Of a stretch of 64,000 nucleotides of DNA, positions 1-64,000 are shown piece after piece. Numbering within the stretch: position 1 is the stretch's first letter; each line of letters starts with the position of its first letter. The notes beneath the pieces are model-generated. The model was given only the letters and a program-made list of their open reading frames with translations, searched no databases and was not told the DNA's origin. The translations under genes were made by a program, and so were the position numbers. This stretch comes from Pseudoxanthomonas sp. SL93 (GTDB taxonomy: Bacteria > Pseudomonadota > Gammaproteobacteria > Xanthomonadales > Xanthomonadaceae), in the NCBI RefSeq assembly GCF_026625825.1, contig NZ_CP113065.1:682001-746000 (forward strand). Reading direction: 5' to 3'.

Positions 1-454
1 TCCGGACGAGGACGTGATCGCGTTGCCGGCACCTACGGTGGGCGAGGACGTCACCTCGGATTACCGCACGACCGGACTGACGCTGGGCGAGCATCCGCTG
101 TCCTTGCTGCGCGAACGCCTGCGGCGGCAGCGCGTGGTCGATTCGCAACAACTGCGCGGGTTGCCGCCCGGGCGGGGCGCGTTCGCGGCCGGCATCGTCA
201 CCCAGCGGCAGCGGCCGGCCACCGCGAAGGGCACCATCTTCGTCACGCTGGAGGACGAGCACGGCATGGTCAACGTGGTGGTGTGGTCGCACGTGGCGCT
301 GCGCGACCGCAAGGCGCTGCTTGGCGCGCGGCTGATGGCGGTACGCGGCCGTTGGGAACAGGTGGACGGCGTTTCCCACCTGATCGCACGCCGGCTGGAG
401 GATTTCAGTCACCTGCTGGGCGAGATCCAGCCCGGTTCCCGCGACTTCCACTGA
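1..454 (+). CDS. dnaE2: Error-prone DNA polymerase DnaE2, C-terminal end (partial)
   Basis: This is the last ~150 residues of a C-family polymerase; the start lies upstream of the window and the reading frame is already open at base 2. The visible part holds the end of the polymerase tail and an OB-fold segment ([20 protein letters not shown], then a [11 protein letters not shown] stretch), followed by the terminal [14 protein letters not shown] that is characteristic of DnaE2 rather than DnaE1. DnaE2 works with ImuA and ImuB in SOS-induced translesion synthesis; those genes would lie upstream and cannot be seen. The neighbouring alkB-like gene starts 6 bp after the stop, so the two are probably co-transcribed. 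Confidence 0.9.
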
Positions 455-460
455 TCCGGC

Positions 461-1054
461 ATGCGTGCGCTGACGGCCCTCACCGACGATCTCTTCGCCC
501 CGGCGATGCACCAGCTGGTGCATGACGACCAGGGCGGCATCCGCTACTGGCCGGGCGCCATCGACGCGGAGACGGCGCAGCGCTGGTTCGACCTGCTGCA
601 TGCACGCGCGGCCTGGACGCACCTGCAGCGCCCGATGTACGACCGCATCGTCGACGTGCCGCGGTTGCTGGCGAACTATGCCGTGGAGGCGCTGCCGGCC
701 GACCTGCCGCTGGCGTCGCTGCTGGCCTGCGTGCAGGCGAGGGCGCCTGCACCGTACTCGCGCATCGGCATGAACCTCTACCGCGACGGCCACGACAGCG
801 TGGCCATGCACGGCGACAAGCTGCACACGCTGGCGGCCGGGCATCCGATCACGCTGGTCTCGCTGGGCGCGCCGCGGCGCATGCTGATCCGTGCCCGTGA
901 TGGCGCGCGCGAAACGCTGGCGGTGGACCTGGAACCGGGCAGTGTGCTGTCGATGAGCCACGCCTCGCAGAGCACGCACGAGCATGGCATTCCCAAGACC
1001 CGGCGCGATCAGGGTCCGCGCATCAGTGTGGTGTTCCGGCTGCGGCCGGCTTGA
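461..1054 (+). CDS. AlkB-family 2OG-Fe(II) oxygenase (DNA alkylation repair)
   Basis: A 197-residue protein with the double-stranded beta-helix fold of AlkB dioxygenases, which remove alkyl groups from bases by oxidation. The iron-binding HxD pair is in MHGDK, the distal histidine in THEHGIPK, and the 2-oxoglutarate-binding arginine in RISVVFR near the C-terminus. N-x-Y-R-D-G (NLYRDGHD) just before the HxD is the usual substrate-side signature. The length matches short AlkB/ALKBH2-like proteins. It begins 6 bp after dnaE2, which fits a DNA-damage operon. The exact substrate (DNA, RNA or protein) cannot be told from sequence. Confidence 0.88.
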   Translation: MRALTALTDDLFAPAMHQLVHDDQGGIRYWPGAIDAETAQRWFDLLHARAAWTHLQRPMYDRIVDVPRLLANYAVEALPADLPLASLLACVQARAPAPYSRIGMNLYRDGHDSVAMHGDKLHTLAAGHPITLVSLGAPRRMLIRARDGARETLAVDLEPGSVLSMSHASQSTHEHGIPKTRRDQGPRISVVFRLRPA

Positions 1055-1064
1055 GGGAAGCCGT

Positions 1065-1181
1065 GTAGGAGCGACGTGAGTCGCGACCGTGCATAGTCGT
1101 GGCCCGGAACGCATCTGGAGCGCGCTCGAACGAAGTTTCATGGCTCACCGAGCGTGCGGTCGCGACTCACGTCGCTCCTAC
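1065..1181. repeat. REP pair (inverted GTAG-type extragenic palindromes)
   Basis: Two 24-bp units face each other: a forward unit at 1065-1088 beginning GTAGGAGCGACGTGAGTCGC and its reverse complement at 1158-1181. Each unit is itself a short imperfect palindrome (GCGAC..GTCGC). Similar pairs occur at 17297-17448 and 49054-49288. They belong to the GTAG-headed REP class mobilised by RAYT transposases; no RAYT gene is in this window. Confidence 0.85.
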
Positions 1182-1191
1182 AGAAAAGCAG

Positions 1192-1218
1192 AAAAAAAAG
1201 CCGCGAGGGAATCGCGGC
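1192..1218 (-). terminator. Intrinsic terminator of the flg operon (after flgL)
   Basis: On the minus strand a 7-bp GC stem (GCCGCGA/TCGCGGC) with a short loop at 1200-1218 is followed by eight T residues at 1199-1192. It lies 40 bp past the flgL stop, so it ends the leftward flagellar operon. Confidence 0.85.
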
Positions 1219-1257
1219 GCAAGGGCAAGGACTGCTTGAAAAGGGGGTGCGCCGTCG

Positions 1258-2460
1258 TCAGCCCATCAGCTTGAACAGCGACAGCGACTGCATCTGCATG
1301 AACACGGTCTGGGCCGCCTGCAGCGCGGTGTTCTCCATCTCGTAACGCCCGATGGCCTCGGCCCAGTCCAGGTCGCGCAGCGTGGACAGCGTGCCTTTCA
1401 GGGTGATGCTGTTGGCTTCGCGCAGCGCGGCGGCGTCATCGATGGCCGACAGTTGGGCACCACCGCTGGCGCGCGCATCGATCATCCTGCCCTGGGCGGT
1501 GGCGACGTCGCGCATCGCGCTCTGCAGCCCGTTCTGCATGGCGGCGCGCTGCGCATCGGTGGTGGGATTGCTTTCCAGCGTGGTGATCAGGCCCTGCACG
1601 GTCGCGAAGATGTCGCGCGTGCCGGCCGGGCCGACAGAAAAGCTGTCGCCCGCCGCCGGCTGTCCGTCGATCTTCATCTGCACGCCGGCAAACGCGATGC
1701 TCTCGCCCTTGGTGTAGGTGCCGCTGGCGACCAGGGCGTTGCCGGCGTCGCGGACCTCGTAGGTGCCGGGCGCGGTGAAGTTGAGCTGGTAGCTGCCGCC
1801 GGTCCAGGTGCTGGTGTTGGTGACGCTGAAGTCCATCAGCAGGCCGGTGCCGGTATTGCCGGCCGCGGCGCTGCCATCGATGCGCCCATCGCCCGTGCGC
1901 AGGCGGATGAAGACCTCGCTGCCGGGGAGGGTGTCGGACACGAACATGTCCGGCGCCACTTCCACCTGCCGCTGGGTCTGGTCGCCGCTGTAGATCACGC
2001 CGCCGTTGCTGATCGCGAACGGCGTGCTGCCATCGGCGGTGCCGCCGAACAGGTAACGGCCGGCGCCGTCGGTGCTGTTGGCCAGGTCCAGCAGGCCGGC
2101 CTGGATGGCCTTCAGTTCGGTGCTGATGGCCTTGCGGCTGTCGTCGCCCAAGGCGGCGTTGTTGGCCTGGATGGCGAGTTCGTTGATGCGCGCCATGGCG
2201 TCGCCGACCTGGGTCAGCGCGTTCTCCTGCAGCCCCAGCCGGTTCTGCACGGCATTGCCGTTCATCGCGAAGCGTTCCAGTTCCGCCAGCGCGCGGTCCA
2301 GGCCGACGGCGGTGCCCGCCGCGACGGGATCGTCCTTGGCGCTGACCAGCTTCTGTCCGCTGGAAAGCTGCTGCTGGGTATGCGCCAGCTGCGCCTGCTT
2401 GGCCAGCATGGTGCTGATCGAGCGCTGGTACATCATGCCGGTGGAAATGCGGTAGTTCAT
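1258..2460 (-). CDS. flgL: Flagellar hook-filament junction protein FlgL (HAP3)
   Basis: 400 residues. FlgL is exported by the flagellar type III system and forms the second junction ring between hook and filament. The N-terminus (MNYRISTGMMYQRSISTMLA, then QLSSGQKLVSAKDDPVAA) and the C-terminal helix (YEMENTALQAAQTVFMQMQSLSLF) are the paired coiled-coil ends of the flagellin superfamily. Its start overlaps the flgK stop by 4 bp (ATGA type), so translation is probably coupled. It is the last gene of the operon and is followed by a clear terminator. Confidence 0.95.
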   Translation of the reverse strand: MNYRISTGMMYQRSISTMLAKQAQLAHTQQQLSSGQKLVSAKDDPVAAGTAVGLDRALAELERFAMNGNAVQNRLGLQENALTQVGDAMARINELAIQANNAALGDDSRKAISTELKAIQAGLLDLANSTDGAGRYLFGGTADGSTPFAISNGGVIYSGDQTQRQVEVAPDMFVSDTLPGSEVFIRLRTGDGRIDGSAAAGNTGTGLLMDFSVTNTSTWTGGSYQLNFTAPGTYEVRDAGNALVASGTYTKGESIAFAGVQMKIDGQPAAGDSFSVGPAGTRDIFATVQGLITTLESNPTTDAQRAAMQNGLQSAMRDVATAQGRMIDARASGGAQLSAIDDAAALREANSITLKGTLSTLRDLDWAEAIGRYEMENTALQAAQTVFMQMQSLSLFKLMG

Positions 2461-4337
2461 CGACGCGTGGCTCCCAGCAGGGACTGGAACAGGGTGTCGG
2501 CGGCGGCGATGATCTGCGCGGCCGCCTGGTAGGCCTGCTGCAGGCGCATCAGGTCGGCGGCTTCCTCATCCAGGTTGACGCCGGAAATGCTGTCGCGCGC
2601 GGCCTGCGCCTGGTCGTGGATGACCTGCTGCGCCTGCGCGGAGTAATCCGCCTGCCGCGCGGCCGAGCCCACCTGCGTGGTCAGTCCGCCGATGGCGCCG
2701 TTGAGCGTCATGGTGCCGCCGTTGAGCACGCGCGCGTCGTCCAGGTTCGCGAGCAGCTTGGCGTTGCCGTTGTCGCTGGAGTTGGCGCCGGTCGGGCCGA
2801 CGGTGAAGGTGTCGCCGGCCGCGGGCGCGCCGTCCAGCGTCAGGCTCCAGCCGTTGTGGCTGATGGTCTGGCCGGGCGTGTAGGTGAAGGGACCGGTGCC
2901 ATCGATGGTGTACTGCGTGGCATCGATGAACTCGATGTCCGCCGGCGCCAGCAGGTTGGCGTTGGTCGCGTCGGTGACCTTCAGCGCGCTGAGCTTGCCG
3001 CTGCCCGTGTTGGTCAGGTCGGTGGTGGCCTTGACCGGGGTGGCGGCCGCGATGCGGCTGGGGTCGCTGATCGCGACCTTGATGTTGCCGGCGGCCCCGG
3101 CCGTGGGCTGCAGCAGGAAGCGGTCATTGGTGGCCGGCGTGCCGGAGGCGAGCACCAGCTCGACGCCGTTGACGACCAGCGGATCGGCGGCCGTCCCGGT
3201 GCCTGTCATGGGAATGGCCGCGCCGGTGTCCGGATGCGTGGCCTGCCAGTTGGTGCCGTCGAAGCGCAGCAGCACGTTCTGCGCGTTCAGCGCGCCGGTG
3301 TTGCCCAGGGACGTCTGGAACGACGCATTGCCGGTATTGCCGGCATGCGACGACATGCGCGGTGCCGACAGGGCGAAGAAGTCCGCCCCCATCTGCCCGT
3401 ACAGGTCCATGCCGGCGTTGTGGCCGGCATTGAAGGTCTGCGCCAGCGACGTGGCCACGCGGCCGAGTTCGGCCACGGCGGGGTCCAGCACGGTGGTGCG
3501 GAATTCGATCAGGCCGCCGATCTGCCCGCCGAGCGCGCGCTTGTCCAGGGTGACGCGCTGGTTGTTGGTCTCCAGCGCGACCTGCAGCCGTTCAGGCCGG
3601 AAGGGATCGGCCACGGTGACCAGCTTGCTGGCGGTGGCGCCCACCACCAGCGGCTGCCCACCCGCGCTGAAAACATTGACCAGGCCGCCATCCTGGGTGA
3701 CGGCATTGCCGCCGGTGTAGGAAACAAGTTCGCTGATCAGCTGGTCGCGGCGGTCCAGCAGGTCGCCCGAGGGATTCGTGTTGCCGCCGATCTGCCCGTT
3801 GAGCTGGGCGATCTCCTTCGCCAGGCGGTTCACTTCGCCGGTGGCGGCGGTGAGGCCGGCGTTGACTTCGACATCCAGCCCGTCGAGGTGCTGGTCGATC
3901 TGGCGGAATCGCGTGGTCAGCGCATTGGCCTGCGCCAGCAGGCTTTCGCGGTCGGCAGATCCGGCCGCGTTCGACGACAGCGCGCTGGCCGCGTCGAAGA
4001 AGGACGACCACGGCGCGCTGATGCCGGTGGCCTTCTCGGAGAACAGGCTGTCCATGCGGCTGGACAACACCGAAAGCTGCTGCAGGCGGCTGAGTTCGCC
4101 GCCGCTGTCCAGCAGGCGCGAGGTCGCCAGCGAGTCGGCCATCCGCCGCACGTCGACGATCTGCACGCCGTTGCCCTGGTAGCCGTAGCCGTAGAACGTG
4201 CCGTCGCGCGCCTCGAACTCGGTGCGCTGGCGCGAGTAGCCCGGCGTGTTGATGTTGGCGACGTTGTGGCTGACCGTGGACAGCGCCCGCTGGAAGGCGA
4301 TCAGGGCGCTGCTGCCGGTGGCGAGGAGGTTGGACAT
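2457..4337 (-). CDS. flgK: Flagellar hook-associated protein FlgK (HAP1)
   Basis: 626 residues, a normal length for FlgK. It caps the hook and forms the first junction layer. The N-terminal D0 helix (LLATGSSALIAFQRALSTVS, then HNVANINTPGYSRQR) carries the rod/hook/HAP signature SHNxANxxTPGYxRQ. The C-terminus (GVNLDEEAADLMRLQQAYQA, then AAQIIAAADTLFQSLL) is the matching D0 helix. The start ATG is 14 bp after the flgJ stop and the stop overlaps flgL. Confidence 0.95.
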   Translation of the reverse strand: MSNLLATGSSALIAFQRALSTVSHNVANINTPGYSRQRTEFEARDGTFYGYGYQGNGVQIVDVRRMADSLATSRLLDSGGELSRLQQLSVLSSRMDSLFSEKATGISAPWSSFFDAASALSSNAAGSADRESLLAQANALTTRFRQIDQHLDGLDVEVNAGLTAATGEVNRLAKEIAQLNGQIGGNTNPSGDLLDRRDQLISELVSYTGGNAVTQDGGLVNVFSAGGQPLVVGATASKLVTVADPFRPERLQVALETNNQRVTLDKRALGGQIGGLIEFRTTVLDPAVAELGRVATSLAQTFNAGHNAGMDLYGQMGADFFALSAPRMSSHAGNTGNASFQTSLGNTGALNAQNVLLRFDGTNWQATHPDTGAAIPMTGTGTAADPLVVNGVELVLASGTPATNDRFLLQPTAGAAGNIKVAISDPSRIAAATPVKATTDLTNTGSGKLSALKVTDATNANLLAPADIEFIDATQYTIDGTGPFTYTPGQTISHNGWSLTLDGAPAAGDTFTVGPTGANSSDNGNAKLLANLDDARVLNGGTMTLNGAIGGLTTQVGSAARQADYSAQAQQVIHDQAQAARDSISGVNLDEEAADLMRLQQAYQAAAQIIAAADTLFQSLLGATRR

Positions 4338-4351
4338 GGGGTCTTCCTGGG

Positions 4352-5401
4352 TCAGCGCCGCAAGGCGTTACTTATCGCCGAACCCACCGCGTTGCCGACG
4401 GTGGAGCCCATCGACGACAGCACCTTGCCCAGCGTCGGGCCGTTGGCGATGGAGGCGATCTTGTTGGCGTAGGTGGGGTCGGTGGCGTAGCCGGCTTTCT
4501 GCAGGCCGCGCGCGAAACCGGCTATGTCGCGGCCGGCGGCCAGTGCCTGCTGGTAGCGCGGATTGCTCTTCAGCAGGCGCACGTAGTCGGCGAAGCTTTC
4601 GGCGGGCGAGGCGTAGGCACGGAAGTCCGCGGTTTCGCTGTGCTTCACGCCATTGGTGTACTCGTGGGTGGCGGTGCGGGCGCGTTCGCCCTTCCAGCCG
4701 GTGGCCTTGATGCCGAACAGGTTGTGCGCGCTGCCACCGTCGCCGGTCTTGATCACGCGTCGGCCCCAGCCCGTTTCCAGCGCGGCCTGCGCGACCAGTG
4801 CGCGCGGGTCCACGCCCAGCTCCTTCGCCGCGCTCTGCGCGTGGTCCCAGATCTCGGCGACAAAGCGCTCGGGCGTGTTGCGGGCGTACCTGGACGGATC
4901 GGCGGACGCGACGTTCTCCACTTCGGCGCAGGCCGCATCGGGTCGCACAGTGATGGTGTCCAGCGTGATGGTGGCCGGCACGCTGGCGCCGTCGCGGGCC
5001 GCGCTGCTGCCGATGCCACGACCGGCGATGGCGTCGAGCATGGAATCGGCCTCGGCCGACGGCATCATGCGGCGATAGGCGGACAGCGCCGTGTTGGTCG
5101 CGACCGGCGGGGTGGTGTCGGTGGCGCCCAGCTGGCGCGCGATCATCGGTGCCAGGCCCAGGCCGCGACCTTCGGTCATCGCCTTGGCCAGCTGCTGGTC
5201 GTACATGTCGCGGAAGGTCTGGTTCTCGCCGGGGAACAGCGAATCCCCGAAGCTGGCCTCGCGCATGCACTTGATCAGCATCTGCGCGAACTGGCCCTCC
5301 AGCTTGCGCGCCACGTCCTGGATGCGCGCGTTGTCCGGCTTGCCGCCGGCATCCGCCAGCGACATCGCAGGTTGCAGCGCTCCGAGCGGCGTCGTGCCCA
5401 T
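4352..5401 (-). CDS. flgJ: Rod assembly protein / peptidoglycan hydrolase FlgJ
   Basis: 349 residues with the two-domain layout of gammaproteobacterial FlgJ. Residues ~25-110 form the rod-capping domain (KLEGQFAQMLIKCMRE and DMYDQQLAKAM motifs). Residues ~185-330 form a glucosaminidase domain with the catalytic Glu in AALETGWGRR and the FGIKATGWKG motif. It opens the peptidoglycan layer for the growing rod. A short basic tail (GSAISNALRR) ends the protein. The start overlaps the flgI stop by one base. Confidence 0.95.
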   Translation of the reverse strand: MGTTPLGALQPAMSLADAGGKPDNARIQDVARKLEGQFAQMLIKCMREASFGDSLFPGENQTFRDMYDQQLAKAMTEGRGLGLAPMIARQLGATDTTPPVATNTALSAYRRMMPSAEADSMLDAIAGRGIGSSAARDGASVPATITLDTITVRPDAACAEVENVASADPSRYARNTPERFVAEIWDHAQSAAKELGVDPRALVAQAALETGWGRRVIKTGDGGSAHNLFGIKATGWKGERARTATHEYTNGVKHSETADFRAYASPAESFADYVRLLKSNPRYQQALAAGRDIAGFARGLQKAGYATDPTYANKIASIANGPTLGKVLSSMGSTVGNAVGSAISNALRR

Positions 5402-6582
5402 CAGATCACCTCGAGCTCCGCGCGCAGCGCACCCGCCTGCTTCAGCGCTTCCAGGATGGCGATCAGGTCGCCGGGGGCCGCGCCGACTTCGTTCACGGCG
5501 CGGACGATCTCATCCAGCGAGGTGCCGCCTTCGAACTTGAACATGCGGCTGCCTTCGGCATTGATCGACACCGACGACTGCGGCGTCACCACCGTCTGGC
5601 CGCCGCGCGAGAATTCGTTCGGCTGGCTGACGTTCGCCGATTCGGTGATGGTCACCGTCAGCGAGCCGTGGGTGACCGCAGCCGGCATCACCTGCACCTG
5701 CGCGCCGATCACCACGGTGCCGGTGCGTGCATTGACGATGACCTTGGCCGGTGCGCTGCCCGGCGTCAGTTCCAGGTTCTCCACCTGGGAAAGGAAATTG
5801 ATGCGGCGGCTGATGTCGCTGGGGCCACGCACTGCCACGGTGACGGCATCCAGTGCATAGGCATTGCCGGCGCCGAAGTTCTGTTCCAGCGCGGCGACCA
5901 TGCGCGACACGGTGGTGAAGTCGGCGCGATGCAGGTTCAGCGTGATGGTGCCGTCGCCGGCATCCATCGCATTCGGCACCGCGCGCTCGACCGTGGCGCC
6001 ATTCGGGATGCGGCCCACGCTGGGCACGTTGACCGACACGCGCGACCCGTCCTTGCCCTGCGCGCCGAAGCCACCGACCACCAGGTTGCCCTGCGCGATG
6101 GCGTAGACCTCGCCGTCGGCGCCACGCAGCGGCGTCATCAGCAGGCTGCCGCCGCGCAACGACGTGGCGTTGCCGATGGAGGACACGGTGATGTCGATCG
6201 GCTGGCCGGGTTTGGCGAAGGCGGGCAGGTCGGCGTGGATGGCGACCGCCGCGACGTTCTTCAGCTGCGGATTGACGTTGGGCGGCACGTTGACGCCCAG
6301 TTCGCCCAGCATGTTCTTCAGGCTCTGCACGGTGAAGGGTGCCTGGCTGGTGCGGTCGCCGCTGCCGTCAAGGCCCACGACCAGCCCGTAGCCGACCAGC
6401 GGATTGCTGCGCACGCCACCGACCTGGGCGAGATCCTTGATGCGTTCGGCACGCGCGGCGGGTGCCAGGCAGAGCAGCACCAGCCCGATCCACGCCAGCA
6501 GCCCGAGCAGCGTATAGGTGTCGATGCGGCGCGGCTTCTTCGCGGGCGTGGGGTTCGAGCGTTCGGCGTTGGGCGTGTCCAT
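5401..6582 (-). CDS. flgI: Flagellar P-ring protein FlgI
   Basis: 393 residues from the ATG at 6582. An upstream in-frame start would run 64 codons into flgH with no FlgI-like sequence, so it is rejected. The signal peptide is long: a basic n-region to residue ~20, a hydrophobic core, and cleavage after ARA near residue 45. The mature protein begins with [20 protein letters not shown], the classic FlgI opening. FlgI builds the periplasmic bushing around the rod. flgH ends 10 bp upstream. Confidence 0.95.
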
Positions 6583-6592
6583 GGCGCGATGC

Positions 6593-7279
6593 TCAGTTGG
6601 GGAAGACGGGGGAGTTGAAGAACCGGCCCAGCCAGCCCATCGAGTTGGACTGCGCGATGGCGCCGCGGCCGCCGAAGGCGATGCGGGCGTCGGCGACCTT
6701 GCTGGAGGCGATGGTGTTGTCGGTGCCGATGTCGGCCGGGCGCACGATGCCCTGGATCTGCACCAGTTCGTCACCCTGGTTCAGGCGCATGTTCTTCTGG
6801 CCCTGCACGACCAGATTGCCGTTGGGCAGACGCTGGATGACGGTGACGGTCACGCTGCCCTGCAGGCGGTTGCTCTGCGCGCTGTTGCCGGCGCCGCTGA
6901 AACCGCGGTCGCCGTTGACCGAGGCGCTGAGGATTTCGCGTCCGTTCCAGGTGACCGGGGCACCGGCGATGTTGGGCGCGGCCATGCTGATCTCGCTGCT
7001 CTTGTCGACCGAGGTGGTGGCCGAGGTCTGCGCGGCGGTGTTCTCCACCAGGTTGATCGTCAGCAGGTCGCCCACGTCGCGTGCGCGGCGGTCGGCGTAG
7101 AGGTTCAGCCCGGGGCCGGCGCGGTAGATGGAACCGGCCGTCGCCGGCGCCTGCACGGCGACGATGGGCTGGATGGGCTGCATCGGCGCGTAAGGGCGCA
7201 CGTCGCCGTAGTAGCGTGCGCAGCCCGGCAGCAGCATCAGCGCGCAGGCGAGGGTGGTGGCGGACGTGGAGCGCTTCAT
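6593..7279 (-). CDS. flgH: Flagellar L-ring lipoprotein FlgH
   Basis: 228 residues. The signal peptide ends in the lipobox LLPGC with the lipidated Cys at position 20. The family signatures follow: [20 protein letters not shown] and [18 protein letters not shown], and the C-terminal [12 protein letters not shown]. FlgH makes the outer-membrane bushing that pairs with the FlgI ring. It sits between flgG and flgI with short gaps, as in most flg operons. Confidence 0.95.
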
Positions 7280-7301
7280 GGCGTTTCCCGGTATGCGTGG
7301 A

Positions 7302-8087
7302 TCAGACGTTGTTGTTGAGGTAGCCCAACATCGAGTCGGTGGTGGAGATGGCCTTGGCGTTCATTTCGTAGGCGCGCTGGGTTTCGATCATGCTGACCAG
7401 CTCTTCCACGACGTTGACGTTGGAGCCCTCCAGCGAGCCCTGCACCAGCCCGCCCAGGCCGTTGAGGCCGGGGGTGCCGTTCTGCGCGGGGCCGGAGGCG
7501 GTGGTTTCGACGTAGAGGTTTTCGCCCTTGGCCTGCAGGCCGGACGGATTGACGAAGTCGGTGAGCGTCAGCGAGCCGATTTCCAGCGCCTGTGCCTGAC
7601 CGGCCATGGTCACGCTGATGGTGCCGTCGGCGCCGATGGTCATCGACTGCGCGCCTTCGGGTACCTGGATGCCGGGCTGCACGGGGTAGCCGCTGTTGGT
7701 GACCAGTTCGCCCTGCGCGTTGATCTGGAACGAACCGTCGCGGGTGTAGGCGGGCGAGCCGTCGGGCAGCAGCACTTCGAAGAAGCCGCGGCCGTTGACC
7801 ATCACGTCCAGCGAGCGGCCGGTCTGCTGCGGGTTGCCCTGCTGGAAGTCCTTCGACGTGGAGACGACGCGCACGCCGGTGCCGAGCTGCAGGCCGGACG
7901 GCAGCTGCGTCTGCGAAGAGGTGGAGCCGCCGGGCTGGCGCACCTGCTGGTACAGCAGGTCTTCGAAGCTGGCGCGGTCGCGCTTGAAGCCGGTGGTGTT
8001 GGTGTTGGCCAGGTTGTTGGAGACCACGGACATGCGCGTCTGCTGCGCATCCAGTCCGGTCTTGGCGACCCAGAGGGCCTGGTTCAT
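7302..8087 (-). CDS. flgG: Flagellar distal rod protein FlgG
   Basis: 261 residues from the ATG at 8087; the 84-residue upstream extension of the open frame reads through non-coding repeat sequence and is rejected. The start [20 protein letters not shown] with [16 protein letters not shown] is the FlgG D0 signature, and the C-terminal [20 protein letters not shown] closes the rod fold. It is separated from flgF by 869 bp that contain a large foldback repeat. This is unusual, because flgF and flgG are normally adjacent. A sigma-54-like site at 8149-8164 may give flgG-L its own promoter. Confidence 0.95.
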
Positions 8088-8148
8088 GGCGTGGTTCCTC
8101 GCTGGTGGAAGGGGGGAGCCGCGCAATGCGGTTCCTCGCCCTCTCTCA

Positions 8149-8164
8149 GGCAAGTCCTGTGCCG
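8149..8164 (-). promoter_or_regulatory. Possible sigma-54 promoter for flgG
   Basis: Minus-strand sequence CGGCAC-AGGAC-TTGCC keeps the -24 GG and -12 GC with the correct N5 spacing, but differs from TGGCAC-N5-TTGCA at the first and last base. It is ~60 bp upstream of flgG and downstream of the foldback element, so it could restore expression of flgG-L if the element blocks read-through. A weak match; inference. Confidence 0.4.
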
Positions 8165-8264
8165 AAACGGATGCCGTAAGTCCGGCGCGGGATCTGGCGG
8201 GCCTCAGGGGATGGCGCGCCCGGCGGCAGGAAATTGGCGCCGGACCGCTTCCAGGCCCCTCTCC

Positions 8265-8340
8265 CTGGACTTCGAGCCCCTCTTCTTGCGGCGACCGATG
8301 GAAGTCACTGAGGGAGCGGGGGGTTGGGGTGAGGGGCAAC
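8265..8340. repeat. Dispersed CCCCTCT...GGTGAGGG repeat, copy 1
   Basis: A short segment (TTCGAGCCCCTC, GCGGCGACCGATGGAAGTC, then GGTGAGGGGCAACG) that closely resembles 13725-13795. Both copies stand ~80-100 bp before a foldback element, in the same relative orientation. In copy 2 the inner part can fold as CCTCTCCC/GGGAGAGG. No open frame of its own is convincing. Confidence 0.6.
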
Positions 8341-8412
8341 GAAGTCCGTTCCAGGTGCGCATCGTCGCTTTGGGGTCTTGAGCCTGGCGAGATGGTTCTT
8401 TTAGTACGCCAG

Positions 8413-8903
8413 CATGGCGCGCTCGCCGCGGGGCCCTACTTTTCTTTGCTTGTGCAAAGAAAAGTAGGCAAAAGAAAGCACACCCCGGCGGTCCGCCCGC
8501 CGCACGCGGCGGGTGCGCAGTCCCGGCGGGAATTTTCGTAAGGGCCATCCTGGCCCATACGAAAACTGCGCACGTCCTGTGCGCCGCCCCGTTGGGGTTT
8601 TACCCGCCGTGACTGCCGGACCTCAGGGGCCCCGAAGCCGTCCGCGAAGCATCGTGAGCGGGCTTGGTTTTTTGCTCTTGCCTTCGGGCCCCCTTGAGGC
8701 ACGGCGAGTGGGCCGGGTAAAACCCGAAGGGCGCCGCCATGGATGGCGGCGTTTTCGTATGGCACAGGGATGTGCCTTACGAAAATTCCCGGACCGCTCG
8801 CGGACCCGGAGCGAAGCGCAGGGCGTGCCGCCTGGGGTGTGCTTTCTTTGCCTACTTTCTTTGCACAAGCAAAGAAAGTAGGGCCCCGCGGCGAGCGCGG
8901 AAG
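8413..8903. repeat. ~490-bp foldback (large inverted repeat) element, copy 1
   Basis: The two halves are imperfect inverted copies of each other, and each carries its own hairpins in mirror order. Outermost is CTACTTTTCTTTGC/GCAAAGAAAAGTAG (14-bp stem, TTGT loop, 8436-8467), mirrored at ~8852-8881 with ACAA loop. Next is TTTTCGTA/TACGAAAA with an inner 6-bp stem (8533-8565), mirrored at 8753-8786. Then a GC hairpin (GCGCAC/GTGCGC), mirrored by GCCGCC/GGCGGC. Innermost is GGGTTTTACCC, mirrored by GGGTAAAACCC. The core ~8637-8690 is not shared with copy 2. It separates flgF from flgG. Open frames across it are low-complexity by-products and are not called as genes. Confidence 0.88.
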
Positions 8904-8956
8904 AATTCCGTGTTGGAAAGCCGACGATTAAGCCTTAGTGGCCTCGGTTGAAGCGA

Positions 8957-9709
8957 TCAACTACCCAACCGCAGCAACTGGTTCGACGACTGCGCCATCT
9001 CGTCGCCGGTGCGGATCACCTTCACCTGCATCTCGAACTGGCGCTGCATCTGGATCATCTGCACCAGCGCACCCGCCGCATCCACGTTGCTGCCTTCCAG
9101 CACGCCCGTGGTCAGGCTGTTGCCCGTAGCCTGCGGGAGCGCCGGAGCCTGCGGATCGGAGGGGCGCATCAGACCGTCGCCGCCGCGTGCCAGCTGCGCC
9201 GGCGTGGCCTGCACCATCCGCATCCGGCCCACGACTGCCATGGTCTGCGGGCCTTCGCCCTGCGGGATGATCGACACCGTGCCGTCGGCCCCGATGTCGA
9301 TGGACTGCGCGGGTGGTACGGCGATGGGGTTTCCATTGTCGTCCAGCACCGCACGGCCGCCGGCGGTGACCAGCTGGCCGTTCGGCGTCACGCTGAGCTC
9401 GCCGTTGCGCGTGTAGGCGGTGCCGCCATCGGCGGCCTGCACGGCCAGCCAGTGGTTGGGCTGCAGCGATACGTCCAGAGATCGCCCGGTGACCATCTGC
9501 GACCCCGTGCGCGAATCGAACCCGGGATCCATCAGCATGGCGTCCACGCGCGATGGGAAACCCTGGCCCGGGATCTTGAACGCCTCGGTGCCCGCCAATG
9601 CCGCCTTGAAGCCCTTGGTGTCCACGTTGGCGAGGTTGTGCGACACCGTGCCCTGCGCCTGGAGCGAAGCGCGGGCACCGGTCATGGCGACGTAGAGGGC
9701 TTTGTCCAT
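8957..9709 (-). CDS. flgF: Flagellar proximal rod protein FlgF
   Basis: 250 residues. Starts MDKALYVAMTGARASLQAQG with NLANVDTKGFKAAL, the FlgF form of the rod signature, and ends in the D0 helix EGSNVDAAGALVQMIQMQRQ followed by FEMQVKVIRTGDEMAQSSNQ. It joins the FlgBC proximal rod to FlgG. Instead of running directly into flgG, it is followed by the foldback repeat. Confidence 0.95.
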   Translation of the reverse strand: MDKALYVAMTGARASLQAQGTVSHNLANVDTKGFKAALAGTEAFKIPGQGFPSRVDAMLMDPGFDSRTGSQMVTGRSLDVSLQPNHWLAVQAADGGTAYTRNGELSVTPNGQLVTAGGRAVLDDNGNPIAVPPAQSIDIGADGTVSIIPQGEGPQTMAVVGRMRMVQATPAQLARGGDGLMRPSDPQAPALPQATGNSLTTGVLEGSNVDAAGALVQMIQMQRQFEMQVKVIRTGDEMAQSSNQLLRLGS

Positions 9710-9807
9710 GGTCTGGTTGATCCGCGATGTGTGAGGGAGGCGTGGTGCAGGGCGATGGGCGACGGGCGACCCTGTGGATGCCCGTCACCGCTGACCGGTC
9801 AGGAGGC

Positions 9808-11028
9808 TTAGCGGATGTTGATGACCGTCTGGGTGATCTGGTCCTGCGTGGACAGCATCTGCGAGTTCGCCTGGAAGTTGCGCTGCGCCACGATCATGTT
9901 GACCAGCTGCTCGGTCAGGTCGACCGTGGAGGCTTCCAGTGCACCCGAGGCCACCTGGCCGAAGTCGGACGTGCCGGGCGCACCGATGCGCGGTTCACCC
10001 GAGGCGAAACTGTGCGTCCAGGTGTTGTTGCCCTGCGACACCAGGCCCTGCGGGTTGGTGAAGTTGGCCAGGCCCACCTGGCCGATGGCGCGGTCCACGC
10101 CGTTCGAATAGCGCGCGTACACCACGCCTTCGGGCGACACGCTGAACTCGTTGAGCTTGCCGGTGGCGTAGCCGTCCTGGTTCTGGATGCGCTTGGCGAA
10201 CTGCTCGCCGTACTGGGTGGTGCCGCTGATGTTCAGCGTCATGTTCAGCACGCCTGCGCCCGTGGTGGGCGTGAACGGGGCCAGCGTCACCAGGCCGTTG
10301 GCCGGTGCGGTCAGCGTGCCGTTGTTGTCGAACTGCACATTGGTCGGCGCACCCATCGACGTGCCGTCCACGTACACGTGCATCTGCCATTCGTTCGGGT
10401 TGGCGGTCTTCACGTAGTACACCGACTGCTGGTGCGAAACGCCGAGCGAATCATAGACATTGACCGAGGTGGTCTCATTGAAGCTGGCGCTGTCATTCGG
10501 CGAGAACGGCGTGATGGTCGGCTGCGCGGCGTTGCCTGGCAGGGTGACGCCCAGGTCCACGTTGGTGGTGGGCGACGGCGGGCTGTCGGTGGTCAGCAGC
10601 TGCAGGTCGACCAGCTGGCCCGTGTCGAAACCCACGTTGTCCGCGCGCGGCGGGAACACCTGCAGGCGGTAGCCGTCGGGCGTGGTCACGAAGCCGTTGG
10701 GGTCGCGCTGGAAGTTGCCGGCGCGCGTGTAGACGTTGGTGCCGTTGTTGCTGACCGTGAAGAAGCCTTCCTGGTCGATCGCCAGGTCCAGGTAGCGGCC
10801 GGTCTGGTTGATGTCGCCCTGCGAGAACTGCTGCGCCACGTTGGTGACGCGCACGCCGGCGCCGATCCCGTTCTGCAGCAGCCCGTAGCCGGTGGTCGAG
10901 AAGACTTCGGCGAACTCGGCGCGCGACTCCTTGAAACCGGTGGTGCCGACGTTGGCGATGTTGTGCGAGGTGACGTTGAGGTCGGCGTTGGCCGCCTTCA
11001 TGCCCGAGAGCGAACTGTTGAAAGCCAT
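9808..11028 (-). CDS. flgE: Flagellar hook protein FlgE
   Basis: 406 residues from the ATG at 11028, which has a strong Shine-Dalgarno sequence (AAGGAG, 6 bp upstream); the open frame upstream of it overlaps flgD in another frame and is rejected. N-terminal MAFNSSLSGMKAANADLNVT with SHNIANVGTTGFKESRAEF and C-terminal STVDLTEQLVNMIVAQRNFQ are hook-protein D0 segments. It polymerises to form the universal joint under FlgD capping. Confidence 0.96.
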   Translation of the reverse strand: MAFNSSLSGMKAANADLNVTSHNIANVGTTGFKESRAEFAEVFSTTGYGLLQNGIGAGVRVTNVAQQFSQGDINQTGRYLDLAIDQEGFFTVSNNGTNVYTRAGNFQRDPNGFVTTPDGYRLQVFPPRADNVGFDTGQLVDLQLLTTDSPPSPTTNVDLGVTLPGNAAQPTITPFSPNDSASFNETTSVNVYDSLGVSHQQSVYYVKTANPNEWQMHVYVDGTSMGAPTNVQFDNNGTLTAPANGLVTLAPFTPTTGAGVLNMTLNISGTTQYGEQFAKRIQNQDGYATGKLNEFSVSPEGVVYARYSNGVDRAIGQVGLANFTNPQGLVSQGNNTWTHSFASGEPRIGAPGTSDFGQVASGALEASTVDLTEQLVNMIVAQRNFQANSQMLSTQDQITQTVINIR

Positions 11029-11071
11029 GAGGTTCTCCTTGCGGTGTGCAGGTGGGAGTGGCGCGGTGGGA

Positions 11072-11752
11072 TCAGGTGGTCGACTTGCCGATGCGCAGCA
11101 CGTAGTCGAGCGGTGCGGTGCCCAGGCCGGGCAGGTTGAGGTAGAGCCCGTCGGAACCGATGGTGACGCTTTCGACGGTGGCATCGACGTAGGTGTTCAG
11201 TTCGGTGCCGGTGCCGTCGCTGGCGACGTGCTGGGCCGTGATCGAGTACGCACCGGCCGGCGCGCGTTCGCCATTGGCTTTCAGGCCGTCCCAGACGTAG
11301 GGCGTTTCACCCTTGCCGGTGGCTTCCACTTCCACCGTGTCCACGACCACGCCGCTGGCGTCCTTGATCTCGAATTTCACCGTGCCGGCGCCCGGCGCCA
11401 TGACCAGGCCGCTGGCGTTGCCGCTGGCGGGCAACGCGATCGTCTTGGACGGCACCAGCACCGAATGCCCGACCAGCGAGGCGCCTTTCAGCACCTGGTC
11501 GCCGGTCAGCGCGGACGTGAAGCCGCCGACGGTGGTGTTGAGGTCGCTGATGCCCTGCACGGTGGAGAACTGCGCCAGCTGGCCGATGAACTCGCTGTTC
11601 GACAGCGGCTTCAATGGGTCCTGGTGCTTCAGCTGTTCGGTCATCAGCCGCATGAAGTCGGCCTGGCCCAGGTTCTCCGGCTTCTTGTTGGTCGGCGTGC
11701 CGGTGGTGGCGGTGTTGATGGCGGCAAACGGGTCGCCGTTGATGGTGGCCAT
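11072..11752 (-). CDS. flgD: Hook-capping protein FlgD
   Basis: 226 residues. The N-terminal export and cap segment holds the FlgD signature NLGQADFMRLMTEQLKHQDP with LKPLSNSEFIGQLAQFS. The C-terminal half has FlgD-type Ig/tudor-like domains (VWDGLKANGERAPAGAYSIT). The cap guides FlgE polymerisation and is later replaced by FlgK. It lies between flgC and flgE, as expected. Confidence 0.95.
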   Translation of the reverse strand: MATINGDPFAAINTATTGTPTNKKPENLGQADFMRLMTEQLKHQDPLKPLSNSEFIGQLAQFSTVQGISDLNTTVGGFTSALTGDQVLKGASLVGHSVLVPSKTIALPASGNASGLVMAPGAGTVKFEIKDASGVVVDTVEVEATGKGETPYVWDGLKANGERAPAGAYSITAQHVASDGTGTELNTYVDATVESVTIGSDGLYLNLPGLGTAPLDYVLRIGKSTT

Positions 11753-11782
11753 GGGGATGCTCGGTCAGGAAAGGGAAGCCGC

Positions 11783-12190
11783 TCAGCGGCCCATCGTCAG
11801 CGTGGCCAGGGCCAGTTCCTTGGCGGTGTTCAGGACTTCGACGCCCGCCTGGTAACCGCGCGAGGCCGAGATCAGGTTGACCATCTGGGCCACGGGGTCC
11901 ACGTCGGGCGCATACACATAGCCATCGCCATCGGCCATCGGGTGGCCGGGCTCGTAGCGCTTGATCGGCGGCGCGTCGCTCTGGGTGATTTCCTTCACCT
12001 GCACCGACGTCAGCGAGCCATCCGCATTCAGTGGCCGTGCCTGGAAGATCGGCTCGATCGGCTTGTACACCGCCTCGGGCGAGGACGCGATGGAATCCGC
12101 GTTGGACAGGTTGCTGGCGATGGTGTTCAACCGCACCGACTGCGCCTGCAGGGCGGAACCGGCCACGTCGAAGATGGGCAGGTTGCTCAT
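11783..12190 (-). CDS. flgC: Flagellar proximal rod protein FlgC
   Basis: 135 residues, the usual size. LPIFDVAGSALQAQSVRLNT with IASNLSNADS is the rod signature, and the conserved FlgC tail VNLISASRGYQAGVEVLNTA is present. It follows flgB by 3 bp. Confidence 0.95.
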   Translation of the reverse strand: MSNLPIFDVAGSALQAQSVRLNTIASNLSNADSIASSPEAVYKPIEPIFQARPLNADGSLTSVQVKEITQSDAPPIKRYEPGHPMADGDGYVYAPDVDPVAQMVNLISASRGYQAGVEVLNTAKELALATLTMGR

Positions 12191-12193
12191 GGC

Positions 12194-12580
12194 TTATTGA
12201 CCCGTGATGGCGGTGAGCATGGTGCGCACCTTGGATTCGATGAAGCTGAGCGAGGCGCGGTATTCCAGCGCCGCGCGACCGTAGGCCGCCCGTTCGGTGT
12301 CGGCATCGACGGTGTTGCCGTCCAGGCTGGGCTGCACGCCGTCGCGCTCGAAGATACGCGGGGAGGCGTCCAGCAGGGTGAGGTGGCGTTCGCTGGTGGT
12401 CTGCAGCGGCGAGGCCTTCAGCGCCGCGCTTTCCAGCGCCGCCTGGAAGTTCAGGTCCTTCGCCTTGTAGTTGGGCGTGTCCGCGTTGGACAGGTTGCTG
12501 GCGATCAGCTGCATGCGCTGCTCGCGCAGCGGCAGGGCCGTCGCATGGACGCCCAGGTAGTTGGAGATGGGATTGGACAT
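12194..12580 (-). CDS. flgB: Flagellar proximal rod protein FlgB
   Basis: 128 residues. The N-terminal NYLGVHATALPLREQRMQLI, then ASNLSNADTPNYKAKDLNFQ, is the typical FlgB opening, and LEYRASLSFIESKVRTMLTA is the C-terminal helix. First gene of the leftward flgBCDEF... operon, with a near-perfect sigma-54 promoter ~40 bp upstream. Confidence 0.95.
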   Translation of the reverse strand: MSNPISNYLGVHATALPLREQRMQLIASNLSNADTPNYKAKDLNFQAALESAALKASPLQTTSERHLTLLDASPRIFERDGVQPSLDGNTVDADTERAAYGRAALEYRASLSFIESKVRTMLTAITGQ

Positions 12581-12613
12581 GGCACCGCTCCGGCAGACCG
12601 TTGCCGGGGATGC

Positions 12614-12629
12614 TGCAAGGCGTGTGCCA
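12614..12629 (-). promoter_or_regulatory. Sigma-54 promoter of flgB
   Basis: Minus strand TGGCAC-ACGCC-TTGCA matches the -24/-12 consensus at every defined base. The predicted start of transcription is ~12602, giving a ~20-nt leader before the flgB ATG at 12580. In this group RpoN acts with FleQ-type activators. Confidence 0.88.
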
Positions 12630-12654
12630 GAACAGGGCGGGGCCCGCGCCGGGG

Positions 12655-12703
12655 CCCGGGATTCGCGCAGCGAATCCTGGGTGTCTTATCGCGTTGCGAT
12701 AGG
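12655..12703 (-). terminator. Double hairpin after cheV (probable terminator)
   Basis: Immediately past the cheV stop are two stems: 12685-12703 (CCTATCGC/GCGATAAG) and 12655-12681 (CCCAGGATTCGC/GCGAATCCCGGG, 12 bp with one G-T pair). There is no T run, so termination efficiency is uncertain. It insulates cheV from the flgB promoter. Confidence 0.5.
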
Positions 12704-12704
12704 A

Positions 12705-13661
12705 CTAGGCCGCCGCCATCTGCGCCGCCACCACCTGGTTCAGGCGGAACAGCACGTGCTCGGCCAGTTCGTGCGGGCTGTACTTGGCCACGAAGGCGTT
12801 CGCGCCCACGCGTTCCACCATGGCGTTGTTGAACACGCCCGACAGCGAGGTATGCAGCAGCACGTAAAGGCCGGCCAGGCCCGGATGGCGCCGGATTTCC
12901 GTCGTCAGCGTGTAGCCGTCCATCGCCGGCATCTCGATGTCCGAGATGACCATGGCGTAGCGCTCGGCCGGATTCTCGCCGGCGGCATGCACCTGCAAGA
13001 GATGGTCCAGTGCCTGCCGTCCATCCGAAAGCAGGGTGGTGGTGACGCCCAACTGCTCCAGCACGCTGCGGATCTGCGAGCGCGCCACGCGCGAGTCGTC
13101 GACCACCAGTACCTGCAGCGGCGGCGAGCCTTCCGGCAAGGCCATTTCCGGCGCCAGGGCGGCATCCATGCGCGTCTGGCAGATGTCGGCCAGCACGCTT
13201 TCCACGTCGATCACCTGGATCAGTTCGCCCTGGAAACGGGTCACGGCGGTCAGGTAGCTGTTGTCCGCGCCCAGTTCCGGCGGCGGGTGGATGTCTTCCA
13301 CGGCGATGTTGACGATGCGCTCCACGCCGCTGACCAGGAAGCCCTGCACGGAGCGGTTGAACTCGGTCACCACCAGGTAATTGGGGGTGTTCTCGGGGTT
13401 GGGGTCGCGTTCGGGGTGGCGGATGCTCAGGCCCAGGTCCAGCACCGGCACCGAACGCCCGCGCACGTCGGCCACGCCGACGAACTCGCTGGGCAGCCCC
13501 GGCAGCTGGAACAGGCTGGGGCGGCGCAGCACTTCCTGCACCTTGAAGACATTGACGCCAAAAAGCTGACGCCCGCCCAGGCGGAACAGGAGCAGGGCGA
13601 GGCGGTTGTGGCCGGCCAGGCGGGTGCGCTGGTCGATACGATTGAGCAGATCCTGGGTCAT
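12705..13661 (-). CDS. cheV: Chemotaxis protein CheV (CheW-REC fusion)
   Basis: 318 residues. An N-terminal CheW domain (~15-165; ALLLFRLGGRQLFGVNVFKV, VADVRGRSVPVLDLG) is joined to a REC domain (~180-310; VLVVDDSRVARSQI, phospho-acceptor Asp in ISDIEMPAMDGYT). CheV couples receptors to CheA and may adapt or dampen signalling through phosphorylation. The ATG at 13661 is preferred over the one at 13691 because the FliA -10 box lies between them. Even so, the predicted transcript starts only a few bases before 13661, so the mRNA may be leaderless. Confidence 0.92.
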   Translation of the reverse strand: MTQDLLNRIDQRTRLAGHNRLALLLFRLGGRQLFGVNVFKVQEVLRRPSLFQLPGLPSEFVGVADVRGRSVPVLDLGLSIRHPERDPNPENTPNYLVVTEFNRSVQGFLVSGVERIVNIAVEDIHPPPELGADNSYLTAVTRFQGELIQVIDVESVLADICQTRMDAALAPEMALPEGSPPLQVLVVDDSRVARSQIRSVLEQLGVTTTLLSDGRQALDHLLQVHAAGENPAERYAMVISDIEMPAMDGYTLTTEIRRHPGLAGLYVLLHTSLSGVFNNAMVERVGANAFVAKYSPHELAEHVLFRLNQVVAAQMAAA

Positions 13662-13668
13662 GCACAGT

Positions 13669-13695
13669 ATATCGGCACGGGGCAGGGGCACTTGA
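13669..13695 (-). promoter_or_regulatory. FliA (sigma-28) promoter of cheV
   Basis: Minus strand TCAAGTGC-N11-GCCGATAT. The -10 box ends 8 bp before the cheV ATG at 13661, putting the transcription start ~2-3 nt from the start codon. Confidence 0.75.
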
Positions 13696-13724
13696 GGCGG
13701 AACCGGATGCCGTTTCCCGCTCTC

Positions 13725-13795
13725 GAGCCCCTCTCCCTACGGCGACCGAAGGAAGTCCTTGTGGGAGAGGTGGCGCGCGGTGAGGGCCAACGGCG
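13725..13795. repeat. Dispersed CCCCTCTCCC...GGGAGAGG repeat, copy 2
   Basis: CTCTCGAGCCCCTCTCCCTA, GCGACCGAAGGAAGTCC and GTGAGGGCCAACG parallel 8265-8340. CCTCTCCC and GGGAGAGG can pair. It again precedes a foldback element by ~90 bp. Confidence 0.6.
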
Positions 13796-13883
13796 TCCGT
13801 CGCGCGTGTGGGCCTTGGAGCGTGTCCATCGGGCGCGCGGTTGTTACACGTTTCTTGGCCTGACGGAAGGGTTGTCGCATACG

Positions 13884-14383
13884 CAGGCATGGCGCGCTCG
13901 CCGCGGGGCCCTACTTTTCTTTGCTTGTGCAAAGAAAAGTAGGCAAAAGAAAGCACACCCCGGCGGTCCGCCCGCCGCACGCGGCGGGTGCGCAGTCCCG
14001 GCGGGAATTTTCGTAAGGGCCATCCTGGCCCATACGAAAACGGCGCACGTCCTGTGCGCCGCCCCGTTGGGGTTTTACCCGCCGTGACTGCCGGACCTCA
14101 GGGGCCCCGAAACTGCGCCGGACACATCCGTACGCCGTGCTTTGCTGTTGCTTTCGCAGTTGCTTTTTGGACCCCTTGAGGCACGGCGAGTGGGCCGGGT
14201 AAAACCCGAAGGGCGCCGCCCTGGATGGGCGGCGTTTTCGTATGGCACAGGGATGTGCCTTACGAAAATTCCCGGCCCGCTCGCGAACCCGGAGCGCGCA
14301 GCGCGGAGGGCGTGCCGCCTGGGGTGTGTTTCTTTGGTCCTTTCTTTGCACAAGCAAAGAAAGGACGCCCCCGCGGCGAGCGG
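13884..14383. repeat. ~500-bp foldback (large inverted repeat) element, copy 2
   Basis: The left arm (13884-14111) is identical to that of copy 1 except for one or two bases in ~220. The core (14112-14175) is unrelated. The right arm resembles copy 1 but drifts toward its outer end. There the terminal hairpin reads TCCTTTCTTTGC/GCAAAGAAAGGA instead of CTACTTTCTTTGC/GCAAAGAAAGTAG, so both sides changed and pairing is kept. It lies between cheV and flgA, which are transcribed away from it, so it can block neither gene. Confidence 0.88.
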
Positions 14384-14425
14384 CACCATGCCCGGAAGCC
14401 GACGTATCTCCGCCACGAGCGCGAG

Positions 14426-14442
14426 CTGGCACACACCTTGCA
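14426..14442 (+). promoter_or_regulatory. Sigma-54 promoter of flgA
   Basis: CTGGCAC-ACACC-TTGCA, a full match to the -24/-12 consensus. The predicted start at ~14453 lies at the first possible ATG (14455), which supports the later ATG at 14476 as the flgA start. Confidence 0.9.
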
Positions 14443-14475
14443 CGCCTGTCGACGATGAACCGACGGAGTCTGCCC

Positions 14476-15126
14476 ATGCTGCGCCTCGCCACTGCCCTGA
14501 TCACGGGATTGACCGCGTGCGCCGTATTGGCGGCCGACTTCCAGCCCGTGGACAGCATCAAGACGGCCGCCCTGGGCGCACTGCCTGCCGGCAGCGATGC
14601 CGATGCCACGCTGGACCCTTCGCTGCGGCTCCCGCGCTGCGGCGCTGCGCTGACGGCGCGCGTGCAGGGCAGCAACAGCGTTGAAGTCAGCTGCCCCCAG
14701 GATGCCGGCTGGCGCCTGTTCGTGCCGGTGCGCATCCGCCGCAGCCAGACCGTGCTGGTGCTCAACCGCGGCATCGCCCCGGGCGAAGCGATCACCGCGG
14801 ATGCCTTCACCCCGGAGGCCCGCGACGCCAGCCGCATCGTCGGCGCGGCCGTGGCGGACCCGGCCCAGGCCGTCGGCCGCGTGGCGCGACGCACGTTGTC
14901 GGCGGGCGCGGTACTGTCCGCCTCCGACCTGGTGGCGGCACGGCTGATCCGGCGCGGCGACAACGTGGCGCTGGTGTCCCGGCGCGGCGGCGTGGAAGTG
15001 CGCGTGGCCGGCAAGGCATTGGCCGACGCGGGCGAGAACGAACGCGTCACCGTCGAGAACCTGTCATCGCGCCGCGTGGTCCAGGGCGTGGTGGGTCCCT
15101 CGGGTGACGTGTGGGTAAGTCGTTGA
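14476..15126 (+). CDS. flgA: P-ring assembly chaperone FlgA
   Basis: 216 residues. The ATG at 14476 is chosen: it has GGAG 8 bp upstream, encodes a clean signal peptide (MLRLATALITGLTACAVLAA), and lies downstream of the predicted sigma-54 start. The ATG at 14455 would have almost no leader. The C-terminal SAF/ChapFlgA domain carries LIRRGDNVALVSRRGGVEVR and ENLSSRRVVQG motifs. FlgA helps FlgI form the P ring in the periplasm. It heads a rightward group with flgM and flgN. Confidence 0.93.
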   Translation: MLRLATALITGLTACAVLAADFQPVDSIKTAALGALPAGSDADATLDPSLRLPRCGAALTARVQGSNSVEVSCPQDAGWRLFVPVRIRRSQTVLVLNRGIAPGEAITADAFTPEARDASRIVGAAVADPAQAVGRVARRTLSAGAVLSASDLVAARLIRRGDNVALVSRRGGVEVRVAGKALADAGENERVTVENLSSRRVVQGVVGPSGDVWVSR

Positions 15127-15148
15127 AACAAGGAATGAAACACCGCCC

Positions 15149-15175
15149 TAAAGTTCCATCCGGGGTGGCCGATAC
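15149..15175 (+). promoter_or_regulatory. FliA (sigma-28) promoter of flgM, distal
   Basis: TAAAGTTC-N11-GCCGATAC, consensus spacing. ~120 bp upstream of flgM, it is the first of two tandem FliA promoters. Confidence 0.85.
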
Positions 15176-15239
15176 CGAACGTGGGTGGAAGACAGTCGGG
15201 AAAAAACCGACCCTTTCGCGGAAGTGCGGCAACCGTCAC

Positions 15240-15266
15240 TAAAGTTGGGCGGGCCGCGGCCGATAA
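15240..15266 (+). promoter_or_regulatory. FliA (sigma-28) promoter of flgM, proximal
   Basis: TAAAGTTG-N11-GCCGATAA, essentially a perfect consensus. ~25 bp upstream of the flgM ATG at 15298. It gives FlgM autoregulation by the sigma factor it inhibits. Confidence 0.9.
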
Positions 15267-15297
15267 CCCCCATGAACCCTGTTACAGGTGAACCGAC

Positions 15298-15606
15298 ATG
15301 AGCCAGAAAATCGAAGGCACTCCCCCCGCCGCCGTACGCACCACCGGTCCCGTCAGCGGGCGTGTTGCCAACGCGGGTGCCGACCGTTCCGGGCCGGTGG
15401 AAGCCGCAGCCGGTGGCGACAGCCTCCGCCTGACCGGTGAAGCCGCCGGGCTGCAGGCGATGCAGCGCGAGCTGTCCACCGCACCGGCCATCGACGACGC
15501 CCGCGTGCAGGCCGTGCGTGAAGCGCTGCAGGCGGGCACGTACAAGGTCAACGCCGAGGCAATCGCCGACGGCATGCTCAGCCTGGAAAAACAGCTGGGC
15601 GCATGA
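15298..15606 (+). CDS. flgM: Anti-sigma-28 factor FlgM
   Basis: 102 residues. A disordered N-terminal half rich in Ala, Gly and Pro is followed by the C-terminal FliA-binding segment (DDARVQAVREALQAGTYKVN, then AEAIADGMLSLEKQL), matching the RV..IR.AL..G.Y.v....iA..ml signature of FlgM. It holds FliA until the hook is complete, when it is exported. Two tandem FliA promoters precede it; transcription from the sigma-54 promoter of flgA probably also reaches it. flgN overlaps its stop by 4 bp. Confidence 0.93.
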   Translation: MSQKIEGTPPAAVRTTGPVSGRVANAGADRSGPVEAAAGGDSLRLTGEAAGLQAMQRELSTAPAIDDARVQAVREALQAGTYKVNAEAIADGMLSLEKQLGA

Positions 15607-15956
15607 CCTCCATGACGGCCACGCCCCTGCAACGCCTGGCGGCCGCCCTGGAAGAAGAGCGGCGCGCCATCGTCGAGCACGACGTGGAAGCGCTGGTGCG
15701 CTCCACCCAGGACAAGCTGGACGCCCTGCGCACGCTCGAGAATTCGGCCGCCGGTTTCGGCTTTCCCGCCGAACTGCAGGAACGCCTGGCGGAACTGGCC
15801 GAACAGAACCATGCCAACGGCATCCTGCTGGCCCGCCGCCGTCGCGAGGTCAACTGGGCGCTGCGCCACCTGGGTCGCAGCGAAAGCACCGGCGCCTACG
15901 ATGCGCAGGGCCAGACCAGCACCGTCAGTCCGGTGCGTCCGCTGGCGGTCGCCTGA
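15603..15956 (+). CDS. flgN: Flagellar export chaperone FlgN
   Basis: 117 residues, mostly helical (LAAALEEERRAIVEHDVEAL; LQERLAELAEQNHANGILLA; RREVNWALRHLGR). This matches the FlgN family, which escorts FlgK and FlgL to the export gate. The family is poorly conserved, so the call rests on helix pattern, size and position directly after flgM with a 4-bp overlap. No Cys, no signal peptide. Confidence 0.85.
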   Translation: MTSMTATPLQRLAAALEEERRAIVEHDVEALVRSTQDKLDALRTLENSAAGFGFPAELQERLAELAEQNHANGILLARRRREVNWALRHLGRSESTGAYDAQGQTSTVSPVRPLAVA

Positions 15957-16056
15957 CCGCCCCGGCGTCGCAAACTGCGAAGCCGCAACTTGCCGCCCCC
16001 CGGGCGCGGTCCGATACTGGCCAGCCATACCCCACGCGCCGGTCGCCTTTCCTCCC

Positions 16057-17283
16057 GTGAGCACGCCCCAGCCCCTGGCCGTCCCCGACGACTCGCCGCG
16101 CTTCGCCGACATGCAGGCGCTGGCCGAGCTGATGAGCGATGGCCTGCTGCTGTGCCATGGCACGGGCCGCCCCATGCATGCCAATTCCGCGGCGCGCGCG
16201 CTGGTGCCGGACGCCAGCGATGCCCTGGGCGCACTGATGGGGTTGCTGCCGCTCGAGGCCATGCGCACCGCGCATGCCGAAGGACGCTGGAGCGGCGAAC
16301 TCGCCTTCGATGACGGGCGCATCCTGCAGGTCAGCGCCTATCACCACGACAACGGACGCGGCGGTTACTACCTGATCGTCTTCCACGACGTCAGCGAAGC
16401 GCATGCGCGCCAGCAGGAACTGCAACGCCGCCATGCGCAGCTGCGGCAGACGCTGGTCCGCCTGGCCGGTGCGCAGGAGCAGCTGGTGCAGTCGGAGAAG
16501 ATGGCCTCCATCGGCCAGCTGGCCGCCGGCGTCGCGCACGAGATCAACAACCCCATCGGCTACGTGCACTCCAACCTGGGCTCGCTGCAGGAATACCTGC
16601 ACAGCCTGTTCTCGCTGATCGAAGTCTACGAACGCGCGCTGCGCTCGCCCGATCCCAAGGCGATGCTGCCCGAGATCGACGACATGCGGGGCCGTTACGA
16701 CATCGACTTCATCACTGGCGACCTGCCGCAGCTGATGTCCGAGTCGCGCGAAGGCATCGAGCGCGTCACTGCCATCGTGCGCAACCTGAAGGATTTCTCC
16801 TACTCCGGCCGCGACGACAGCTGGAAATCGGCGGACCTGCACGCGGGCCTCGATTCCACCATCAACATCATCTGGAACGAGCTCAAGTACAAGGTCACCC
16901 TGGAGAAGCACTACAGCAAGTTGCCGCTGGTGCAGTGCCGGCCCTCGGAATTGAACCAGGTGTTCATGAACATCCTGCTCAATGCCAGCCATGCCATCGA
17001 CGAGCGGGGCACCATCACCGTGACCACCGGCGTGGCGGGCGAAGAGGTCTGGGTGGAGATCCAGGACAGCGGGCACGGCATTCCCGACGAGATCCTGCAG
17101 CGCATCTTCGACCCGTTCTTCACCACCAAGCCGGTGGGCAGCGGCACCGGGCTAGGCCTTTCCATCTCCTACGGCATCGTCAAGAAGCACAACGGCCGCA
17201 TCGAAGTGCGCAGCGCGCAGGGCGAGGGCTCGTGCTTCCGCATCACGTTGCCGATCCGGCAGCCGAGCGTCGACGCGGCCTGA
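16057..17283 (+). CDS. PAS histidine kinase (RavS-like)
   Basis: 408 residues from GTG 16057; ATG 16111 is the alternative. An N-terminal PAS-like domain (~15-125; [24 protein letters not shown] ending) leads through a short coiled coil into an unusually complete kinase core: H-box [17 protein letters not shown]-box [17 protein letters not shown]1 DSGHGIP, F-box [10 protein letters not shown]2 GTGLGLSI. No transmembrane segment, so it is cytosolic. It has no response regulator of its own; the GGDEF-EAL-REC gene 0.5 kb away is the likely partner, as in Xanthomonas RavS/RavR. The name is inference from architecture and neighbourhood. Confidence 0.8.
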
Positions 17284-17296
17284 ACAAGCACCTCCT

Positions 17297-17448
17297 GTAG
17301 GAGCGACGTAAGTCGCGACCACACGCGTGTGGTTGTCCTGGACCTCTGTCCACGCGATTACCCAAGGGCGGCCGCTGTCTGCGCAGGGCAAGCCCAGCGA
17401 GCACCCGGATTGGCCGGCTTCCGCGGTCGCGACTTACGTCGCTCCTAC
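17297..17448. repeat. REP pair
   Basis: Forward unit 17297-17320 (GTAGGAGCGACGTAAGTCGC...) and inverted unit 17425-17448. Both have TAAG where locus 1 has TGAG, a matched change in the two arms. The inverted unit overlaps the 3' end of the GIY-YIG gene and supplies its last codons. Confidence 0.85.
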
Positions 17449-17775
17449 AGGGAAAGCAGCGAAGAACGCGAGTTTCTTCGCGCGCGGCAGCCGCTTGAGC
17501 TCTGCCTCGGCGCGCGATGCCGTGCTGCGGTCGGGGTACTCTCGGCTGGCCAGCAGCCGCAGTGGCGGGTTCGCGCGGGTGTACTTGGCGCCGGTGCCGG
17601 CGGCGTGCGCCGCATAGCGTGACTCCAGCCGGTTGGTGATGCCGGCGTAATAGGCGCCGTTGCGGCACTCGAGCAGGTACAGGTGCCAGCACGCGGCCGT
17701 CGCCGCTGCTCGTTCCGTCCCTTCCTTCCCGACGGCAGGCTCAGCCGTGGGTGCGGTGGTGCGGCTGGTTTTCAT
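17434..17775 (-). CDS. GIY-YIG nuclease-like protein
   Basis: 113 residues. The core ([20 protein letters not shown], then [20 protein letters not shown]) is the single-domain GIY-YIG fold of the UPF0213 group, with the paired LYLLE/YYAGI strands, the Arg in the helix and [13 protein letters not shown] at the end. Such proteins are putative DNA endonucleases of unknown role. Its start lies 35 bp inside the upstream regulator gene. The final codons and the stop (V-G-A-T-stop) are read from a REP unit, so the original C-terminus may have been replaced. Confidence 0.82.
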
Positions 17776-19456
17776 AGGCGGTGAAGGCCTGGCGGATATG
17801 TTCGCGCAGGTCGTCGTCGTTCCACGGCTTGGTCAGGAAGCGGTAGATCTCGCCGCGGTTGATCGCCTCGGTGACCGTGGCCAAGTCGGTGTAGCCGGAC
17901 AGCACCAGGCGCACGGTGTCGGGGTACAGCACGCGGACGCGGCCGAGGAACTCGGTACCGCTCATGTCCGACATGCGCTGGTCGGACAGGATCACCTGCA
18001 CGTCATTGGTGGCCAGCAGTTCGAACGCGTCGGTGACGTTGCTGGCGGCCAGCAGGCGGTAGCCATCACGGCGGAACAGGCGCACCAGCGAACGCAGGAT
18101 GTTCTCCTCGTCGTCCAGCAGCAGCAGCGTGCGGTCCGGCTTGGTGGCCGCGAACGCATCCGACCGCAGGTAACGCCTGCGCAGCACCGCACCGGCTTCC
18201 TCGGCCGACATCGGCTCGCCGAACAGGTGGCCCTGGAACATGTCGCACTGGTTGCGGCGCAGGAAGCCCAGCTGCATGTCGGTCTCCACGCCATGGGCGA
18301 TGACCTTCATGCCCAGCTGGTGGCCCATGGCGATGATGGCGCAGGTGATGGCGACCTCGCGGTTGCTCGATGGCACGCCCTTCACGAAACTGCGGTCGAT
18401 CTTGATCTTGTCCACCGAGAACCGGATCAGCGAATCCAGGTTGGAATCGCCCATGCCGAAATCGTCCAGCGTCAGCCGCACGCCTTCGCGGTGCAGGTTC
18501 GCCAGCGTGCGGTGGACCAGGTTCATGTCCTTGGCCAGCGCGTTCTGGCGCACTTCCAGCACCACCATCTGGGTGGGAATGCCGGCTTCCTGCATCGCTT
18601 CCAGTACTTCGGAAACGAAGCTGGGCCGCAGCAGCTGCAGCGTGGAGACGTTGATCGCGATCTCGAAATCGTCGAAACCCCAGTCGCGCCAGATGCGTGC
18701 CTGCTTGAATGCGTTGCGCAGCACCCAGTCGCCGATCTGCACGATGACGCCCAGTTTCTCGGCCACGTGCATGAAACGTTCCGGCACCAGCATGCCCAGC
18801 GCCGGCGAATACCAGCGCAGCAGCGTCTCCATGCCGACCACGCGGCCGTCATGCGCGTTGATCTGCGGCTGGTAGAACAGGCGCAGTTCGTTGTTGGCGA
18901 TGGCGTTGATGATCTGTCGCGCGATGATGCTGTCGCTGCGGGCGGTGATGGCCGCGCCGCGGCGGTACATGCGGACCAGGTTGAGCCCTTCGTGCTTGGC
19001 CTGGTCCACCGCGCTTTCGGCGCACTGCAGCAGGGCGGTGGGCGAGTCCGCGTGCTCGGGGCACAGCGCGATGCCCAGCGTGCCGGTCAGGAACAGCGTG
19101 TACGGCAGCACCGTCATGGGCAGTTCGATCTGCTCGCGCAGGAAGGCGCCGAATTCCTCGGGGGGCAGGGTGGCCGGGCTGCGCGGCACGGCCACCACGA
19201 ACTCGTCGCTGCCGTGCCGCCACGCGCGCGCGTCCTGCCCGACGGCCTGCTGGAGGCGTTCGCTGATCATCGCCAGTGCCTGGTCGCCGACTTCCACGCC
19301 CATGTTCTCGTTGATCGAACGGAAGTGGTCGATGTCCACGTACAGCAGCATCAGCGGCGTGCCACCGTTGTTGGCGGTGTCGACCATGCGCTGCAGGTCG
19401 GGCTCGCCCGCACCCAGGCGCGGCAGGCGTGGCAACTGGTGCGGATCGGTATTCAA
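17741..19456 (-). CDS. GGDEF-EAL-REC regulator, degenerate catalytic sites (RavR-like)
   Basis: 571 residues from a TTG at 19456 that overlaps the stop of the upstream gene (TTGA); ATG 19387 would truncate the GGDEF domain. Domain order: GGDEF ~10-160, EAL ~185-425, and an unusual C-terminal REC ~435-560 ([18 protein letters not shown], Asp in [12 protein letters not shown], Lys in FLTKPW). The GGDEF signature is GSDEF. In the EAL domain the motif is ETLLRW, the metal-binding DDFG is kept, but the Glu of the AEGVET loop, the usual general base, is His (IAHGVET). It is probably a c-di-GMP binder or weak enzyme. The layout resembles RavR of Xanthomonas campestris. Confidence 0.85.
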
Positions 19457-20127
19457 GGGCGTTCGCGCGGCATCGTGGGCGTGGCCGCATAGGGTAGGCG
19501 AAGTTGCCAGTGCATGCCGTGCTCCGCGGCCTGTTCCGACAGCGAGCCGCCCACCGATGCCGCCAGCGCCCGCAGGAGCGCGAGGTCGTCGAGGGCAGGG
19601 CGTGATCCGCAACGCACGTGCAGGCAGAAGGCGGAAGGCGTCGCCTGCGCGTCATCGGCCAGCGACAGCTGCGTGGCCGCATGGCCGGCCGTCTGCCTGG
19701 CCAGCGCCTGTGCGATCCGGAACGCCACTCGCGCCACGGCGCTCTCCGGTGGCCGCGGCAGCGGTGCCAGCGCGATGTCAACGGCGCCGACCTGCGTCGA
19801 GATGCGTTCCATCTCGGCGCGCAGCGACGCCTCCAGCCCCAGTGCGTCGAGTTGCGGCGGATGCAGCACCGCGTGGAGTTCGCGCAGTACGGCGACGGCG
19901 TCGTCGCTGGCGCGCATGATGTCCTGCAGGTCCTGCCGGCGCTGCTCCGGATCGCTTTCATCCTGGGTCAGGTGCGCGGTCATGCGGATGGCCGACAGCG
20001 TCTGCCCCACCTGGTTGTGCAGGGCGCGCCCGACCGTGTTGCGGTCGTCTTCCTGTTGCAGGAACAGCTGCAGCAGCAGGGCCTGCAGGGTAGTGGCGTC
20101 CAGCGGATCGGGGGACGAAGGCGGCAT
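19453..20127 (-). CDS. Degenerate HisKA_3-type sensor kinase
   Basis: 224 residues, no membrane segment. The dimerisation/phosphotransfer helices include an H-box ALHNQVGQTLSAIRMTAHLT as in NarX/DegS-type kinases. The C-terminal part looks like an eroded ATPase domain: AQALARQTAGHA stands where the N-box should be, no DxGxG motif follows, yet the closing strand WQLRLPY remains. It is therefore unlikely to bind ATP; it may act as a phosphotransfer or adaptor protein for the REC domain of the next gene, with which it is translationally coupled (TTGA overlap). It may correspond to RavA of Xanthomonas; not certain. Confidence 0.7.
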   Translation of the reverse strand: MPPSSPDPLDATTLQALLLQLFLQQEDDRNTVGRALHNQVGQTLSAIRMTAHLTQDESDPEQRRQDLQDIMRASDDAVAVLRELHAVLHPPQLDALGLEASLRAEMERISTQVGAVDIALAPLPRPPESAVARVAFRIAQALARQTAGHAATQLSLADDAQATPSAFCLHVRCGSRPALDDLALLRALAASVGGSLSEQAAEHGMHWQLRLPYAATPTMPRERP

Positions 20128-20358
20128 CGGTCGGCAGCGCGTACGGAAACGAGGGCAGTATGCCAGCCGTCGGGCGCGGCTTGCCGGCCTGCATGGGCGG
20201 TGACACCATCGGCAAAGCCGGGTGCCGGATGACGTCCTTCAGGGGGAACGCGTCGTCGTCGGCTTCGGGTTCTGCCGGTTGCGCGCGACGCGCGGCCGCC
20301 GACGCATGCAACGGGGGCCGGCCCTGCCGGTCGCGTGTCTTCCTGCGGAGAAGCGCCG

Positions 20359-21882
20359 ATGCGCCGCCTGCTCGTCCTGTCCTTCTCGCTGCTGCTGGCC
20401 GCGTGCGCCCAGCTGCCGCCCCGCGCCGAGCTGCCTGATGCCATGGCGCCCCCACCGGCAACCAACGGCACCTTGGCGGAGCGTGTGCTGGCCGCCGAGG
20501 CCCGGCATCCGGGGCAATCCGGTTTCCGCCTGGTCAGTACCGGCACCGAGGCCTATGCGCTGCGTGCCTACAGTGCGCAGGCCGCCACCAGCCATCTCGA
20601 CGTCCAGACCTACATCTGGCACGCCGACCTGACCGGCAAGCTGCTGGCGCGCCAGGCGCTGGCAGCGGCGGATCGTGGCGTGCGCGTGCGCATCCTGGGG
20701 GATGACCTGGACGCGCGCGCCAAGAACCGGGGCTTCGCGGCGCTTGATGCCCATCCGAACATCGAGGTGCGCCTGTACAACCCGATGGCCAGCCGCAGCG
20801 GCAGCCTGGGCAAGGTGGGCGAGTTCAGCACGGGCTTCAAGCGGCTCAACCACCGCATGCACAACAAGAGCTGGATCGTCGACGGCCGCATCGCGCTGGT
20901 GGGAGGGCGCAACCTGGGCGACGAGTACTTCGATGCGCACGACGGCACCAACTTCGTCGACCTGGACATGCTGATGGCCGGGCCGATCGTGGCGGAGATC
21001 AGCAGCAACTTCGACCGGTTCTGGAATTCGCCTTCCAACTATCCCATCGCCCAGCTCGCGCCGGAGGCGGTGGACGATGCGCAGCTGGCGCGTTTGCGCG
21101 GCGTGCTGGACCAGGCGGCCGAGGCGCTGTCCGCCAGCCCCTACCGGCAGGTGCTGCGCGAAGACCCGCAGGTGCAGGCATTGCTGGAAGGCGACACGCG
21201 GCTGCACTGGGGCAGCGACTGGCGTTTCGTCAGCGATGATCCGCTGAAGGCGCGGCTGCCGCTGGAACAGCGTTCGGCGGTGCTGCAGGCCCTGGCGCCG
21301 GCCATGCAGTCCGCACGGCACGACCTGCGGCTGATCTCGCCGTACTTCGTTCCCGGCGAGCGGGGAACGCAGGGCCTGGCGGATGGCGCACGGCGCGGGG
21401 TGGCGATCGGCATCCTGACCAATTCGCTGGCGGCCACCGACGTGGCCGCCGTGCATGGTGGCTACGTGCGCTATCGCCGCACGTTGCTGGAAGCGGGGAT
21501 CGCGCTGTGGGAACTCAAGCCGGCCGGCGGAGAGAAGGCGGACTTCAGCCTGCGGGGTTCGTCGGGTTCAAGCCTGCACACCAAGGCGATGATCGTCGAT
21601 GACCGGCAGGTGTTCGTCGGCTCGTACAACCTCGATCCACGCTCCACCTCGCTGAACTGCGAGCAGGGCGTGCTGGTGGGCCATCCCGCGCTGGCGGCGG
21701 AGCTGACCGCGCTGTTCGACCAGCAGCGGCAGGGCGCACGTGCCTGGGCGGTGACCCTGACCGACGACGGCATACGCTGGAGCGACGGCACGCAGACCTG
21801 GACCCGCGAGCCGGAGGCGGGCACGTCGCAGCGCGCCATGGCCTGGTTGATGAAGGTGCTGCCCGTGGAGTCGCAGCTGTAA
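20359..21882 (+). CDS. Phospholipase D / cardiolipin synthase C-like lipoprotein
   Basis: 507 residues from ATG 20359, which has GGAG 8 bp upstream. N-terminal lipoprotein signal peptide with lipobox LLAAC. Two PLD motifs: HNKSWIVDGRIALVGGRN around residue 170 and HTKAMIVDDRQVFVGSYNLD around residue 415, both with intact HxK and D. The arrangement matches ClsC-type cardiolipin synthases of proteobacteria, although those are not always lipoproteins; a periplasmic phosphodiesterase role is possible. Divergent from the degenerate-kinase gene; 231 bp lie between them with no clear promoter. Confidence 0.85.
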   Translation: MRRLLVLSFSLLLAACAQLPPRAELPDAMAPPPATNGTLAERVLAAEARHPGQSGFRLVSTGTEAYALRAYSAQAATSHLDVQTYIWHADLTGKLLARQALAAADRGVRVRILGDDLDARAKNRGFAALDAHPNIEVRLYNPMASRSGSLGKVGEFSTGFKRLNHRMHNKSWIVDGRIALVGGRNLGDEYFDAHDGTNFVDLDMLMAGPIVAEISSNFDRFWNSPSNYPIAQLAPEAVDDAQLARLRGVLDQAAEALSASPYRQVLREDPQVQALLEGDTRLHWGSDWRFVSDDPLKARLPLEQRSAVLQALAPAMQSARHDLRLISPYFVPGERGTQGLADGARRGVAIGILTNSLAATDVAAVHGGYVRYRRTLLEAGIALWELKPAGGEKADFSLRGSSGSSLHTKAMIVDDRQVFVGSYNLDPRSTSLNCEQGVLVGHPALAAELTALFDQQRQGARAWAVTLTDDGIRWSDGTQTWTREPEAGTSQRAMAWLMKVLPVESQL

Positions 21883-21910
21883 GGAAGCGCGGCCCGCAGC
21901 GGGCGCCCGG

Positions 21911-21955
21911 AAAAGACGAAGGCCGGGATGCCGTTGTCGCGGCAGTCCCGGCCTT
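21911..21955 (-). terminator. Intrinsic terminator after receptor gene
   Basis: A 10-bp stem AAGGCCGGGA/TCCCGGCCTT (21919-21928 with 21946-21955) is followed on the minus strand by CGTCTTTT. It ends the leftward receptor gene at 21983 and also lies between two convergent genes. Confidence 0.78.
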
Positions 21956-21982
21956 GGCCCGAGGGATCGTGGTGCGTCCGGA

Positions 21983-23173
21983 TCAGAACAACTCGACCGT
22001 GCCCGCGCCCATGTTCTGCTGGGCCACCGGCTTGTGCGGCGGACGTTCCCACTCGCTGCGCTGGTCGCGCAGGCGGTTGCCGATCAGGCGCAGGGCGCTG
22101 AGCAGTTCGTTGTCGGTCGCGCCGCCGGAGCGGTGCAGCAGTTCCTGCAGGGCGACGGCTTCCTTGTTGATCGCGGTCAGGCGCTCCAGGTGGGTGACGG
22201 CGCTGCCCAGCGACTGGGTGGCGATGTCCTCGAACTGCAGCGAGCGGACGGCTTCGGCGACGCTGGCATCGATGGCGTGGCCGCACATCGAGACCTCGCG
22301 CATGCCGTCGCCCAGCGAGGCATTGATGGCCGCCACCTGGTTGAGCATGTTGGCCGCTTCGCCGCGCGCTTCCCGCGAGCGGTCCAGGTCTCGCGAGGCC
22401 ATGTTGGACACGGTGTCGCGTACCTTGGCGATGGATTCCTTGGAACTGTGCGCCAGCTTGCGGATCTGTTCGTTGAACGCGGTGGAGCGCTCGGACAGGT
22501 TGCGCACTTCGTCGGCGACCACCGCGAAGCCCCGGCCGGCTTCACCGGCACGCGCGGCCTCGATGGCGGCATTCAGCGCCAGCAGGTTGGTCTGGTCGGC
22601 GATGGACTTGACGTCTTCCAGCAGCGAGAAGATGCCGTCCAGGTGCTGCGCCATGTCGTCGATGTGGTGCACGGTGGTGCCGCTCTGGCCGGCCACCTGT
22701 TCCAGCGCCTCGACCAGCTGTTCCATCCGCTGGCTGGCGTTCTGGGCGAAGCGCGCCACGTCCACGCCGGCGCGGTCGCCGTCGCCGTTGCGGTCGATGA
22801 TGCGGGCGATGGCGGTGCTCTGCTCGCGCGACTTGCGGTTCATCGCATCGAAGCTGCCGCCCAGGTTGTTGACCGCTTCGCGGATCAGTTCGCGGGCCCG
22901 GTCGATCTCGCTGCGCGAGCCTTCGATCTCGTTGTTCACGAAGCGGCGCAGTTCGGTGAGCAGGGCATCCTGCTCGCGCACGACGCTGGCGTGTTCCGGG
23001 GAGATCTGATGCGAGTTGACGACCGTCAGCCAGGCGAAGATCAGCCAGGCCAGGGTCAGTGAAGTCAGCAGGGCCCACTGCATGGCGGTCGGCCATTCGA
23101 AGCCGACGGACACGGGGAACAGCAGGGTCAGGATGAGGGGTGCTGCCAGACGAACCAGGATGCGCGGATACAT
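21983..23173 (-). CDS. Chemoreceptor without HAMP domain (receptor A)
   Basis: 396 residues. Two closely spaced membrane helices (~5-25 and ~31-52) leave almost no periplasmic part, so any sensing is within the membrane or cytosol. A coiled coil follows directly, without a HAMP domain. The signalling tip is present ([20 protein letters not shown], then [15 protein letters not shown]). The protein ends in GTVELF. It lacks the DWQEF-type CheR tether of the other receptors but shares VELF with CheD. A strong FliA promoter stands 30 bp upstream. Confidence 0.9.
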
Positions 23174-23202
23174 GAGTGCTCTCTACTGAAGCTCAATGTT
23201 GA

Positions 23203-23229
23203 ATATCGGCCGTGGGCATCGCGTCTTTA
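23203..23229 (-). promoter_or_regulatory. FliA (sigma-28) promoter of receptor A
   Basis: Minus strand TAAAGACG-N11-GCCGATAT; leader ~24 nt to the ATG at 23173. Confidence 0.87.
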
Positions 23230-23300
23230 GCGGGTAAATCGCCGTTGCCTGGGGATTGGTTGAAACTGTGATGGCGGCGCGCGCCGGTGGCATGCGCACG

Positions 23301-24371
23301 TCAGACGATCTGCGCGGCCAGGTCCAGCAGGCGCTGGGCGATCCGGTCCAGCGGCACGACATCCTTCGCCGCCCCCAGCTTCACCGCCGCACCGGGCATG
23401 CCCCAGACCACGCTGGTGGCCTCGTCCTGCACCAGCGTCGGTGCGCCGGCCTGGGCCATTTCCAGCAGGCCGCGCGCGCCGTCGTCGCCCATGCCGGTGA
23501 GGATGGCACCGACCGCGTTGCCGCCCGCGCTGAGCGCGACCGAGCGGAACAGCACATCCACCGCCGGCTTGTGCCGGTTGACGGCCGGACCGTCGTCGAT
23601 GCGGCAGCGCCAGCGGGCACCGTCGCGGATGACACGCATGTGTTGGCCGCCCGGCGGCAGGTAGGCGTGGCCGGGCAGGATGGCTTCGCCATCGCTGGCC
23701 TCGCGTACCGCCATGGCCGAGTGGCGGTCCAGGCGTTCGGCGAAGGCGCGACTGAAACCGGCGGGGATGTGCTGCGTCAGCACGATGGCGGGTGCGTCGG
23801 CCGGCATCTGTTCCAGCACCACGCGCAGCGCCTCGGTACCACCGGCGGAGGCGCCGATGGCGATCAGGCGGTCGGTGGTGCGGAAGCGCAACGCGGGCGG
23901 CGAGGGCAACACCGTGTCCAGGCTGGTGCGCGGGCCGTTGCTGCGGGCGATCGGTCGCACGCGCGCCTTGGCCGCGGCCTTGACCTTGGCGATGATCTCG
24001 TCGGCATACGCCTGCAGGCCGCTGGCGACGTCGAGCTTGGGCTTGGACACGAAATCCACCGCGCCCAGCGCCAGCGCCTGCAGCGTGGTGTCGGCGCCGC
24101 GCTCGGTCAGCGAGGAAATCATCACCACCGGCATCGGCCGCAGGCGCATGACGTTCTCCAGGAACGCCAGGCCGTCCATGCGCGGCATTTCCACGTCCAG
24201 CGTCATCACGTCGGGATTCAGGCGCTTGATCTTGTCGCGTGCCAGCAGCGGATCGGCGGCGGAACCGACGACCTCGATGCCCGGGTCGCGCGACAGGATC
24301 TCGGTCAGCATCTGCCGCACGACCGCCGAGTCGTCGACGATCAATACCTTGCAGGGGGAAGGACTACTCAT
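23301..24371 (-). CDS. cheB: Chemotaxis methylesterase/deamidase CheB
   Basis: 356 residues. REC domain at ~8-125 ([18 protein letters not shown]; phospho-acceptor Asp in [11 protein letters not shown]; Lys in FVSKP), linker, then the methylesterase domain with the catalytic triad: Ser in [10 protein letters not shown], His in [13 protein letters not shown], Asp in [12 protein letters not shown]. It removes methyl groups from receptor glutamates during adaptation. It follows cheD with a 1-bp overlap. No terminator is visible between it and the receptor A promoter. Confidence 0.97.
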
Positions 24372-24973
24372 CAGAACAGCTCCACGCCTCCGGTGACCGG
24401 CGCCCTCGACAGACGGGCGCGGGCGGCGGATTCGGCGGCCAGGACCTCGGCGTCATGGGCATGCGGCAGGCGCTGCACCACCACGCGGCCGGTGTTGGGG
24501 AAATACCAGACCTTGCGCGGATGGATGCCGCGCAGGTCTTCGGCGACCACGGGAATGCGTTCGGCATCCAGGTACTTGCGGACGAACTCGGCGTTGCGCG
24601 TGCCGACCGGGTTGCTGGTGAAGCCTTTCAGCACGTTGGCACCGCCGAACACCTTGGCCTCCAGCCGGTTGCGCGCGGCACCCCGCTTGAGCAGGTCGTT
24701 GATCAGCAGTTCCATGGCGAAGCTGCCGTAGCGCGCGGGTGCACCGTCGCCCACGTTGCCGTCCGGCAGCAGGAAGTGGTTCATGCCGCCCAGCTTGAGC
24801 AGCGGGTCGCGGATGCAGGCGGCCACGCAGGAGCCCAGCACGGTGACCAGCGCGGTGTCGTTGTCCACCACCAAGTACTGCGTGGGCAGCAGCTTGGCCG
24901 CTTCGGTCTTGAAGCGGGCGTCGTGGTAGCGCATCACGCTGCCATCGGCGAACGAGGCGGCGGCTGAACTCAT
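24371..24973 (-). CDS. cheD: Chemoreceptor glutamine deamidase CheD
   Basis: 200 residues from ATG 24973, which overlaps the cheR stop by 4 bp; the longer open frame upstream is out of register with cheR and rejected. The catalytic Cys is in [14 protein letters not shown], the His in [10 protein letters not shown], and the Thr in [11 protein letters not shown]. CheD deamidates receptor glutamines and in some species works with CheC, which is absent here. The C-terminus GGVELF matches that of receptor A. Confidence 0.95.
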
Positions 24974-25884
24974 GCGCCGGTCCCGGCGCGGCGGTACAGC
25001 GTGCGACCGCAGGGCTGGATGATGTCGGCGGCGTGCAGGTAGTTTTCCGAATGCCCGGTGTACAGCATGCCGTCGTCGGCCAGGTGCGGCACCAGCCGGG
25101 TCAGGATGCCGCGCTGGGTGGGCTTGTCGAAATAGATCATCACGTTGCGGCAGAACACCGCGGTGAACGGTCCCGCCACGTCGTAGCGCGGCGCCAGCAG
25201 GTTGAGCGGGCGGAAGTCGATCAGCTGGCGCAGCGCGGGGTGTATGCGGCAGAAGCCTTCGTTGGGTCCGCTGCCGCGCTGGAAGTAGCGGCGCTTCAGT
25301 GCGTCGTCGAGGCTGGCGATACGTTCGATCGGGTAGACGCCGCGCTCGCCGGTCGCCAGCACCTGGGTGTCCACGTCCGTGGCCAGGATGCGGATCGGCG
25401 GCGCCATCGTGCCGTAGGCCTCGCAGGCGGTGATGGCAATGGAATAGGGCTCTTCGCCGGTCGACGATGCGCACGACCAGAGCTTGAGGGGTCCGTCATG
25501 GACGCGCCGGCCCAGCTCTTCGCGCAGGCGTTCGAAATGATGCGGTTCGCGGAAGAACGAGGTCAGGTTGGTGGTCAGCGCGTTGGTGAACGCCTGCCAT
25601 TCGTCGCCGCCATCGCGTTCCAGCTGGTCCAGGTAGTCCTTGAAGCTGCGCAGGCCCAGTGCGCGCAGGCGGCGCGACAGGCGTCCGTAGACCATGTCGC
25701 GCTTGCCGTCGGCCAGGGCGATGCCGGCGCGTTCGCGGATCAGTTCGCAGACCCGGCGGAAGTCGCGGTCGTCGAAGTCGAAATCGCGATTGCCGGCCGC
25801 CGGGCGCGCGTCATCGTCGCGGGGCGGGGCGGGGGTCCGTCGTGTCGTGGCGGCCGGTGCAGGGTGGCGGGTGCTGACGGACAT
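24970..25884 (-). CDS. cheR: Chemotaxis methyltransferase CheR
   Basis: 304 residues. After a ~35-residue flexible, Pro/Asp-rich start comes the helical N-domain ([20 protein letters not shown]; the [14 protein letters not shown] motif) and the SAM-binding domain ([39 protein letters not shown]). It methylates receptor glutamates and can dock on receptor C-terminal xWxxF pentapeptides, which receptors B, C and E here carry. It heads cheR-cheD-cheB. Confidence 0.97.
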
Positions 25885-25923
25885 CGTGTTCTCGGAGGGG
25901 CAGGGGATTACGGTCGCTCAGTC

Positions 25924-25955
25924 ACCGGCTTCCTCCCCACGGGAAGGAAGCCGGT
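25924..25955. repeat. 11-bp-stem hairpin between receptor B and cheR
   Basis: ACCGGCTTCCT/AGGAAGCCGGT with a 10-nt loop, located in the 98 bp between the receptor stop and cheR. There is no T run on either strand; it may attenuate read-through or stabilise the receptor mRNA 3' end. Confidence 0.6.
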
Positions 25956-25982
25956 CATGCCTTGCGATGCAAGCGGTGTGCC

Positions 25983-28211
25983 TCAGAATTCCTGCCAGTC
26001 ATCGCCCTCGGCCAGCGCCGGTTCGGGCGTGGAATGGGCGACGGTGGGACGGAATGCCGGCTTGGCGGCGACCGGCGCCGGCTTGCTGGCGGCAGGCTTG
26101 GCGGCACTGGCCGTGGCGCGCGTGTCCAGCTTGAACACCGAGACGCTTTCGGACAGCGCGCCGGCCTGTTCTTCCATCGAGCGGGCGGCGGCGGAGGCTT
26201 CTTCCACCAGCGCGGCGTTCTGCTGGGTGGTCTCGTCCATCTGGGTGATGGTCTGGTTGACCTGCTCGATGCCGGCCGACTGTTCCTGCGAGGCCGCGGA
26301 GATCTCGGCCATGATGTCGGTCACGCGCTGCACGCTGGCGACGATCTCGCCCATCGTGGCGCCGGCCTGGTTCACCAGCTTGGAACCGTCGGCGACCTTG
26401 TCCACCGAGTTCTCGATCAGGCCCTTGATCTCCTTGGCCGCATTGGCCGACCGCTGGGCCAGCGTGCGGACTTCGGAGGCGACCACGGCGAAGCCGCGGC
26501 CCTGCTCGCCGGCACGGGCGGCTTCCACCGCCGCATTCAAGGCCAGGATGTTGGTCTGGAAGGCGATGCCGTCGATGACCGAGATGATCTCGGCGATCTT
26601 CTTGGACGACTGCTCGATGTCGCGCATGGTGGTGACCACCTTGCCGACGACTTCACCGCCCTGCGAGGCGACACCGGCGGCACCGATGGCCAGCTGGTTG
26701 GCCTGGCGGGCCGATTCGGCGTTCTGGCGCACGGTGGAGGTCAGTTCCTCCATGGAGGCAGCGGTTTCTTCCAGGTTGGCGGCCTGCTGTTCGGTGCGGC
26801 GCGACAGGTCCGAGTTGCCCGACGCGATCTCGCCGGCAGCGGTGTTGATGCTGGTCGAAGCGTCCTGGATGCGGCCGACGATGTCGGTCAGCTGGGCGAC
26901 GGTGGCATTGGCGTCGTCGCGCATGCTGGCGAACACGCCATGGAAGTCGCCTTCCATGCGGGCGGTCAGGTCGCCGCGGGCGATGGCCTGCAGCAGTTCG
27001 GACACCTCGGCCAGGTTGCCGTCGGTGGTCTCCATCAGCTGGTTCAGGCCATCGATCATGTCGCGGAAGTCGTACTGGTACTTGTCCAGGTCGCCGCGCT
27101 GGGCGAAGTCGCCCAGGGCGGCGGCCGTCGCCAGGCGCTTGATCTCGGCATTGATCGCCGACAGGTTGGCCTTGGTGGCATCCATCGTTTCGGTCAGGTT
27201 GGCCTTTTCGCCCGGCAGCTTGGGCATGTCCAGGCTCAGGTCGCCGACGGAGTAGCGCTGCATGATCTTCAGCGCGTCGCCGATGGCCTGCAGGTGCGAG
27301 GCCACCAGGGCGTTGGTGTCGCGCACCATGCGTCCGTACTCGCCGGGGAACTGGCTGTCGTCCATGCGGTAGCTGATGGTGCCTTCGTCGTGGCGCGCGG
27401 CCATCTCGCTCTGGGCGGAAATGACGGACTGCACCTGCGTCTGCATGCGCTGCATGGCGGCCAGCAGCTGCCCGACTTCATCCTGGCGGGACGTGTCGAT
27501 CTTGCCGTCGAGCTTGCCGGCGGAGACGTCGTTGGCGACGCGCACGGCCTCGCCGACCGACTTGGCGATGGCGCGGGCGAAGAACCAGGCCAGCGCCAGG
27601 CCGCCGACGATGCCGGCCAGCAGCATGATGACCAGCAGCGTGCTGCTGGCGGTAAAGGTGCTTTCGGCGTCGGCATTGGCCTGCTGCGCCTGGTGATCCA
27701 CTTCCGCGATCAGCTCGGTCAGCGAGCCGGTCGCCTTGGTGTGCAGGTCTCGCGTGGTGCCGATGAAGGTGTCCACGGCGTCGTCCGCCAGGTCCAGCTC
27801 CAGCATTTCATTCACGTCGTTGTACGACTGCATCGCCGCCGCCCAGTCCTTGACGAAGCGCTCATAGAGCTGCTTTTCCTTGGCGGTGGTGATCAGGGGG
27901 CGGTAGTCCTTGATGCCCTGGTCGATCTGCGCCTTGATCTTGCCGGCACGCACCTTGGCTTCTTCCTTGACGGCTGCGCTCGCACGCACGTGGCTGCGGT
28001 ACGACGCACTGCGGTATTCACCCACCTGGCTGCGCAGTTCCGCGGCGGCCTGCACGCTGGGCAGCACGCTGTCCGTCACCTGCGTGGTGGCGCCGTTCAA
28101 CGAGTTCAGGCCGACGAAGGCGGTCACGCCCTGGATCAGCATCAGGGCCAGTACGACGCCGAACGCCAGCATCATCTTCGTCGTCAGTTTGAGGTTCTTC
28201 ATCCGCTGCAT
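25983..28211 (-). CDS. Chemoreceptor with four-helix ligand domain and poly-HAMP (receptor B)
   Basis: 742 residues from ATG 28211 (AAGGA ~9 bp upstream). First membrane helix ~14-36, then a ~155-residue helical periplasmic domain of the 4HB/Tar type, second helix ~192-215, then a chain of HAMP-like modules ([40 protein letters not shown]) before the methyl-accepting domain with tip [20 protein letters not shown]. Ends DDWQEF, a CheR-docking pentapeptide. It follows the OB-fold gene by ~90 bp and probably shares its FliA promoter. Confidence 0.93.
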   Translation of the reverse strand: MQRMKNLKLTTKMMLAFGVVLALMLIQGVTAFVGLNSLNGATTQVTDSVLPSVQAAAELRSQVGEYRSASYRSHVRASAAVKEEAKVRAGKIKAQIDQGIKDYRPLITTAKEKQLYERFVKDWAAAMQSYNDVNEMLELDLADDAVDTFIGTTRDLHTKATGSLTELIAEVDHQAQQANADAESTFTASSTLLVIMLLAGIVGGLALAWFFARAIAKSVGEAVRVANDVSAGKLDGKIDTSRQDEVGQLLAAMQRMQTQVQSVISAQSEMAARHDEGTISYRMDDSQFPGEYGRMVRDTNALVASHLQAIGDALKIMQRYSVGDLSLDMPKLPGEKANLTETMDATKANLSAINAEIKRLATAAALGDFAQRGDLDKYQYDFRDMIDGLNQLMETTDGNLAEVSELLQAIARGDLTARMEGDFHGVFASMRDDANATVAQLTDIVGRIQDASTSINTAAGEIASGNSDLSRRTEQQAANLEETAASMEELTSTVRQNAESARQANQLAIGAAGVASQGGEVVGKVVTTMRDIEQSSKKIAEIISVIDGIAFQTNILALNAAVEAARAGEQGRGFAVVASEVRTLAQRSANAAKEIKGLIENSVDKVADGSKLVNQAGATMGEIVASVQRVTDIMAEISAASQEQSAGIEQVNQTITQMDETTQQNAALVEEASAAARSMEEQAGALSESVSVFKLDTRATASAAKPAASKPAPVAAKPAFRPTVAHSTPEPALAEGDDWQEF

Positions 28212-28302
28212 GGGATTCTTTTCCTTTACCAGGGCGCGCGCCGCGCCACTCACAAGTGCGACCGGGAGAAGGCGGGGCGCAGGGCCCCGCCGTGGCAATG
28301 CA

Positions 28303-28707
28303 TCAGCGGATGGTTGCCAGCTTCAGGTTGGACGGTGAGCTGACCACGATTTCCGCACGCGCGGCATCGCGCTGGATGTTGCCGATCACGCACACGTCCT
28401 TGCCTTCCAGCGTTTCCGGGGCGGGCTTGAACTTGGCGCGGGCATCGCCGGGGATGCGGGCGGTGAAGGTGTGGCGCGGGAAGTTGCCGCCCATGTACAG
28501 GAAGGTCGGCGTGCCTTCCGAGTTCTCGGCGAAGCGGGCCTTGCCCACGGTGCCGCAGACGGTGCCGGCCTTGCCCGCGAAGCGCACGGCCATGTCGGCC
28601 GGGATGGCGTTGTCGATCTGCGACTGGCCGGTGGCCGGCGAGGCCGGCATCAGCAGGGCGGCACCGACGGTGGCGATGGACAGGGTCAGGATGGACGCGA
28701 TTTTCAT
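28303..28707 (-). CDS. Secreted OB-fold protein upstream of receptor B
   Basis: 134 residues. Signal peptide MKIASILTLSIATVGAALLM with cleavage probably near residue 27. The mature domain (RFAGKAGTVCGTVGKARFAE; TPTFLYMGGNFPRHTFTARI; LEGKDVCVIGNIQ) has the spacing of the bacterial OB-fold found alone or attached to secreted nucleases, where V-C-G-x-V and V-C-V-x-G strands recur. The two Cys may form a disulfide in the periplasm. A FliA promoter 50 bp upstream places it in the chemotaxis regulon, and receptor B follows by ~90 bp. Function unknown; a periplasmic ligand carrier or receptor partner is a hypothesis. Confidence 0.75.
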   Translation of the reverse strand: MKIASILTLSIATVGAALLMPASPATGQSQIDNAIPADMAVRFAGKAGTVCGTVGKARFAENSEGTPTFLYMGGNFPRHTFTARIPGDARAKFKPAPETLEGKDVCVIGNIQRDAARAEIVVSSPSNLKLATIR

Positions 28708-28756
28708 TCCAGTGTCTCCGGGTTTGATCTGGGAAGGGGTAAAGGCTCGTTGCCTG

Positions 28757-28783
28757 AGATCGGCGGCGCGGCGCGGAACTTGA
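28757..28783 (-). promoter_or_regulatory. FliA (sigma-28) promoter of OB-fold gene and receptor B
   Basis: Minus strand TCAAGTTC-N11-GCCGATCT. Predicted start ~28751, giving a leader of ~44 nt before the ATG at 28707. Confidence 0.75.
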
Positions 28784-28885
28784 GTGCGGCAGGGACGTCA
28801 GTGAGCGGTCGCATGTCCGAGTGGGATATCCATCACAGTTCCGGTCCCGACAGATTGGCTATCGACGGCAATCGCTGCGTTGGAG

Positions 28886-31528
28886 TCAGGCGGGCATCGC
28901 CGTTGCAACCGCGATGTCGTCCCGCATCACGCTGTCGCAGTGCTGCGCCAGCCAGATTTCCAGCTCGGCGGCGGGCAGCGGCGGCGAGAACAGGTAGCCC
29001 TGCAACACGGGGAAGCGCTGCTCGGTCAGGAAGCGGTGCTGCGATTCGGTTTCCACGCCTTCCGCCACGACCTTCATGCCCAGGCTTTCGCCGATGCGCA
29101 GCACCGAGGTGGTCAGCGTGCGGGCGATCGCGCTGGTGTCGATGTCGCGCACGAAGCTCTGGTCCAGCTTGAGTTCGTGGATGGGCAGGCGGTGCAGGTG
29201 GCTGAGGCTGGAATAGCCGGTGCCGAAGTCATCCAGCGACAGGCGCACGCCCAGCACGTAGATCGCCTCTATGTTCTCCAGCACGTCCGGATCCGGGTCG
29301 AGCATGACGCTCTCGGTGATCTCCAGCGTCAGGTCGTTCGGGGTCAGGCCGTAGGCGTCCAGCAGGTCGGAAATCTGCAGCGACAGTTCTGGATCGCGGA
29401 AGTTGATCGCCGAAATATTCACCGACACGCGGGGTACGTCGATGCCGCGGTGCCGCCAGTCGGCCATCTGCGCGCAGGCCTGGCGCAACACCCACAGGCT
29501 CAGTTCGGAGATCAGGCCGCATTCTTCCGCCACCGGCACGAAGCGCGCGGGCGGGATCACGCCCAGGTCGGGGTGGTGCCAGCGCAGCAGCGATTCCACG
29601 CCGTACAGATGGTTGCCGCCATGGCCGCCGACCTGCGGCTGGTAGTGCAGTTGCAGCTGGTTGATGCGCAGCGCCTCGCGCAGCGCCGTTTCCAGCGACA
29701 CGCGTTCCTGGGCGAGGCGGTTCATGTCGACGCTGAAGAAGCGGAAGTCGCCGCCGCCGTCGCTCTTGGCGCGGTACATCGCCATGTCGGCGTGGCGCAC
29801 CAGCAGGTCGATGTCACGGCCGTCGTCGGGGAACATGGCCACGCCGATGCTGGCGCTGGGGTGCAGCGTCATCAGCCCGGCGGCGGTCGGCGCGGCCAGC
29901 GCACCGAGCAGGCGTTCGGCCACGCTGCCGGCTTGTTCCGCACTGCACATGGGCAGCACCGCGACGAATTCGTCGCCAGCCTGGCGGCCCACGATGTTGA
30001 CCCCGCCCAGTTCCTCGCTGAGGCGTGCGGCCACATCGCGCAGCAGGCCGTCGCCCGCCGCATGGCCCTGCGCGTCGTTGATGCGCTTGAATCGGTCCAA
30101 ATCAATGAAGAGCACAGCGGCGGTGCCGTTGGCCTGGGCCACGTTCGCCAAGGCCTGTTCGGCCTTCGCGCTGAACATGATGCGGTTGGGCAGCCCGGTG
30201 AGGGTGTCGTAGAAGGCCAGCTGGTGCACGCGCTCGTTGGTCTGCTCGCGTTCCAGCGTCAGTGCGCAGAGGTGCAGGCAGGTGTCGGCCAGCTTGGCAT
30301 GCAGTTCGTCGGGGCCACGGTTCTCGCGGAAGTAGAACGACAGCGTGCCCAGCACGCGTCCGCTGCTGGACTTGATGGGATGGGTCCAGCAGGCGCGCAG
30401 GCCGAGCGGCAGGGTCAGGTGGCGCGTGCCCGCACACAGCGGATCGGTCGCGATGTCCTTCACCAGCACGGGACGGCCGCGCCACGCCGCCGCCCCGCAG
30501 GCGCCGGCGCGCGGGCCGATGGCCATGCCTTCGACCTTGCGGAACCAGGCGTCGGGCAGGCTGGGCGACGCCAGCGGCCGCATCAGCCCTTCGTTGTCCA
30601 CGGTGATGATGGAGACGGTGAGCTCCGGCGCGATGTGTTCCACCTCGCGGCAGATCAGCGTCATCACGTCGGCCACGCTCCACTCGTGCACCAGCGCGTC
30701 CAGCACCTTGTTGTGCAGCACCTGGTGCATCTTGGTCTGGGTGATGTCGCTCAGCACGCTGACCAGGCCCAGCAGCACGCCGTCCTCGTCGTGCACCGGA
30801 TTGATGGCCGCCGACAGCCACAGCGGCCGGCCCACCTTGCTGTAGAGCAGCACTTCGGTCTGCAGGCCTTCGCCCGCGGAGATGGCGCGGTCGATGCGGT
30901 CGTTAAGGGTGGGGTCGGTGTGCGCGCCCGAAAGCAGTTGCGCCGGCTTCATGCCGCGCAGTTCCTCCAGCTTGTAGCCCAGCATGCGGGTGAAGCCGCT
31001 GTTGACGTAGACCACCTCGCGGTCGGCGGAGCTGACGAAGATCGCGTTGTCGCTCTTGTCCACCACGATCGACAGCTGGCGCAGGCGTTCCAGCTGCCGC
31101 TGCTGCTCGCTGGTGTCGCGGATGAAGGCGGTATGGAAGACCTGGTTGCCCAGCACCACCTTTGACATCGACACCGAGCCGGCCACCTGGCTGCCGTCGG
31201 TGCGGTGGATCACCACGTCGCGGTTGCTGCCCAGCAGCTGGGCAAGCGAGGCTTCCGGATCGCCTTCGGCGCCCGGCGCCGTGCACGACATCAGTTTCAG
31301 GAACGGGGTGCCGTGCACCTCTTCGCGACGGCACTTCCACAGCGCTTCCGCCGCCGGGTTGAACAGGACCACGCGGTGGCGGCTGTCCAGCACCATCGCG
31401 GCGTCCACCGACTGTTCCAGCACATGCCAGAGGGTGTCGTGGCCCGCCTCCGGTGCCGGCGCAGCCGGGGGAGACGTGTCAGCCGGCGTGACGGCAGGAC
31501 GCAGCGACGTCAGGGTGCGCCTGAGCAT
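28886..31528 (-). CDS. PAS-PAS-GAF-GGDEF-EAL c-di-GMP enzyme (DosP-like architecture)
   Basis: 880 residues. Two PAS domains (~35-160, ~165-285) are followed by GAF (~295-435), GGDEF (~440-610; signature AGDEF) and EAL (~620-870). The EAL site looks intact: GVESLLRW, NISAIN, LEITESVM, DDFGTGYSSL, Lys in LKLDQSF and the AEGVETESQ loop. It should hydrolyse c-di-GMP; cyclase activity is less sure. The PAS1 FNPAAEALWKCRREEV motif resembles the E. coli oxygen sensor DosP, but I cannot identify the heme ligand. A FliA promoter precedes it, so c-di-GMP breakdown is tied to flagellar class III expression. Confidence 0.9.
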   Translation of the reverse strand: MLRRTLTSLRPAVTPADTSPPAAPAPEAGHDTLWHVLEQSVDAAMVLDSRHRVVLFNPAAEALWKCRREEVHGTPFLKLMSCTAPGAEGDPEASLAQLLGSNRDVVIHRTDGSQVAGSVSMSKVVLGNQVFHTAFIRDTSEQQRQLERLRQLSIVVDKSDNAIFVSSADREVVYVNSGFTRMLGYKLEELRGMKPAQLLSGAHTDPTLNDRIDRAISAGEGLQTEVLLYSKVGRPLWLSAAINPVHDEDGVLLGLVSVLSDITQTKMHQVLHNKVLDALVHEWSVADVMTLICREVEHIAPELTVSIITVDNEGLMRPLASPSLPDAWFRKVEGMAIGPRAGACGAAAWRGRPVLVKDIATDPLCAGTRHLTLPLGLRACWTHPIKSSSGRVLGTLSFYFRENRGPDELHAKLADTCLHLCALTLEREQTNERVHQLAFYDTLTGLPNRIMFSAKAEQALANVAQANGTAAVLFIDLDRFKRINDAQGHAAGDGLLRDVAARLSEELGGVNIVGRQAGDEFVAVLPMCSAEQAGSVAERLLGALAAPTAAGLMTLHPSASIGVAMFPDDGRDIDLLVRHADMAMYRAKSDGGGDFRFFSVDMNRLAQERVSLETALREALRINQLQLHYQPQVGGHGGNHLYGVESLLRWHHPDLGVIPPARFVPVAEECGLISELSLWVLRQACAQMADWRHRGIDVPRVSVNISAINFRDPELSLQISDLLDAYGLTPNDLTLEITESVMLDPDPDVLENIEAIYVLGVRLSLDDFGTGYSSLSHLHRLPIHELKLDQSFVRDIDTSAIARTLTTSVLRIGESLGMKVVAEGVETESQHRFLTEQRFPVLQGYLFSPPLPAAELEIWLAQHCDSVMRDDIAVATAMPA

Positions 31529-31626
31529 GCGACGTCCTTTGCCGGAAGGGCTGATCGGGGGCTGGCTTCAATGGTGGCGTGCAGTACGGCGGTCATCGTG
31601 GGCCAGTGGGAGTGCCTTAGGGACTC

Positions 31627-31653
31627 ATATCGGCCGGCATCCGGGTTACTTGA
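31627..31653 (-). promoter_or_regulatory. FliA (sigma-28) promoter of the PAS-GGDEF-EAL gene
   Basis: Minus strand TCAAGTAA-N11-GCCGATAT. Predicted start ~31621, leader ~93 nt. Confidence 0.85.
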
Positions 31654-31693
31654 AGGCCGGAATGGCGGGCGGGCATGCAGGGCTGGCGGGAAC

Positions 31694-31721
31694 GTCCGGG
31701 GCCGGATGGCCGGCCCCGGAC
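31694..31721. repeat. 12-bp-stem hairpin after receptor C
   Basis: Perfect GTCCGGGGCCGG/CCGGCCCCGGAC with a 4-nt loop, 8 bp past the receptor stop. No T run follows. Similar very strong U-less hairpins follow receptors B and E. Confidence 0.65.
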
Positions 31722-31728
31722 GCGCCGG

Positions 31729-33984
31729 TCAGAACTCCTGCCAGTCGCCGTCGGCGAGGGCGGGTTCGGGCTTGCGGGCGGCCGGCTTGCGCGCGGTGGC
31801 CTTGGGCGCCGCTGCCCTGGCCGGCGCGGTGGCGATGGCCTGGCTGATCGCCTGGCGCACCGGGGCCGCATGCCCGTTGTCCAGCTTGAACACCGACACG
31901 CTCTGCGTCAGTGCACCCGCCTGTTCTTCCATCGAACGCGCAGCGGCCGTGGCTTCCTCCACCAGCGCGGCGTTCTGCTGGGTGGTCTCGTCCATCTGGG
32001 TGATGGTCTGGTTGACCTGCTCGATGCCGGCCGACTGTTCCTGCGAGGCCGCCGAGATCTCGGCCATGATGTCGGTCACGCGCTGTACGCTGGCGACGAT
32101 CTCGCCCATGGTCGTGCCGGCCTGGTTGACCAGGGCCGAGCCATCGGCCACGCGGTCCACCGAGTTCTCGATCAGGCCCTTGATCTCCTTGGCCGCGTTG
32201 GCGCTGCGCTGGGCCAGCGTGCGCACTTCGGAAGCGACCACGGCGAAGCCGCGGCCCTGTTCGCCGGCACGCGCCGCTTCCACTGCCGCATTCAAGGCCA
32301 GGATGTTGGTCTGGAACGCGATGCCGTCGATGACCGAGATGATCTCGGCGATCTTCTTGGACGACTGCTCGATGTCGCGCATCGTGGTAACCACCTTGTC
32401 GACGACTTCGCCACCCTGCGAGGCGACACCGGCAGCGCCGATGGCCAGCTGGTTGGCCTGGCGAGCGGACTCGGCGTTCTGGCGCACGGTGGAAGTCAGT
32501 TCCTCCATCGAGGCAGCGGTCTCTTCCAGGTTGGCGGCCTGCTGTTCGGTACGGCGCGACAGGTCGTTGTTGCCGGAGGCGATCTCGCCGGCGGCGGTGT
32601 TGATGCTGATGGCGGCCATCTGGATGCCGCCGACGATCTCGGTCAGCTGGGCGACGGTGGCATTGGCATCGTCGCGCATGCTGGCGAACACGCCATGGAA
32701 GTCGCCTTCCATGCGGGCGGTCAGGTCGCCGGCCGCGATCGCGCGCAGCAGGGCGGACAGCTGCGCCAGGTTGCTGTCGCTGATGGTCATCATCGCGTTC
32801 AGGCCCTGCACCATCTGGCGGAAGTCGTGCTGGAAGCGGGCTTCGTCGCCGCGGGCGCTGAAATCGCCGGCCGCCGCGGCCTGCGCCAGGCGCTTGATCT
32901 CGGCATTGATGGCCAGCAGGCTCTGCTTGGCCGCGTCCATCGCTTCATGCAGGAACGCGCGCGTGCCCGGCAGGCGGCGCGCATCCTGGCTGAGGTCGCC
33001 GTTGGCGTAGCGTTCCAGGATGCCGATGGCATCGCGGAAGGCGTCCAGGTGCTCGAACATCATGGTGTTGATGCCACCCGCCAGCTCGCCGTACACGCCG
33101 GGGAAATCCTCCGGCATGCGGTGGGTGATATCCTCGGCTTCGTGCACGCGGATCATCTGGTGCGTCTCCTGCGAGAACCGCTCCAGCATGTGCACCATTT
33201 CGTCGGTGGCTTTGAGCATCTGGCCGACTTCGTCGAGGCCGTGGTGGCCGGTGCGCACGCTCAGGTCGCCGCGCGAGACGCCGCGGATCGCGGACAGGGC
33301 GCGCGCCACGGGCACCAGCACCGACTGGCCGATCACCCAGCCGATCACCATGCTCAACAGCACCAGCAGGCCGCCGGCGATGGTCATGATGAAGGTGAAC
33401 TGCAGGGCCTGCGCCTGGGTGTCGTCGATGTAGACGCCGGTGCCGATCACCCAGCCCCATGGCTGGTAGAGCGCGGCGTAGGAGGTCTTCGGCACGGGGG
33501 CATCTTCGCCGGCCTTGGCCCAGCTGTAGTCGACATGGCCACCGCCATCGCGCGCCACGCGGACGAATTCCGGGAAGATGCGCTTGCCGTCCGGGCTCAG
33601 CACGTCGTTGAGCGGCTTGCCGATCAGGTCAGGGCGGGTGGGGTGCATCAGCATGACCGGCGCTTCGTCGGTGACGAAGAAGTAGTCCACGCCCTTGTTC
33701 GCCTGCATCGAGGCGAGGGTGGCGAGCGCGCGTTCCTTCGCCTGCGCCTCGTCCAGCGCGCCACTTGCCGCCTGTTTCGCGTAGCCGTCGATCACGCCCA
33801 GCGCCATTTCCGTCTGCGCCTTCAGGCCGGCCTGGCGCGTCCCGGTCAGGTCGAGGTACTGGATGCGGGCAGCCACCACGGCCAATGCCACCGTACCGGC
33901 GGCTACCAGGGCGGTCTGGATGAGGAACTTGCGCTTGAGCGGAAGGTTGGAGAGCAGGGCGGCAATCTTGGCGTTGAACGTCAT
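31729..33984 (-). CDS. Chemoreceptor with single Cache domain (receptor C)
   Basis: 751 residues from ATG 33984. One membrane helix near 20-42, a periplasmic sCache_2-type domain (~45-190; [20 protein letters not shown], then [16 protein letters not shown] and [16 protein letters not shown]), a second helix, HAMP modules and the signalling domain. sCache_2 receptors often bind small organic acids; the ligand here is not predictable. It ends DGDWQEF, a CheR pentapeptide. The last ~330 residues equal those of receptor E except one Arg/Lys. Several further upstream in-frame starts exist but lie at or above the predicted transcription start. Confidence 0.93.
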
Positions 33985-34049
33985 GGCGGGATCTCTGGCG
34001 ACAGGTGGGGCCTGTGCATGCGGAATGGGGCGGATTGCCCTCATGGGTA

Positions 34050-34076
34050 ATAGCGGCCGTGGGCGGCCGAATTTCA
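34050..34076 (-). promoter_or_regulatory. FliA-like promoter of receptor C
   Basis: Minus strand TGAAATTC-N11-GCCGCTAT: two boxes with correct spacing but changes in both (TGAAA for TCAAG; GCCGCTAT for GCCGATAT). Predicted start ~34044. Confidence 0.6.
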
Positions 34077-34134
34077 GTGGTTTTCTTGCCCTTACGACCA
34101 AAGATGCGGGGGATACGCCGCGGCGCCGCGCACG

Positions 34135-34171
34135 AAAAAGGGACCGGAGGCCTTGCGGCCTGCGGTCCCTG
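34135..34171 (-). terminator. Intrinsic terminator after cheW
   Basis: Minus strand AGGGACCG...CGGTCCCT stem with an inner AGGCC/GGCCT pair, followed by TTTTTCG. It lies ~30 bp past the cheW stop and separates cheW from the receptor C promoter. Confidence 0.88.
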
Positions 34172-34202
34172 GAGAACACGTGCGCGCCGCGAAGGCGATG
34201 CG

Positions 34203-34691
34203 TCAGGCGGCGGCCTGTTCCGGCAGCGGCTGGCCCAGGTCGGCGCTGTCGATCAGCGTCTCGATGTCCAGCAGGATCAGCATGCGGTCGTCCACCGTGC
34301 CGATGCCGGAGATGAAACGCGTGTCGACGCTGGCACCGAATTCCGGCGTCGGGCGGATCTGTTCGGCGGCCAGTGCGATCACGTCGGACACGCTGTCCAC
34401 CACGATGCCGACCACGCGGTCTTCCACGTTCAGCACGATCATCACGGTGAAGGCGTCGTAGCGGGCTTCCTTCAGGCGCAGCTTCAGACGCAGGTCGATG
34501 ACCGGCACGATGGTGCCGCGCAGGTTGATGACGCCCTTGATGTAGTCGGGTGCGTCCGGCAGGCGGGTGACGGAATCGTAGCCGCGGATCTCCTGCACCT
34601 TCAGGATGTCCACGCCGTAATGTTCCTCGCCCAGCGTGAAGCTGAGGAACTCGTCGGGGGTGGCCACGGCTTGGGTTTTCTTGTCGCTCAT
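34203..34691 (-). CDS. cheW: Chemotaxis coupling protein CheW
   Basis: 162 residues from ATG 34691 (GGAG upstream). Single CheW domain: [20 protein letters not shown], then [20 protein letters not shown] with [16 protein letters not shown]. It links receptors to CheA. Canonical CheW with no extensions, unlike the ParP-type protein at 45511. Monocistronic, between its own FliA promoter and a terminator. Confidence 0.97.
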
Positions 34692-34759
34692 TCGGAAGGC
34701 TCCTGTCGCAGCCGGTAGAAGTATCGGGTGGGTTCCGGGGCCGGAACCCGTCAAGGCTT

Positions 34760-34786
34760 ACATCGGCCCCGGGAGGGGTTTCTTTA
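34760..34786 (-). promoter_or_regulatory. FliA (sigma-28) promoter of cheW
   Basis: Minus strand TAAAGAAA-N11-GCCGATGT. It sits directly behind the receptor D stop codon; leader ~63 nt. Confidence 0.83.
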
Positions 34787-34791
34787 ACGGC

Positions 34792-37509
34792 TCAGGACGG
34801 CTGCCGCAGCGGAGCGCGACCGGCGGCCGGTTGCCCTGCGATGCGGGTCACACGTTCGCGGACCAGCGCCTCGACCGCGCCATCCGCGGGCAGGCGGAAC
34901 GCGGACACCGCGTCGGCCAGGGCCATGGCCTGTTCTTCCATCGAACGTGCAGCGGCCGTGGCTTCTTCCACCAGCGCGGCGTTCTGCTGGGTGGTCTCGT
35001 CCATCTGGGTGATGGTCTGGTTGACCTGCTCGATGCCGGCCGACTGTTCCTGCGAGGCCGCCGAGATCTCGGCCATGATGTCGGTCACGCGCTGCACGCT
35101 GGCGACGATCTCGCCCATCGTGGCGCCGGCCTGGTTCACCAGCTTGGAACCATCCGCGACCTTGTCCACCGAGTTCTCGATCAGGCCCTTGATCTCCTTG
35201 GCCGCATTGGCCGACCGCTGGGCCAGGGTGCGGACTTCGGAGGCGACCACGGCGAAGCCGCGGCCCTGCTCGCCGGCACGGGCGGCTTCCACCGCCGCAT
35301 TCAAGGCCAGGATGTTGGTCTGGAACGCGATGCCGTCGATGACCGAGATGATCTCGGCGATCTTCTTGGAGGACTGCTCGATGTCGCGCATGGTGGTGAC
35401 CACCTGGCCGACGACTTCGCCGCCCTGCGAGGCGACGCCCGCGGCACCGATGGCCAGCTGGTTGGCCTGGCGGGCCGATTCGGCGTTCTGGCGCACGGTG
35501 GAGGTCAGTTCCTCCATCGAGGCGGCGGTCTCTTCCAGGTTGGCCGCCTGCTGTTCGGTACGGCGGGACAGGTCGTTGTTGCCTGCGGCGATCTCGCCGG
35601 CCGACGTGTTGATGCTGGTCGAAGCGCCCTGGATGCGGCCGACGATGTCGGTCAGCTGGGCGACGGTGGCATTGGCATCGTCGCGCATGCTGGCGAACAC
35701 ACCATGGAAGTCACCGTCCATCCGCGCCGTCAGGTCGCCCTGCGACAGCGACTTCAGCACGTGCGACACCTGGTCCACGCTGCCGGCGATGGTGCCCAGC
35801 AGCGTATTCAGCTGCTCCGACAGTCCCAGCACGAAGCCCTGCTTGCCCTGCGTGCCGATGCGGCCGGACAGGTCGCCGGCCGACGCGGCCTGCACGATGC
35901 GGGTGACTTCCTGTTCCACGTTGACTTCGGCGGTACGGTCGGCCCATTCGACCACGTAGCCCGCACGCTGGCCGTCGGCGTCGATCACCGGATTGATGAT
36001 CAGCTGCATGATGTGGCCGCCCACGGTGATCTGCGCGCGGTGCGTGCCTTTCAGCTGGGCCAGCATCTTCGACTGGTGCTCGGGCTTCTTGTGGAAGATG
36101 TCGATGTTGCTGCCGATCATGGCCGCCACGCTGAAGGCGGGCAGGTCGCGGCGGATGTCCTGTTCCACGTCGGCCAGCATCTTCAGCAGGGGACGGTTGG
36201 CGTACAGGATGTTGCGGTCGGCGTCGGCGATCATCACATGGGTGGTGACGTCGTCCAGCGCGGTGCGGATGCGCAGGCTTTCCCGGGCGACGGCTTCGTC
36301 GCGGGCGGTGCGTTCGCGCAGGTTGGCCTGCATGCGATGCATCGCGCCCAGCAGGTCGCCGATCTCGTCCTTCCGGTCCACCCGGATCGTCGTGGCCAGG
36401 TTGCCGGAAGCCACTTCGTCGGCAATGGAGACGGCCACCTTCAACGGCTGGGCAACCAGGCGGCGCACGCCCAGCCACGCCAGCACGGAGATCACGCACA
36501 GGGCCAGCAGCGAGAGCAGCGTGATATGGGTGGCAAGCTTGTCGGTTGCCGCGGTAATGGCCGAGCGGGGTTCCACGGCCACCAGCGCCCATTTCCACGG
36601 CGCGAAACGCTTCACGGCGACCAGCGCAGCGACGGGCTCGTCACCGGCACGCGGCGCGACCCGCAGCTCCTCGTGGCCGTTGTCCTTCGCCAGCAGGGCC
36701 TTCATGGCCGGCACGGAGGCGGCATCCACCACATCGGCATACGCCTTGTCCTGGCTGGCGGGATGCACGGCCAGCTTGCCGTTCTGTTCGCCATCGGCCA
36801 GGTCCACCACGAAGAAGTAGCCTTCCTTGCCCAGGCGCGTCTGCCGCAGTTTGTCCTTCAGCGCGGCCAGGCCGTCGCTGTAGTTCTGGCCCACGAACAG
36901 GATGCCGACGGTCTTGCCCTCGGCATCCTGCAGCGGCTCGTAGTGCGTCATGTAGTCACGCCCGAACAGGCGCGCGCGGCCGGTGTACGGCTTGTCCTGC
37001 AGGATCAGCGCATACGCCGGGTGTGCGTGATCCAGCACGGTCCCGATGACGCGCTCGTCCTTCGCGTTGCGCAGCGAGGTGGAGGCGCGGATGAACTCGT
37101 CGCCGCTGCGCACGAACAGCGTGGCGACCACGCCGGTGGTGGCGGTGAAACGGTCCACGGTGGTGAAGTCGAGATTGACCAGCTGCCTGTCGAAGCGGAG
37201 CTCGGGCACCTCGAATTCGCCGATCAGGGTGGTGCGCGCGGGATCGACCGACACGTCGCCCTCGGGCAGGGCGGCGCGGAAGCTGCCGGCCATCTTCTGG
37301 GTGGCTTCGGTCAGCGTGCTGTCGTACAGCGCCACGGACTCCAGCATCACCTGGGCGGCGACGTCGAGATCGGCGAGCGCGCGCTCCTCGATGGCCTGGG
37401 TGGACTGGCGCTGTACCACGACAGCCAGGACCGCCAGCACCACGGCGACGGAGACGGTGACCAGCAAGGCGAGCTTGCTGCCGAGGGAGAGGCGGGAAAG
37501 ACGGTTCAT
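34792..37509 (-). CDS. Chemoreceptor with Cache_3-Cache_2 and PAS domains (receptor D)
   Basis: 905 residues from ATG 37509. Membrane helices at ~12-32 and ~325-345 bracket a long periplasmic Cache_3-Cache_2 region (~35-320; DFTTVDRFTATTGVVATLFV, RVIGTVLDHAHPAYALILQD, GRDYMTHYEPLQDAEGKTVG, KEGYFFVVDLADG). After HAMP comes a cytosolic PAS domain (~410-530; ALDDVTTHVMIADADRNILY), a further HAMP-like segment and the signalling domain. Unlike B, C and E it lacks the WQEF tail, ending in PLRQPS, so CheR must reach it indirectly. Confidence 0.92.
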   Translation of the reverse strand: MNRLSRLSLGSKLALLVTVSVAVVLAVLAVVVQRQSTQAIEERALADLDVAAQVMLESVALYDSTLTEATQKMAGSFRAALPEGDVSVDPARTTLIGEFEVPELRFDRQLVNLDFTTVDRFTATTGVVATLFVRSGDEFIRASTSLRNAKDERVIGTVLDHAHPAYALILQDKPYTGRARLFGRDYMTHYEPLQDAEGKTVGILFVGQNYSDGLAALKDKLRQTRLGKEGYFFVVDLADGEQNGKLAVHPASQDKAYADVVDAASVPAMKALLAKDNGHEELRVAPRAGDEPVAALVAVKRFAPWKWALVAVEPRSAITAATDKLATHITLLSLLALCVISVLAWLGVRRLVAQPLKVAVSIADEVASGNLATTIRVDRKDEIGDLLGAMHRMQANLRERTARDEAVARESLRIRTALDDVTTHVMIADADRNILYANRPLLKMLADVEQDIRRDLPAFSVAAMIGSNIDIFHKKPEHQSKMLAQLKGTHRAQITVGGHIMQLIINPVIDADGQRAGYVVEWADRTAEVNVEQEVTRIVQAASAGDLSGRIGTQGKQGFVLGLSEQLNTLLGTIAGSVDQVSHVLKSLSQGDLTARMDGDFHGVFASMRDDANATVAQLTDIVGRIQGASTSINTSAGEIAAGNNDLSRRTEQQAANLEETAASMEELTSTVRQNAESARQANQLAIGAAGVASQGGEVVGQVVTTMRDIEQSSKKIAEIISVIDGIAFQTNILALNAAVEAARAGEQGRGFAVVASEVRTLAQRSANAAKEIKGLIENSVDKVADGSKLVNQAGATMGEIVASVQRVTDIMAEISAASQEQSAGIEQVNQTITQMDETTQQNAALVEEATAAARSMEEQAMALADAVSAFRLPADGAVEALVRERVTRIAGQPAAGRAPLRQPS

Positions 37510-37553
37510 CGGAGCGGTGTCCTGGCGTTCGACAGACGGAAGGGCTGGCACTT

Positions 37554-37580
37554 GTATCGGCGCCCGCGCCGGGATGTTGA
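37554..37580 (-). promoter_or_regulatory. FliA (sigma-28) promoter of receptor D
   Basis: Minus strand TCAACATC-N11-GCCGATAC; leader ~39 nt to ATG 37509. Confidence 0.8.
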
Positions 37581-37618
37581 GGAAACGTGAAGGCGCGCCG
37601 ACGGACGGCGGCAGGGCC

Positions 37619-38398
37619 TCAGGCCGCGCCGCGTTCGCGTGCGCTGCGCTGGCGCTCCAGGCGGAAGATGTAGCGCTGGATCAGCGCGTCGGCGCCACGC
37701 GGCAGCTGGGTGAACTGGCAGCCGGCACGCCAGCTTTCGGTGCCGTTCTGGTTGAGCTGCCGGTGCAGGCTCTTGACCATCAGCCGTACGCTGAGCGCAC
37801 CGGTCTCGGGCAGGTGCAGCAGGCAGTCCGGGAATTCCTTGTACGGGCGCAGCGTCGGGTTCTCCGCCTGCACGGCCAGGGCGACGCCGCCGCCACTGAT
37901 GTCCAGCACGCGGTAGTGCTGGTAGGTGGTCTCCCCATCCGGGTGGTGCTGGGGAATGCTGCAGTCGATCGCCTGCGTGACCGGCACCTGCAGGCGGTAG
38001 AACTCGCGGCGCTGCAGCCGCAGCACGCTTTCGGGGAGCGGCGCGCGGAACGTGGTCTGCCCGTCCATCTGCATGCGTTGCAGCGACTGCAGACGGAACT
38101 GCACGTGGACGCGGTCAAGCCGCGACACACAGGTCAGGTGGCTGGCTTCCTCGACGTTGCGGTTGATCGCTTCGTTGGCACTGCCGTCGATCAGCACCAT
38201 GTCCTCGTCCTCGTCCACGCTGATCAGCGAGGTGGGGAACGCATGGTTGCGCGGCATCGCGTTGGCGGTGACCAGCGCACGGCGATCGATCAGCGCCTGC
38301 AGTATCTGCCGGATCTCGTGCACGCCGTGCACCAGATACTTTTCCTCTTCCTCGTACCGGACAGGGTCAGCCAGGTCGAAGTCGGTGGGCTCGGTCAT
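37619..38398 (-). CDS. ycgR: Flagellar brake protein YcgR (PilZ, c-di-GMP receptor)
   Basis: 259 residues. N-terminal YcgR domain (~20-125) and C-terminal PilZ domain (~130-245) with both c-di-GMP motifs: RRxxxR as LQRREFYRL and DxSxxG as VLDISGGGVAL. When it binds c-di-GMP it acts on the motor to slow swimming. A near-perfect FliA promoter sits upstream. Together with the two GGDEF/EAL genes in this window it forms a small c-di-GMP output circuit. Confidence 0.93.
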   Translation of the reverse strand: MTEPTDFDLADPVRYEEEEKYLVHGVHEIRQILQALIDRRALVTANAMPRNHAFPTSLISVDEDEDMVLIDGSANEAINRNVEEASHLTCVSRLDRVHVQFRLQSLQRMQMDGQTTFRAPLPESVLRLQRREFYRLQVPVTQAIDCSIPQHHPDGETTYQHYRVLDISGGGVALAVQAENPTLRPYKEFPDCLLHLPETGALSVRLMVKSLHRQLNQNGTESWRAGCQFTQLPRGADALIQRYIFRLERQRSARERGAA

Positions 38399-38444
38399 AC
38401 GGGCGGCGATCAGACGTCAGGCCTTGGAAAAGGCGTCACAGGCT

Positions 38445-38471
38445 GTATCGGCGCGCGTCGCATCAACTTTA
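38445..38471 (-). promoter_or_regulatory. FliA (sigma-28) promoter of ycgR
   Basis: Minus strand TAAAGTTG-N11-GCCGATAC; leader ~41 nt. Confidence 0.9.
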
Positions 38472-38540
38472 GCGACGGGCGGGGGCGTGTCGCGGGTGGC
38501 CGGGTGCAGGGTGTTGGCCGAGGGGGTCTGGTCGGTCCAC

Positions 38541-38771
38541 CTCTTCTCACACCAAGGGTCAACGTTGGATCTTTTCGGGTCTCTCTTCTCACACTAAGGC
38601 CCAACGTTGGATGTTTTTTGGTCTCTCTTCTCTCATTCAGGCCCAGCGTTGGATGTTTTTCGGTCTCTCTTCTCTCATTCAGGCCCAACGTTCCCTGTTT
38701 TTGGGTGTCTCTTCTCTCATTGAGCTCCAACGTTGACCCTTTGAGGTCCAACGCCGGACCTTTTTCGGTGT
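38541..38771. repeat. 42-bp tandem repeat array (five units plus a partial)
   Basis: CTCTTCTC starts recur at 38541, 38583, 38625, 38667 and 38709, exactly 42 bp apart; a shortened sixth unit ends near 38771. Each unit contains the block GGCCCAACGTTGGATG or a variant, centred on the palindrome CCAACGTTGG, and a T-rich tail (GTTTTTCGGT). 42 bp is 14 codons, so the minus strand stays open with a 14-residue repeat, but the mutations fall equally at all codon positions. It lies upstream of the ycgR promoter. Confidence 0.85.
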
Positions 38772-38838
38772 CGCGCCACGCGTTTCCGGCTCCCCGCATG
38801 CGGGGAGAAGGGTGCCGCGTGCGCATGTGCTCCACAAC

Positions 38839-38869
38839 GCACACGGCCCGGAAATTCCGGGCCGTGTGC
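38839..38869. repeat. 15-bp-stem hairpin after receptor E
   Basis: Perfect GCACACGGCCCGGAA/TTCCGGGCCGTGTGC around a single A, 27 bp past the receptor E stop. No T run on either strand. Probably a strong U-less terminator or mRNA end-protector. Confidence 0.7.
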
Positions 38870-38895
38870 TGGGTACTGACCGACGGCGGCGCCGA

Positions 38896-41136
38896 TCAGA
38901 ACTCCTGCCAGTCGCCGTCGGCGAGGGCGGGTTCGGGCTTGCGGGCGGCCGGCTTGCGCGCAGTGGCCTTGGGCGCCGCTGCCTTGGCCGGCGCGGTGGC
39001 GATGGCCTGGCTGATCGCCTGGCGCACCGGGGCCGCATGCCCGTTGTCGAGCTTGAACACCGACACGCTCTGCGTCAGCGCACCGGCCTGTTCTTCCATC
39101 GAACGCGCAGCGGCGGTGGCTTCTTCCACCAGCGCGGCGTTCTGCTGGGTGGTCTCGTCCATCTGGGTGATGGTCTGGTTCACCTGCTCGATGCCGGCCG
39201 ACTGCTCCTGCGAGGCCGCGGAGATCTCGGCCATGATGTCGGTCACGCGCTGCACGCTGGCGACGATCTCGCCCATGGTCGTGCCGGCCTGGTTGACCAG
39301 GGCCGAGCCGTCGGCCACGCGGTCCACCGAGTTCTCGATCAGGCCCTTGATCTCCTTGGCCGCATTGGCCGACCGCTGGGCCAGGGTGCGGACTTCGGAG
39401 GCGACCACGGCGAAGCCGCGGCCCTGTTCGCCGGCACGGGCCGCTTCCACCGCCGCGTTGAGCGCCAGGATGTTGGTCTGGAACGCGATGCCGTCGATGA
39501 CCGAGATGATCTCGGCGATCTTCTTGGACGACTGCTCGATGTCGCGCATCGTGGTAACCACCTTGTCGACGACTTCGCCACCCTGCGAGGCGACACCGGC
39601 GGCGCCGATCGCCAGCTGGTTGGCCTGGCGGGCCGATTCGGCGTTCTGGCGCACGGTGGAGGTCAGTTCCTCCATGGAGGCGGCCGTTTCCTCAAGGTTT
39701 GCCGCCTGCTGTTCGGTACGGCGCGACAGGTCGTTGTTGCCGGAGGCGATCTCGCCGGCGGCGGTGTTGATGCTGATGGCGGCCATCTGGATGCCGCCGA
39801 CGATCTCGGTCAGCTGCGCCACGGTGGCATTGGCATCGTCGCGCATGCTGGCGAACACGCCATGGAAGTCGCCTTCCATGCGGGCGGTCAGGTCGCCGCG
39901 GGCGATGGCCTGCAGCAGTTCGGACACTTCGGCCAGGTTGCCGTCGGTGGTTTCCATCAGGCGGTTCAGGCCTTCCACCATGTCGCGGAAATCATGCTGG
40001 TACTTGTCGGCGTCGCCGCGGTGGGTGAAGTCACCGGAAGCGGCGGCAGACGCCAGTCGCTTGATCTCGGCATTGATCGCGGACAGGTTGGCCTTGCACA
40101 TGTCCATGGCTTCGGTGATGACCGCCTTTTCACCGGGCAGCTTCTCCATGTCCACGGACAGGTCGCCGATGGCGTAGTGGCGCATCACCTCGACAGCCCG
40201 CATCTTGACGCCGATGTGCTGGGCGACCAGGGCATTGGTGTCGCGCACCATGCGACCGTACTCGCCCGGGAAATCGCCGTCGTCGATGCGGTAGCTGATC
40301 TGGCCTTCGTCGTGGCGGCGGGCCATCTCGCCCTGGGCGCCGATCACCGAGACCACCTGCATCTGCATGCGCTGCATGGCGGACAGCAGCTGGCCGACTT
40401 CATCCTTGCGCGACGTATCGATGCGTCCGTCCAGCTTGCCGGCCGACACGTCGTTGGCCACGCGCACGGCTTCGCCGACGGGGGTGACGATGGCGCGCGC
40501 GATCACCCAGCCCAGGCCGATCGCCAGCAGCGTAAGCCCGATCATGCCGGCGACGATGGCGCGCGCACTGGCCCTATAACCGGCGTCGGCACTGGCGATC
40601 TCTTCGTTCAGCACGGCGACGCTGTGCTCGTTGAGCGCTTTCAGCGCCGCGAACAGTTCACGGCGGCGCGGACGCGACTTTTCGTCCGAGACCGACTGCG
40701 CCAGCACGTAGTCGCCTGCTTCAAGCGCGGCATCGATTTCCTTGCGCGCGTCGAAATAGGCGGTCAGCTTGGTGGTGACGTCGGCGTACAGCTGCTTCTC
40801 CTTGTCGTCGGACGGCAGCGCTTCGAACAGCTTCTGCTGCTCTTCGACGATCTTCTTGCTGTCGGCCATGCGCTTGTTGTAATCGATGATCGCGTCGGGC
40901 TCGTCCAGGCGGGTCAGCTGAGCGATCTCGAACGTGCGGAATTCGCCCAGCTGGGAACGCACTTCGCCCATGTACTGGACGGACGGCATGTCGACACCGG
41001 CCACGGCCTGCAGCTTGTCGTTCAGCGCGCCGAGCCGCAGCAGCGAAAACACACCCAGGAGGACCGTCATGAGGGCGGTGAGGGCGAAGGCCACGGCCAG
41101 CTTCCGGCCGATGGACAGGTTCTGGAACCATTTCAT
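38896..41136 (-). CDS. Chemoreceptor with four-helix ligand domain and poly-HAMP (receptor E)
   Basis: 746 residues from ATG 41136, which has GGAG 9 bp upstream; ATG 41145 would overlap that site. Membrane helices ~12-33 and ~188-210 enclose a helical 4HB-type sensor ([40 protein letters not shown]). Five HAMP-like modules follow ([40 protein letters not shown]), a chain similar to receptor B. Signalling domain and DGDWQEF tail are the same as in receptor C. It therefore looks like a mosaic: front half related to B, back half to C. Confidence 0.93.
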
Positions 41137-41268
41137 GTGATGCATCTCCGGTTGAGCATGGAAGGCGTGCAGCGGGCCAGCGCCCACGGGTGTGTGGACG
41201 TCGCGGTGTCGATGAGGGATTCCCCGTCCCGATCCGGCCTTGCCGGCGTTGCATCGTCTGCAGAGGTG

Positions 41269-41295
41269 GTAACGGCGGCCCTGGTGGCTTCTTGA
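41269..41295 (-). promoter_or_regulatory. FliA-like promoter of receptor E
   Basis: Minus strand TCAAGAAG-N11-GCCGTTAC: a good -35 and one mismatch in the -10. Leader ~125 nt. Confidence 0.62.
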
Positions 41296-41391
41296 TGACC
41301 GTTCGGCGGGAAAGTAATCGCGTTTACCTGATTGCCGGCCTGCGTCGCGCGCGAACTGTGACGCGCGCGGCGTGGCCGGCGTGGTGGGCGA

Positions 41392-42582
41392 TCAAAAGTG
41401 CATCTGCGCGCGCAGTTCGAACACGTCCGGGCTGGCCGAGAAGGCACCGCGTTCGGCGTCGACCTTCACGTAGTTGGCCTGGAACTTGAAGTTCTGCGCC
41501 ACGTACCAGTTGGCGCCCAGTGTCCAGTTCTCTTCCTTGCCGCCGGCGATGCCGTCGCTGTCCAGGTCGATGCGGCTGTAGCGGGCGAGCAGTTCCAGCG
41601 CGCCGTACTTGCCCTTGGGCTTGGGGTTGCCGACGTTGCCGCCGCTGTAGGCGCGCGACTCGCCAGTCACCAGCCAGCTGCCGAACACATAGGCGCCGTC
41701 GGCCGAATACGAGGGCAGGCCCAGCTCGCGCGAGGTCTTCTGGTGCAGGTATTCGCCCTGCACGGACCATGCGCCATGGATCCACAATGCCTCCAGGCCG
41801 CTGCGGTCGATATGGTCCACGCGCGTCAGCGTGCCCGAATCCACCAGTCGCACGGCCGTCAGCGAGGCTTCCGGCTTGGCGCGCCAACGCGCACTCGGGT
41901 AGACCGTGACGCCCAGGCCGTTGACTTCGCTGTCGGGATTTTCGCGGGTGGCGGAAACGCCCAGGTGCAGCACGTTGCCGGCCTGCTTGAAGGGGGTCCA
42001 TGCCACGCGCGCGGCGGCCGTGTCGCCCTTGTTGTTGCCCTGCAGGTCGGATTCGAAGAAATAGCCGGCATTGACGATGTAGGTGTCGCGCTCAAACGCC
42101 CAGTCGATGCCGCTGCGGCGGCCCTGGTAGAACGCCTGCGTGGGCAGCGCACTCTCCATGAAGCTGCCGGCGCGCGTGGCGGTGTTGCCTTCGAAGCCCA
42201 GCGGCAGTTTCATCTGGCCGATGCGCAGCTTGCCCGCGTCATGGCCGAACAGCGCCTTGGTTTCGACCCGAAGGGCCACGTCGCTCCAGGTCTTGGCCTG
42301 GAAGTCGAACGTCACGCCGAAGTCGTACACGCCCTTGCGCTTGAGCGTCACGCCGAGTTCCTGCCGGCGCCACGCATCGTCGTCTTCCAGCTGCGCGCCG
42401 TTGTAGCCGGTGCCCGAGAACTGGTTGGCGTCGTACTGCAGGTTGCCGCCCAGGCTCAGCTCGGTGCCGTTGGCGAAGGTGATCTTCGGCGGCCAGGCGC
42501 TTGCCTTGGTGGCGGCTTCTTCCGCATGGGCGCTGGCATGGACGGCCATCAGGGCCAGGGCGAGGGTGGAGAGATACTTCAT
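41392..42582 (-). CDS. Phosphate-selective porin O/P family protein
   Basis: 396 residues from ATG 42582. Signal peptide MKYLSTLALALMAVHASAHA; mature chain starts EEAATKAS and is a predicted beta-barrel with alternating strands, many Lys/Arg and a terminal Phe (ELRAQMHF), the outer-membrane insertion signal. YDANQFSG, KLRIGQMKLPLGFEGNT and SGIDWAFERDTYIVNAGYFF are typical of OprP/OprO-like porins. It is the only transport gene inside the chemotaxis block; no pho box was recognised. An imperfect GC-rich inverted repeat at ~41334-41380 may end its transcript. Confidence 0.87.
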   Translation of the reverse strand: MKYLSTLALALMAVHASAHAEEAATKASAWPPKITFANGTELSLGGNLQYDANQFSGTGYNGAQLEDDDAWRRQELGVTLKRKGVYDFGVTFDFQAKTWSDVALRVETKALFGHDAGKLRIGQMKLPLGFEGNTATRAGSFMESALPTQAFYQGRRSGIDWAFERDTYIVNAGYFFESDLQGNNKGDTAAARVAWTPFKQAGNVLHLGVSATRENPDSEVNGLGVTVYPSARWRAKPEASLTAVRLVDSGTLTRVDHIDRSGLEALWIHGAWSVQGEYLHQKTSRELGLPSYSADGAYVFGSWLVTGESRAYSGGNVGNPKPKGKYGALELLARYSRIDLDSDGIAGGKEENWTLGANWYVAQNFKFQANYVKVDAERGAFSASPDVFELRAQMHF

Positions 42583-42679
42583 GTATTTACCTGTCGAGTG
42601 TGGGCATGCGCCCACCCGTCGCGGCCAGTGTAGGGCCGCGCTTGATGTCAACGCATGGATGAATGAGCGAGCGGCGGCG

Positions 42680-44656
42680 TCACGCCGCCTGGAGGGTCCT
42701 GCGTGCGCGCACCAGTCCGCCGACATCGACGATCAGTGCCACGCGGCCGTCACCGAGGATGGTGGCGCCGGAAATGCCGTCGATGCGGCGATAGTTGTTC
42801 TCGATGTTCTTGACCACCACCTGCTGCTGGCCGATCAGCTCGTCCACTTCCAGTGCAAGTTTCTGGCCATCGGCTTCCACCACCACCACCAGCGGATCCT
42901 GCGCGTCGCTCTGGCCGTAGCGGTAGTAGTCGTTCAACGACACGATGGGCAGGTATTCGCCGCGCACGCGCAGCACGCGGCCGTCCCCGGCCACCGTGCG
43001 CACGTCCTCGGCCTGCGGCTGCAGGGCTTCGAGCACGTAGCCGAGCGGGAGGATCAGCGTTTCGTCGCCGACCGACACGCCCATGCCGTCCAGGATGGCC
43101 AGCGTCAGCGGCAGCCGGATGACCACGCGCGTGCCGCTGCCGGACGCGCTTTCCAGCTGCACTTCGCCGCCCAGTGCCTGGATGTTGCGGCGGACCACGT
43201 CCATGCCCACGCCACGACCGGAGAGATCGGTCACGGCCTCGGCGGTGGAGAAGCCGGGCTGGAAGATCAGGTCCCACACCTGGCCATCGGTGGGGTTCTC
43301 GGGCACGGCCAGGCCGCGCTCGGCGGCCTTGGCGAGGATGCGGTCGCGATTCAGGCCGCGGCCGTCGTCGCTGACTTCGATGACGATGTGGCCACCCTGG
43401 TGCGAAGCGGCGAGGGTGATCGTGCCGGTTTCGTCCTTGCCCGCTTCGCGGCGTGCCTCGGGGAGTTCCAGGCCATGGTCGATGGAGTTGCGCACCAGGT
43501 GGACCAGCGGGTCGGCGATGCGTTCGATCAGGCCCTTGTCCAGCTCGGTGCCTTCGCCGATCGTGCGCAGGCGCACCTGCTTGCCCAGGCGTGCGGACAG
43601 GTCGCGGACCAGGCGCGGGAAGCGTCGGAACACCGCGTCCACCGGCAGCATGCGCACGCCGATCACAGCTTCCTGCAGGTCGCGCGTGTTGCGTTCCAGC
43701 AGGTCCAGGCCGGCGAACAGGCGCTCGCACTGCGCGGGATCCAGCAGGCCGGATACCTGCTTGAGCATGGCCTGGGTGATGACCAGTTCACCGACCAGGT
43801 TGATCAGGCCATCGATCTTGTCGACGCTGACGCGGATGGAGGTTTCCGCGGCGGCGCCGTCATTGGCGGCGGCGGGGCCGGCGGCGGTCGCGGCGGCAAC
43901 AGGTGCCTGTGCCGCGGCTTCGACGGCAGCGACCGGAATGGCGTTGCGCTGCATCGGCTGGATGTCCAGCTCGCAGTCGTCCACCACCCAGGCGAACACG
44001 TCGTCGATGGCGCTGCGCGGTACCTTGCCGATCAGGCCCAGGTCCCAGGCCAGATAGGCTTCCAGCGGATCCAGCTGTTCGAAGCCGGGCAGGCGTTCCA
44101 GCCTGCAGGCCACCTCCAGCGGCGCCAGGTGTTCCAGTTCGCGGATGATCCGCAACGGGTCGTTGCCGCTCATGAACAGCGACGGCGCCGGCGTGAAACC
44201 GATGCGCCAGCCTTCGGGCGTCTCGTCGCCCTTGGGCGCCTCGGCCGCGGCGGCGGCCGGTGCTGCCTGACCGGTCAGCACGGCATTCAATCGGTCCTTG
44301 ATGGCCTGCACCGCGGCCGGGTCCGCCGGCGTGCCGTGTTCGGCTTCCGCAAGCAGGGCGCGCAGCACGTCCACCGAGGCCAGCATGGCGTCGATGGCCG
44401 GTGCGCTGACGGCGCGCTGGCCGCTGCGCAGTTCGTCCAGCAGGGTTTCCAGCACGTGGGTCAGGCCGGCGATGGCGTCGAAGCCGAACGTGGCCGACCC
44501 GCCCTTGATGGAATGTGCGGCGCGGAAGATCGAGTTGATCAGGTCGCCATCGCGGCTGCCCTGTTCAAGCGACAGCAGCCCGGCCTCCATCGCTTCCAGC
44601 CCTTCACGGCTTTCTTCGAAGAACGTGGCGTGGAAGCGCTGCATGTCCATGTTCAT
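42680..44656 (-). CDS. cheA: Chemotaxis histidine kinase CheA (second copy)
   Basis: 658 residues. P1 domain with phospho-His ~48 (FRAAHSIKGGSATFGF); a P2-like response-regulator-binding domain (~200-290; WRIGFTPAPSLFMSGNDPLR); P3 dimer helices (RVSVDKIDGLINLVGELVIT); P4 kinase core with HLVRNSIDHGLE, VSDDGRGLNRDRI and GRGVGMDVVRRNI; and a P5 CheW-like end. All kinase motifs are intact. It differs from the CheA at 49304 by having P2 and lacking the DDEFEALLD linker motifs. It follows its own cheY and a STAS gene. Confidence 0.95.
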   Translation of the reverse strand: MNMDMQRFHATFFEESREGLEAMEAGLLSLEQGSRDGDLINSIFRAAHSIKGGSATFGFDAIAGLTHVLETLLDELRSGQRAVSAPAIDAMLASVDVLRALLAEAEHGTPADPAAVQAIKDRLNAVLTGQAAPAAAAAEAPKGDETPEGWRIGFTPAPSLFMSGNDPLRIIRELEHLAPLEVACRLERLPGFEQLDPLEAYLAWDLGLIGKVPRSAIDDVFAWVVDDCELDIQPMQRNAIPVAAVEAAAQAPVAAATAAGPAAANDGAAAETSIRVSVDKIDGLINLVGELVITQAMLKQVSGLLDPAQCERLFAGLDLLERNTRDLQEAVIGVRMLPVDAVFRRFPRLVRDLSARLGKQVRLRTIGEGTELDKGLIERIADPLVHLVRNSIDHGLELPEARREAGKDETGTITLAASHQGGHIVIEVSDDGRGLNRDRILAKAAERGLAVPENPTDGQVWDLIFQPGFSTAEAVTDLSGRGVGMDVVRRNIQALGGEVQLESASGSGTRVVIRLPLTLAILDGMGVSVGDETLILPLGYVLEALQPQAEDVRTVAGDGRVLRVRGEYLPIVSLNDYYRYGQSDAQDPLVVVVEADGQKLALEVDELIGQQQVVVKNIENNYRRIDGISGATILGDGRVALIVDVGGLVRARRTLQAA

Positions 44657-44706
44657 TGCGGTGGAGCCCTGTGGCGGTGTGCGGAATGGAGGAGGACGGC
44701 GAGGGC

Positions 44707-45072
44707 TCAGCCCAGGACTTTCTGGACGGTGGCGACCAGCTGTTCCGGATTGAACGGCTTGACCAGCCAGCCGGTGGCGCCGGCGGCCTTGCCTTCGGCC
44801 TTCTTGTCGGCGGCCGACTCGGTGGTCAGCATCAGCATGGGCGTGAACTTGTAGTCGGGGATGCCGCGCAGCGCACGGATCAGCGAGATGCCGTCCATGT
44901 TGGGCATGTTGACGTCGGTGACCACCGCATTGAACTTCTGTCCCTGCGCACGTCCCAGCGCGACCTGGCCGTCCTCGGCTTCATCCACCGAATAACCCGC
45001 CGAAGTCAGGGCGAAAGCGACCATCTGTCGCATCGAGGCCGAATCGTCCACTACCAGAATACGTGCGCTCAT
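44707..45072 (-). CDS. CheY-like response regulator paired with the second CheA
   Basis: 121 residues from ATG 45072, overlapping the STAS stop by 4 bp. Single REC domain: ILVVDDSASMRQMVAFALTS, phospho-acceptor Asp53 in VTDVNMPNMDG, Thr in MLTTES, Lys in WLVKPFNPEQL. It resembles the CheY/PilH-like stand-alone receivers associated with accessory CheA kinases more than the motor-binding CheY at 51965. It may serve as phosphate sink or carry the output of CheA2. Confidence 0.92.
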   Translation of the reverse strand: MSARILVVDDSASMRQMVAFALTSAGYSVDEAEDGQVALGRAQGQKFNAVVTDVNMPNMDGISLIRALRGIPDYKFTPMLMLTTESAADKKAEGKAAGATGWLVKPFNPEQLVATVQKVLG

Positions 45073-45383
45073 GCCGCGTTCTCCACTGCTTGCGTGTTGT
45101 CTTTGTTGATGTCGGAGGCCGTCAGGCCCAGTTGCGGTCCCACGCCCAGCAGGCGCGCGGCATCGCGGAAGCTCTGGCTGGTGGCACCGAAGTCGGTGGC
45201 CAGGCCCGCCTGTTGCCGCTGCCGGACGAAGCTGCACAGCACCTGCAGGCTGGCGGTATGGATGCGTTGCACGGCGCCGGCATCCAGTACCAGCGTGTGC
45301 TGCTCCAGGTGCGGTGCCAGATGCTGTTTTAGGTCGGTGGCGGCCTCGATACCGAGGTCATCACCCAAGGGCACTGCGCTCAT
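45069..45383 (-). CDS. STAS-domain protein (anti-anti-sigma-like)
   Basis: 104 residues. A small alpha/beta STAS domain (PLGDDLGIEAATDLKQHLAP, then LVLDAGAVQRIHTASLQVLC) as in SpoIIAA-type antagonists. The usual I-D-S-x-G loop reads IHTAS, so a phosphorylatable Thr/Ser remains but is shifted. Such STAS genes commonly precede cheY-cheA in accessory chemosensory systems. First gene of the leftward STAS-cheY-cheA unit, with a FliA promoter 30 bp upstream. Confidence 0.85.
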   Translation of the reverse strand: MSAVPLGDDLGIEAATDLKQHLAPHLEQHTLVLDAGAVQRIHTASLQVLCSFVRQRQQAGLATDFGATSQSFRDAARLLGVGPQLGLTASDINKDNTQAVENAA

Positions 45384-45412
45384 CTTGTCTCCGGAAGGGC
45401 GGCTCTAGTGGG

Positions 45413-45439
45413 GTATCGGCGCGGGCGGGTCAGTCTTGA
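45413..45439 (-). promoter_or_regulatory. FliA (sigma-28) promoter of STAS-cheY-cheA
   Basis: Minus strand TCAAGACT-N11-GCCGATAC; leader ~24 nt to ATG 45383. Confidence 0.86.
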
Positions 45440-45510
45440 GGGCGCGGCGTGAATGTGTGACGGGCGTCAGGAAGCGATGGGCCGTTTCCCGCGTTCGTCG
45501 TCGCGTCGCG

Positions 45511-46518
45511 TCACTTCAGCAGTTGCGACGCATCCAGCAGGATCACAGCACGCTCGTTGAGGCGCGCCACCCCTCGGAACAGCGGATTGGTGATGCGGCC
45601 GACGCGGGCGTTGTCGGGCGGTTCGATCTGCTGGTCGGTCAGGTTGGCGACGTCTTCCACGGCGGTGACGCGCAGGCCGAGGGTCTCGCCGTTCTCTTCC
45701 AGCACCACCACGCGGGTGTTGGCGTCTGTTTCCACCGGACGACGGCCCAGGTACAGGCCCATGTCGATCACCGGCACCACCTGGCCGCGCAGGTTCATGA
45801 CGCCGAGCATGTGGTGCGCGGCGCCACGCAGCGGCAGCAGGGTGGCGGGCAGCACCACTTCCTGCACCTTCAGCAGTTCCAGCGCGTAGTGCTGCTGGTC
45901 GCAGCGCAGGCGCAGCCAGCGGGTCTTGCGTTCGGTGGCGCGCCGGCGCTCACCGCTGTCGATGGGCGCCTGCAGGTAGGGTTTCATCGGCAGCGGCGGC
46001 ACGGCGCGCGGGGCGGCGGCAGGCAACGGACGCGGAGCGGGCGCTGCCGGCGCCGCTGCGAGCGGAGCGACCGGGATGACCGGCGCGGCGGCAGGCGCTT
46101 TCGGTGCCTCCGTACGCACGACATCCGCGGGTGCGGTGGGCGCGCCGCCACCGTGCAGCTGGTCGAGGAGCGCTTCGAATTCGTCGTCGGTGATCAGGTC
46201 GGCTTCGCTGCCCGGACGCACCGGTGCGACGGCCAGGGTGGGCGCGACAGCGGCCACGGGCGGAGTTACCGGCACGGCGGGCTGTGCGTCGACCGCTTCG
46301 GGCACGCTGGGCGCCGGGACCGCATCCGCTGCCGCCTCCATCGCGGCCTGTTCGGCGGCGACGGATTCTTCCGCCTGCGCCGAAGGTGCCAAGGCGGCAT
46401 CGGCAACCTCGACAGTGGCCGGCGCGGCCTCGCCGGCGACGGGCGGTGCGGGCTGTGCCGCGCCAAGGTCGCCGAGCAGGTCCATCAGGTAGTCGTCCAT
46501 CACGGCGGGCGTGCTCAT
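45511..46518 (-). CDS. parP: ParP-type CheW-like protein with Pro/Ala-rich N-terminus
   Basis: 335 residues. The first ~180 are Ala/Pro-rich and disordered except for one acidic motif at ~107-123, DLITDDEFEALLDQLHGG. The C-terminal CheW-like/AIF domain (~190-330) includes WLRLRCDQQHYALELLKVQE, GVMNLRGQVVPVIDMG and RVTAVEDVANL. In Vibrio and Pseudomonas ParP works with the ParA-like ParC to place polar arrays and contacts CheA through its linker; the DDEFEALLD motif occurs twice in the CheA here. Overlaps parC by 4 bp. Confidence 0.87.
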   Translation of the reverse strand: MSTPAVMDDYLMDLLGDLGAAQPAPPVAGEAAPATVEVADAALAPSAQAEESVAAEQAAMEAAADAVPAPSVPEAVDAQPAVPVTPPVAAVAPTLAVAPVRPGSEADLITDDEFEALLDQLHGGGAPTAPADVVRTEAPKAPAAAPVIPVAPLAAAPAAPAPRPLPAAAPRAVPPLPMKPYLQAPIDSGERRRATERKTRWLRLRCDQQHYALELLKVQEVVLPATLLPLRGAAHHMLGVMNLRGQVVPVIDMGLYLGRRPVETDANTRVVVLEENGETLGLRVTAVEDVANLTDQQIEPPDNARVGRITNPLFRGVARLNERAVILLDASQLLK

Positions 46519-47297
46519 GCGGCCTGCTCCATGACGCGCGATTCGGTCAGCAGCAGCCAGTCGAGCGCGCGCCGGTAGGCCGACAGGCCGCGACCGGGAT
46601 ACTGGGCGGCGGGGGAGGAATGCGTCAGCACTTCGACGCTGCAGATGCGCGTGTCATTTGGAATGGCGTCGTTCCAGACCATGTCGCCGTGTTCGTCCTG
46701 CATCGCCTTGAGCGTCTCGGCGCCCGTGCGCGTGCGACGGTCATGCAGCGTGGGCAGCACGGACACCGGCAGCGGACGCCGCCGCGAGCGCTGGATCATC
46801 TCGGCGGTGCGGCACATGCCTTTCAGGCCGTGCAGCGCCAGCGGTTCGGTCTGGGTGGGGATGATGACGTGGTCGGCCGCGGCCAGCGCGTTGACCATCA
46901 GCAGGCCCAGCGTGGGCGCGCAGTCGAACAGGACGAAGTCATGCGCCTGCCCGCCGCGCGTCAGCGCATTGGACAGCGCCAGGCCCAGGCCCGGCTGCGT
47001 CGCGCTGCGGCGTTCCAGCGTGGCCAGCGCGGTCTGCGCGGCGACGAAGCCGAGGTTCTCGATTTCCGTCGCGCGAACCACGCGCGCCAGTTCCGGCGGA
47101 TTCTCGTCGAACAGGTCCAGCACGCCGGCCGGCTGCGGATCCGCCGGCACGCCGAAGGCACGGGTCAGCGAGGCATGCGGGTCCAGGTCCACCAGCAGCA
47201 CGCGATAGCCGCGCATGGCCAGTCCACGCCCGAGGGCGAGGGTGGTGGTCGTCTTGCCGACGCCGCCTTTCTGGTTGGCGATAGCCCAGACACGCAT
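46515..47297 (-). CDS. parC: ParC, ParA-family ATPase for polar chemotaxis arrays
   Basis: 260 residues. Deviant Walker A NQKGGVGKTTTTLALG at 8-23, switch I and Walker B in VLLVDLDPHASLTRAFG and FVLFDCAPTLGLLMVNALAA. Size and position (motC-motD-parC-parP) match the polar chemotaxis ParC of gammaproteobacteria rather than plasmid or chromosome ParA. It starts one base inside the motD stop. Confidence 0.92.
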   Translation of the reverse strand: MRVWAIANQKGGVGKTTTTLALGRGLAMRGYRVLLVDLDPHASLTRAFGVPADPQPAGVLDLFDENPPELARVVRATEIENLGFVAAQTALATLERRSATQPGLGLALSNALTRGGQAHDFVLFDCAPTLGLLMVNALAAADHVIIPTQTEPLALHGLKGMCRTAEMIQRSRRRPLPVSVLPTLHDRRTRTGAETLKAMQDEHGDMVWNDAIPNDTRICSVEVLTHSSPAAQYPGRGLSAYRRALDWLLLTESRVMEQAA

Positions 47298-48247
47298 CAG
47301 TTCACTCCTTCCTGCATTGGGGGACCGGCGGGCAGCCCCGCCGATGCCTGGGGCAGGGGCGGCAGCGCGATCACCGGCGGCGGAACGTCATCCGCCTGTT
47401 GTGCATGCAATTCCGGTGCCGCTCCGGTGGGGCTGGCCAGGATGATCAGCAGCACCCGGCGGTTGGCGTTGCGGCCCTCCTGGGTGGTGTTGTCGCCGAT
47501 CGGGCGGAACTCGCCGTAGCCGATCATCGCCAGCCGCTCCGGCGGGATCCCGTCGCGCACGAACAGGTGCACCACGCTGGCCGCGCGCGCCGACGAAAGT
47601 TCCCAGTTGGACGGGAACTGGTAGGTCGCGATGGGGCGGTCGTCGGTATAGCCTTCCACGCGCACCGAGTTGGGCACGTTGCCCAGCACCCCTGCCAGCT
47701 TGGACACGGTCTCCTGCGCCTGCGGGGCCAGTGCCGCGGAGCCGGTCGGGAACAGGATGTCGCTGTTGATCTGCACTTCGATCCACAGCGCGGCGCGCTT
47801 GACCACCACCAGCTTCTCGTCGATCAGCGGGGCGAGCGCGTGCTCCAGGTCGTTGGCGATCTTCTGCAGTTCGCCCTGGGCATTCTGCAGACCTTTCGCG
47901 TCCACGGTCATGTTCATCTGCGAGGCCATCGCGGCCAGCAGGGTGACGTTGGGGGAGGGTGAGGGGGCGGACGGCCCCTGCTTGGCGCCGGACTTGATCG
48001 GCGAGGGGCGGTCGAAGTCCGCGCCCTGCAGCTGGTGGTTGCCCACCTGCACCGGGTTGATCGTGCGCGGCGCGCCACCGAACGCGGCGGTCAGCGCGTC
48101 GGCCATCACGCGGTACTTGCCTTCGTTGACGGTGGAGATGGCGTACATCACCACGAAGAAGGCCAGCAGCAGCGTCATCAGGTCGGCATAGGGGATCGCC
48201 CAGGCCTCGTGGTTGGCGTGCTCTTCGTGCTTCTTCCTGCGTGCCAT
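47297..48247 (-). CDS. motD: Flagellar stator protein MotD (MotB-like)
   Basis: 316 residues. One membrane helix with the proton-channel Asp22 (AIPYADLMTLLLAFFVVMYA), a plug/linker with Pro/Ser stretch, then the OmpA-like peptidoglycan-binding domain (~150-275; DILFPTGSAALAPQAQ, VEGYTDDRPI, SSARAASVVHLFV, GYGEFRPIGDN, NRRVLLII). A Pro-rich tail follows. Partner of MotC; in Pseudomonas the MotCD stators support swarming and are c-di-GMP-responsive. Confidence 0.94.
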   Translation of the reverse strand: MARRKKHEEHANHEAWAIPYADLMTLLLAFFVVMYAISTVNEGKYRVMADALTAAFGGAPRTINPVQVGNHQLQGADFDRPSPIKSGAKQGPSAPSPSPNVTLLAAMASQMNMTVDAKGLQNAQGELQKIANDLEHALAPLIDEKLVVVKRAALWIEVQINSDILFPTGSAALAPQAQETVSKLAGVLGNVPNSVRVEGYTDDRPIATYQFPSNWELSSARAASVVHLFVRDGIPPERLAMIGYGEFRPIGDNTTQEGRNANRRVLLIILASPTGAAPELHAQQADDVPPPVIALPPLPQASAGLPAGPPMQEGVN

Positions 48248-48265
48248 CTCGATTGCTCCGCCGGA

Positions 48266-49006
48266 TCAGTGCAGGAAGCCGGCCAGCTTGGCCTCGATGT
48301 TGCGCGGGTTCTCGCCCTGGGCGATGGCGATGAGACCTTCGATGATCATTTCCTGTTCGCGGCTGCGGCCACCGATCACGCTCTTCAGCTTGCTGGCGAC
48401 GGGCAGGAAGAACAGGTTGGCCGACGCGATGCCGTAGATGGTCGCGGTGAACGCGGCGGCGATGCCGTGGCCCAGCTTGCTGGGGTCGGCCAGGTTCTTC
48501 ATCACCGCGATCAGGCCGAACACGGCGCCGATGATGCCCAGCGTGGGCGCGTAGATGCCCATGGCCTCGAATACCTTCGCGGCCGCCAGGTCCTGGTGTT
48601 CCTGGCCGTTGAGGTCGATTTCCATCATGTGGCGGATCGATTCCGGCTCCACGCCGTCGACCAGCATCTGCAGGCCTTTCTTCAGGAACGGGTCGTCCTG
48701 CTGGTTTACCAGCGGCTCCAGCCCCAGCAGGCCCTGCTTGCGCGCGATGTTGCTCCATTCGACGATCTGGCCGACCAGTTCATCGCCGCCGCTGCCCGGC
48801 GGTCGGAGCACCCAGCGCATGATCGACATCGCGCGCTTGAACACCGGCGGCGGCGTATGCACCAGGATCGCGGCGATGGTGCCCAGGATGACGATGACGA
48901 ACGCCGCCGATGACCACAGCGACGACAGGCCCGCGCCCTTGAGGATGCTGCCGCCGACCAGGGCGACCAGCGCCAGGATGAGTCCAATGAGGCTGAAGAT
49001 GTCCAT
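48266..49006 (-). CDS. motC: Flagellar stator protein MotC (MotA-like)
   Basis: 246 residues with four membrane helices (~1-21, ~30-50, ~150-170, ~180-200). FSLIGLILALVALVGGSILK, YAPTLGIIGAVFGLIAVMKN and IAAAFTATIYGIASANLFFL are MotA signatures with the channel Pro and Thr residues; the charged loop KRAMSIMRWVLRP is the rotor-facing part. The FliA -10 box ends 9 bp before its ATG, so the predicted mRNA has a 2-3 nt leader and no Shine-Dalgarno. Confidence 0.95.
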   Translation of the reverse strand: MDIFSLIGLILALVALVGGSILKGAGLSSLWSSAAFVIVILGTIAAILVHTPPPVFKRAMSIMRWVLRPPGSGGDELVGQIVEWSNIARKQGLLGLEPLVNQQDDPFLKKGLQMLVDGVEPESIRHMMEIDLNGQEHQDLAAAKVFEAMGIYAPTLGIIGAVFGLIAVMKNLADPSKLGHGIAAAFTATIYGIASANLFFLPVASKLKSVIGGRSREQEMIIEGLIAIAQGENPRNIEAKLAGFLH

Positions 49007-49014
49007 GTGCAGAT

Positions 49015-49041
49015 CTATCGGCCCGGTTCAGGTGGACTTGA
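49015..49041 (-). promoter_or_regulatory. FliA (sigma-28) promoter of motC
   Basis: Minus strand TCAAGTCC-N11-GCCGATAG. Predicted start ~49008-49009 against the motC ATG at 49006. It presumably drives motC-motD-parC-parP. Confidence 0.82.
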
Positions 49042-49053
49042 GGTGTCGCCCCT

Positions 49054-49288
49054 GCAGGAGCGACGTAAGTCGCGACCGTGATCACACAGACACCGGAATG
49101 TCATGTTGTGCACAATGTGCGGTCGCGGGTAGATGGCGGCTGTTGTAGGAGCGACGTGAGTCGCGACCGCATGTCCAACCTCCTAGTGGAAAGCCGGTCG
49201 TTCCCCATGCGGGCGCGCTGCGGCGCGTTTCGAGTTGTTGCAGCGATTACTGCTATCGGGGCGCGGTCCCGACTCACGTCGCTCCTAC
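49054..49288. repeat. Cluster of three REP units
   Basis: Two forward units (49054-49077, TAAG type; 49145-49168, TGAG type) and one inverted unit (49265-49288), plus a half unit GGTCGCGG near 49120. They fill nearly the whole 297-bp gap between cheA and motC, beginning only 13 bp upstream of the motC -35 box. Confidence 0.85.
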
Positions 49289-49303
49289 AGGGAGCACACT
49301 GCG

Positions 49304-51145
49304 TCACGCCGTCGCGCGCAGCCCGTCCACGTCCAGGATCAGGGCCATGCGGCCATCGCCGATCAGGGTGGCGCCGGCGTAGCCGCGCAGGCCGCGCACG
49401 GCGCGCGGCAACGGCTTGATGACGACTTCCTCGCGGCCGCGCACCTGGTCCACGACCAGGCCGAAGCGCTGTTCGCCCATCTGCAGCACCACGATGGTCA
49501 GCAGCGGGGCGACCATCGGTTCCACGTCCAGCCACTGCCGTAGGTCCACCAGCGGCAGCGTGTGCGACTGGCGGTCCAGCACGGCCTGGCCGTCGAACCA
49601 GCGCAGGCTGGTGGCCGGCGCATGCAGCACTTCCAGCACGCGCGCCAGCGGCAACGCGTAGACCGGTTCGCCGGCCTGCACCAGCAGGGTGGGCAGGATG
49701 GCGAGCGTCAACGGCACCCGGATGACGAAACGGCTGCCGCGGCCGACGTCGGAATGGATGGTGATCTGCCCGCTCAATTCGCGGATGCGCGACTGCACCA
49801 CGTCCATGCCCACGCCTCGGCCGGAGATGTCGGTGACTTCCGCCTTGGTCGAGAAGCCGGGCAGGAAGACCAGTTGCAGGCACTCGTCATGCGACAGGCG
49901 TGCGGCGGCCTCGGGATCGATCAGGCCTTTTTCCAGCGCCTTCACGCGCAGGCGCTCGGGATCGATGCCGGCGCCGTCGTCGCGGATCTCGATGGTGACG
50001 AAGTCGCCTTCCTGCTGCGCGGACAAACGCACGTGGCCTTGCCGTGGCTTGTTGCAGGCTTCGCGCAGGCTGGGCACTTCGATGCCGTGGTCGATCGCGT
50101 TGCGGACCAGGTGCACCAGCGGATCGGCCAGGGCCTCCACCAGGTTGCGGTCGAGTTCGGTTTCGGCGCCGACCAGTTCCAGGTCGACTTCCTTCTGCAG
50201 CGTGCGGGCGACGTCGCGCGCGACCTTCGGGAAGCGCGAGAACACCTTGCCCACCGGCTGCATGCGCGTGCGCATCACCGCCGTCTGCAGGCGGGCGGTG
50301 GCGATGTCCAGGCTGCTGACCGCGCGGTCGAGTTCTTCGTCGCGGATGCGGACGCGCAGGGTCTTCAGGCGGTTGCGCGACAGCACCAGTTCGCCGACCA
50401 GGTTGACGATGGCATCCAGCCGCTTGGTGTCCACGCGGATGGTCTGTTCGGCTTCGCCGTTGGATTTGGTCGCCGACGGCTTGACCGCAGGCGCCGCCGG
50501 AGCGGCCTTGGGTGCGGGCGGGCGTGCGGGCGCCGGGGCAGGCACTGCCTTGGCGCCGGGCGGCGCACCGCCATGCAGGTTGTCCAGCAGCGCTTCGAAT
50601 TCGTCGTCGCTGATCAGGTCGCTGCCGGGGGCGGGCGCCTTGGCGGTGGGCGCCGAGCCGCCGTGGAGTTGGTCCAGCAGGGCTTCGAATTCGTCATCGT
50701 CGATCATGTCGCCGCCGGCCGACGGCGCCGTGGCGATGGCGGCGGCCGGCCTGGCCGGCGCGCTGGTGACGTGCACGTCGAACTGTTCGATGAGCGCGGC
50801 CGGCGCATGCGGCGGGTCTTCGCTGGCAGCGACCGCGTCGAGCATCTGCTGCAGGTAGTCCAGCGACTGCTGCGCGGCGTCGAAGTGGTGGGGTTCCAGC
50901 GTGGCCTGGCCGGCGCGCACCATGCCCAGTGCTTCTTCGGCGGCGTGGCACAGGTTGACCATGGCCTGGATGCCAAGGAAGCCGGCACCGCCCTTTAGCG
51001 TGTGGAAGCCGCGGAACACCGCGTTGAGTTGCGCGCTGTCGGACGGATCCTGTTCCAGCGTGACCAGCTGTTCGCCCAGGCGGTCGAGGATTTCCTGTGC
51101 TTCGATCAGGAAGTCGGCTGCGATTTCGGGGGTGACGGCGGACAT
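49304..51145 (-). CDS. cheA: Chemotaxis histidine kinase CheA (main flagellar copy)
   Basis: 613 residues. P1 with phospho-His48 (FRGFHTLKGGAGFLGI). In place of a P2 domain there is a long Ala/Pro linker (~125-230) carrying two acidic motifs, DMIDDDEFEALLDQLHGG (~146-163) and DLISDDEFEALLDNLHGG (~176-193). Then P3, P4 (HLVRNAIDHGIE, IRDDGAGIDPERL, GRGVGMDVVQSRI) and P5. The linker motifs match one in ParP and may be the docking sites for ParP/ParC. Part of the fliA-cheY-cheZ-cheA series. Confidence 0.95.
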   Translation of the reverse strand: MSAVTPEIAADFLIEAQEILDRLGEQLVTLEQDPSDSAQLNAVFRGFHTLKGGAGFLGIQAMVNLCHAAEEALGMVRAGQATLEPHHFDAAQQSLDYLQQMLDAVAASEDPPHAPAALIEQFDVHVTSAPARPAAAIATAPSAGGDMIDDDEFEALLDQLHGGSAPTAKAPAPGSDLISDDEFEALLDNLHGGAPPGAKAVPAPAPARPPAPKAAPAAPAVKPSATKSNGEAEQTIRVDTKRLDAIVNLVGELVLSRNRLKTLRVRIRDEELDRAVSSLDIATARLQTAVMRTRMQPVGKVFSRFPKVARDVARTLQKEVDLELVGAETELDRNLVEALADPLVHLVRNAIDHGIEVPSLREACNKPRQGHVRLSAQQEGDFVTIEIRDDGAGIDPERLRVKALEKGLIDPEAAARLSHDECLQLVFLPGFSTKAEVTDISGRGVGMDVVQSRIRELSGQITIHSDVGRGSRFVIRVPLTLAILPTLLVQAGEPVYALPLARVLEVLHAPATSLRWFDGQAVLDRQSHTLPLVDLRQWLDVEPMVAPLLTIVVLQMGEQRFGLVVDQVRGREEVVIKPLPRAVRGLRGYAGATLIGDGRMALILDVDGLRATA

Positions 51146-51172
51146 GGGCGGGGCGGGTACCGGTACGTGCGA

Positions 51173-51316
51173 TCAGCGGGAGGAATCGATCAGGCGGAGC
51201 TTGCTGGCCTGGCGACGGCGCAGGACGCGCAGGACCAGCACGTCGCAGACCAGCAGCAGCCCCACCAGCAGCAGGACGATGGGGTGACGGGAACGGCTGG
51301 CGGATCGGTCGGTCAT
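51173..51316 (-). CDS. Small single-pass membrane protein between cheZ and cheA
   Basis: 47 residues from ATG 51316, which has GGAG 7 bp upstream. A basic, Ser-rich start (MTDRSASRSRH), one hydrophobic helix (PIVLLLVGLLLVCDVLVLRV) and a basic tail (LRRRQASKLRLIDSSR). It has 37 bp after cheZ and 27 bp before cheA, so it is in the operon. No family recognised; the strongly charged ends and single helix suggest a real membrane micro-protein rather than chance. Confidence 0.65.
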   Translation of the reverse strand: MTDRSASRSRHPIVLLLVGLLLVCDVLVLRVLRRRQASKLRLIDSSR

Positions 51317-51353
51317 GGCTGGTCTCCGGTTCCGCGTCGCGTTCCCTTCGCGG

Positions 51354-51965
51354 CTACAGCCCCAACCCGGAGAGCAGGTCGTCGGCGTCGTTCTGCGAAT
51401 ACGCGTTGCGGTCAAGACCAGCAACGGCCGGGCCGGCGAGATCTGAAGTGTTTTTCTTTTCCGGCGGGGGCAGGCCCAGCGCGCCGAAGCCCTCGTGCAC
51501 GCGGCGGACGATGCCGGCGACGCGGCGGATGATCTGGCCGGTGAGGTCCTGGTAGCTCTGTGCCAGCGCCATGTCCGACAGGCCCTTGCCGATGCTGTCC
51601 ACCAGCGCCGCCTGCTCGGGCGACAACGCCGTGCCCTTCAGCTGGGTCGCATAGCCGCGGCATTGCTCGGCCAAGTCCAGGGTGGTGTGGCTGGCCTGTT
51701 CGGTCATGGCGACCACGTGATCCAGGCGCGCGCAGGCGTCGTCCAGTTCACCGGCGTCGGTCGGCGGCAGCTCGCCCAGCGTCTGCGCCAGTTCGCGGGC
51801 CAGGCGGCCCAGGCCCTGCATCATCGGCTGCGTGCGCCAGGCGGCGATGGCATCCAGTTCGCGACGCCAGCCGGCTTCGTCGCCCTGTTCGAGGGCATCC
51901 AGCGCGTGCTGCAGTTTTTCCACCAGCGCGGCGCGTGCGCCGGCGACATCGGCCACGGCGCTCAT
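51354..51965 (-). CDS. cheZ: CheY-P phosphatase CheZ
   Basis: 203 residues from ATG 51965 (1-bp overlap with the cheY stop). The helical-hairpin active site MALAQSYQDLTGQIIRRVAG contains the catalytic Asp and Gln (D..GQ), and the C-terminal NDADDLLSGLGL is the CheY-binding tail. It ends tumbles or reversals by dephosphorylating CheY. Confidence 0.94.
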   Translation of the reverse strand: MSAVADVAGARAALVEKLQHALDALEQGDEAGWRRELDAIAAWRTQPMMQGLGRLARELAQTLGELPPTDAGELDDACARLDHVVAMTEQASHTTLDLAEQCRGYATQLKGTALSPEQAALVDSIGKGLSDMALAQSYQDLTGQIIRRVAGIVRRVHEGFGALGLPPPEKKNTSDLAGPAVAGLDRNAYSQNDADDLLSGLGL

Positions 51966-52363
51966 CAGGCGGCGGCTCCCAGGCGTTCGAAGATCTTGCC
52001 CAGCTTCTCTTCCAGCGTCTGCGCGGTGAACGGCTTGATGATGTAGCCGTTCACGCCGTTCTGCGCGGCTTCGATGATCTGTTCGCGCTTGGCCTCGGCG
52101 GTGACCATCAGCACCGGCAGGGTCTTGTAGCGGTCGTCGGCGCGGATGGCCTTCAGCAGTTCGATGCCGGTCATGCCGGGCATGTTCCAGTCGGTGACCA
52201 CGAACTCGAAGTTGCCCTGGCCCAGTGCGGTCAGCGCGCTGTTGCCGTCCTCGGCCTCGGCGGTGTTGGTATAGCCCAGGTCGTTGAGCAGGTTCTTGAT
52301 GATGCGGCGCATGGTGGAGAAGTCGTCCACGATCAGGATGCGCATGTTCTTGTTGGCGGTCAC
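51965..52363 (-). CDS. cheY: Chemotaxis response regulator CheY (motor-binding)
   Basis: 132 residues. Close to enterobacterial Che[21 protein letters not shown], phospho-acceptor Asp58 in [12 protein letters not shown], Thr in LMVTAEA, Lys in [11 protein letters not shown]. It binds FliM/FliN to change rotation. A FliA promoter lies between it and fliA, so it is transcribed both with and apart from fliA. Confidence 0.96.
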
Positions 52364-52439
52364 ATCGAACTCCGGTGTAAAGCGTGCTCACGGGGAGCAG
52401 GGCAGGGCAGGGGCTGCAGGGTTGCGGCCTACCGGAGCC

Positions 52440-52466
52440 TTATCGGCAGGCCGCGGGGTTTCTTCA
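52440..52466 (-). promoter_or_regulatory. FliA (sigma-28) promoter of cheY
   Basis: Minus strand TGAAGAAA-N11-GCCGATAA, just behind the fliA stop codon; leader ~70 nt. Confidence 0.82.
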
Positions 52467-52475
52467 GTGCCGCGT

Positions 52476-53228
52476 TCAATCTTCTTCCAGGCCGGCGTCG
52501 GCCTTCTCGAAGACCTGCAGGCGGCCGCGCAGGCGGACCATGGCCTGGCCGTGGATCTGGCAGACGCGCGATTCGCTGACGCCCAGCACGGCGCCGATCT
52601 CCTTCAGGTTCAGCTCCTGCTCGTAGTACATCGACAGCACCAGCTGTTCGCGCTCCGGCAGCAGGCCGATGGCCTGCACCAGTTGCTGCCGGAACTCGCC
52701 GCGTTCCAGGTTCTGCTGCGGCGACGGTCCGCCGGTGCGCGAGGTGCTGGGCTCGCCGTGGTCGTCGATGTGCGACTCCAGGCTCAGCACCTGGCCGCGG
52801 GCGGCGTCTTCCATCAGCCGCAGGTATTCCGGCAGGGGCATCTCCATGGCGGCGGCCACTTCGGTGGCGATGGCGGCGCGCCCGGTGCGCTGTTCGATCT
52901 CGCGCACGGTGGACGCGGCCTGGCGCGCGCGACGGTGCACCGAACGCGGTACCCAGTCGCCGCGACGGATCTCGTCGATCATCGAGCCGCGGATGCGGAT
53001 GGACGCATAGGTTTCGAACGAGGCGCCCTGTTCGGCGTCGTAGCTGCGCGAGGCCTCCAGCAGGCCGATCATGCCGGCCTGGATCAGGTCGTCCACTTCC
53101 ACGCTGGCGGGCAGCCGCGCGGCAAGGTGGTGGGCGATGCGGCGCACGAGGTCGGCATGCTGGGTGACCACATCGGTGCCGGTGCTGCGTTGCACCGCGC
53201 GGTACTGGGCGGCAGCGGCGGTGTTCAT
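52476..53228 (-). CDS. fliA: Flagellar sigma factor FliA (sigma-28)
   Basis: 250 residues. Sigma region 2 (LVRRIAHHLAARLPASVEVD, DLIQAGMIGLLEASRSYDAE, FETYASIRIRGSMIDEIRRG, DWVPRSVHRRAR), region 3 and region 4 (LPEREQLVLSMYYEQELNLK, EIGAVLGVSESRVCQIHGQA). It reads the N11-spaced promoters seen throughout this window and is held by FlgM (15298). Overlaps fleN by 4 bp. Confidence 0.97.
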   Translation of the reverse strand: MNTAAAAQYRAVQRSTGTDVVTQHADLVRRIAHHLAARLPASVEVDDLIQAGMIGLLEASRSYDAEQGASFETYASIRIRGSMIDEIRRGDWVPRSVHRRARQAASTVREIEQRTGRAAIATEVAAAMEMPLPEYLRLMEDAARGQVLSLESHIDDHGEPSTSRTGGPSPQQNLERGEFRQQLVQAIGLLPEREQLVLSMYYEQELNLKEIGAVLGVSESRVCQIHGQAMVRLRGRLQVFEKADAGLEED

Positions 53229-54106
53229 GCGGCCACCCCGCGCGGCTGGATGAGGCGTTCAACGAAGAATTCCACGTTGCCGCGTGCCCCGGCCGGCGGC
53301 TGCCAGCGGGCGGTCATGCGGGCGATGTCGGCGATCGCGCGGGCCGACGGGCTGCCCGGATAGGCCTTCACCACCGGCTGCTGCCGCTGCACGGCGCGGC
53401 GCAGCCAGTCGTCCTGCGGCACCGCGCCCAGGTAATGCAGGGCCACGTCGCCGAGGAAGCGCTCGCAGACGCGCGCCAGCTTCTCGTACAGCTTCCGGCC
53501 CTCATTCGGGTCGCGGACCATGTTGGCGATGACGTGCACGCGGTCCAGGCCGCGCTCGCGCGCCAGCACCTTGATCAGCGCGTAGGCGTCGGTGATGGAG
53601 GCGGGCTCGTCGCAGACCACCACCACCGTGTCCTGCGCGGCCTGGCAGAAGGTCAGCACGCTGTCGGTGATGCCGGCGGCGGTGTCCACCACCATGATGT
53701 CCAGGGCGCGCTGCAGTTCGGAGAACACGTTGACCAGGCCGACGTGTTCGGCCGGCGACAGTTCGGCCATGTGCCGGAAACCCGACGAGGCCGGCACGAT
53801 CAGCAGGCCCTCGGGGCCTTCGACCAGCACGTCGTCCAGCTGGCAGCGCCCGGCGACCAGGTCGGCCAGGGTGAACTTGGGGGACACGCCCAGCAGCACG
53901 TCCACGTTGGCCAGGCCAAGGTCGGCGTCCATCAGCAGCGTGCGCTTGCCCATCTCGGCCAGCGAGACGGCCAGGTTCACCGACACGTTGGTCTTGCCGA
54001 CACCGCCCTTGCCGCCGGTGATGGCGATGACGCGCACCGGATGGAAGGCACCCGGCAGCGGTGGCGTGTTGCGGGGATTGGTCTGCAGCAGGTGATCAGG
54101 CGACAT
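53225..54106 (-). CDS. fleN: Flagellar number regulator FleN (FlhG)
   Basis: 293 residues from ATG 54106, which overlaps the flhF end by 11 bp; the ATG at 54133 is the less likely alternative. MinD-like ATPase with deviant Walker A GGKGGVGKTNVSVNLA, LLMDADLGLANVDVLLG and VDTAAGITDSVLTFCQAA. It limits the number of polar flagella, by antagonising FleQ in Pseudomonas-type systems. No C-terminal amphipathic MTS longer than a short end (VEFFVERLIQPRGVAA). Confidence 0.94.
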   Translation of the reverse strand: MSPDHLLQTNPRNTPPLPGAFHPVRVIAITGGKGGVGKTNVSVNLAVSLAEMGKRTLLMDADLGLANVDVLLGVSPKFTLADLVAGRCQLDDVLVEGPEGLLIVPASSGFRHMAELSPAEHVGLVNVFSELQRALDIMVVDTAAGITDSVLTFCQAAQDTVVVVCDEPASITDAYALIKVLARERGLDRVHVIANMVRDPNEGRKLYEKLARVCERFLGDVALHYLGAVPQDDWLRRAVQRQQPVVKAYPGSPSARAIADIARMTARWQPPAGARGNVEFFVERLIQPRGVAA

Positions 54107-55826
54107 GGCTGGTCTCGGAAGTGCTGGGTTCATCGGCTTCGCGGCGCAGTTGGTCGAGGCGAAGCACGAGGTGTGCGCTGTTGGCGCGGTGCAGGTCGTC
54201 CGGCACGCGCTGGCCGTCGGTGACCCACGCCATCGGCAGCTGGTGATCGACCACGACGGAGAGTGCGCTGCCCAGGCGGCCGGTTTCGTCGAGCTTGGTC
54301 AACACCACGCCCTGTGGCTGCACGCTGTTGAAGCGGCGGACGACTTCGTCCAGGTCGCCGAAGTGCGAATTGGCCGGCAGCACCAGCAACGTCTTCACCT
54401 GCCCGGAGGCGCGCAGCCAGTTGAGCTGGCCGACCAGGTTGCGGTCGCGCTGGCCCAGGCCGGCGGTGTCGATGAGCACCAGCTTGTAGTCGCGCAGGCG
54501 TTCCAGCACCAGCGCCAGGCTCTCGGCGCTGTCGGCCTCGTGCACGGCGATGCCCAGCCGGCGGCCGTAGCCGTGCAGCTGTTCGCGGCCGCCCACGCGC
54601 ACGGTGTCGGTGGTGACCAGGGCGACGTCGCGCGCGTTGTGGCGTTCGGCGAAGCAGGCGGCGAGCTTGGCGATGGTGGTGGTCTTGCCGGCACCGGTGG
54701 GGCCGACCAGCGCGATGACGCCGCCGGTTTCCAGCAGGTCGGTGTCGAACACCGGCAGCTTCTTCGACAGCAGGCCCAGCATCAGGCCGCGGCCGCGGTG
54801 GGCTTCGGTATCGGCGGGAATCTGCAGCGCGATGTCGCGGGTGATGCCGGCATCGAAACCGTAGTCTTCCATCAGTTCCATCGCCTGCATGCGCACCGGC
54901 GAACCGCGCAGGCGTTCGTCGGTGAGGCGGTGCATCTCGCGTTCGATCATTTCGCGCATCGAGGCCAGTTCGCTGCGCATCTGCACCAGCTGCTCATCGC
55001 TCTCGCGTGCCTGGATGCCGGTGTCGGCCACCACGGTCAGCGTGGGAACGGTGACGGCGGCCGGTGCCGCGACAGGGTTGAGGGTGGCCGTAGCGCCGGC
55101 AAACGCATGCAGCGGCGTGACATTGGCAACGGGTTCGGGAATCGCGACCGGCGGCGCGATGCTGGGCAGCAGCGCGTCGAAGTCGATCGTGTCGGTGGGG
55201 TCGGCCTTGCCGGGCCTGTTGGTGCGCGCCGGCGGTTCGCTGGTGGTCGCGCGTGCAGCCGGATTGACCGGCGACGCGATCGGTTGGGCGATCGGCGGGG
55301 CGACAAAGGCGGGTGCGGGCGGCGCTTCGATCGGGTCGTTGGCCGGCAGCGGCGGCAGGCACTCGGCCAGCTTGGCGGCGAACGATGCCGGTTCGATCAT
55401 GGCCGGCCTGGCGTGCGCGGCGACCGGCGCACGGGCGACGAAGGCCGGTTCCTGCGCGAGCGGCGCGCTGGCCGGTGCCAGGGCGGAATCGTTGCTGCGC
55501 GCAGGTGCCGGCTGGCGGCGCGCCTTGAAATAGTCGGCGGCGGCCTCGGCGGGCGACGGGGTTGCGGTGGCATCCGCGGCCTGGCCGCGTGTGCCGGCCA
55601 CCGGCGACGGATCGAGCAAGGGGTGAAGGGCAGGTGCCGGGGCGGCCGGGCGCATCGCGTCCAGCGTGCGCTGCACCAGCGCTTCGTCATAGTTGCTGGC
55701 GGCGACGATCTCGACCCCGTCCTCGGTCACCCGGTTGGACAGGATGACCGCGTCCGGACCATGTTCCTGCCGCACCATCGCGAAGGCGGTGCGCATGTCG
55801 GCGGCGACGAAGCGTTTGATTTTCAT
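54096..55826 (-). CDS. flhF: Flagellar SRP-like GTPase FlhF
   Basis: 576 residues. N-terminal basic segment (MKIKRFVAADMRTAFAMVRQ), a ~230-residue Ala/Pro-rich middle region that is longer than usual, then the SRP-type NG domain (~330-560): G1 LVGPTGAGKTTTIAKLAA, DTVRVGGREQLHGYG, G3 LIDTAGLGQRD, G4 LTKLDETGRLGSALS. It sets the polar site of the flagellum. fleN overlaps its end. Confidence 0.95.
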   Translation of the reverse strand: MKIKRFVAADMRTAFAMVRQEHGPDAVILSNRVTEDGVEIVAASNYDEALVQRTLDAMRPAAPAPALHPLLDPSPVAGTRGQAADATATPSPAEAAADYFKARRQPAPARSNDSALAPASAPLAQEPAFVARAPVAAHARPAMIEPASFAAKLAECLPPLPANDPIEAPPAPAFVAPPIAQPIASPVNPAARATTSEPPARTNRPGKADPTDTIDFDALLPSIAPPVAIPEPVANVTPLHAFAGATATLNPVAAPAAVTVPTLTVVADTGIQARESDEQLVQMRSELASMREMIEREMHRLTDERLRGSPVRMQAMELMEDYGFDAGITRDIALQIPADTEAHRGRGLMLGLLSKKLPVFDTDLLETGGVIALVGPTGAGKTTTIAKLAACFAERHNARDVALVTTDTVRVGGREQLHGYGRRLGIAVHEADSAESLALVLERLRDYKLVLIDTAGLGQRDRNLVGQLNWLRASGQVKTLLVLPANSHFGDLDEVVRRFNSVQPQGVVLTKLDETGRLGSALSVVVDHQLPMAWVTDGQRVPDDLHRANSAHLVLRLDQLRREADEPSTSETSHVA

Positions 55827-55835
55827 GGTCGTGGG

Positions 55836-55999
55836 CCGTGATTCGTGATTGGGTATTGGTGATTCGCAAAGGCAACAGCAAAGGCGCAGCGTCGTTTCCG
55901 GTGGTGCCTGATGGATCGGGTTGTGGCTTTCATTACGGTTCTCTCCGCCTGCGGTGACTGACTACTGCCGATCACCAATCACGCATCACCCATCACGAA
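55836..55999. repeat. Inverted GTGATT-type repeats between flhF and flhA
   Basis: Around 55836-55867 runs of GTGATTCGTGATTGGGTATT and around 55968-55999 the inverted form (CACCAATCACGCATCACCCA) face each other. The second block contains the flhA stop codon (TCGTGATGGG on the minus strand). Degenerate GTGATT(G/C)G strings of this kind are seen as intergenic filler in Xanthomonadaceae. No hairpin with T run. Confidence 0.55.
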
Positions 56000-58074
56000 A
56001 TGGTTCCCACCAGCTTCAACCGCTTGTCCTCGGGAACCTCGCTGTAGGCCAGCACCGACAGCGAGGGCACGCTGTGGCGGACCAGGCGGGCGAGGGCGGC
56101 GCGGACCGAACCCGGTACCAGCACCACCGCAGGCTCGCTGCGGGCTTCCTGCTTGGTCACCACGTCGGACAGGCTCTGGTGCAGGCGTTCCGCCAGCCCC
56201 GGTTCCAGTGCCGCACCGGTTCCCTGCGTGCTGTCCTGCAAGACGCGTTCCAGATTGGGCGCCAAGGTATAGACGGGCAGTTCGGGCGCCATGCCCGAGA
56301 TCTCTTGCACGATGAAGCGCCCCAGCGAGGTGCGCACCGCGGCGGTCAGCGCGGCCGGGTCGGTGTTCTGCGGGGCGAACTCCACCAGCGACTCGACGAT
56401 GCGGCGCAGCTGGCGGATCGGCACGCGCTCGATCAGCAGGTTCTGCAGCACGCGCACCACGGTGGACAGCGGCAGGGCCTTGGGCGTCAGGTCCTCGACC
56501 AGCTTGGGCGCGCTGCGGCCCAGGTTGGACAGCAGCTGCTGCACTTCCTCGTGGCCGAGCAGTTCCGGCGCGTGTTCGCGCACCAGGTGCGACAGATGGG
56601 TGGCCACCACCGTGGCCGGATCGACCACCGTATAGCCCAGGGATTCGGCGGTGGCCTTCTGGTGCGGCTGGATCCACACCGCGTCCAGGCCGAAGGCCGG
56701 GTCCTTGCCGGCGATGCCGTCGATGGGACCGAACGCGCCACCGGGGTCCAGCGCCAGTTCGCGGTCCGGGTGGATGTCGGCCGACGCCACCGGCACGCCG
56801 TGCACCAGCAGGCGGTACCCGTTGGAGGGCAGTTCCAGGTTGTCGCGGATATGGACCGGCGGGATCAGGAAGCCCAGGTCGTGCGTCAGCTTGCGGCGCA
56901 CGGCCTTGATGCGCGACATCAGTTCGCCGCCCTGGTTCTTGTCCACCAGCGGGATGAGGCGGTACCCGACCTCGAGCCCCAGCGGATCGACCGGGCGCAG
57001 TTCGTCCCAGGTCAGCTCGGCATTGCGGTCGGGGGCGCCGGGACCGGGCAGGGCGGGCACGTCGCCGTCCGCCGCCTCGGGTCCTTGCTGGGTCCGCTTC
57101 CACATCTTCCAGGCCAGGTAGCCGATGCCGGCGGCCAGCGTCAAAAAGGCGACGTTGGGCATGCCGGGCACCAGGCCGACCAGCCCCAGCACGCCGGCCG
57201 CCACCGCCAGCGCCTTGTGCTGGCCGAAGGCCTGGCCCATCACCGCCTTGCCCATGTCTTCCGAGCGCGAGGCACGGGTGACCAGCATGGCCACGGCCGA
57301 CGACACCAGCAGGGCGGGCAACTGGGCGACCAGGCCGTCGCCGATCGACAGCAGGGTGTAGGTCGAGGCCGCTTCCGCCGCCGGCATGCCGTGCTGGAAC
57401 ATGCCCACCGCGAACCCGCCGACCAGGTTGATGAACAGGATGAGGATGCCGGCGATGGCGTCGCCGCGGATGAACTTGTTGGCGCCGTCCATCGAGCCGT
57501 AGAAGTCGGCTTCCGCGCGCACTTCCTCGCGGCGCGCCTTGGCTTCCTCGCGGGTCAGCACGCCGGCGTTGAGGTCGGCGTCGATGGCCATCTGCTTGCC
57601 GGGCATCGCGTCCAGGATGAAGCGGGCCGACACTTCGGCGATGCGGCCGGCACCCTTGGTGATCACCACGAAGTTGATGATGGTCAGGATCGCGAACACC
57701 ACGATGCCGACGGCATAGTTGCCGCCCACCACGAATTCGCCGAACGCCGCGATGACCTTGCCGGCGGCGTCATGGCCGTTCTGGCCGTTGAGCAGGATGA
57801 CGCGGGTGGACGCCACGTTCAGCGCCAGGCGCAGCATCGTCGTCATCAGCAGGATGATCGGGAAGATGGTGAAGTCCAGCGGCCGCTTCACGTAGATCAC
57901 GGCCAGCAGCACCACCAGCGAGATGGCGATGTTGAAGCTGAAGAGGGCGTCCAGCACCGGCGGTGCCAGGGGCACCACGATCATGGCGAGCAGCGCCAGC
58001 ACGACCAGGGGCGCGCCCAGGCCGTTCTTCACCACGTCCATCAGCCGCAGGCCGGCGCTGGGTTGCGCGCTCAT
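55993..58074 (-). CDS. flhA: Flagellar export gate protein FlhA
   Basis: 693 residues. Eight N-terminal membrane helices (to ~340) with the FHIPEP-like signature region (VGGNYAVGIVVFAILTIINF, VSARFILDAMPGKQMAIDAD and FYGSMDGANKFIRGDAIAGI), then the cytosolic ring domain (VGYRLIPLVDKNQGGELMSR; FLIPPVHIRDN). The C-terminus LKLVGTIS reads its stop from an intergenic repeat. flhB overlaps by 4 bp upstream. Confidence 0.97.
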   Translation of the reverse strand: MSAQPSAGLRLMDVVKNGLGAPLVVLALLAMIVVPLAPPVLDALFSFNIAISLVVLLAVIYVKRPLDFTIFPIILLMTTMLRLALNVASTRVILLNGQNGHDAAGKVIAAFGEFVVGGNYAVGIVVFAILTIINFVVITKGAGRIAEVSARFILDAMPGKQMAIDADLNAGVLTREEAKARREEVRAEADFYGSMDGANKFIRGDAIAGILILFINLVGGFAVGMFQHGMPAAEAASTYTLLSIGDGLVAQLPALLVSSAVAMLVTRASRSEDMGKAVMGQAFGQHKALAVAAGVLGLVGLVPGMPNVAFLTLAAGIGYLAWKMWKRTQQGPEAADGDVPALPGPGAPDRNAELTWDELRPVDPLGLEVGYRLIPLVDKNQGGELMSRIKAVRRKLTHDLGFLIPPVHIRDNLELPSNGYRLLVHGVPVASADIHPDRELALDPGGAFGPIDGIAGKDPAFGLDAVWIQPHQKATAESLGYTVVDPATVVATHLSHLVREHAPELLGHEEVQQLLSNLGRSAPKLVEDLTPKALPLSTVVRVLQNLLIERVPIRQLRRIVESLVEFAPQNTDPAALTAAVRTSLGRFIVQEISGMAPELPVYTLAPNLERVLQDSTQGTGAALEPGLAERLHQSLSDVVTKQEARSEPAVVLVPGSVRAALARLVRHSVPSLSVLAYSEVPEDKRLKLVGTIS

Positions 58075-59201
58075 GCCTTGCCCCCGTGCTCATCGATGTC
58101 CACCGCCGGCAGGTCGGGCAGCGGCGCCTGGCCGACGCGCCAGGCGCGCAGCTGGTAGACGTAGGACAGGATCTGGGCAACGGCGGCGTACAGTCTCACG
58201 GGAATCTCCCGGCCAATCTGTCCTTCGCGATACAAGGCGCGTGCCAGTGGCGGGGCCGAGACGATGGCGATGCGGTGGTCGTCGGCGATCTCGCGGATGC
58301 GCATGGCCAGTTCGTCCACGCCCTTGGCGACCACCGTGGGCGCGCCCATCTGGCCGCTTTCGTACTTCAGCGCGACGGCGTAGTGGGTCGGGTTGACCAC
58401 GATCACGTCGGCCTTGGGCACGTCTTCCATCATCCGGCGCTGCGACATCTGGTGCTGCATCTGGCGGATGCGGCCCTTCACTTCGGGGCTGCCTTCGCTT
58501 TCCTTCATTTCCTCGCGCAGTTCCTGCCGGGTCATCTTCAGCTTCCGCATCCAGTTCCATTTCTGGTACGGGGCATCGATGGCCGCCAGCAGGATCAGGG
58601 CGCCGGTGGTCGCCAGCAGCAGCGTGCTGGTGAAGCCCAGGCCGCTGCGGATGGCCTGTTCAAGCGGCATGGTCAGCAGTTCGCGCAGCGGATTGAGGCC
58701 CAACTTGATGCAGATCGTGGCCGCGCCACCGATCAGCACCACGCGCAGCAGGGACCGGAGCAGCTCGGCGACGCTTTCCGCGCCGTACAGGCGCTTGATG
58801 CCGGCCATCGGGCTGAGCCGCGTGAAATCGGGCATCAGCGACTTCTGCGAGAAGCGCAGGCCGCCCATCAGCGCCGGGCCGGCGACACCGGCCAGGATGC
58901 AGACCAGGGCGACCGGCGCCACCACGGCCAGCAGCTTGAGCAGCAGCAGGCCGGTGTAGCCGAAGAGCTGGTCGGGCTGGCGCATCAGGCCCGGTTCCGG
59001 GCTCAGCGCGATCTTCATCCAGCCCAGCGTGTTGCGGCCCAGCGAGGGTGCCATCGCGATGACCGTCAGCACGCCCGCGCCGAACACCGCCGCCGTCGCC
59101 AACTCGCGCGAGCGCGGGATGTTGCCCTGTTCACGGGCATCGCGAAGCCGTTTCTCGGTAGGAAGCTCTGTGCGTTCGCCGCTTTCGTCCTGCTCGGCCA
59201 T
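58071..59201 (-). CDS. flhB: Flagellar export switch protein FlhB
   Basis: 376 residues. Basic N-terminus (SGERTELPTEKRLRDAREQG), four membrane helices (~30-210), cytosolic domain with the autocleavage motif NPTH in VIVVNPTHYAVALKYESG. It switches export from rod/hook to filament substrates. The gene is first in flhB-flhA-flhF-fleN-fliA and has a sigma-54-like promoter upstream. fliR, which commonly precedes it, is absent here. Confidence 0.97.
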   Translation of the reverse strand: MAEQDESGERTELPTEKRLRDAREQGNIPRSRELATAAVFGAGVLTVIAMAPSLGRNTLGWMKIALSPEPGLMRQPDQLFGYTGLLLLKLLAVVAPVALVCILAGVAGPALMGGLRFSQKSLMPDFTRLSPMAGIKRLYGAESVAELLRSLLRVVLIGGAATICIKLGLNPLRELLTMPLEQAIRSGLGFTSTLLLATTGALILLAAIDAPYQKWNWMRKLKMTRQELREEMKESEGSPEVKGRIRQMQHQMSQRRMMEDVPKADVIVVNPTHYAVALKYESGQMGAPTVVAKGVDELAMRIREIADDHRIAIVSAPPLARALYREGQIGREIPVRLYAAVAQILSYVYQLRAWRVGQAPLPDLPAVDIDEHGGKA

Positions 59202-59232
59202 GACTGTGTTCCGACGGGGTCATGGCGGGTGC

Positions 59233-59248
59233 TGCAAGAGTTGTTCCA
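59233..59248 (-). promoter_or_regulatory. Sigma-54 promoter of flhB
   Basis: Minus strand TGGAAC-AACTC-TTGCA: one mismatch from TGGCAC-N5-TTGCA, with -24 GG and -12 GC kept. Predicted start ~59221, leader ~20 nt. Confidence 0.72.
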
Positions 59249-59343
59249 GACCGGCGTCAACGCGGCACAGCGCGACTGGCATCTCACCCGTGTCCGCGAG
59301 CTGCGGCGACAATGCGCGCCTGTTTCCCAGGCCAGGAGGCCCC

Positions 59344-61170
59344 ATGTCGATGACTCCCCGCATCCTGCTGGTAGCCGTTTTCCTGCTGCTGCCCAGCATC
59401 GCGACGGCTGCCCCTCCGCCGGCCGGCCGTGGCCTGAATGCGGTCATGGATGCCCAGTTCCATCGCGCCGTCGCCGCCGACCCGGAACTGGCCAGCCTGG
59501 TCGGGGCGGGCACCGACGACAGCAATGCCCGGCTCACAGACATCTCGCTGGCGCAGCGCGAGGTGCTGCGCGCGCAGATGCGTGGCTTCCTTGCGGAGAT
59601 CGAGGGCTTCGATCGCAGTGCACTGACCGGACAGGACCGCTGGAGCCACGATGCCGGCCGCTGGTTCTACCAGCGCCAGCTGGAACTGCTCTCGTTCGAC
59701 TGGGCACCGGCCTGGATGCAGCTGTCCGCCGGACCGTACGCGGTGGACCATCTGTTCGGCATGGCGACGATGCTCCCGCGCACGCTGGATGCCAACCATG
59801 CGGTCCGCAGCGAAGCGGACGCGCGCCGTTACGTGCAGCGCCTGCACGCGGCGCGGACCAAGCTGGACCAGCTGAAAGCCAATGTCGACATGCAGGCCGC
59901 CCACGGCGTGGTGCCGCCGCGGGTCGCGCTGGAAGGGGCGGCGGGGCAGATCCGCGAACTGATCGAGCCAGCACCCGCGCAGAGCGTCTTCGTGGTGTCG
60001 CTGGCGCGCAAGCTGGACAAGCTGGACGGCCTGGATGCACCCACGCGCGCGCGCCTGCTGTCCGAGGCGGCGGCCGCGGTGGAGGACGACGTGAATCCCG
60101 CCTATGCGCGGCTGCTGGCACGGCTGGAGCAGGCCATCGCCGCGCAGCCACACAGTCGTGGCCTGTGGGCGCTGCCGCAGGGCGATGCGTACTACGCTGC
60201 CGCCCTGCGCTGGTACACCAGCACCGACATGACGCCCGAAGAGGTGCACGCGGTGGGTCTGGCGGAAGTGGCACGCATCGAACAGGCAATGGACGCGCGC
60301 CTGCGCGAACTGGGCCTGGCCGACGGATCGCTGGTGGAACGCATTGAACGCCTGAACCGCGATCCGCGACGCCGCTACGAGGATTCCGACGCCGGCCGCG
60401 AGGCGTTGCTGGCGGACGTGCGCACGCGGCTCAAACTTGCCGAGCCGATGTTCCCCGCCTTGTTCAGCCGCCTGCCGACCCAGGCGCTGGACGTGCGCCA
60501 GGTGCCGGACTATGCGCGCGCCGGCGCACCGGGCGCTTACTACTCGCCGCCTGCACAGGATGGCTCGCGGCCGGGCATCTTCTTCGTCAACCTGGGCACG
60601 ATGGACCTCAACCGCTGGACCCTGCCGACCCTGGCCTACCACGAAGGCGCGCCCGGCCATCACTTCCAGGTTTCGCTGTCGCAAGGCCTCGAAGACCTTC
60701 CCATCCTGCGTCGCACGCTGAACCTCAGTGCCTTCTCCGAAGGCTGGGCGCTGTATGCCGAACAGCTGATGGCCGAGCAGGGCGTCTACGCCGATGATCC
60801 TGCCGGCGACCTCGGACGCCTGCAGGCGGAGATGTTCCGCGCCGTGCGCCTTGTGCTGGATACCGGCCTGCACCGCATGCGCTGGACACCGGAGCGTGCG
60901 ATCGCCTACCTGCGCGACAAGACCGGCAAGAGCGAATCCGAATCGCAGGCGGAGGTGTACCGGTACCTGGTGCAGCCCGGCCAGGCCAGCTCGTACAAAA
61001 TCGGCCAGCTGAGGCTGCTGGCGCTGAGGCAGCAGGCACGCGAGCGCCAGGGCGCGGGCTTCGACCTGCGCGCCTTCCACGACACGCTGCTGCTGAACGG
61101 TGCGCTGCCGTTGTCGGTGGTGGACGGCGTGGTGGAGGAATGGATGCAGGATGACGCAGCTAAGAAGTGA
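59344..61170 (+). CDS. DUF885 family exported peptidase-like protein
   Basis: 608 residues from ATG 59344 (AGGAGG upstream; ATG 59350 is also possible). Signal peptide MTPRILLVAVFLLLPSIATA. The C-terminal half holds the zinc-peptidase-like motif YHEGAPGHHFQ with downstream Glu in FSEGWALYAEQL, typical of the DUF885 family of putative metallopeptidases. Substrate unknown. Divergent from flhB; marks the right border of the flagellar region. Confidence 0.88.
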   Translation: MSMTPRILLVAVFLLLPSIATAAPPPAGRGLNAVMDAQFHRAVAADPELASLVGAGTDDSNARLTDISLAQREVLRAQMRGFLAEIEGFDRSALTGQDRWSHDAGRWFYQRQLELLSFDWAPAWMQLSAGPYAVDHLFGMATMLPRTLDANHAVRSEADARRYVQRLHAARTKLDQLKANVDMQAAHGVVPPRVALEGAAGQIRELIEPAPAQSVFVVSLARKLDKLDGLDAPTRARLLSEAAAAVEDDVNPAYARLLARLEQAIAAQPHSRGLWALPQGDAYYAAALRWYTSTDMTPEEVHAVGLAEVARIEQAMDARLRELGLADGSLVERIERLNRDPRRRYEDSDAGREALLADVRTRLKLAEPMFPALFSRLPTQALDVRQVPDYARAGAPGAYYSPPAQDGSRPGIFFVNLGTMDLNRWTLPTLAYHEGAPGHHFQVSLSQGLEDLPILRRTLNLSAFSEGWALYAEQLMAEQGVYADDPAGDLGRLQAEMFRAVRLVLDTGLHRMRWTPERAIAYLRDKTGKSESESQAEVYRYLVQPGQASSYKIGQLRLLALRQQARERQGAGFDLRAFHDTLLLNGALPLSVVDGVVEEWMQDDAAKK

Positions 61171-61236
61171 AGGGCGGGCTGCGGCTCGCCGGTTGTCATT
61201 GTCTAACGCCGTCGCTGGCGGCTAGGATGCGCAGCG

Positions 61237-61629
61237 ATGCTCCGCTTCCTCCGCCACCGTTGGGTCCGTCTGCTGCGCCTGCCCGCACTCGCGGTGCTGT
61301 TGCTGGCGGTGCTGGCCAACCCCGTGCTGGCGTCGCTGGGCGACCTGCACGAGCTGGGCAATGGCAGTGAACACCTGCATGCCGTCAGCGATCATGATGA
61401 TGGCCTCACGGACGACGACCATGGCCATGCCGATGGCGACATGGGCGAAGGCGACCTGCTGCATGCACTGATGCATGCCAGCCATTGCTGTGGTCACCTC
61501 ACCGCGGTCATGCCCGCCGCGATGCGGGTGCCAGCGATGATCCTGCCGGCCGCCGCCCCGGTCACCGACACGCTGCCGGTGCCCTTCGCACCGCCAGGCT
61601 CCCTGCTGCGTCCTCCGATCGCCGCCTGA
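61237..61629 (+). CDS. His/Asp-rich exported protein before czcC (CzcI-like)
   Basis: 130 residues. Signal-like N-terminus (RLPALAVLLLAVLANPVLAS), then a His/Asp cluster (HELGNGSEHLHAVSDHDDGL, DDDHGHADGDMGEGD) and HASHCCGH, suitable for divalent metal binding. Low-complexity Pro/Ala tail. Small proteins of this type precede czcCBA efflux operons. 61 bp before czcC. Confidence 0.7.
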   Translation: MLRFLRHRWVRLLRLPALAVLLLAVLANPVLASLGDLHELGNGSEHLHAVSDHDDGLTDDDHGHADGDMGEGDLLHALMHASHCCGHLTAVMPAAMRVPAMILPAAAPVTDTLPVPFAPPGSLLRPPIAA

Positions 61630-61690
61630 CGCCTTTACCGGGCTGACGTTCCGTCGCCCGCGTCCGTCACCGACTTTCCGGAGAGCTCCC

Positions 61691-62980
61691 ATGTGGTTGC
61701 GACTGGCGGCATTGGCCGCCTTCGCGATCGTGCCGTGTGTGCATGCACAGGTGCGATCGCCCGCTGTATCCCCCGAAACACTGACGCTGAATGACGCCAT
61801 CGCGCGCGTCGCCCGCCTCCATCCCGATCTGCGCCTGTTCGGTGCCCGCACCGAGGTGCTGCTTGCCGAGCGCGATGCCGCGATCCGTCGCCCGCTTTTG
61901 AGCGCCGGCGTCGAGGTGGAGAATGCGCTGGGTACAGGGGATGCCCGCGGCTTCTCCACGGCCGAACTCACGCTGACATTGGCCGGCGTGCTGGAGCGGG
62001 GTGGCAAGCTAAATGCCCGTCGCACACTGGCACAGGCACGTATCGATGCCCTGTCCGTGCAGCGCGAGGCACAGCGCCTCGACCTGCTGGCCGAAGTGGC
62101 GCGCCGCTATCTGGTCGTCACCTCCGCGCAAGCGCACCACGGGATCGCCGCGCAGGACATCGCGCAACGCCGCCGTACCGTCGCGGCCGCGCGGCAGCGT
62201 CTGCAGGCGGGTGCATCGCCGGAATCCGTGGTGCTCACCGCACAGGCGGCACTGGCACGCGCGGAAATGACGCTCGCGCGCGCCGCGCAGCAGCAGGATG
62301 CCGCGCGTCAGCATCTGGCGGCCCTGTGGGGCGAGCGCGAGCCGCGGTTCGCGGTGTCATCGGGCGATCCGTTGACGCTGCCCGCCATCGACGACATGCA
62401 GGCCCTGGCCGCCTTGCTGGAAGGCACGCCGGAACTTGCCCAGTTCGCCGATGAACATCGCCTGCGCGAAGCCCGCCTGCGCCTGGCGCGCAGCACCGCG
62501 ACCCCCGACCTCGACTGGCAGGTCGGCGTGCGCCGGCTGCAGGACAGCAGCGACATGGCCCTGACTGGCAGCTTGTCGCTTCCACTGGGAAGTGCGCGCC
62601 GTGCCGGCCCGGAGATCCGCGCCGCCGAGGCCGACCTGGCCGCGCTGGCGATCGAGCGTGAATCACGCGACATCGCCCTGTACGCCACGCTCGCCGACGC
62701 GCACGGTCGCTACCGCGTTTCGCAACTGGAAGTGCAGCGCGTGCGCGACGAAGTGCTACCGCGCCTGATGCGCGCCGAACAGGCGGCGGAGCGCGCGTAC
62801 CGCGCCGGCGCCATCGGTTACCTGGAATGGGCGCAGCTGCAATCCGAGACCACCTCCACACGACGCCAGCAACTCGAGTCGGCGCTTGAAGCACACCGCG
62901 CGCTGATCGAACTGCAGCGCCTGACCGGGCAGGCCCTCGTGGCCCAGCCCGCCATCCATGCACAAGGAAGCACGCCATGA
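61691..62980 (+). CDS. czcC: TolC-family outer membrane protein of CzcCBA efflux (CzcC)
   Basis: 429 residues with signal peptide (MWLRLAALAAFAIVPCVHAQ). Two repeats of the outer-membrane efflux protein fold: LTLNDAIARVARLHPDLRLF, long coiled helices, LEVQRVRDEVLPRLMRAEQA, RAYRAGAIGYLEWAQLQSET. Forms the outer-membrane channel of a heavy-metal RND pump. Overlaps the next gene by 4 bp. Confidence 0.88.
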   Translation: MWLRLAALAAFAIVPCVHAQVRSPAVSPETLTLNDAIARVARLHPDLRLFGARTEVLLAERDAAIRRPLLSAGVEVENALGTGDARGFSTAELTLTLAGVLERGGKLNARRTLAQARIDALSVQREAQRLDLLAEVARRYLVVTSAQAHHGIAAQDIAQRRRTVAAARQRLQAGASPESVVLTAQAALARAEMTLARAAQQQDAARQHLAALWGEREPRFAVSSGDPLTLPAIDDMQALAALLEGTPELAQFADEHRLREARLRLARSTATPDLDWQVGVRRLQDSSDMALTGSLSLPLGSARRAGPEIRAAEADLAALAIERESRDIALYATLADAHGRYRVSQLEVQRVRDEVLPRLMRAEQAAERAYRAGAIGYLEWAQLQSETTSTRRQQLESALEAHRALIELQRLTGQALVAQPAIHAQGSTP

Positions 62981-64000
62981 CCCTGCGAACACTCACTGGC
63001 GCGTTTGCGCTTTCCCTGATGCTGGCAGGTTGCGGCGGCGCCACGGACGGGCACGGCCACGAAGAAGAGGGTGCGCACGACCAGGCCGACGCGGCACGCG
63101 GCGAACACGGCGGCCGTCTGTTGAAGAAGGACGGCTTCACCATCGAATTGGCGATCGCGGAAACGGGCACGCCACCGAAGTACCAGGCCTGGCTGTACCG
63201 TGACGGCAAACCCCTGCCCGCGAACGCTGGCAGCATCGAAGTTCGCCTCGTTCGCCTGGGTGGCGTGCGCGAGACGCATGTGCTGGCACCGCAGCCGGAC
63301 GGCAGCCTGCTGGCGAAGACCGTCGTGGGCGAGCCGCATTCCTTCGATGTCGAGGTGGTGGCGCAGGTCGAAGGCAAGGCATTGCGCTGGGCCTACGACA
63401 GCTATGAAGGCCGCACCACCATCGCCGCGAAGATCGCCGGGGAATCCGGCATCCGTGTGGCGCCGGTGCAGGCCGGCACCATCGCCGACGAGCATGAAGT
63501 GCAAGGATTGCTGACGCCGGTGGAAGGTCGCGTCGCCAACATCGCTGCACGCTTCCCCGGCCCCATCCGCCGACTGGCCGCCAACGTGGGCGACCGCGTG
63601 CAGGCCGGCCAGACGATGGCCAGCGTGGAAAGCAATCTCAGCCTGACCACGTATGCCGTCACCTCGCCGATCACGGGCGTCGTGCTGGCGCGGCATGCGA
63701 CCGTAGGCAGCGTAGCGGGCGAGGGCGCCACGTTGTTCGAAGTGGCGGACCTGTCCACCTTGTGGGTAGACCTGCACATCTTCGGTGCCGATGCGCAGCA
63801 CATCGTGCCGGGCGTGCCGGTGACGGTGACGCGGTTGAGCGACGGGGCCACCCTGCAGACCACGCTGGAACGGGTGCTGCCGGGAACGGCGACGGCCAGC
63901 CAGAGCACCGTCGCCCGGGCAACGCTGGAAAACGCGGATGGCCTGTGGCGTCCGGGTTCCGCGGTCAAGGCGCGTATCACCGTGGAGCAGCAGCCGGCGG
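62977..64000 (+). CDS. czcB: CzcB-type periplasmic adaptor (HlyD family), 3' end cut by window
   Basis: At least 341 residues; the stop is beyond the window. Lipoprotein signal with lipobox LMLAGC (Cys19), a His/Glu-rich metal-binding stretch (GHGHEEEGAHDQADAARGEH), a CzcB-like N-terminal domain (~50-160), then barrel-sandwich and beta-barrel parts (GRVANIAARFPGPIRRLAAN, VGDRVQAGQTMASVESNLSL, DLSTLWVDLHIFGADAQHIV). Links the inner-membrane pump to CzcC. A czcA pump gene is expected next. Confidence 0.88.
   Translation, partial: MTLRTLTGAFALSLMLAGCGGATDGHGHEEEGAHDQADAARGEHGGRLLKKDGFTIELAIAETGTPPKYQAWLYRDGKPLPANAGSIEVRLVRLGGVRETHVLAPQPDGSLLAKTVVGEPHSFDVEVVAQVEGKALRWAYDSYEGRTTIAAKIAGESGIRVAPVQAGTIADEHEVQGLLTPVEGRVANIAARFPGPIRRLAANVGDRVQAGQTMASVESNLSLTTYAVTSPITGVVLARHATVGSVAGEGATLFEVADLSTLWVDLHIFGADAQHIVPGVPVTVTRLSDGATLQTTLERVLPGTATASQSTVARATLENADGLWRPGSAVKARITVEQQPA

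Follow-up and report, generated by a model that had tools for sequence, protein, structure and literature searches.

The window, a stretch of 64,000 nucleotides from Pseudoxanthomonas sp. SL93, carries two long foldback elements, one in the gap between flgF and flgG (site 0) and the other between cheV and flgA (site 3), where both genes diverge from the element. In each copy two arms face each other around a core, and each arm combines a pair of GGA hairpins with an A/T-rich intrastrand-triplex motif, the third strand of which matches its stem. The features are as follows, in coordinates of the window:

8272-8349, + strand: degenerate BoxC/TM_ECO-like G/C-rich repeat adjoining copy 1 (outer layer), assigned by likeness to a motif in passages of PMC4666352; it did not pass a strict motif scan
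8413-8899, + strand: copy 1 (site 0), whole foldback element, flgF/flgG gap
8436-8478, + strand: copy 1 left intrastrand-triplex motif, hairpin CTACTTTTCTTTGC-TTGT-GCAAAGAAAAGTAG with third strand CAAAAGAAAG
8526-8605, - strand: copy 1 left-arm GGA hairpin pair (R1 module), 89.2 bits (contig 690526-690605)
8637-8690, no strand: copy 1 core, a fast-evolving spacer like the core of site 1 in the same genome
8715-8792, + strand: copy 1 right-arm GGA hairpin pair (R1 module), 95.1 bits
8732-8751, + strand: copy 1 right arm, hairpin A (GGA at 8741-8743)
8752-8785, + strand: copy 1 right arm, hairpin B (GGA at 8768-8770)
8843-8878, - strand: copy 1 right intrastrand-triplex motif
13723-13800, + strand: BoxC/TM_ECO-like G/C-rich repeat adjoining copy 2 (outer layer), assigned by the same likeness (passages of PMC4666352); it did not pass the strict motif scan either
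13888-14383, + strand: copy 2 (site 3), whole foldback element, cheV/flgA gap
13915-13952, + strand: copy 2 left intrastrand-triplex motif
14001-14080, - strand: copy 2 left-arm GGA hairpin pair, 95.7 bits
14112-14175, no strand: copy 2 core with a short GTTGC-rich tract, like the cores of sites 4 and 5
14197-14275, + strand: copy 2 right-arm GGA hairpin pair, 101.4 bits
14329-14363, - strand: copy 2 right intrastrand-triplex motif

The first-pass annotation had described two foldback copies with near-identical left arms, built of mirror-ordered hairpins of which the outer one keeps its stem through paired substitutions, and this description was borne out. Copy 1 spans 8413-8899 and copy 2 about 13888-14383; their left arms, 8413-8636 in copy 1 and 13888-14111 in copy 2, agree at 223 of 224 positions, and the long imperfect foldback has a folding z of -20.0 in copy 1 and -14.5 in copy 2, none of 100 dinucleotide shuffles being as good for either copy. 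The stem of the outer hairpin is indeed preserved through paired substitutions. The CTTTGC..GCAAAG hairpin occurs four times in the window, always within the two copies (shuffle mean 0.00), and the elements have inverted ends, CATGG(C/T)GC..GC(A/G)CCATG. Copies are inverted dimers built on an old ~220-bp arm. Palindromes of such junk-like appearance between genes yield spurious ORFs.

Further copies in the same genome and in relatives identify a structured repeat family and not a local duplication. This genome has seven sites, six with a two-armed copy and one with half a copy; one of them lies between recQ and what we take to be a Dps-like gene. The intergenic sites are common to several species, as 69 of 75 copies fall into seven groups sharing homologous flanks (among the other six are contig-end and divergent loci). 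In one clade, 15/15 genomes, that of SL93 included, carry an element at the flgF-flgG site, full-length in every case, and the site is empty in 13/13 other genomes having flgG. Sites exchange copies, copies flip orientation, and the dimer arrangement is L-core-R in Pseudoxanthomonas and R-middle-L in other genera. Of 299 genomes of the order, 93 have relatives of the arm; among 369 genomes of the class, 9 from other orders have them too. Plasmid matches were limited to 43-75 bases of the triplex end, mostly on Paraburkholderia/Burkholderia plasmids, and a phage search with a relative's copy gave no match.

That all seven sites of the genome are intergenic, together with the extreme stability of the foldback and a putative sigma-54-like promoter between copy 1 and flgG, would suit a boundary element separating transcription units (e.g., flgBCDEF and flgG), whether an insulator, an RNase III target, or a bidirectional terminator. 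Such a role is very improbable, since site 3 lies between divergent genes, site 6 is inside an apparent HlyD-ABC operon, and a boundary does not require conserved GGA loops.

An element either mobile or selected for structure had also been proposed; the structural half stands, with covariation above controls (see below), and the mobile half stays putative. The family resembles REP/BIMEs, GTAG REPs with RAYT, and MITEs in consisting of intergenic palindromic units paired in alternate orientations, but differs in its ~220-bp arms, hypervariable stems, and fixed loops. The shared-flank groups are at odds with the scattered, species-specific insertion expected of a MITE. No clean target-site duplication was noticed in the intergenic regions, which were read by eye, as were the occupied and empty sites, these being too rearranged to show one. 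None of 30 RAYT-type transposase loci, part of a longer match list, had a triplex hairpin, BoxC, or G4 motif within ~1.5 kb when scanned with strict patterns, which sets the family apart from RAYT REPs, and mobilization by RAYT was rejected on this count.

The GGA hairpins were analyzed in alignments. A1 holds 42 of 63 parsed copies (43 passed the length filter, and L100 was dropped for an error-like left arm), and A2 holds both arms of these 42, i.e., 84 arms, 76 of them distinct, found by BLAST and not by loop sequence. Two hairpins lie in tandem in each arm; their stems covary, and their loops are nearly invariant. In A2, 95.6% of stem cells are paired, compared with at most 46.5% in slid controls, and 220 cells are changed on both sides, compared with 80.4 +/- 6.5 in shuffled alignments (0/500); the covariation is well above both controls. 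The loops carry GGA in 84/84 and 83/84 arms (167/168 loops), and the context CA(N)GGANG in 68/84 arms for hairpin A and 81/84 for hairpin B. Relatives selected with model R1, which itself rewards GGA, retain it in 45/48 and 46/48 loops (A3) and in 21/21 and 21/21 (A4), with double changes in 16/26 and 23/26 pairs, respectively. The GGA hairpin pair, the most conserved part of the element, had been overlooked by the first-pass annotation.

RsmA is a global regulator, and the GGA loops look like docking sites for CsrA/RsmA: they share the consensus CA(N)GGANG with known sites of this protein and, at sequence level, it is found here in paired loops. The genome has one csrA gene. Passages of PMC7652899 give the CsrA consensus as CAGGA(U/A/C)G in CsrB repeats, RUACARGGAUGU from SELEX, and ANGGAN in loops, and state that very stable stems may hinder binding. 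According to passages of PMC7694677, sequenced Xanthomonas genomes contain no homologue of CsrB, RsmX/Y/Z, and other sequestering RNAs, and the related genus Xanthomonas has RsmU, an RsmA binder outside these families. The element shares with CsrB/RsmX/Y/Z-type RNAs the GGA in hairpin loops, CAGGA(U/C)G being the CsrB repeat (passages of PMC7652899), but differs from them and from RsmU in having only two GGA hairpins per strand per copy, several dispersed copies, and long stems, and in that neither a promoter nor control by GacA is known for it. Being a repeat family from the order to which Xanthomonas belongs, and having RsmA-type loops, it is a directly testable candidate for an RsmA partner.

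Among known RNA families, the closest likeness is to TwoAYGGAY (RF01731, clan CL00106; predicted CsrA-binding), which passages of PMC4333381 propose, together with the reverse complement of Bacillaceae-1, as a CsrA binder. The arm has two adjacent hairpins with AYGGAY-like loops, and Infernal places both on the two of TwoAYGGAY. The gathering score of 43 bits was not reached (best scores 24.9 in the window, 29.3 in 18 loci, and 40.6 in 20 loci of relatives, at locus L343), and the element differs in being multicopy, in its inverted dimer and DNA-triplex motif, and in a conserved GGGTAAAACCC lead. Rfam gave no match in the window at gathering level. On 20 loci of relatives, 8 of 23 rows overlap an R1 module, all below cut-off; six of these eight belong to the CsrA-RNA clan CL00106 (TwoAYGGAY three times, RsmW, RsmZ, RsmV) and two are Bacillaceae-1, on the opposite strand, and RAGATH-32, while chance hairpin families reached E values of 0.00027 and 0.005 in the same searches.

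Tentatively, and with somewhat less than an even chance of being right, we regard the element as a multicopy repeat that would supply RsmA-binding RNA hairpins. Copies would be transcribed from neighboring operons, the 3' half of the transcript would fold into two GGA hairpins ~29 nt apart, and this pair would bind a dimer of RsmA/CsrA, so that the family could act as dispersed RsmA-binding sites, either as a sponge or as a cis site for the host transcript. With inverted arms, two GGA hairpins would be presented whichever strand is read and whichever way the copy lies. Ectopic conversion and template switching from arm to arm would keep copies alike and shift the palindrome borders. Counted in favor are the covariation, the GGA loops, the CL00106 matches, the full-length element at site 0, and the folding of the 3' arm, which alone forms both hairpins in 41/41 parsed copies (41 of 42 were parsed). 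Counted against are the long stems, the Rfam matches below cut-off, the rarity of G-U pairs, the DNA-only triplex, and competition from the long duplex: the full-length RNA fold keeps both hairpins in only 28/41 copies, and in the window copies the long duplex beats at least one hairpin (0.34/0.00 and 0.99/0.04). At 24 lone modules, the upstream gene is co-directional in 15 of the 21 cases where it was called, the loci not being independent.

A wider proposal is conceivable but rather unlikely, namely that the palindromes across Xanthomonadales, and patchily beyond, might constitute a dispersed, self-homogenizing reservoir of RsmA/CsrA-binding hairpins, a repeat-encoded sponge with no dedicated sRNA gene. 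It would be inversion-proof: because either strand presents two sites, inversion by recombination would never destroy the sponge.

The stems themselves contain few G-U pairs, 10/1949 (0.51%), 7/1053 (0.66%), and 7/543 (1.3%) cells in three sets, hardly more than the A-C mismatches in the same sets (11, 2, and 5). G-U pairs are commoner in ordinary RNA helices, and RNA-like tolerance of them was not found here. In the triplex motif, the purine strand of the hairpin is repeated in mirror order, and the A-run of the third strand equals that of the stem in 117/120 clade modules. The same holds for 53/55 modules taken from other clades, genera, or families, whose runs are 3, 4, or 5 long; the triplex itself is predicted. 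Purine triplexes cannot form in RNA, according to passages of PMC4666352. This hairpin with its mirror third strand is like the A/T-rich intrastrand triplex motifs of that paper, as the repeats flanking the copies are like its BoxC/TM_ECO; in the passages concerned it deals with lone motifs, whereas those of Pseudoxanthomonas form part of inverted dimers, fused to GGA hairpins, and a word search of its main text returned neither Xanthomon- nor Stenotrophomonas.

Rare G-U pairs and DNA-only purine triplexes thus favor an element acting as single-stranded or extruded DNA, mobile or recombinogenic, whose hairpins and triplex would be read by a DNA enzyme (transposase, recombinase, or repair nuclease) that recognizes the GGA loops. 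The alternate dimer arrangements, as in REP/BIMEs, and the patchy spread point the same way, yet the RAYT loci provide no transposase link, sites are common across species and not scattered, no target duplication was noticed by eye, and a DNA enzyme alone leaves the eight-position CsrA-consensus match of both loops unexplained. We consider this a possible though doubtful alternative; if true, fixed loops combined with Watson-Crick-only change in the stems would document with unusual clarity how structure drives DNA evolution. Whether the loops serve RsmA or a DNA enzyme, junk-like intergenic palindromes carry a conserved structured unit.

Watson-Crick-only covariation would also be expected from template correction, and a relic palindrome with no selected function, kept symmetric through ectopic gene conversion and template switching of the quasi-palindrome type, has to be weighed as well. 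At site 4 of relative G015, 162 bp of flank is present on both sides, inverted and 96.3% identical, whereas the matching right flank of the SL93 genome is only 79.2% identical to it, indicating that the palindrome grew outward. Deletion products occur, with only joined ends retained at site 5 of G021, and 7/35 copies at sites 2-5 are truncated (lengths counted by hand). Against this stands 0/29 at sites 0 and 1 (Fisher p 0.013, grouped post hoc). Moreover, template switching does not conserve loops, yet GGA persists in 167/168 of them while stems vary, and related hairpin pairs with 23/26 base pairs compensated keep it in 42/42 loops, albeit selected by a GGA-rewarding model. A relic is distinctly unlikely.

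The cores had been said to share nothing and to be exchangeable, and neither statement survived. Global alignment with edges gives 64.6% identity between the cores of copies 1 and 2, where 200 shuffles of one core averaged 48.7% and peaked at 59.7%. Within the genome, the copy 1 core is 87.9% identical to that of site 1, and the copy 2 core 89.1% and 81.5% identical to those of sites 4 and 5. Across genomes, core similarity is 0.500 at the same site and 0.505 at different sites, and it is higher within one genome (0.568; 0/300 permutations), in a test on 54 of the 63 parsed elements with permutations that ignore the species tree. A cassette-exchange core was rejected; the core is instead a fast-evolving spacer with slippage tracts, e.g., (GTTGCT)n, homogenized within genomes. 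With the species tree likewise ignored, the left arm has no site effect (64/300 permutations) and the right arm a small one (0.879 vs 0.865; 2/300).

The first-pass annotation had described two foldback elements with conserved arms and unrelated cores. Their extents as delimited here are:

8413-8899 of the window: foldback, copy 1
about 13888-14383 of the window: foldback, copy 2

Both are true foldbacks, as it had held, with folding energies far below those of shuffled sequences (z = −20.0 for copy 1 and −14.5 for copy 2), and their left arms are indeed nearly identical (223 of 224 positions). The cores, on the other hand, turned out not to be unrelated, since they share 64.6% identity, edges included, against a mean of 48.7% and a maximum of 59.7% in shuffles. 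Open frames of 109-243 aa crossing elements (locus L048, 5041-5772, minus strand; window 8436-8765, minus strand, and 8513-8881, plus strand) are probably spurious.

The search of this genome and its relatives that had been proposed did yield further copies. The genome itself (3.85 Mb, one contig) carries six copies with both arms, plus a half copy and a weak fragment, and the element is matched in 40 of 61 genomes, this one included (E-value 0.001 or better). The elements constitute a repeat family of inverted dimers. From 60 fetched stretches and the window, 75 copies were delimited, 69 of which sort into seven groups whose flanks are homologous on either side (15, 14, 13, 10, 7, 5 and 5 copies).

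Neighbours of the seven sites in Pseudoxanthomonas sp. SL93
Site 0 (copy 1): FlgF-FlgG-type genes
Site 1: AI-2E transporter and HAD hydrolase
Site 2: C-N hydrolase and thioesterase
Site 3 (copy 2): CheW-receiver protein (CheV) and FlgA
Site 4: a gene that we take to be Dps-like, and RecQ
Site 5: Rnk and transaldolase
Site 6 (half copy): HlyD and ABC protein

Site 0 is filled in 15 of 28 flgG-bearing genomes, namely in all 15 members of one clade (marker-gene identity 89-95%) and in none of the 13 others. Assuming a single gain on the marker tree, no losses are needed at site 0, five at site 3 and four each at sites 4 and 5. An exact 25-base arm pattern, searched in 84,980 species with one genome each, gave 25 matching stretches in 8 assemblies, all Pseudoxanthomonas.

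An element tree groups the copies otherwise than by site. Among 54 elements, core identity is 0.500 within sites versus 0.505 between sites (249 of 300 permutations as high), while within a genome it reaches 0.568 (0 of 300 permutations). Site has no clear bearing on the left arm (64 of 300 permutations) and a small one on the right (2 of 300). Minimum numbers of flips relative to the flanking genes at sites 0 to 5 (4, 3, 5, 3, 2 and 2) roughly equal those obtained with shuffled labels. A role as a boundary element is considered highly improbable.

Deleted forms also occur, with none among 29 copies at sites 0-1 and 7 among the 35 at sites 2-5 (P = 0.013 by Fisher's test; forms counted by hand from lengths, sites grouped post hoc). 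Upstream of the transaldolase gene in one relative (L173, genome G021), a footprint of ~39 bp consists of both element ends joined and nothing more. At site 4 of genome G015 (L054), the palindrome has grown outward, 162 bp of one flank being repeated inverted on the opposite side with 96.3% identity. In other genera (L314, L324, L317, L325) the arms are inside-out, with triplex ends (see below) central and core ends outermost. Tracts of the hexamer (GTTGCT)n, widely differing in length, lie on the core side of arms, that is in the cores of L046 and L054 and on the outer sides of L314, L317 and L325. That the element is a neutral relic is unlikely.

Right arms and reverse-complemented left arms of 42 copies were combined in one alignment (A2, 84 arms). 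In its two hairpins, 95.6% of cells are paired, compared with just 35-47% when partners were slid by 1-3 columns, and 11 pairs show double changes. Double-change cells number 220 versus 80.4 in shuffles (0 of 500 as high); they are not independent events, as part of them go back to a single early divergence of left from right arms. GGA is retained in 84/84 and 83/84 loops, with variable adjoining bases. R1, a model of the paired GGA hairpins built from A2, finds matches in 36 of the genus's 38 genomes. Across the order it matches 93 of 299 genomes (30 of 85 genera; the number of matches per genome is capped in this search), and across the class 11 of 369, of which 9 belong to other orders. In A3 and A4, two alignments of more distant R1 modules from relatives, GGA occupies 45/48 and 46/48 (A3) and 21/21 and 21/21 (A4) of the loops, and double-change cells number 144 versus 38.2 shuffled (A3) and 122 versus 29.0 (A4); both were selected and aligned with a model rewarding GGA and hairpin structure, A2 being the cleaner evidence. 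In another family of the order (L332, 1501-1578), a GGA hairpin pair lies within a different inverted repeat of ~35 bp, where no triplex motif was seen by eye.

The motif CA(N)GGANG is present in hairpin A in 68/84 (A2), 45/48 (A3) and 20/21 (A4) modules and in hairpin B in 81/84, 46/48 and 20/21. Sites described for CsrA include CAGGA(U/A/C)G in CsrB, the SELEX consensus RUACARGGAUGU and ANGGAN loops (PMC7652899). At the cut-off, Rfam gave no match in the window. A permissive search of 20 loci from relatives gave 23 rows, of which 8 overlapped an R1 module:

TwoAYGGAY, three rows: 40.6, 36.5 and 30.9 bits (cut-off 43)
RsmW, RsmZ and RsmV
Bacillaceae-1, opposite strand
RAGATH-32

Because unrelated hairpin families scored E-values of 0.00027 and 0.005 elsewhere in these searches, Rfam E-values are by themselves no proof; the telling point is the clustering of CsrA-type families on the R1 module. 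TwoAYGGAY and reverse-complemented Bacillaceae-1 have been proposed as CsrA-binding RNAs (PMC4333381), the former having been graded a probable RNA in Human gut, gamma-Proteobacteria and Clostridiales (PMC2864571). In Xanthomonas, RsmU is described as a known non-family RsmA binder, in a report that found no homologue of the standard RNAs (PMC7694677). One CsrA gene is present in the SL93 genome. Sequence and covariation lend good support to a pair of RsmA/CsrA-type hairpins as the conserved cargo of the element.

The outer end of the arm consists of an A/T-rich hairpin, AAAGAAAA, followed by a mirror-order third strand, AAAAGAAA, arranged as in an intrastrand purine triplex (PMC4666352). Third-strand and stem A-runs are equal in 117 of 120 modules (63 copies parsed); for distinct modules, they match in 26/28 from other Pseudoxanthomonas, 22/22 from other genera of the family and 5/5 from other families. 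Of the 38 genomes of the genus, 32 contain the motif, with 13 occurrences in SL93; the reversed control pattern gave 0 matches in all 38. Plasmid matches outside the order span the triplex end only. A 28-nt insert, GACCAGCCATTCGGCTGTTGAAGAGCGC or close to it, interrupts the outer hairpin in L051, L054, L074, L081 and others.

G-U pairs are clearly commoner in ordinary RNA helices; here they fill 10 of 1949 (A2), 7 of 1053 (A3) and 7 of 543 (A4) cells, about as rarely as A-C mismatches (11, 2 and 5). The purine triplex is described as possible in DNA only (PMC4666352). In predicted full-length RNA, both GGA hairpins are kept in 28 of 41 copies, neither window copy among them, and in predicted RNA of the 3' arm alone in 41 of 41. 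At 24 lone modules, an upstream gene was called in 21 cases and runs in the direction of the module in 15 of these. Action at the DNA level, to which the triplex layout and the scarcity of G-U pairs would point, is a possible, if doubtful, reading. A role as RNA is an inference, and a putative RsmA-binding RNA is the identity that we tentatively prefer, short of calling it probable.

No description of the element was found in searches of an open-access library of papers. G/C-rich repeats resembling BoxC/TM_ECO adjoin copy 1 (8272-8349) and copy 2 (13723-13800), and cheV-flgA gaps devoid of the element (G029, G020, G023, G021) contain, by eye, a foldback of such a repeat instead. Between copy 1 and flgG, at 8146-8170, lies GGCAC-N5-TTGC on the minus strand, presumably a sigma-54-like promoter judging from the consensus. 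In outgroup genomes (L121-L124), the flgF-flgG gap contains GGGAATC-type heptamers in inverted runs, resembling the G-quadruplex repeat described in Xanthomonas (PMC4692102).
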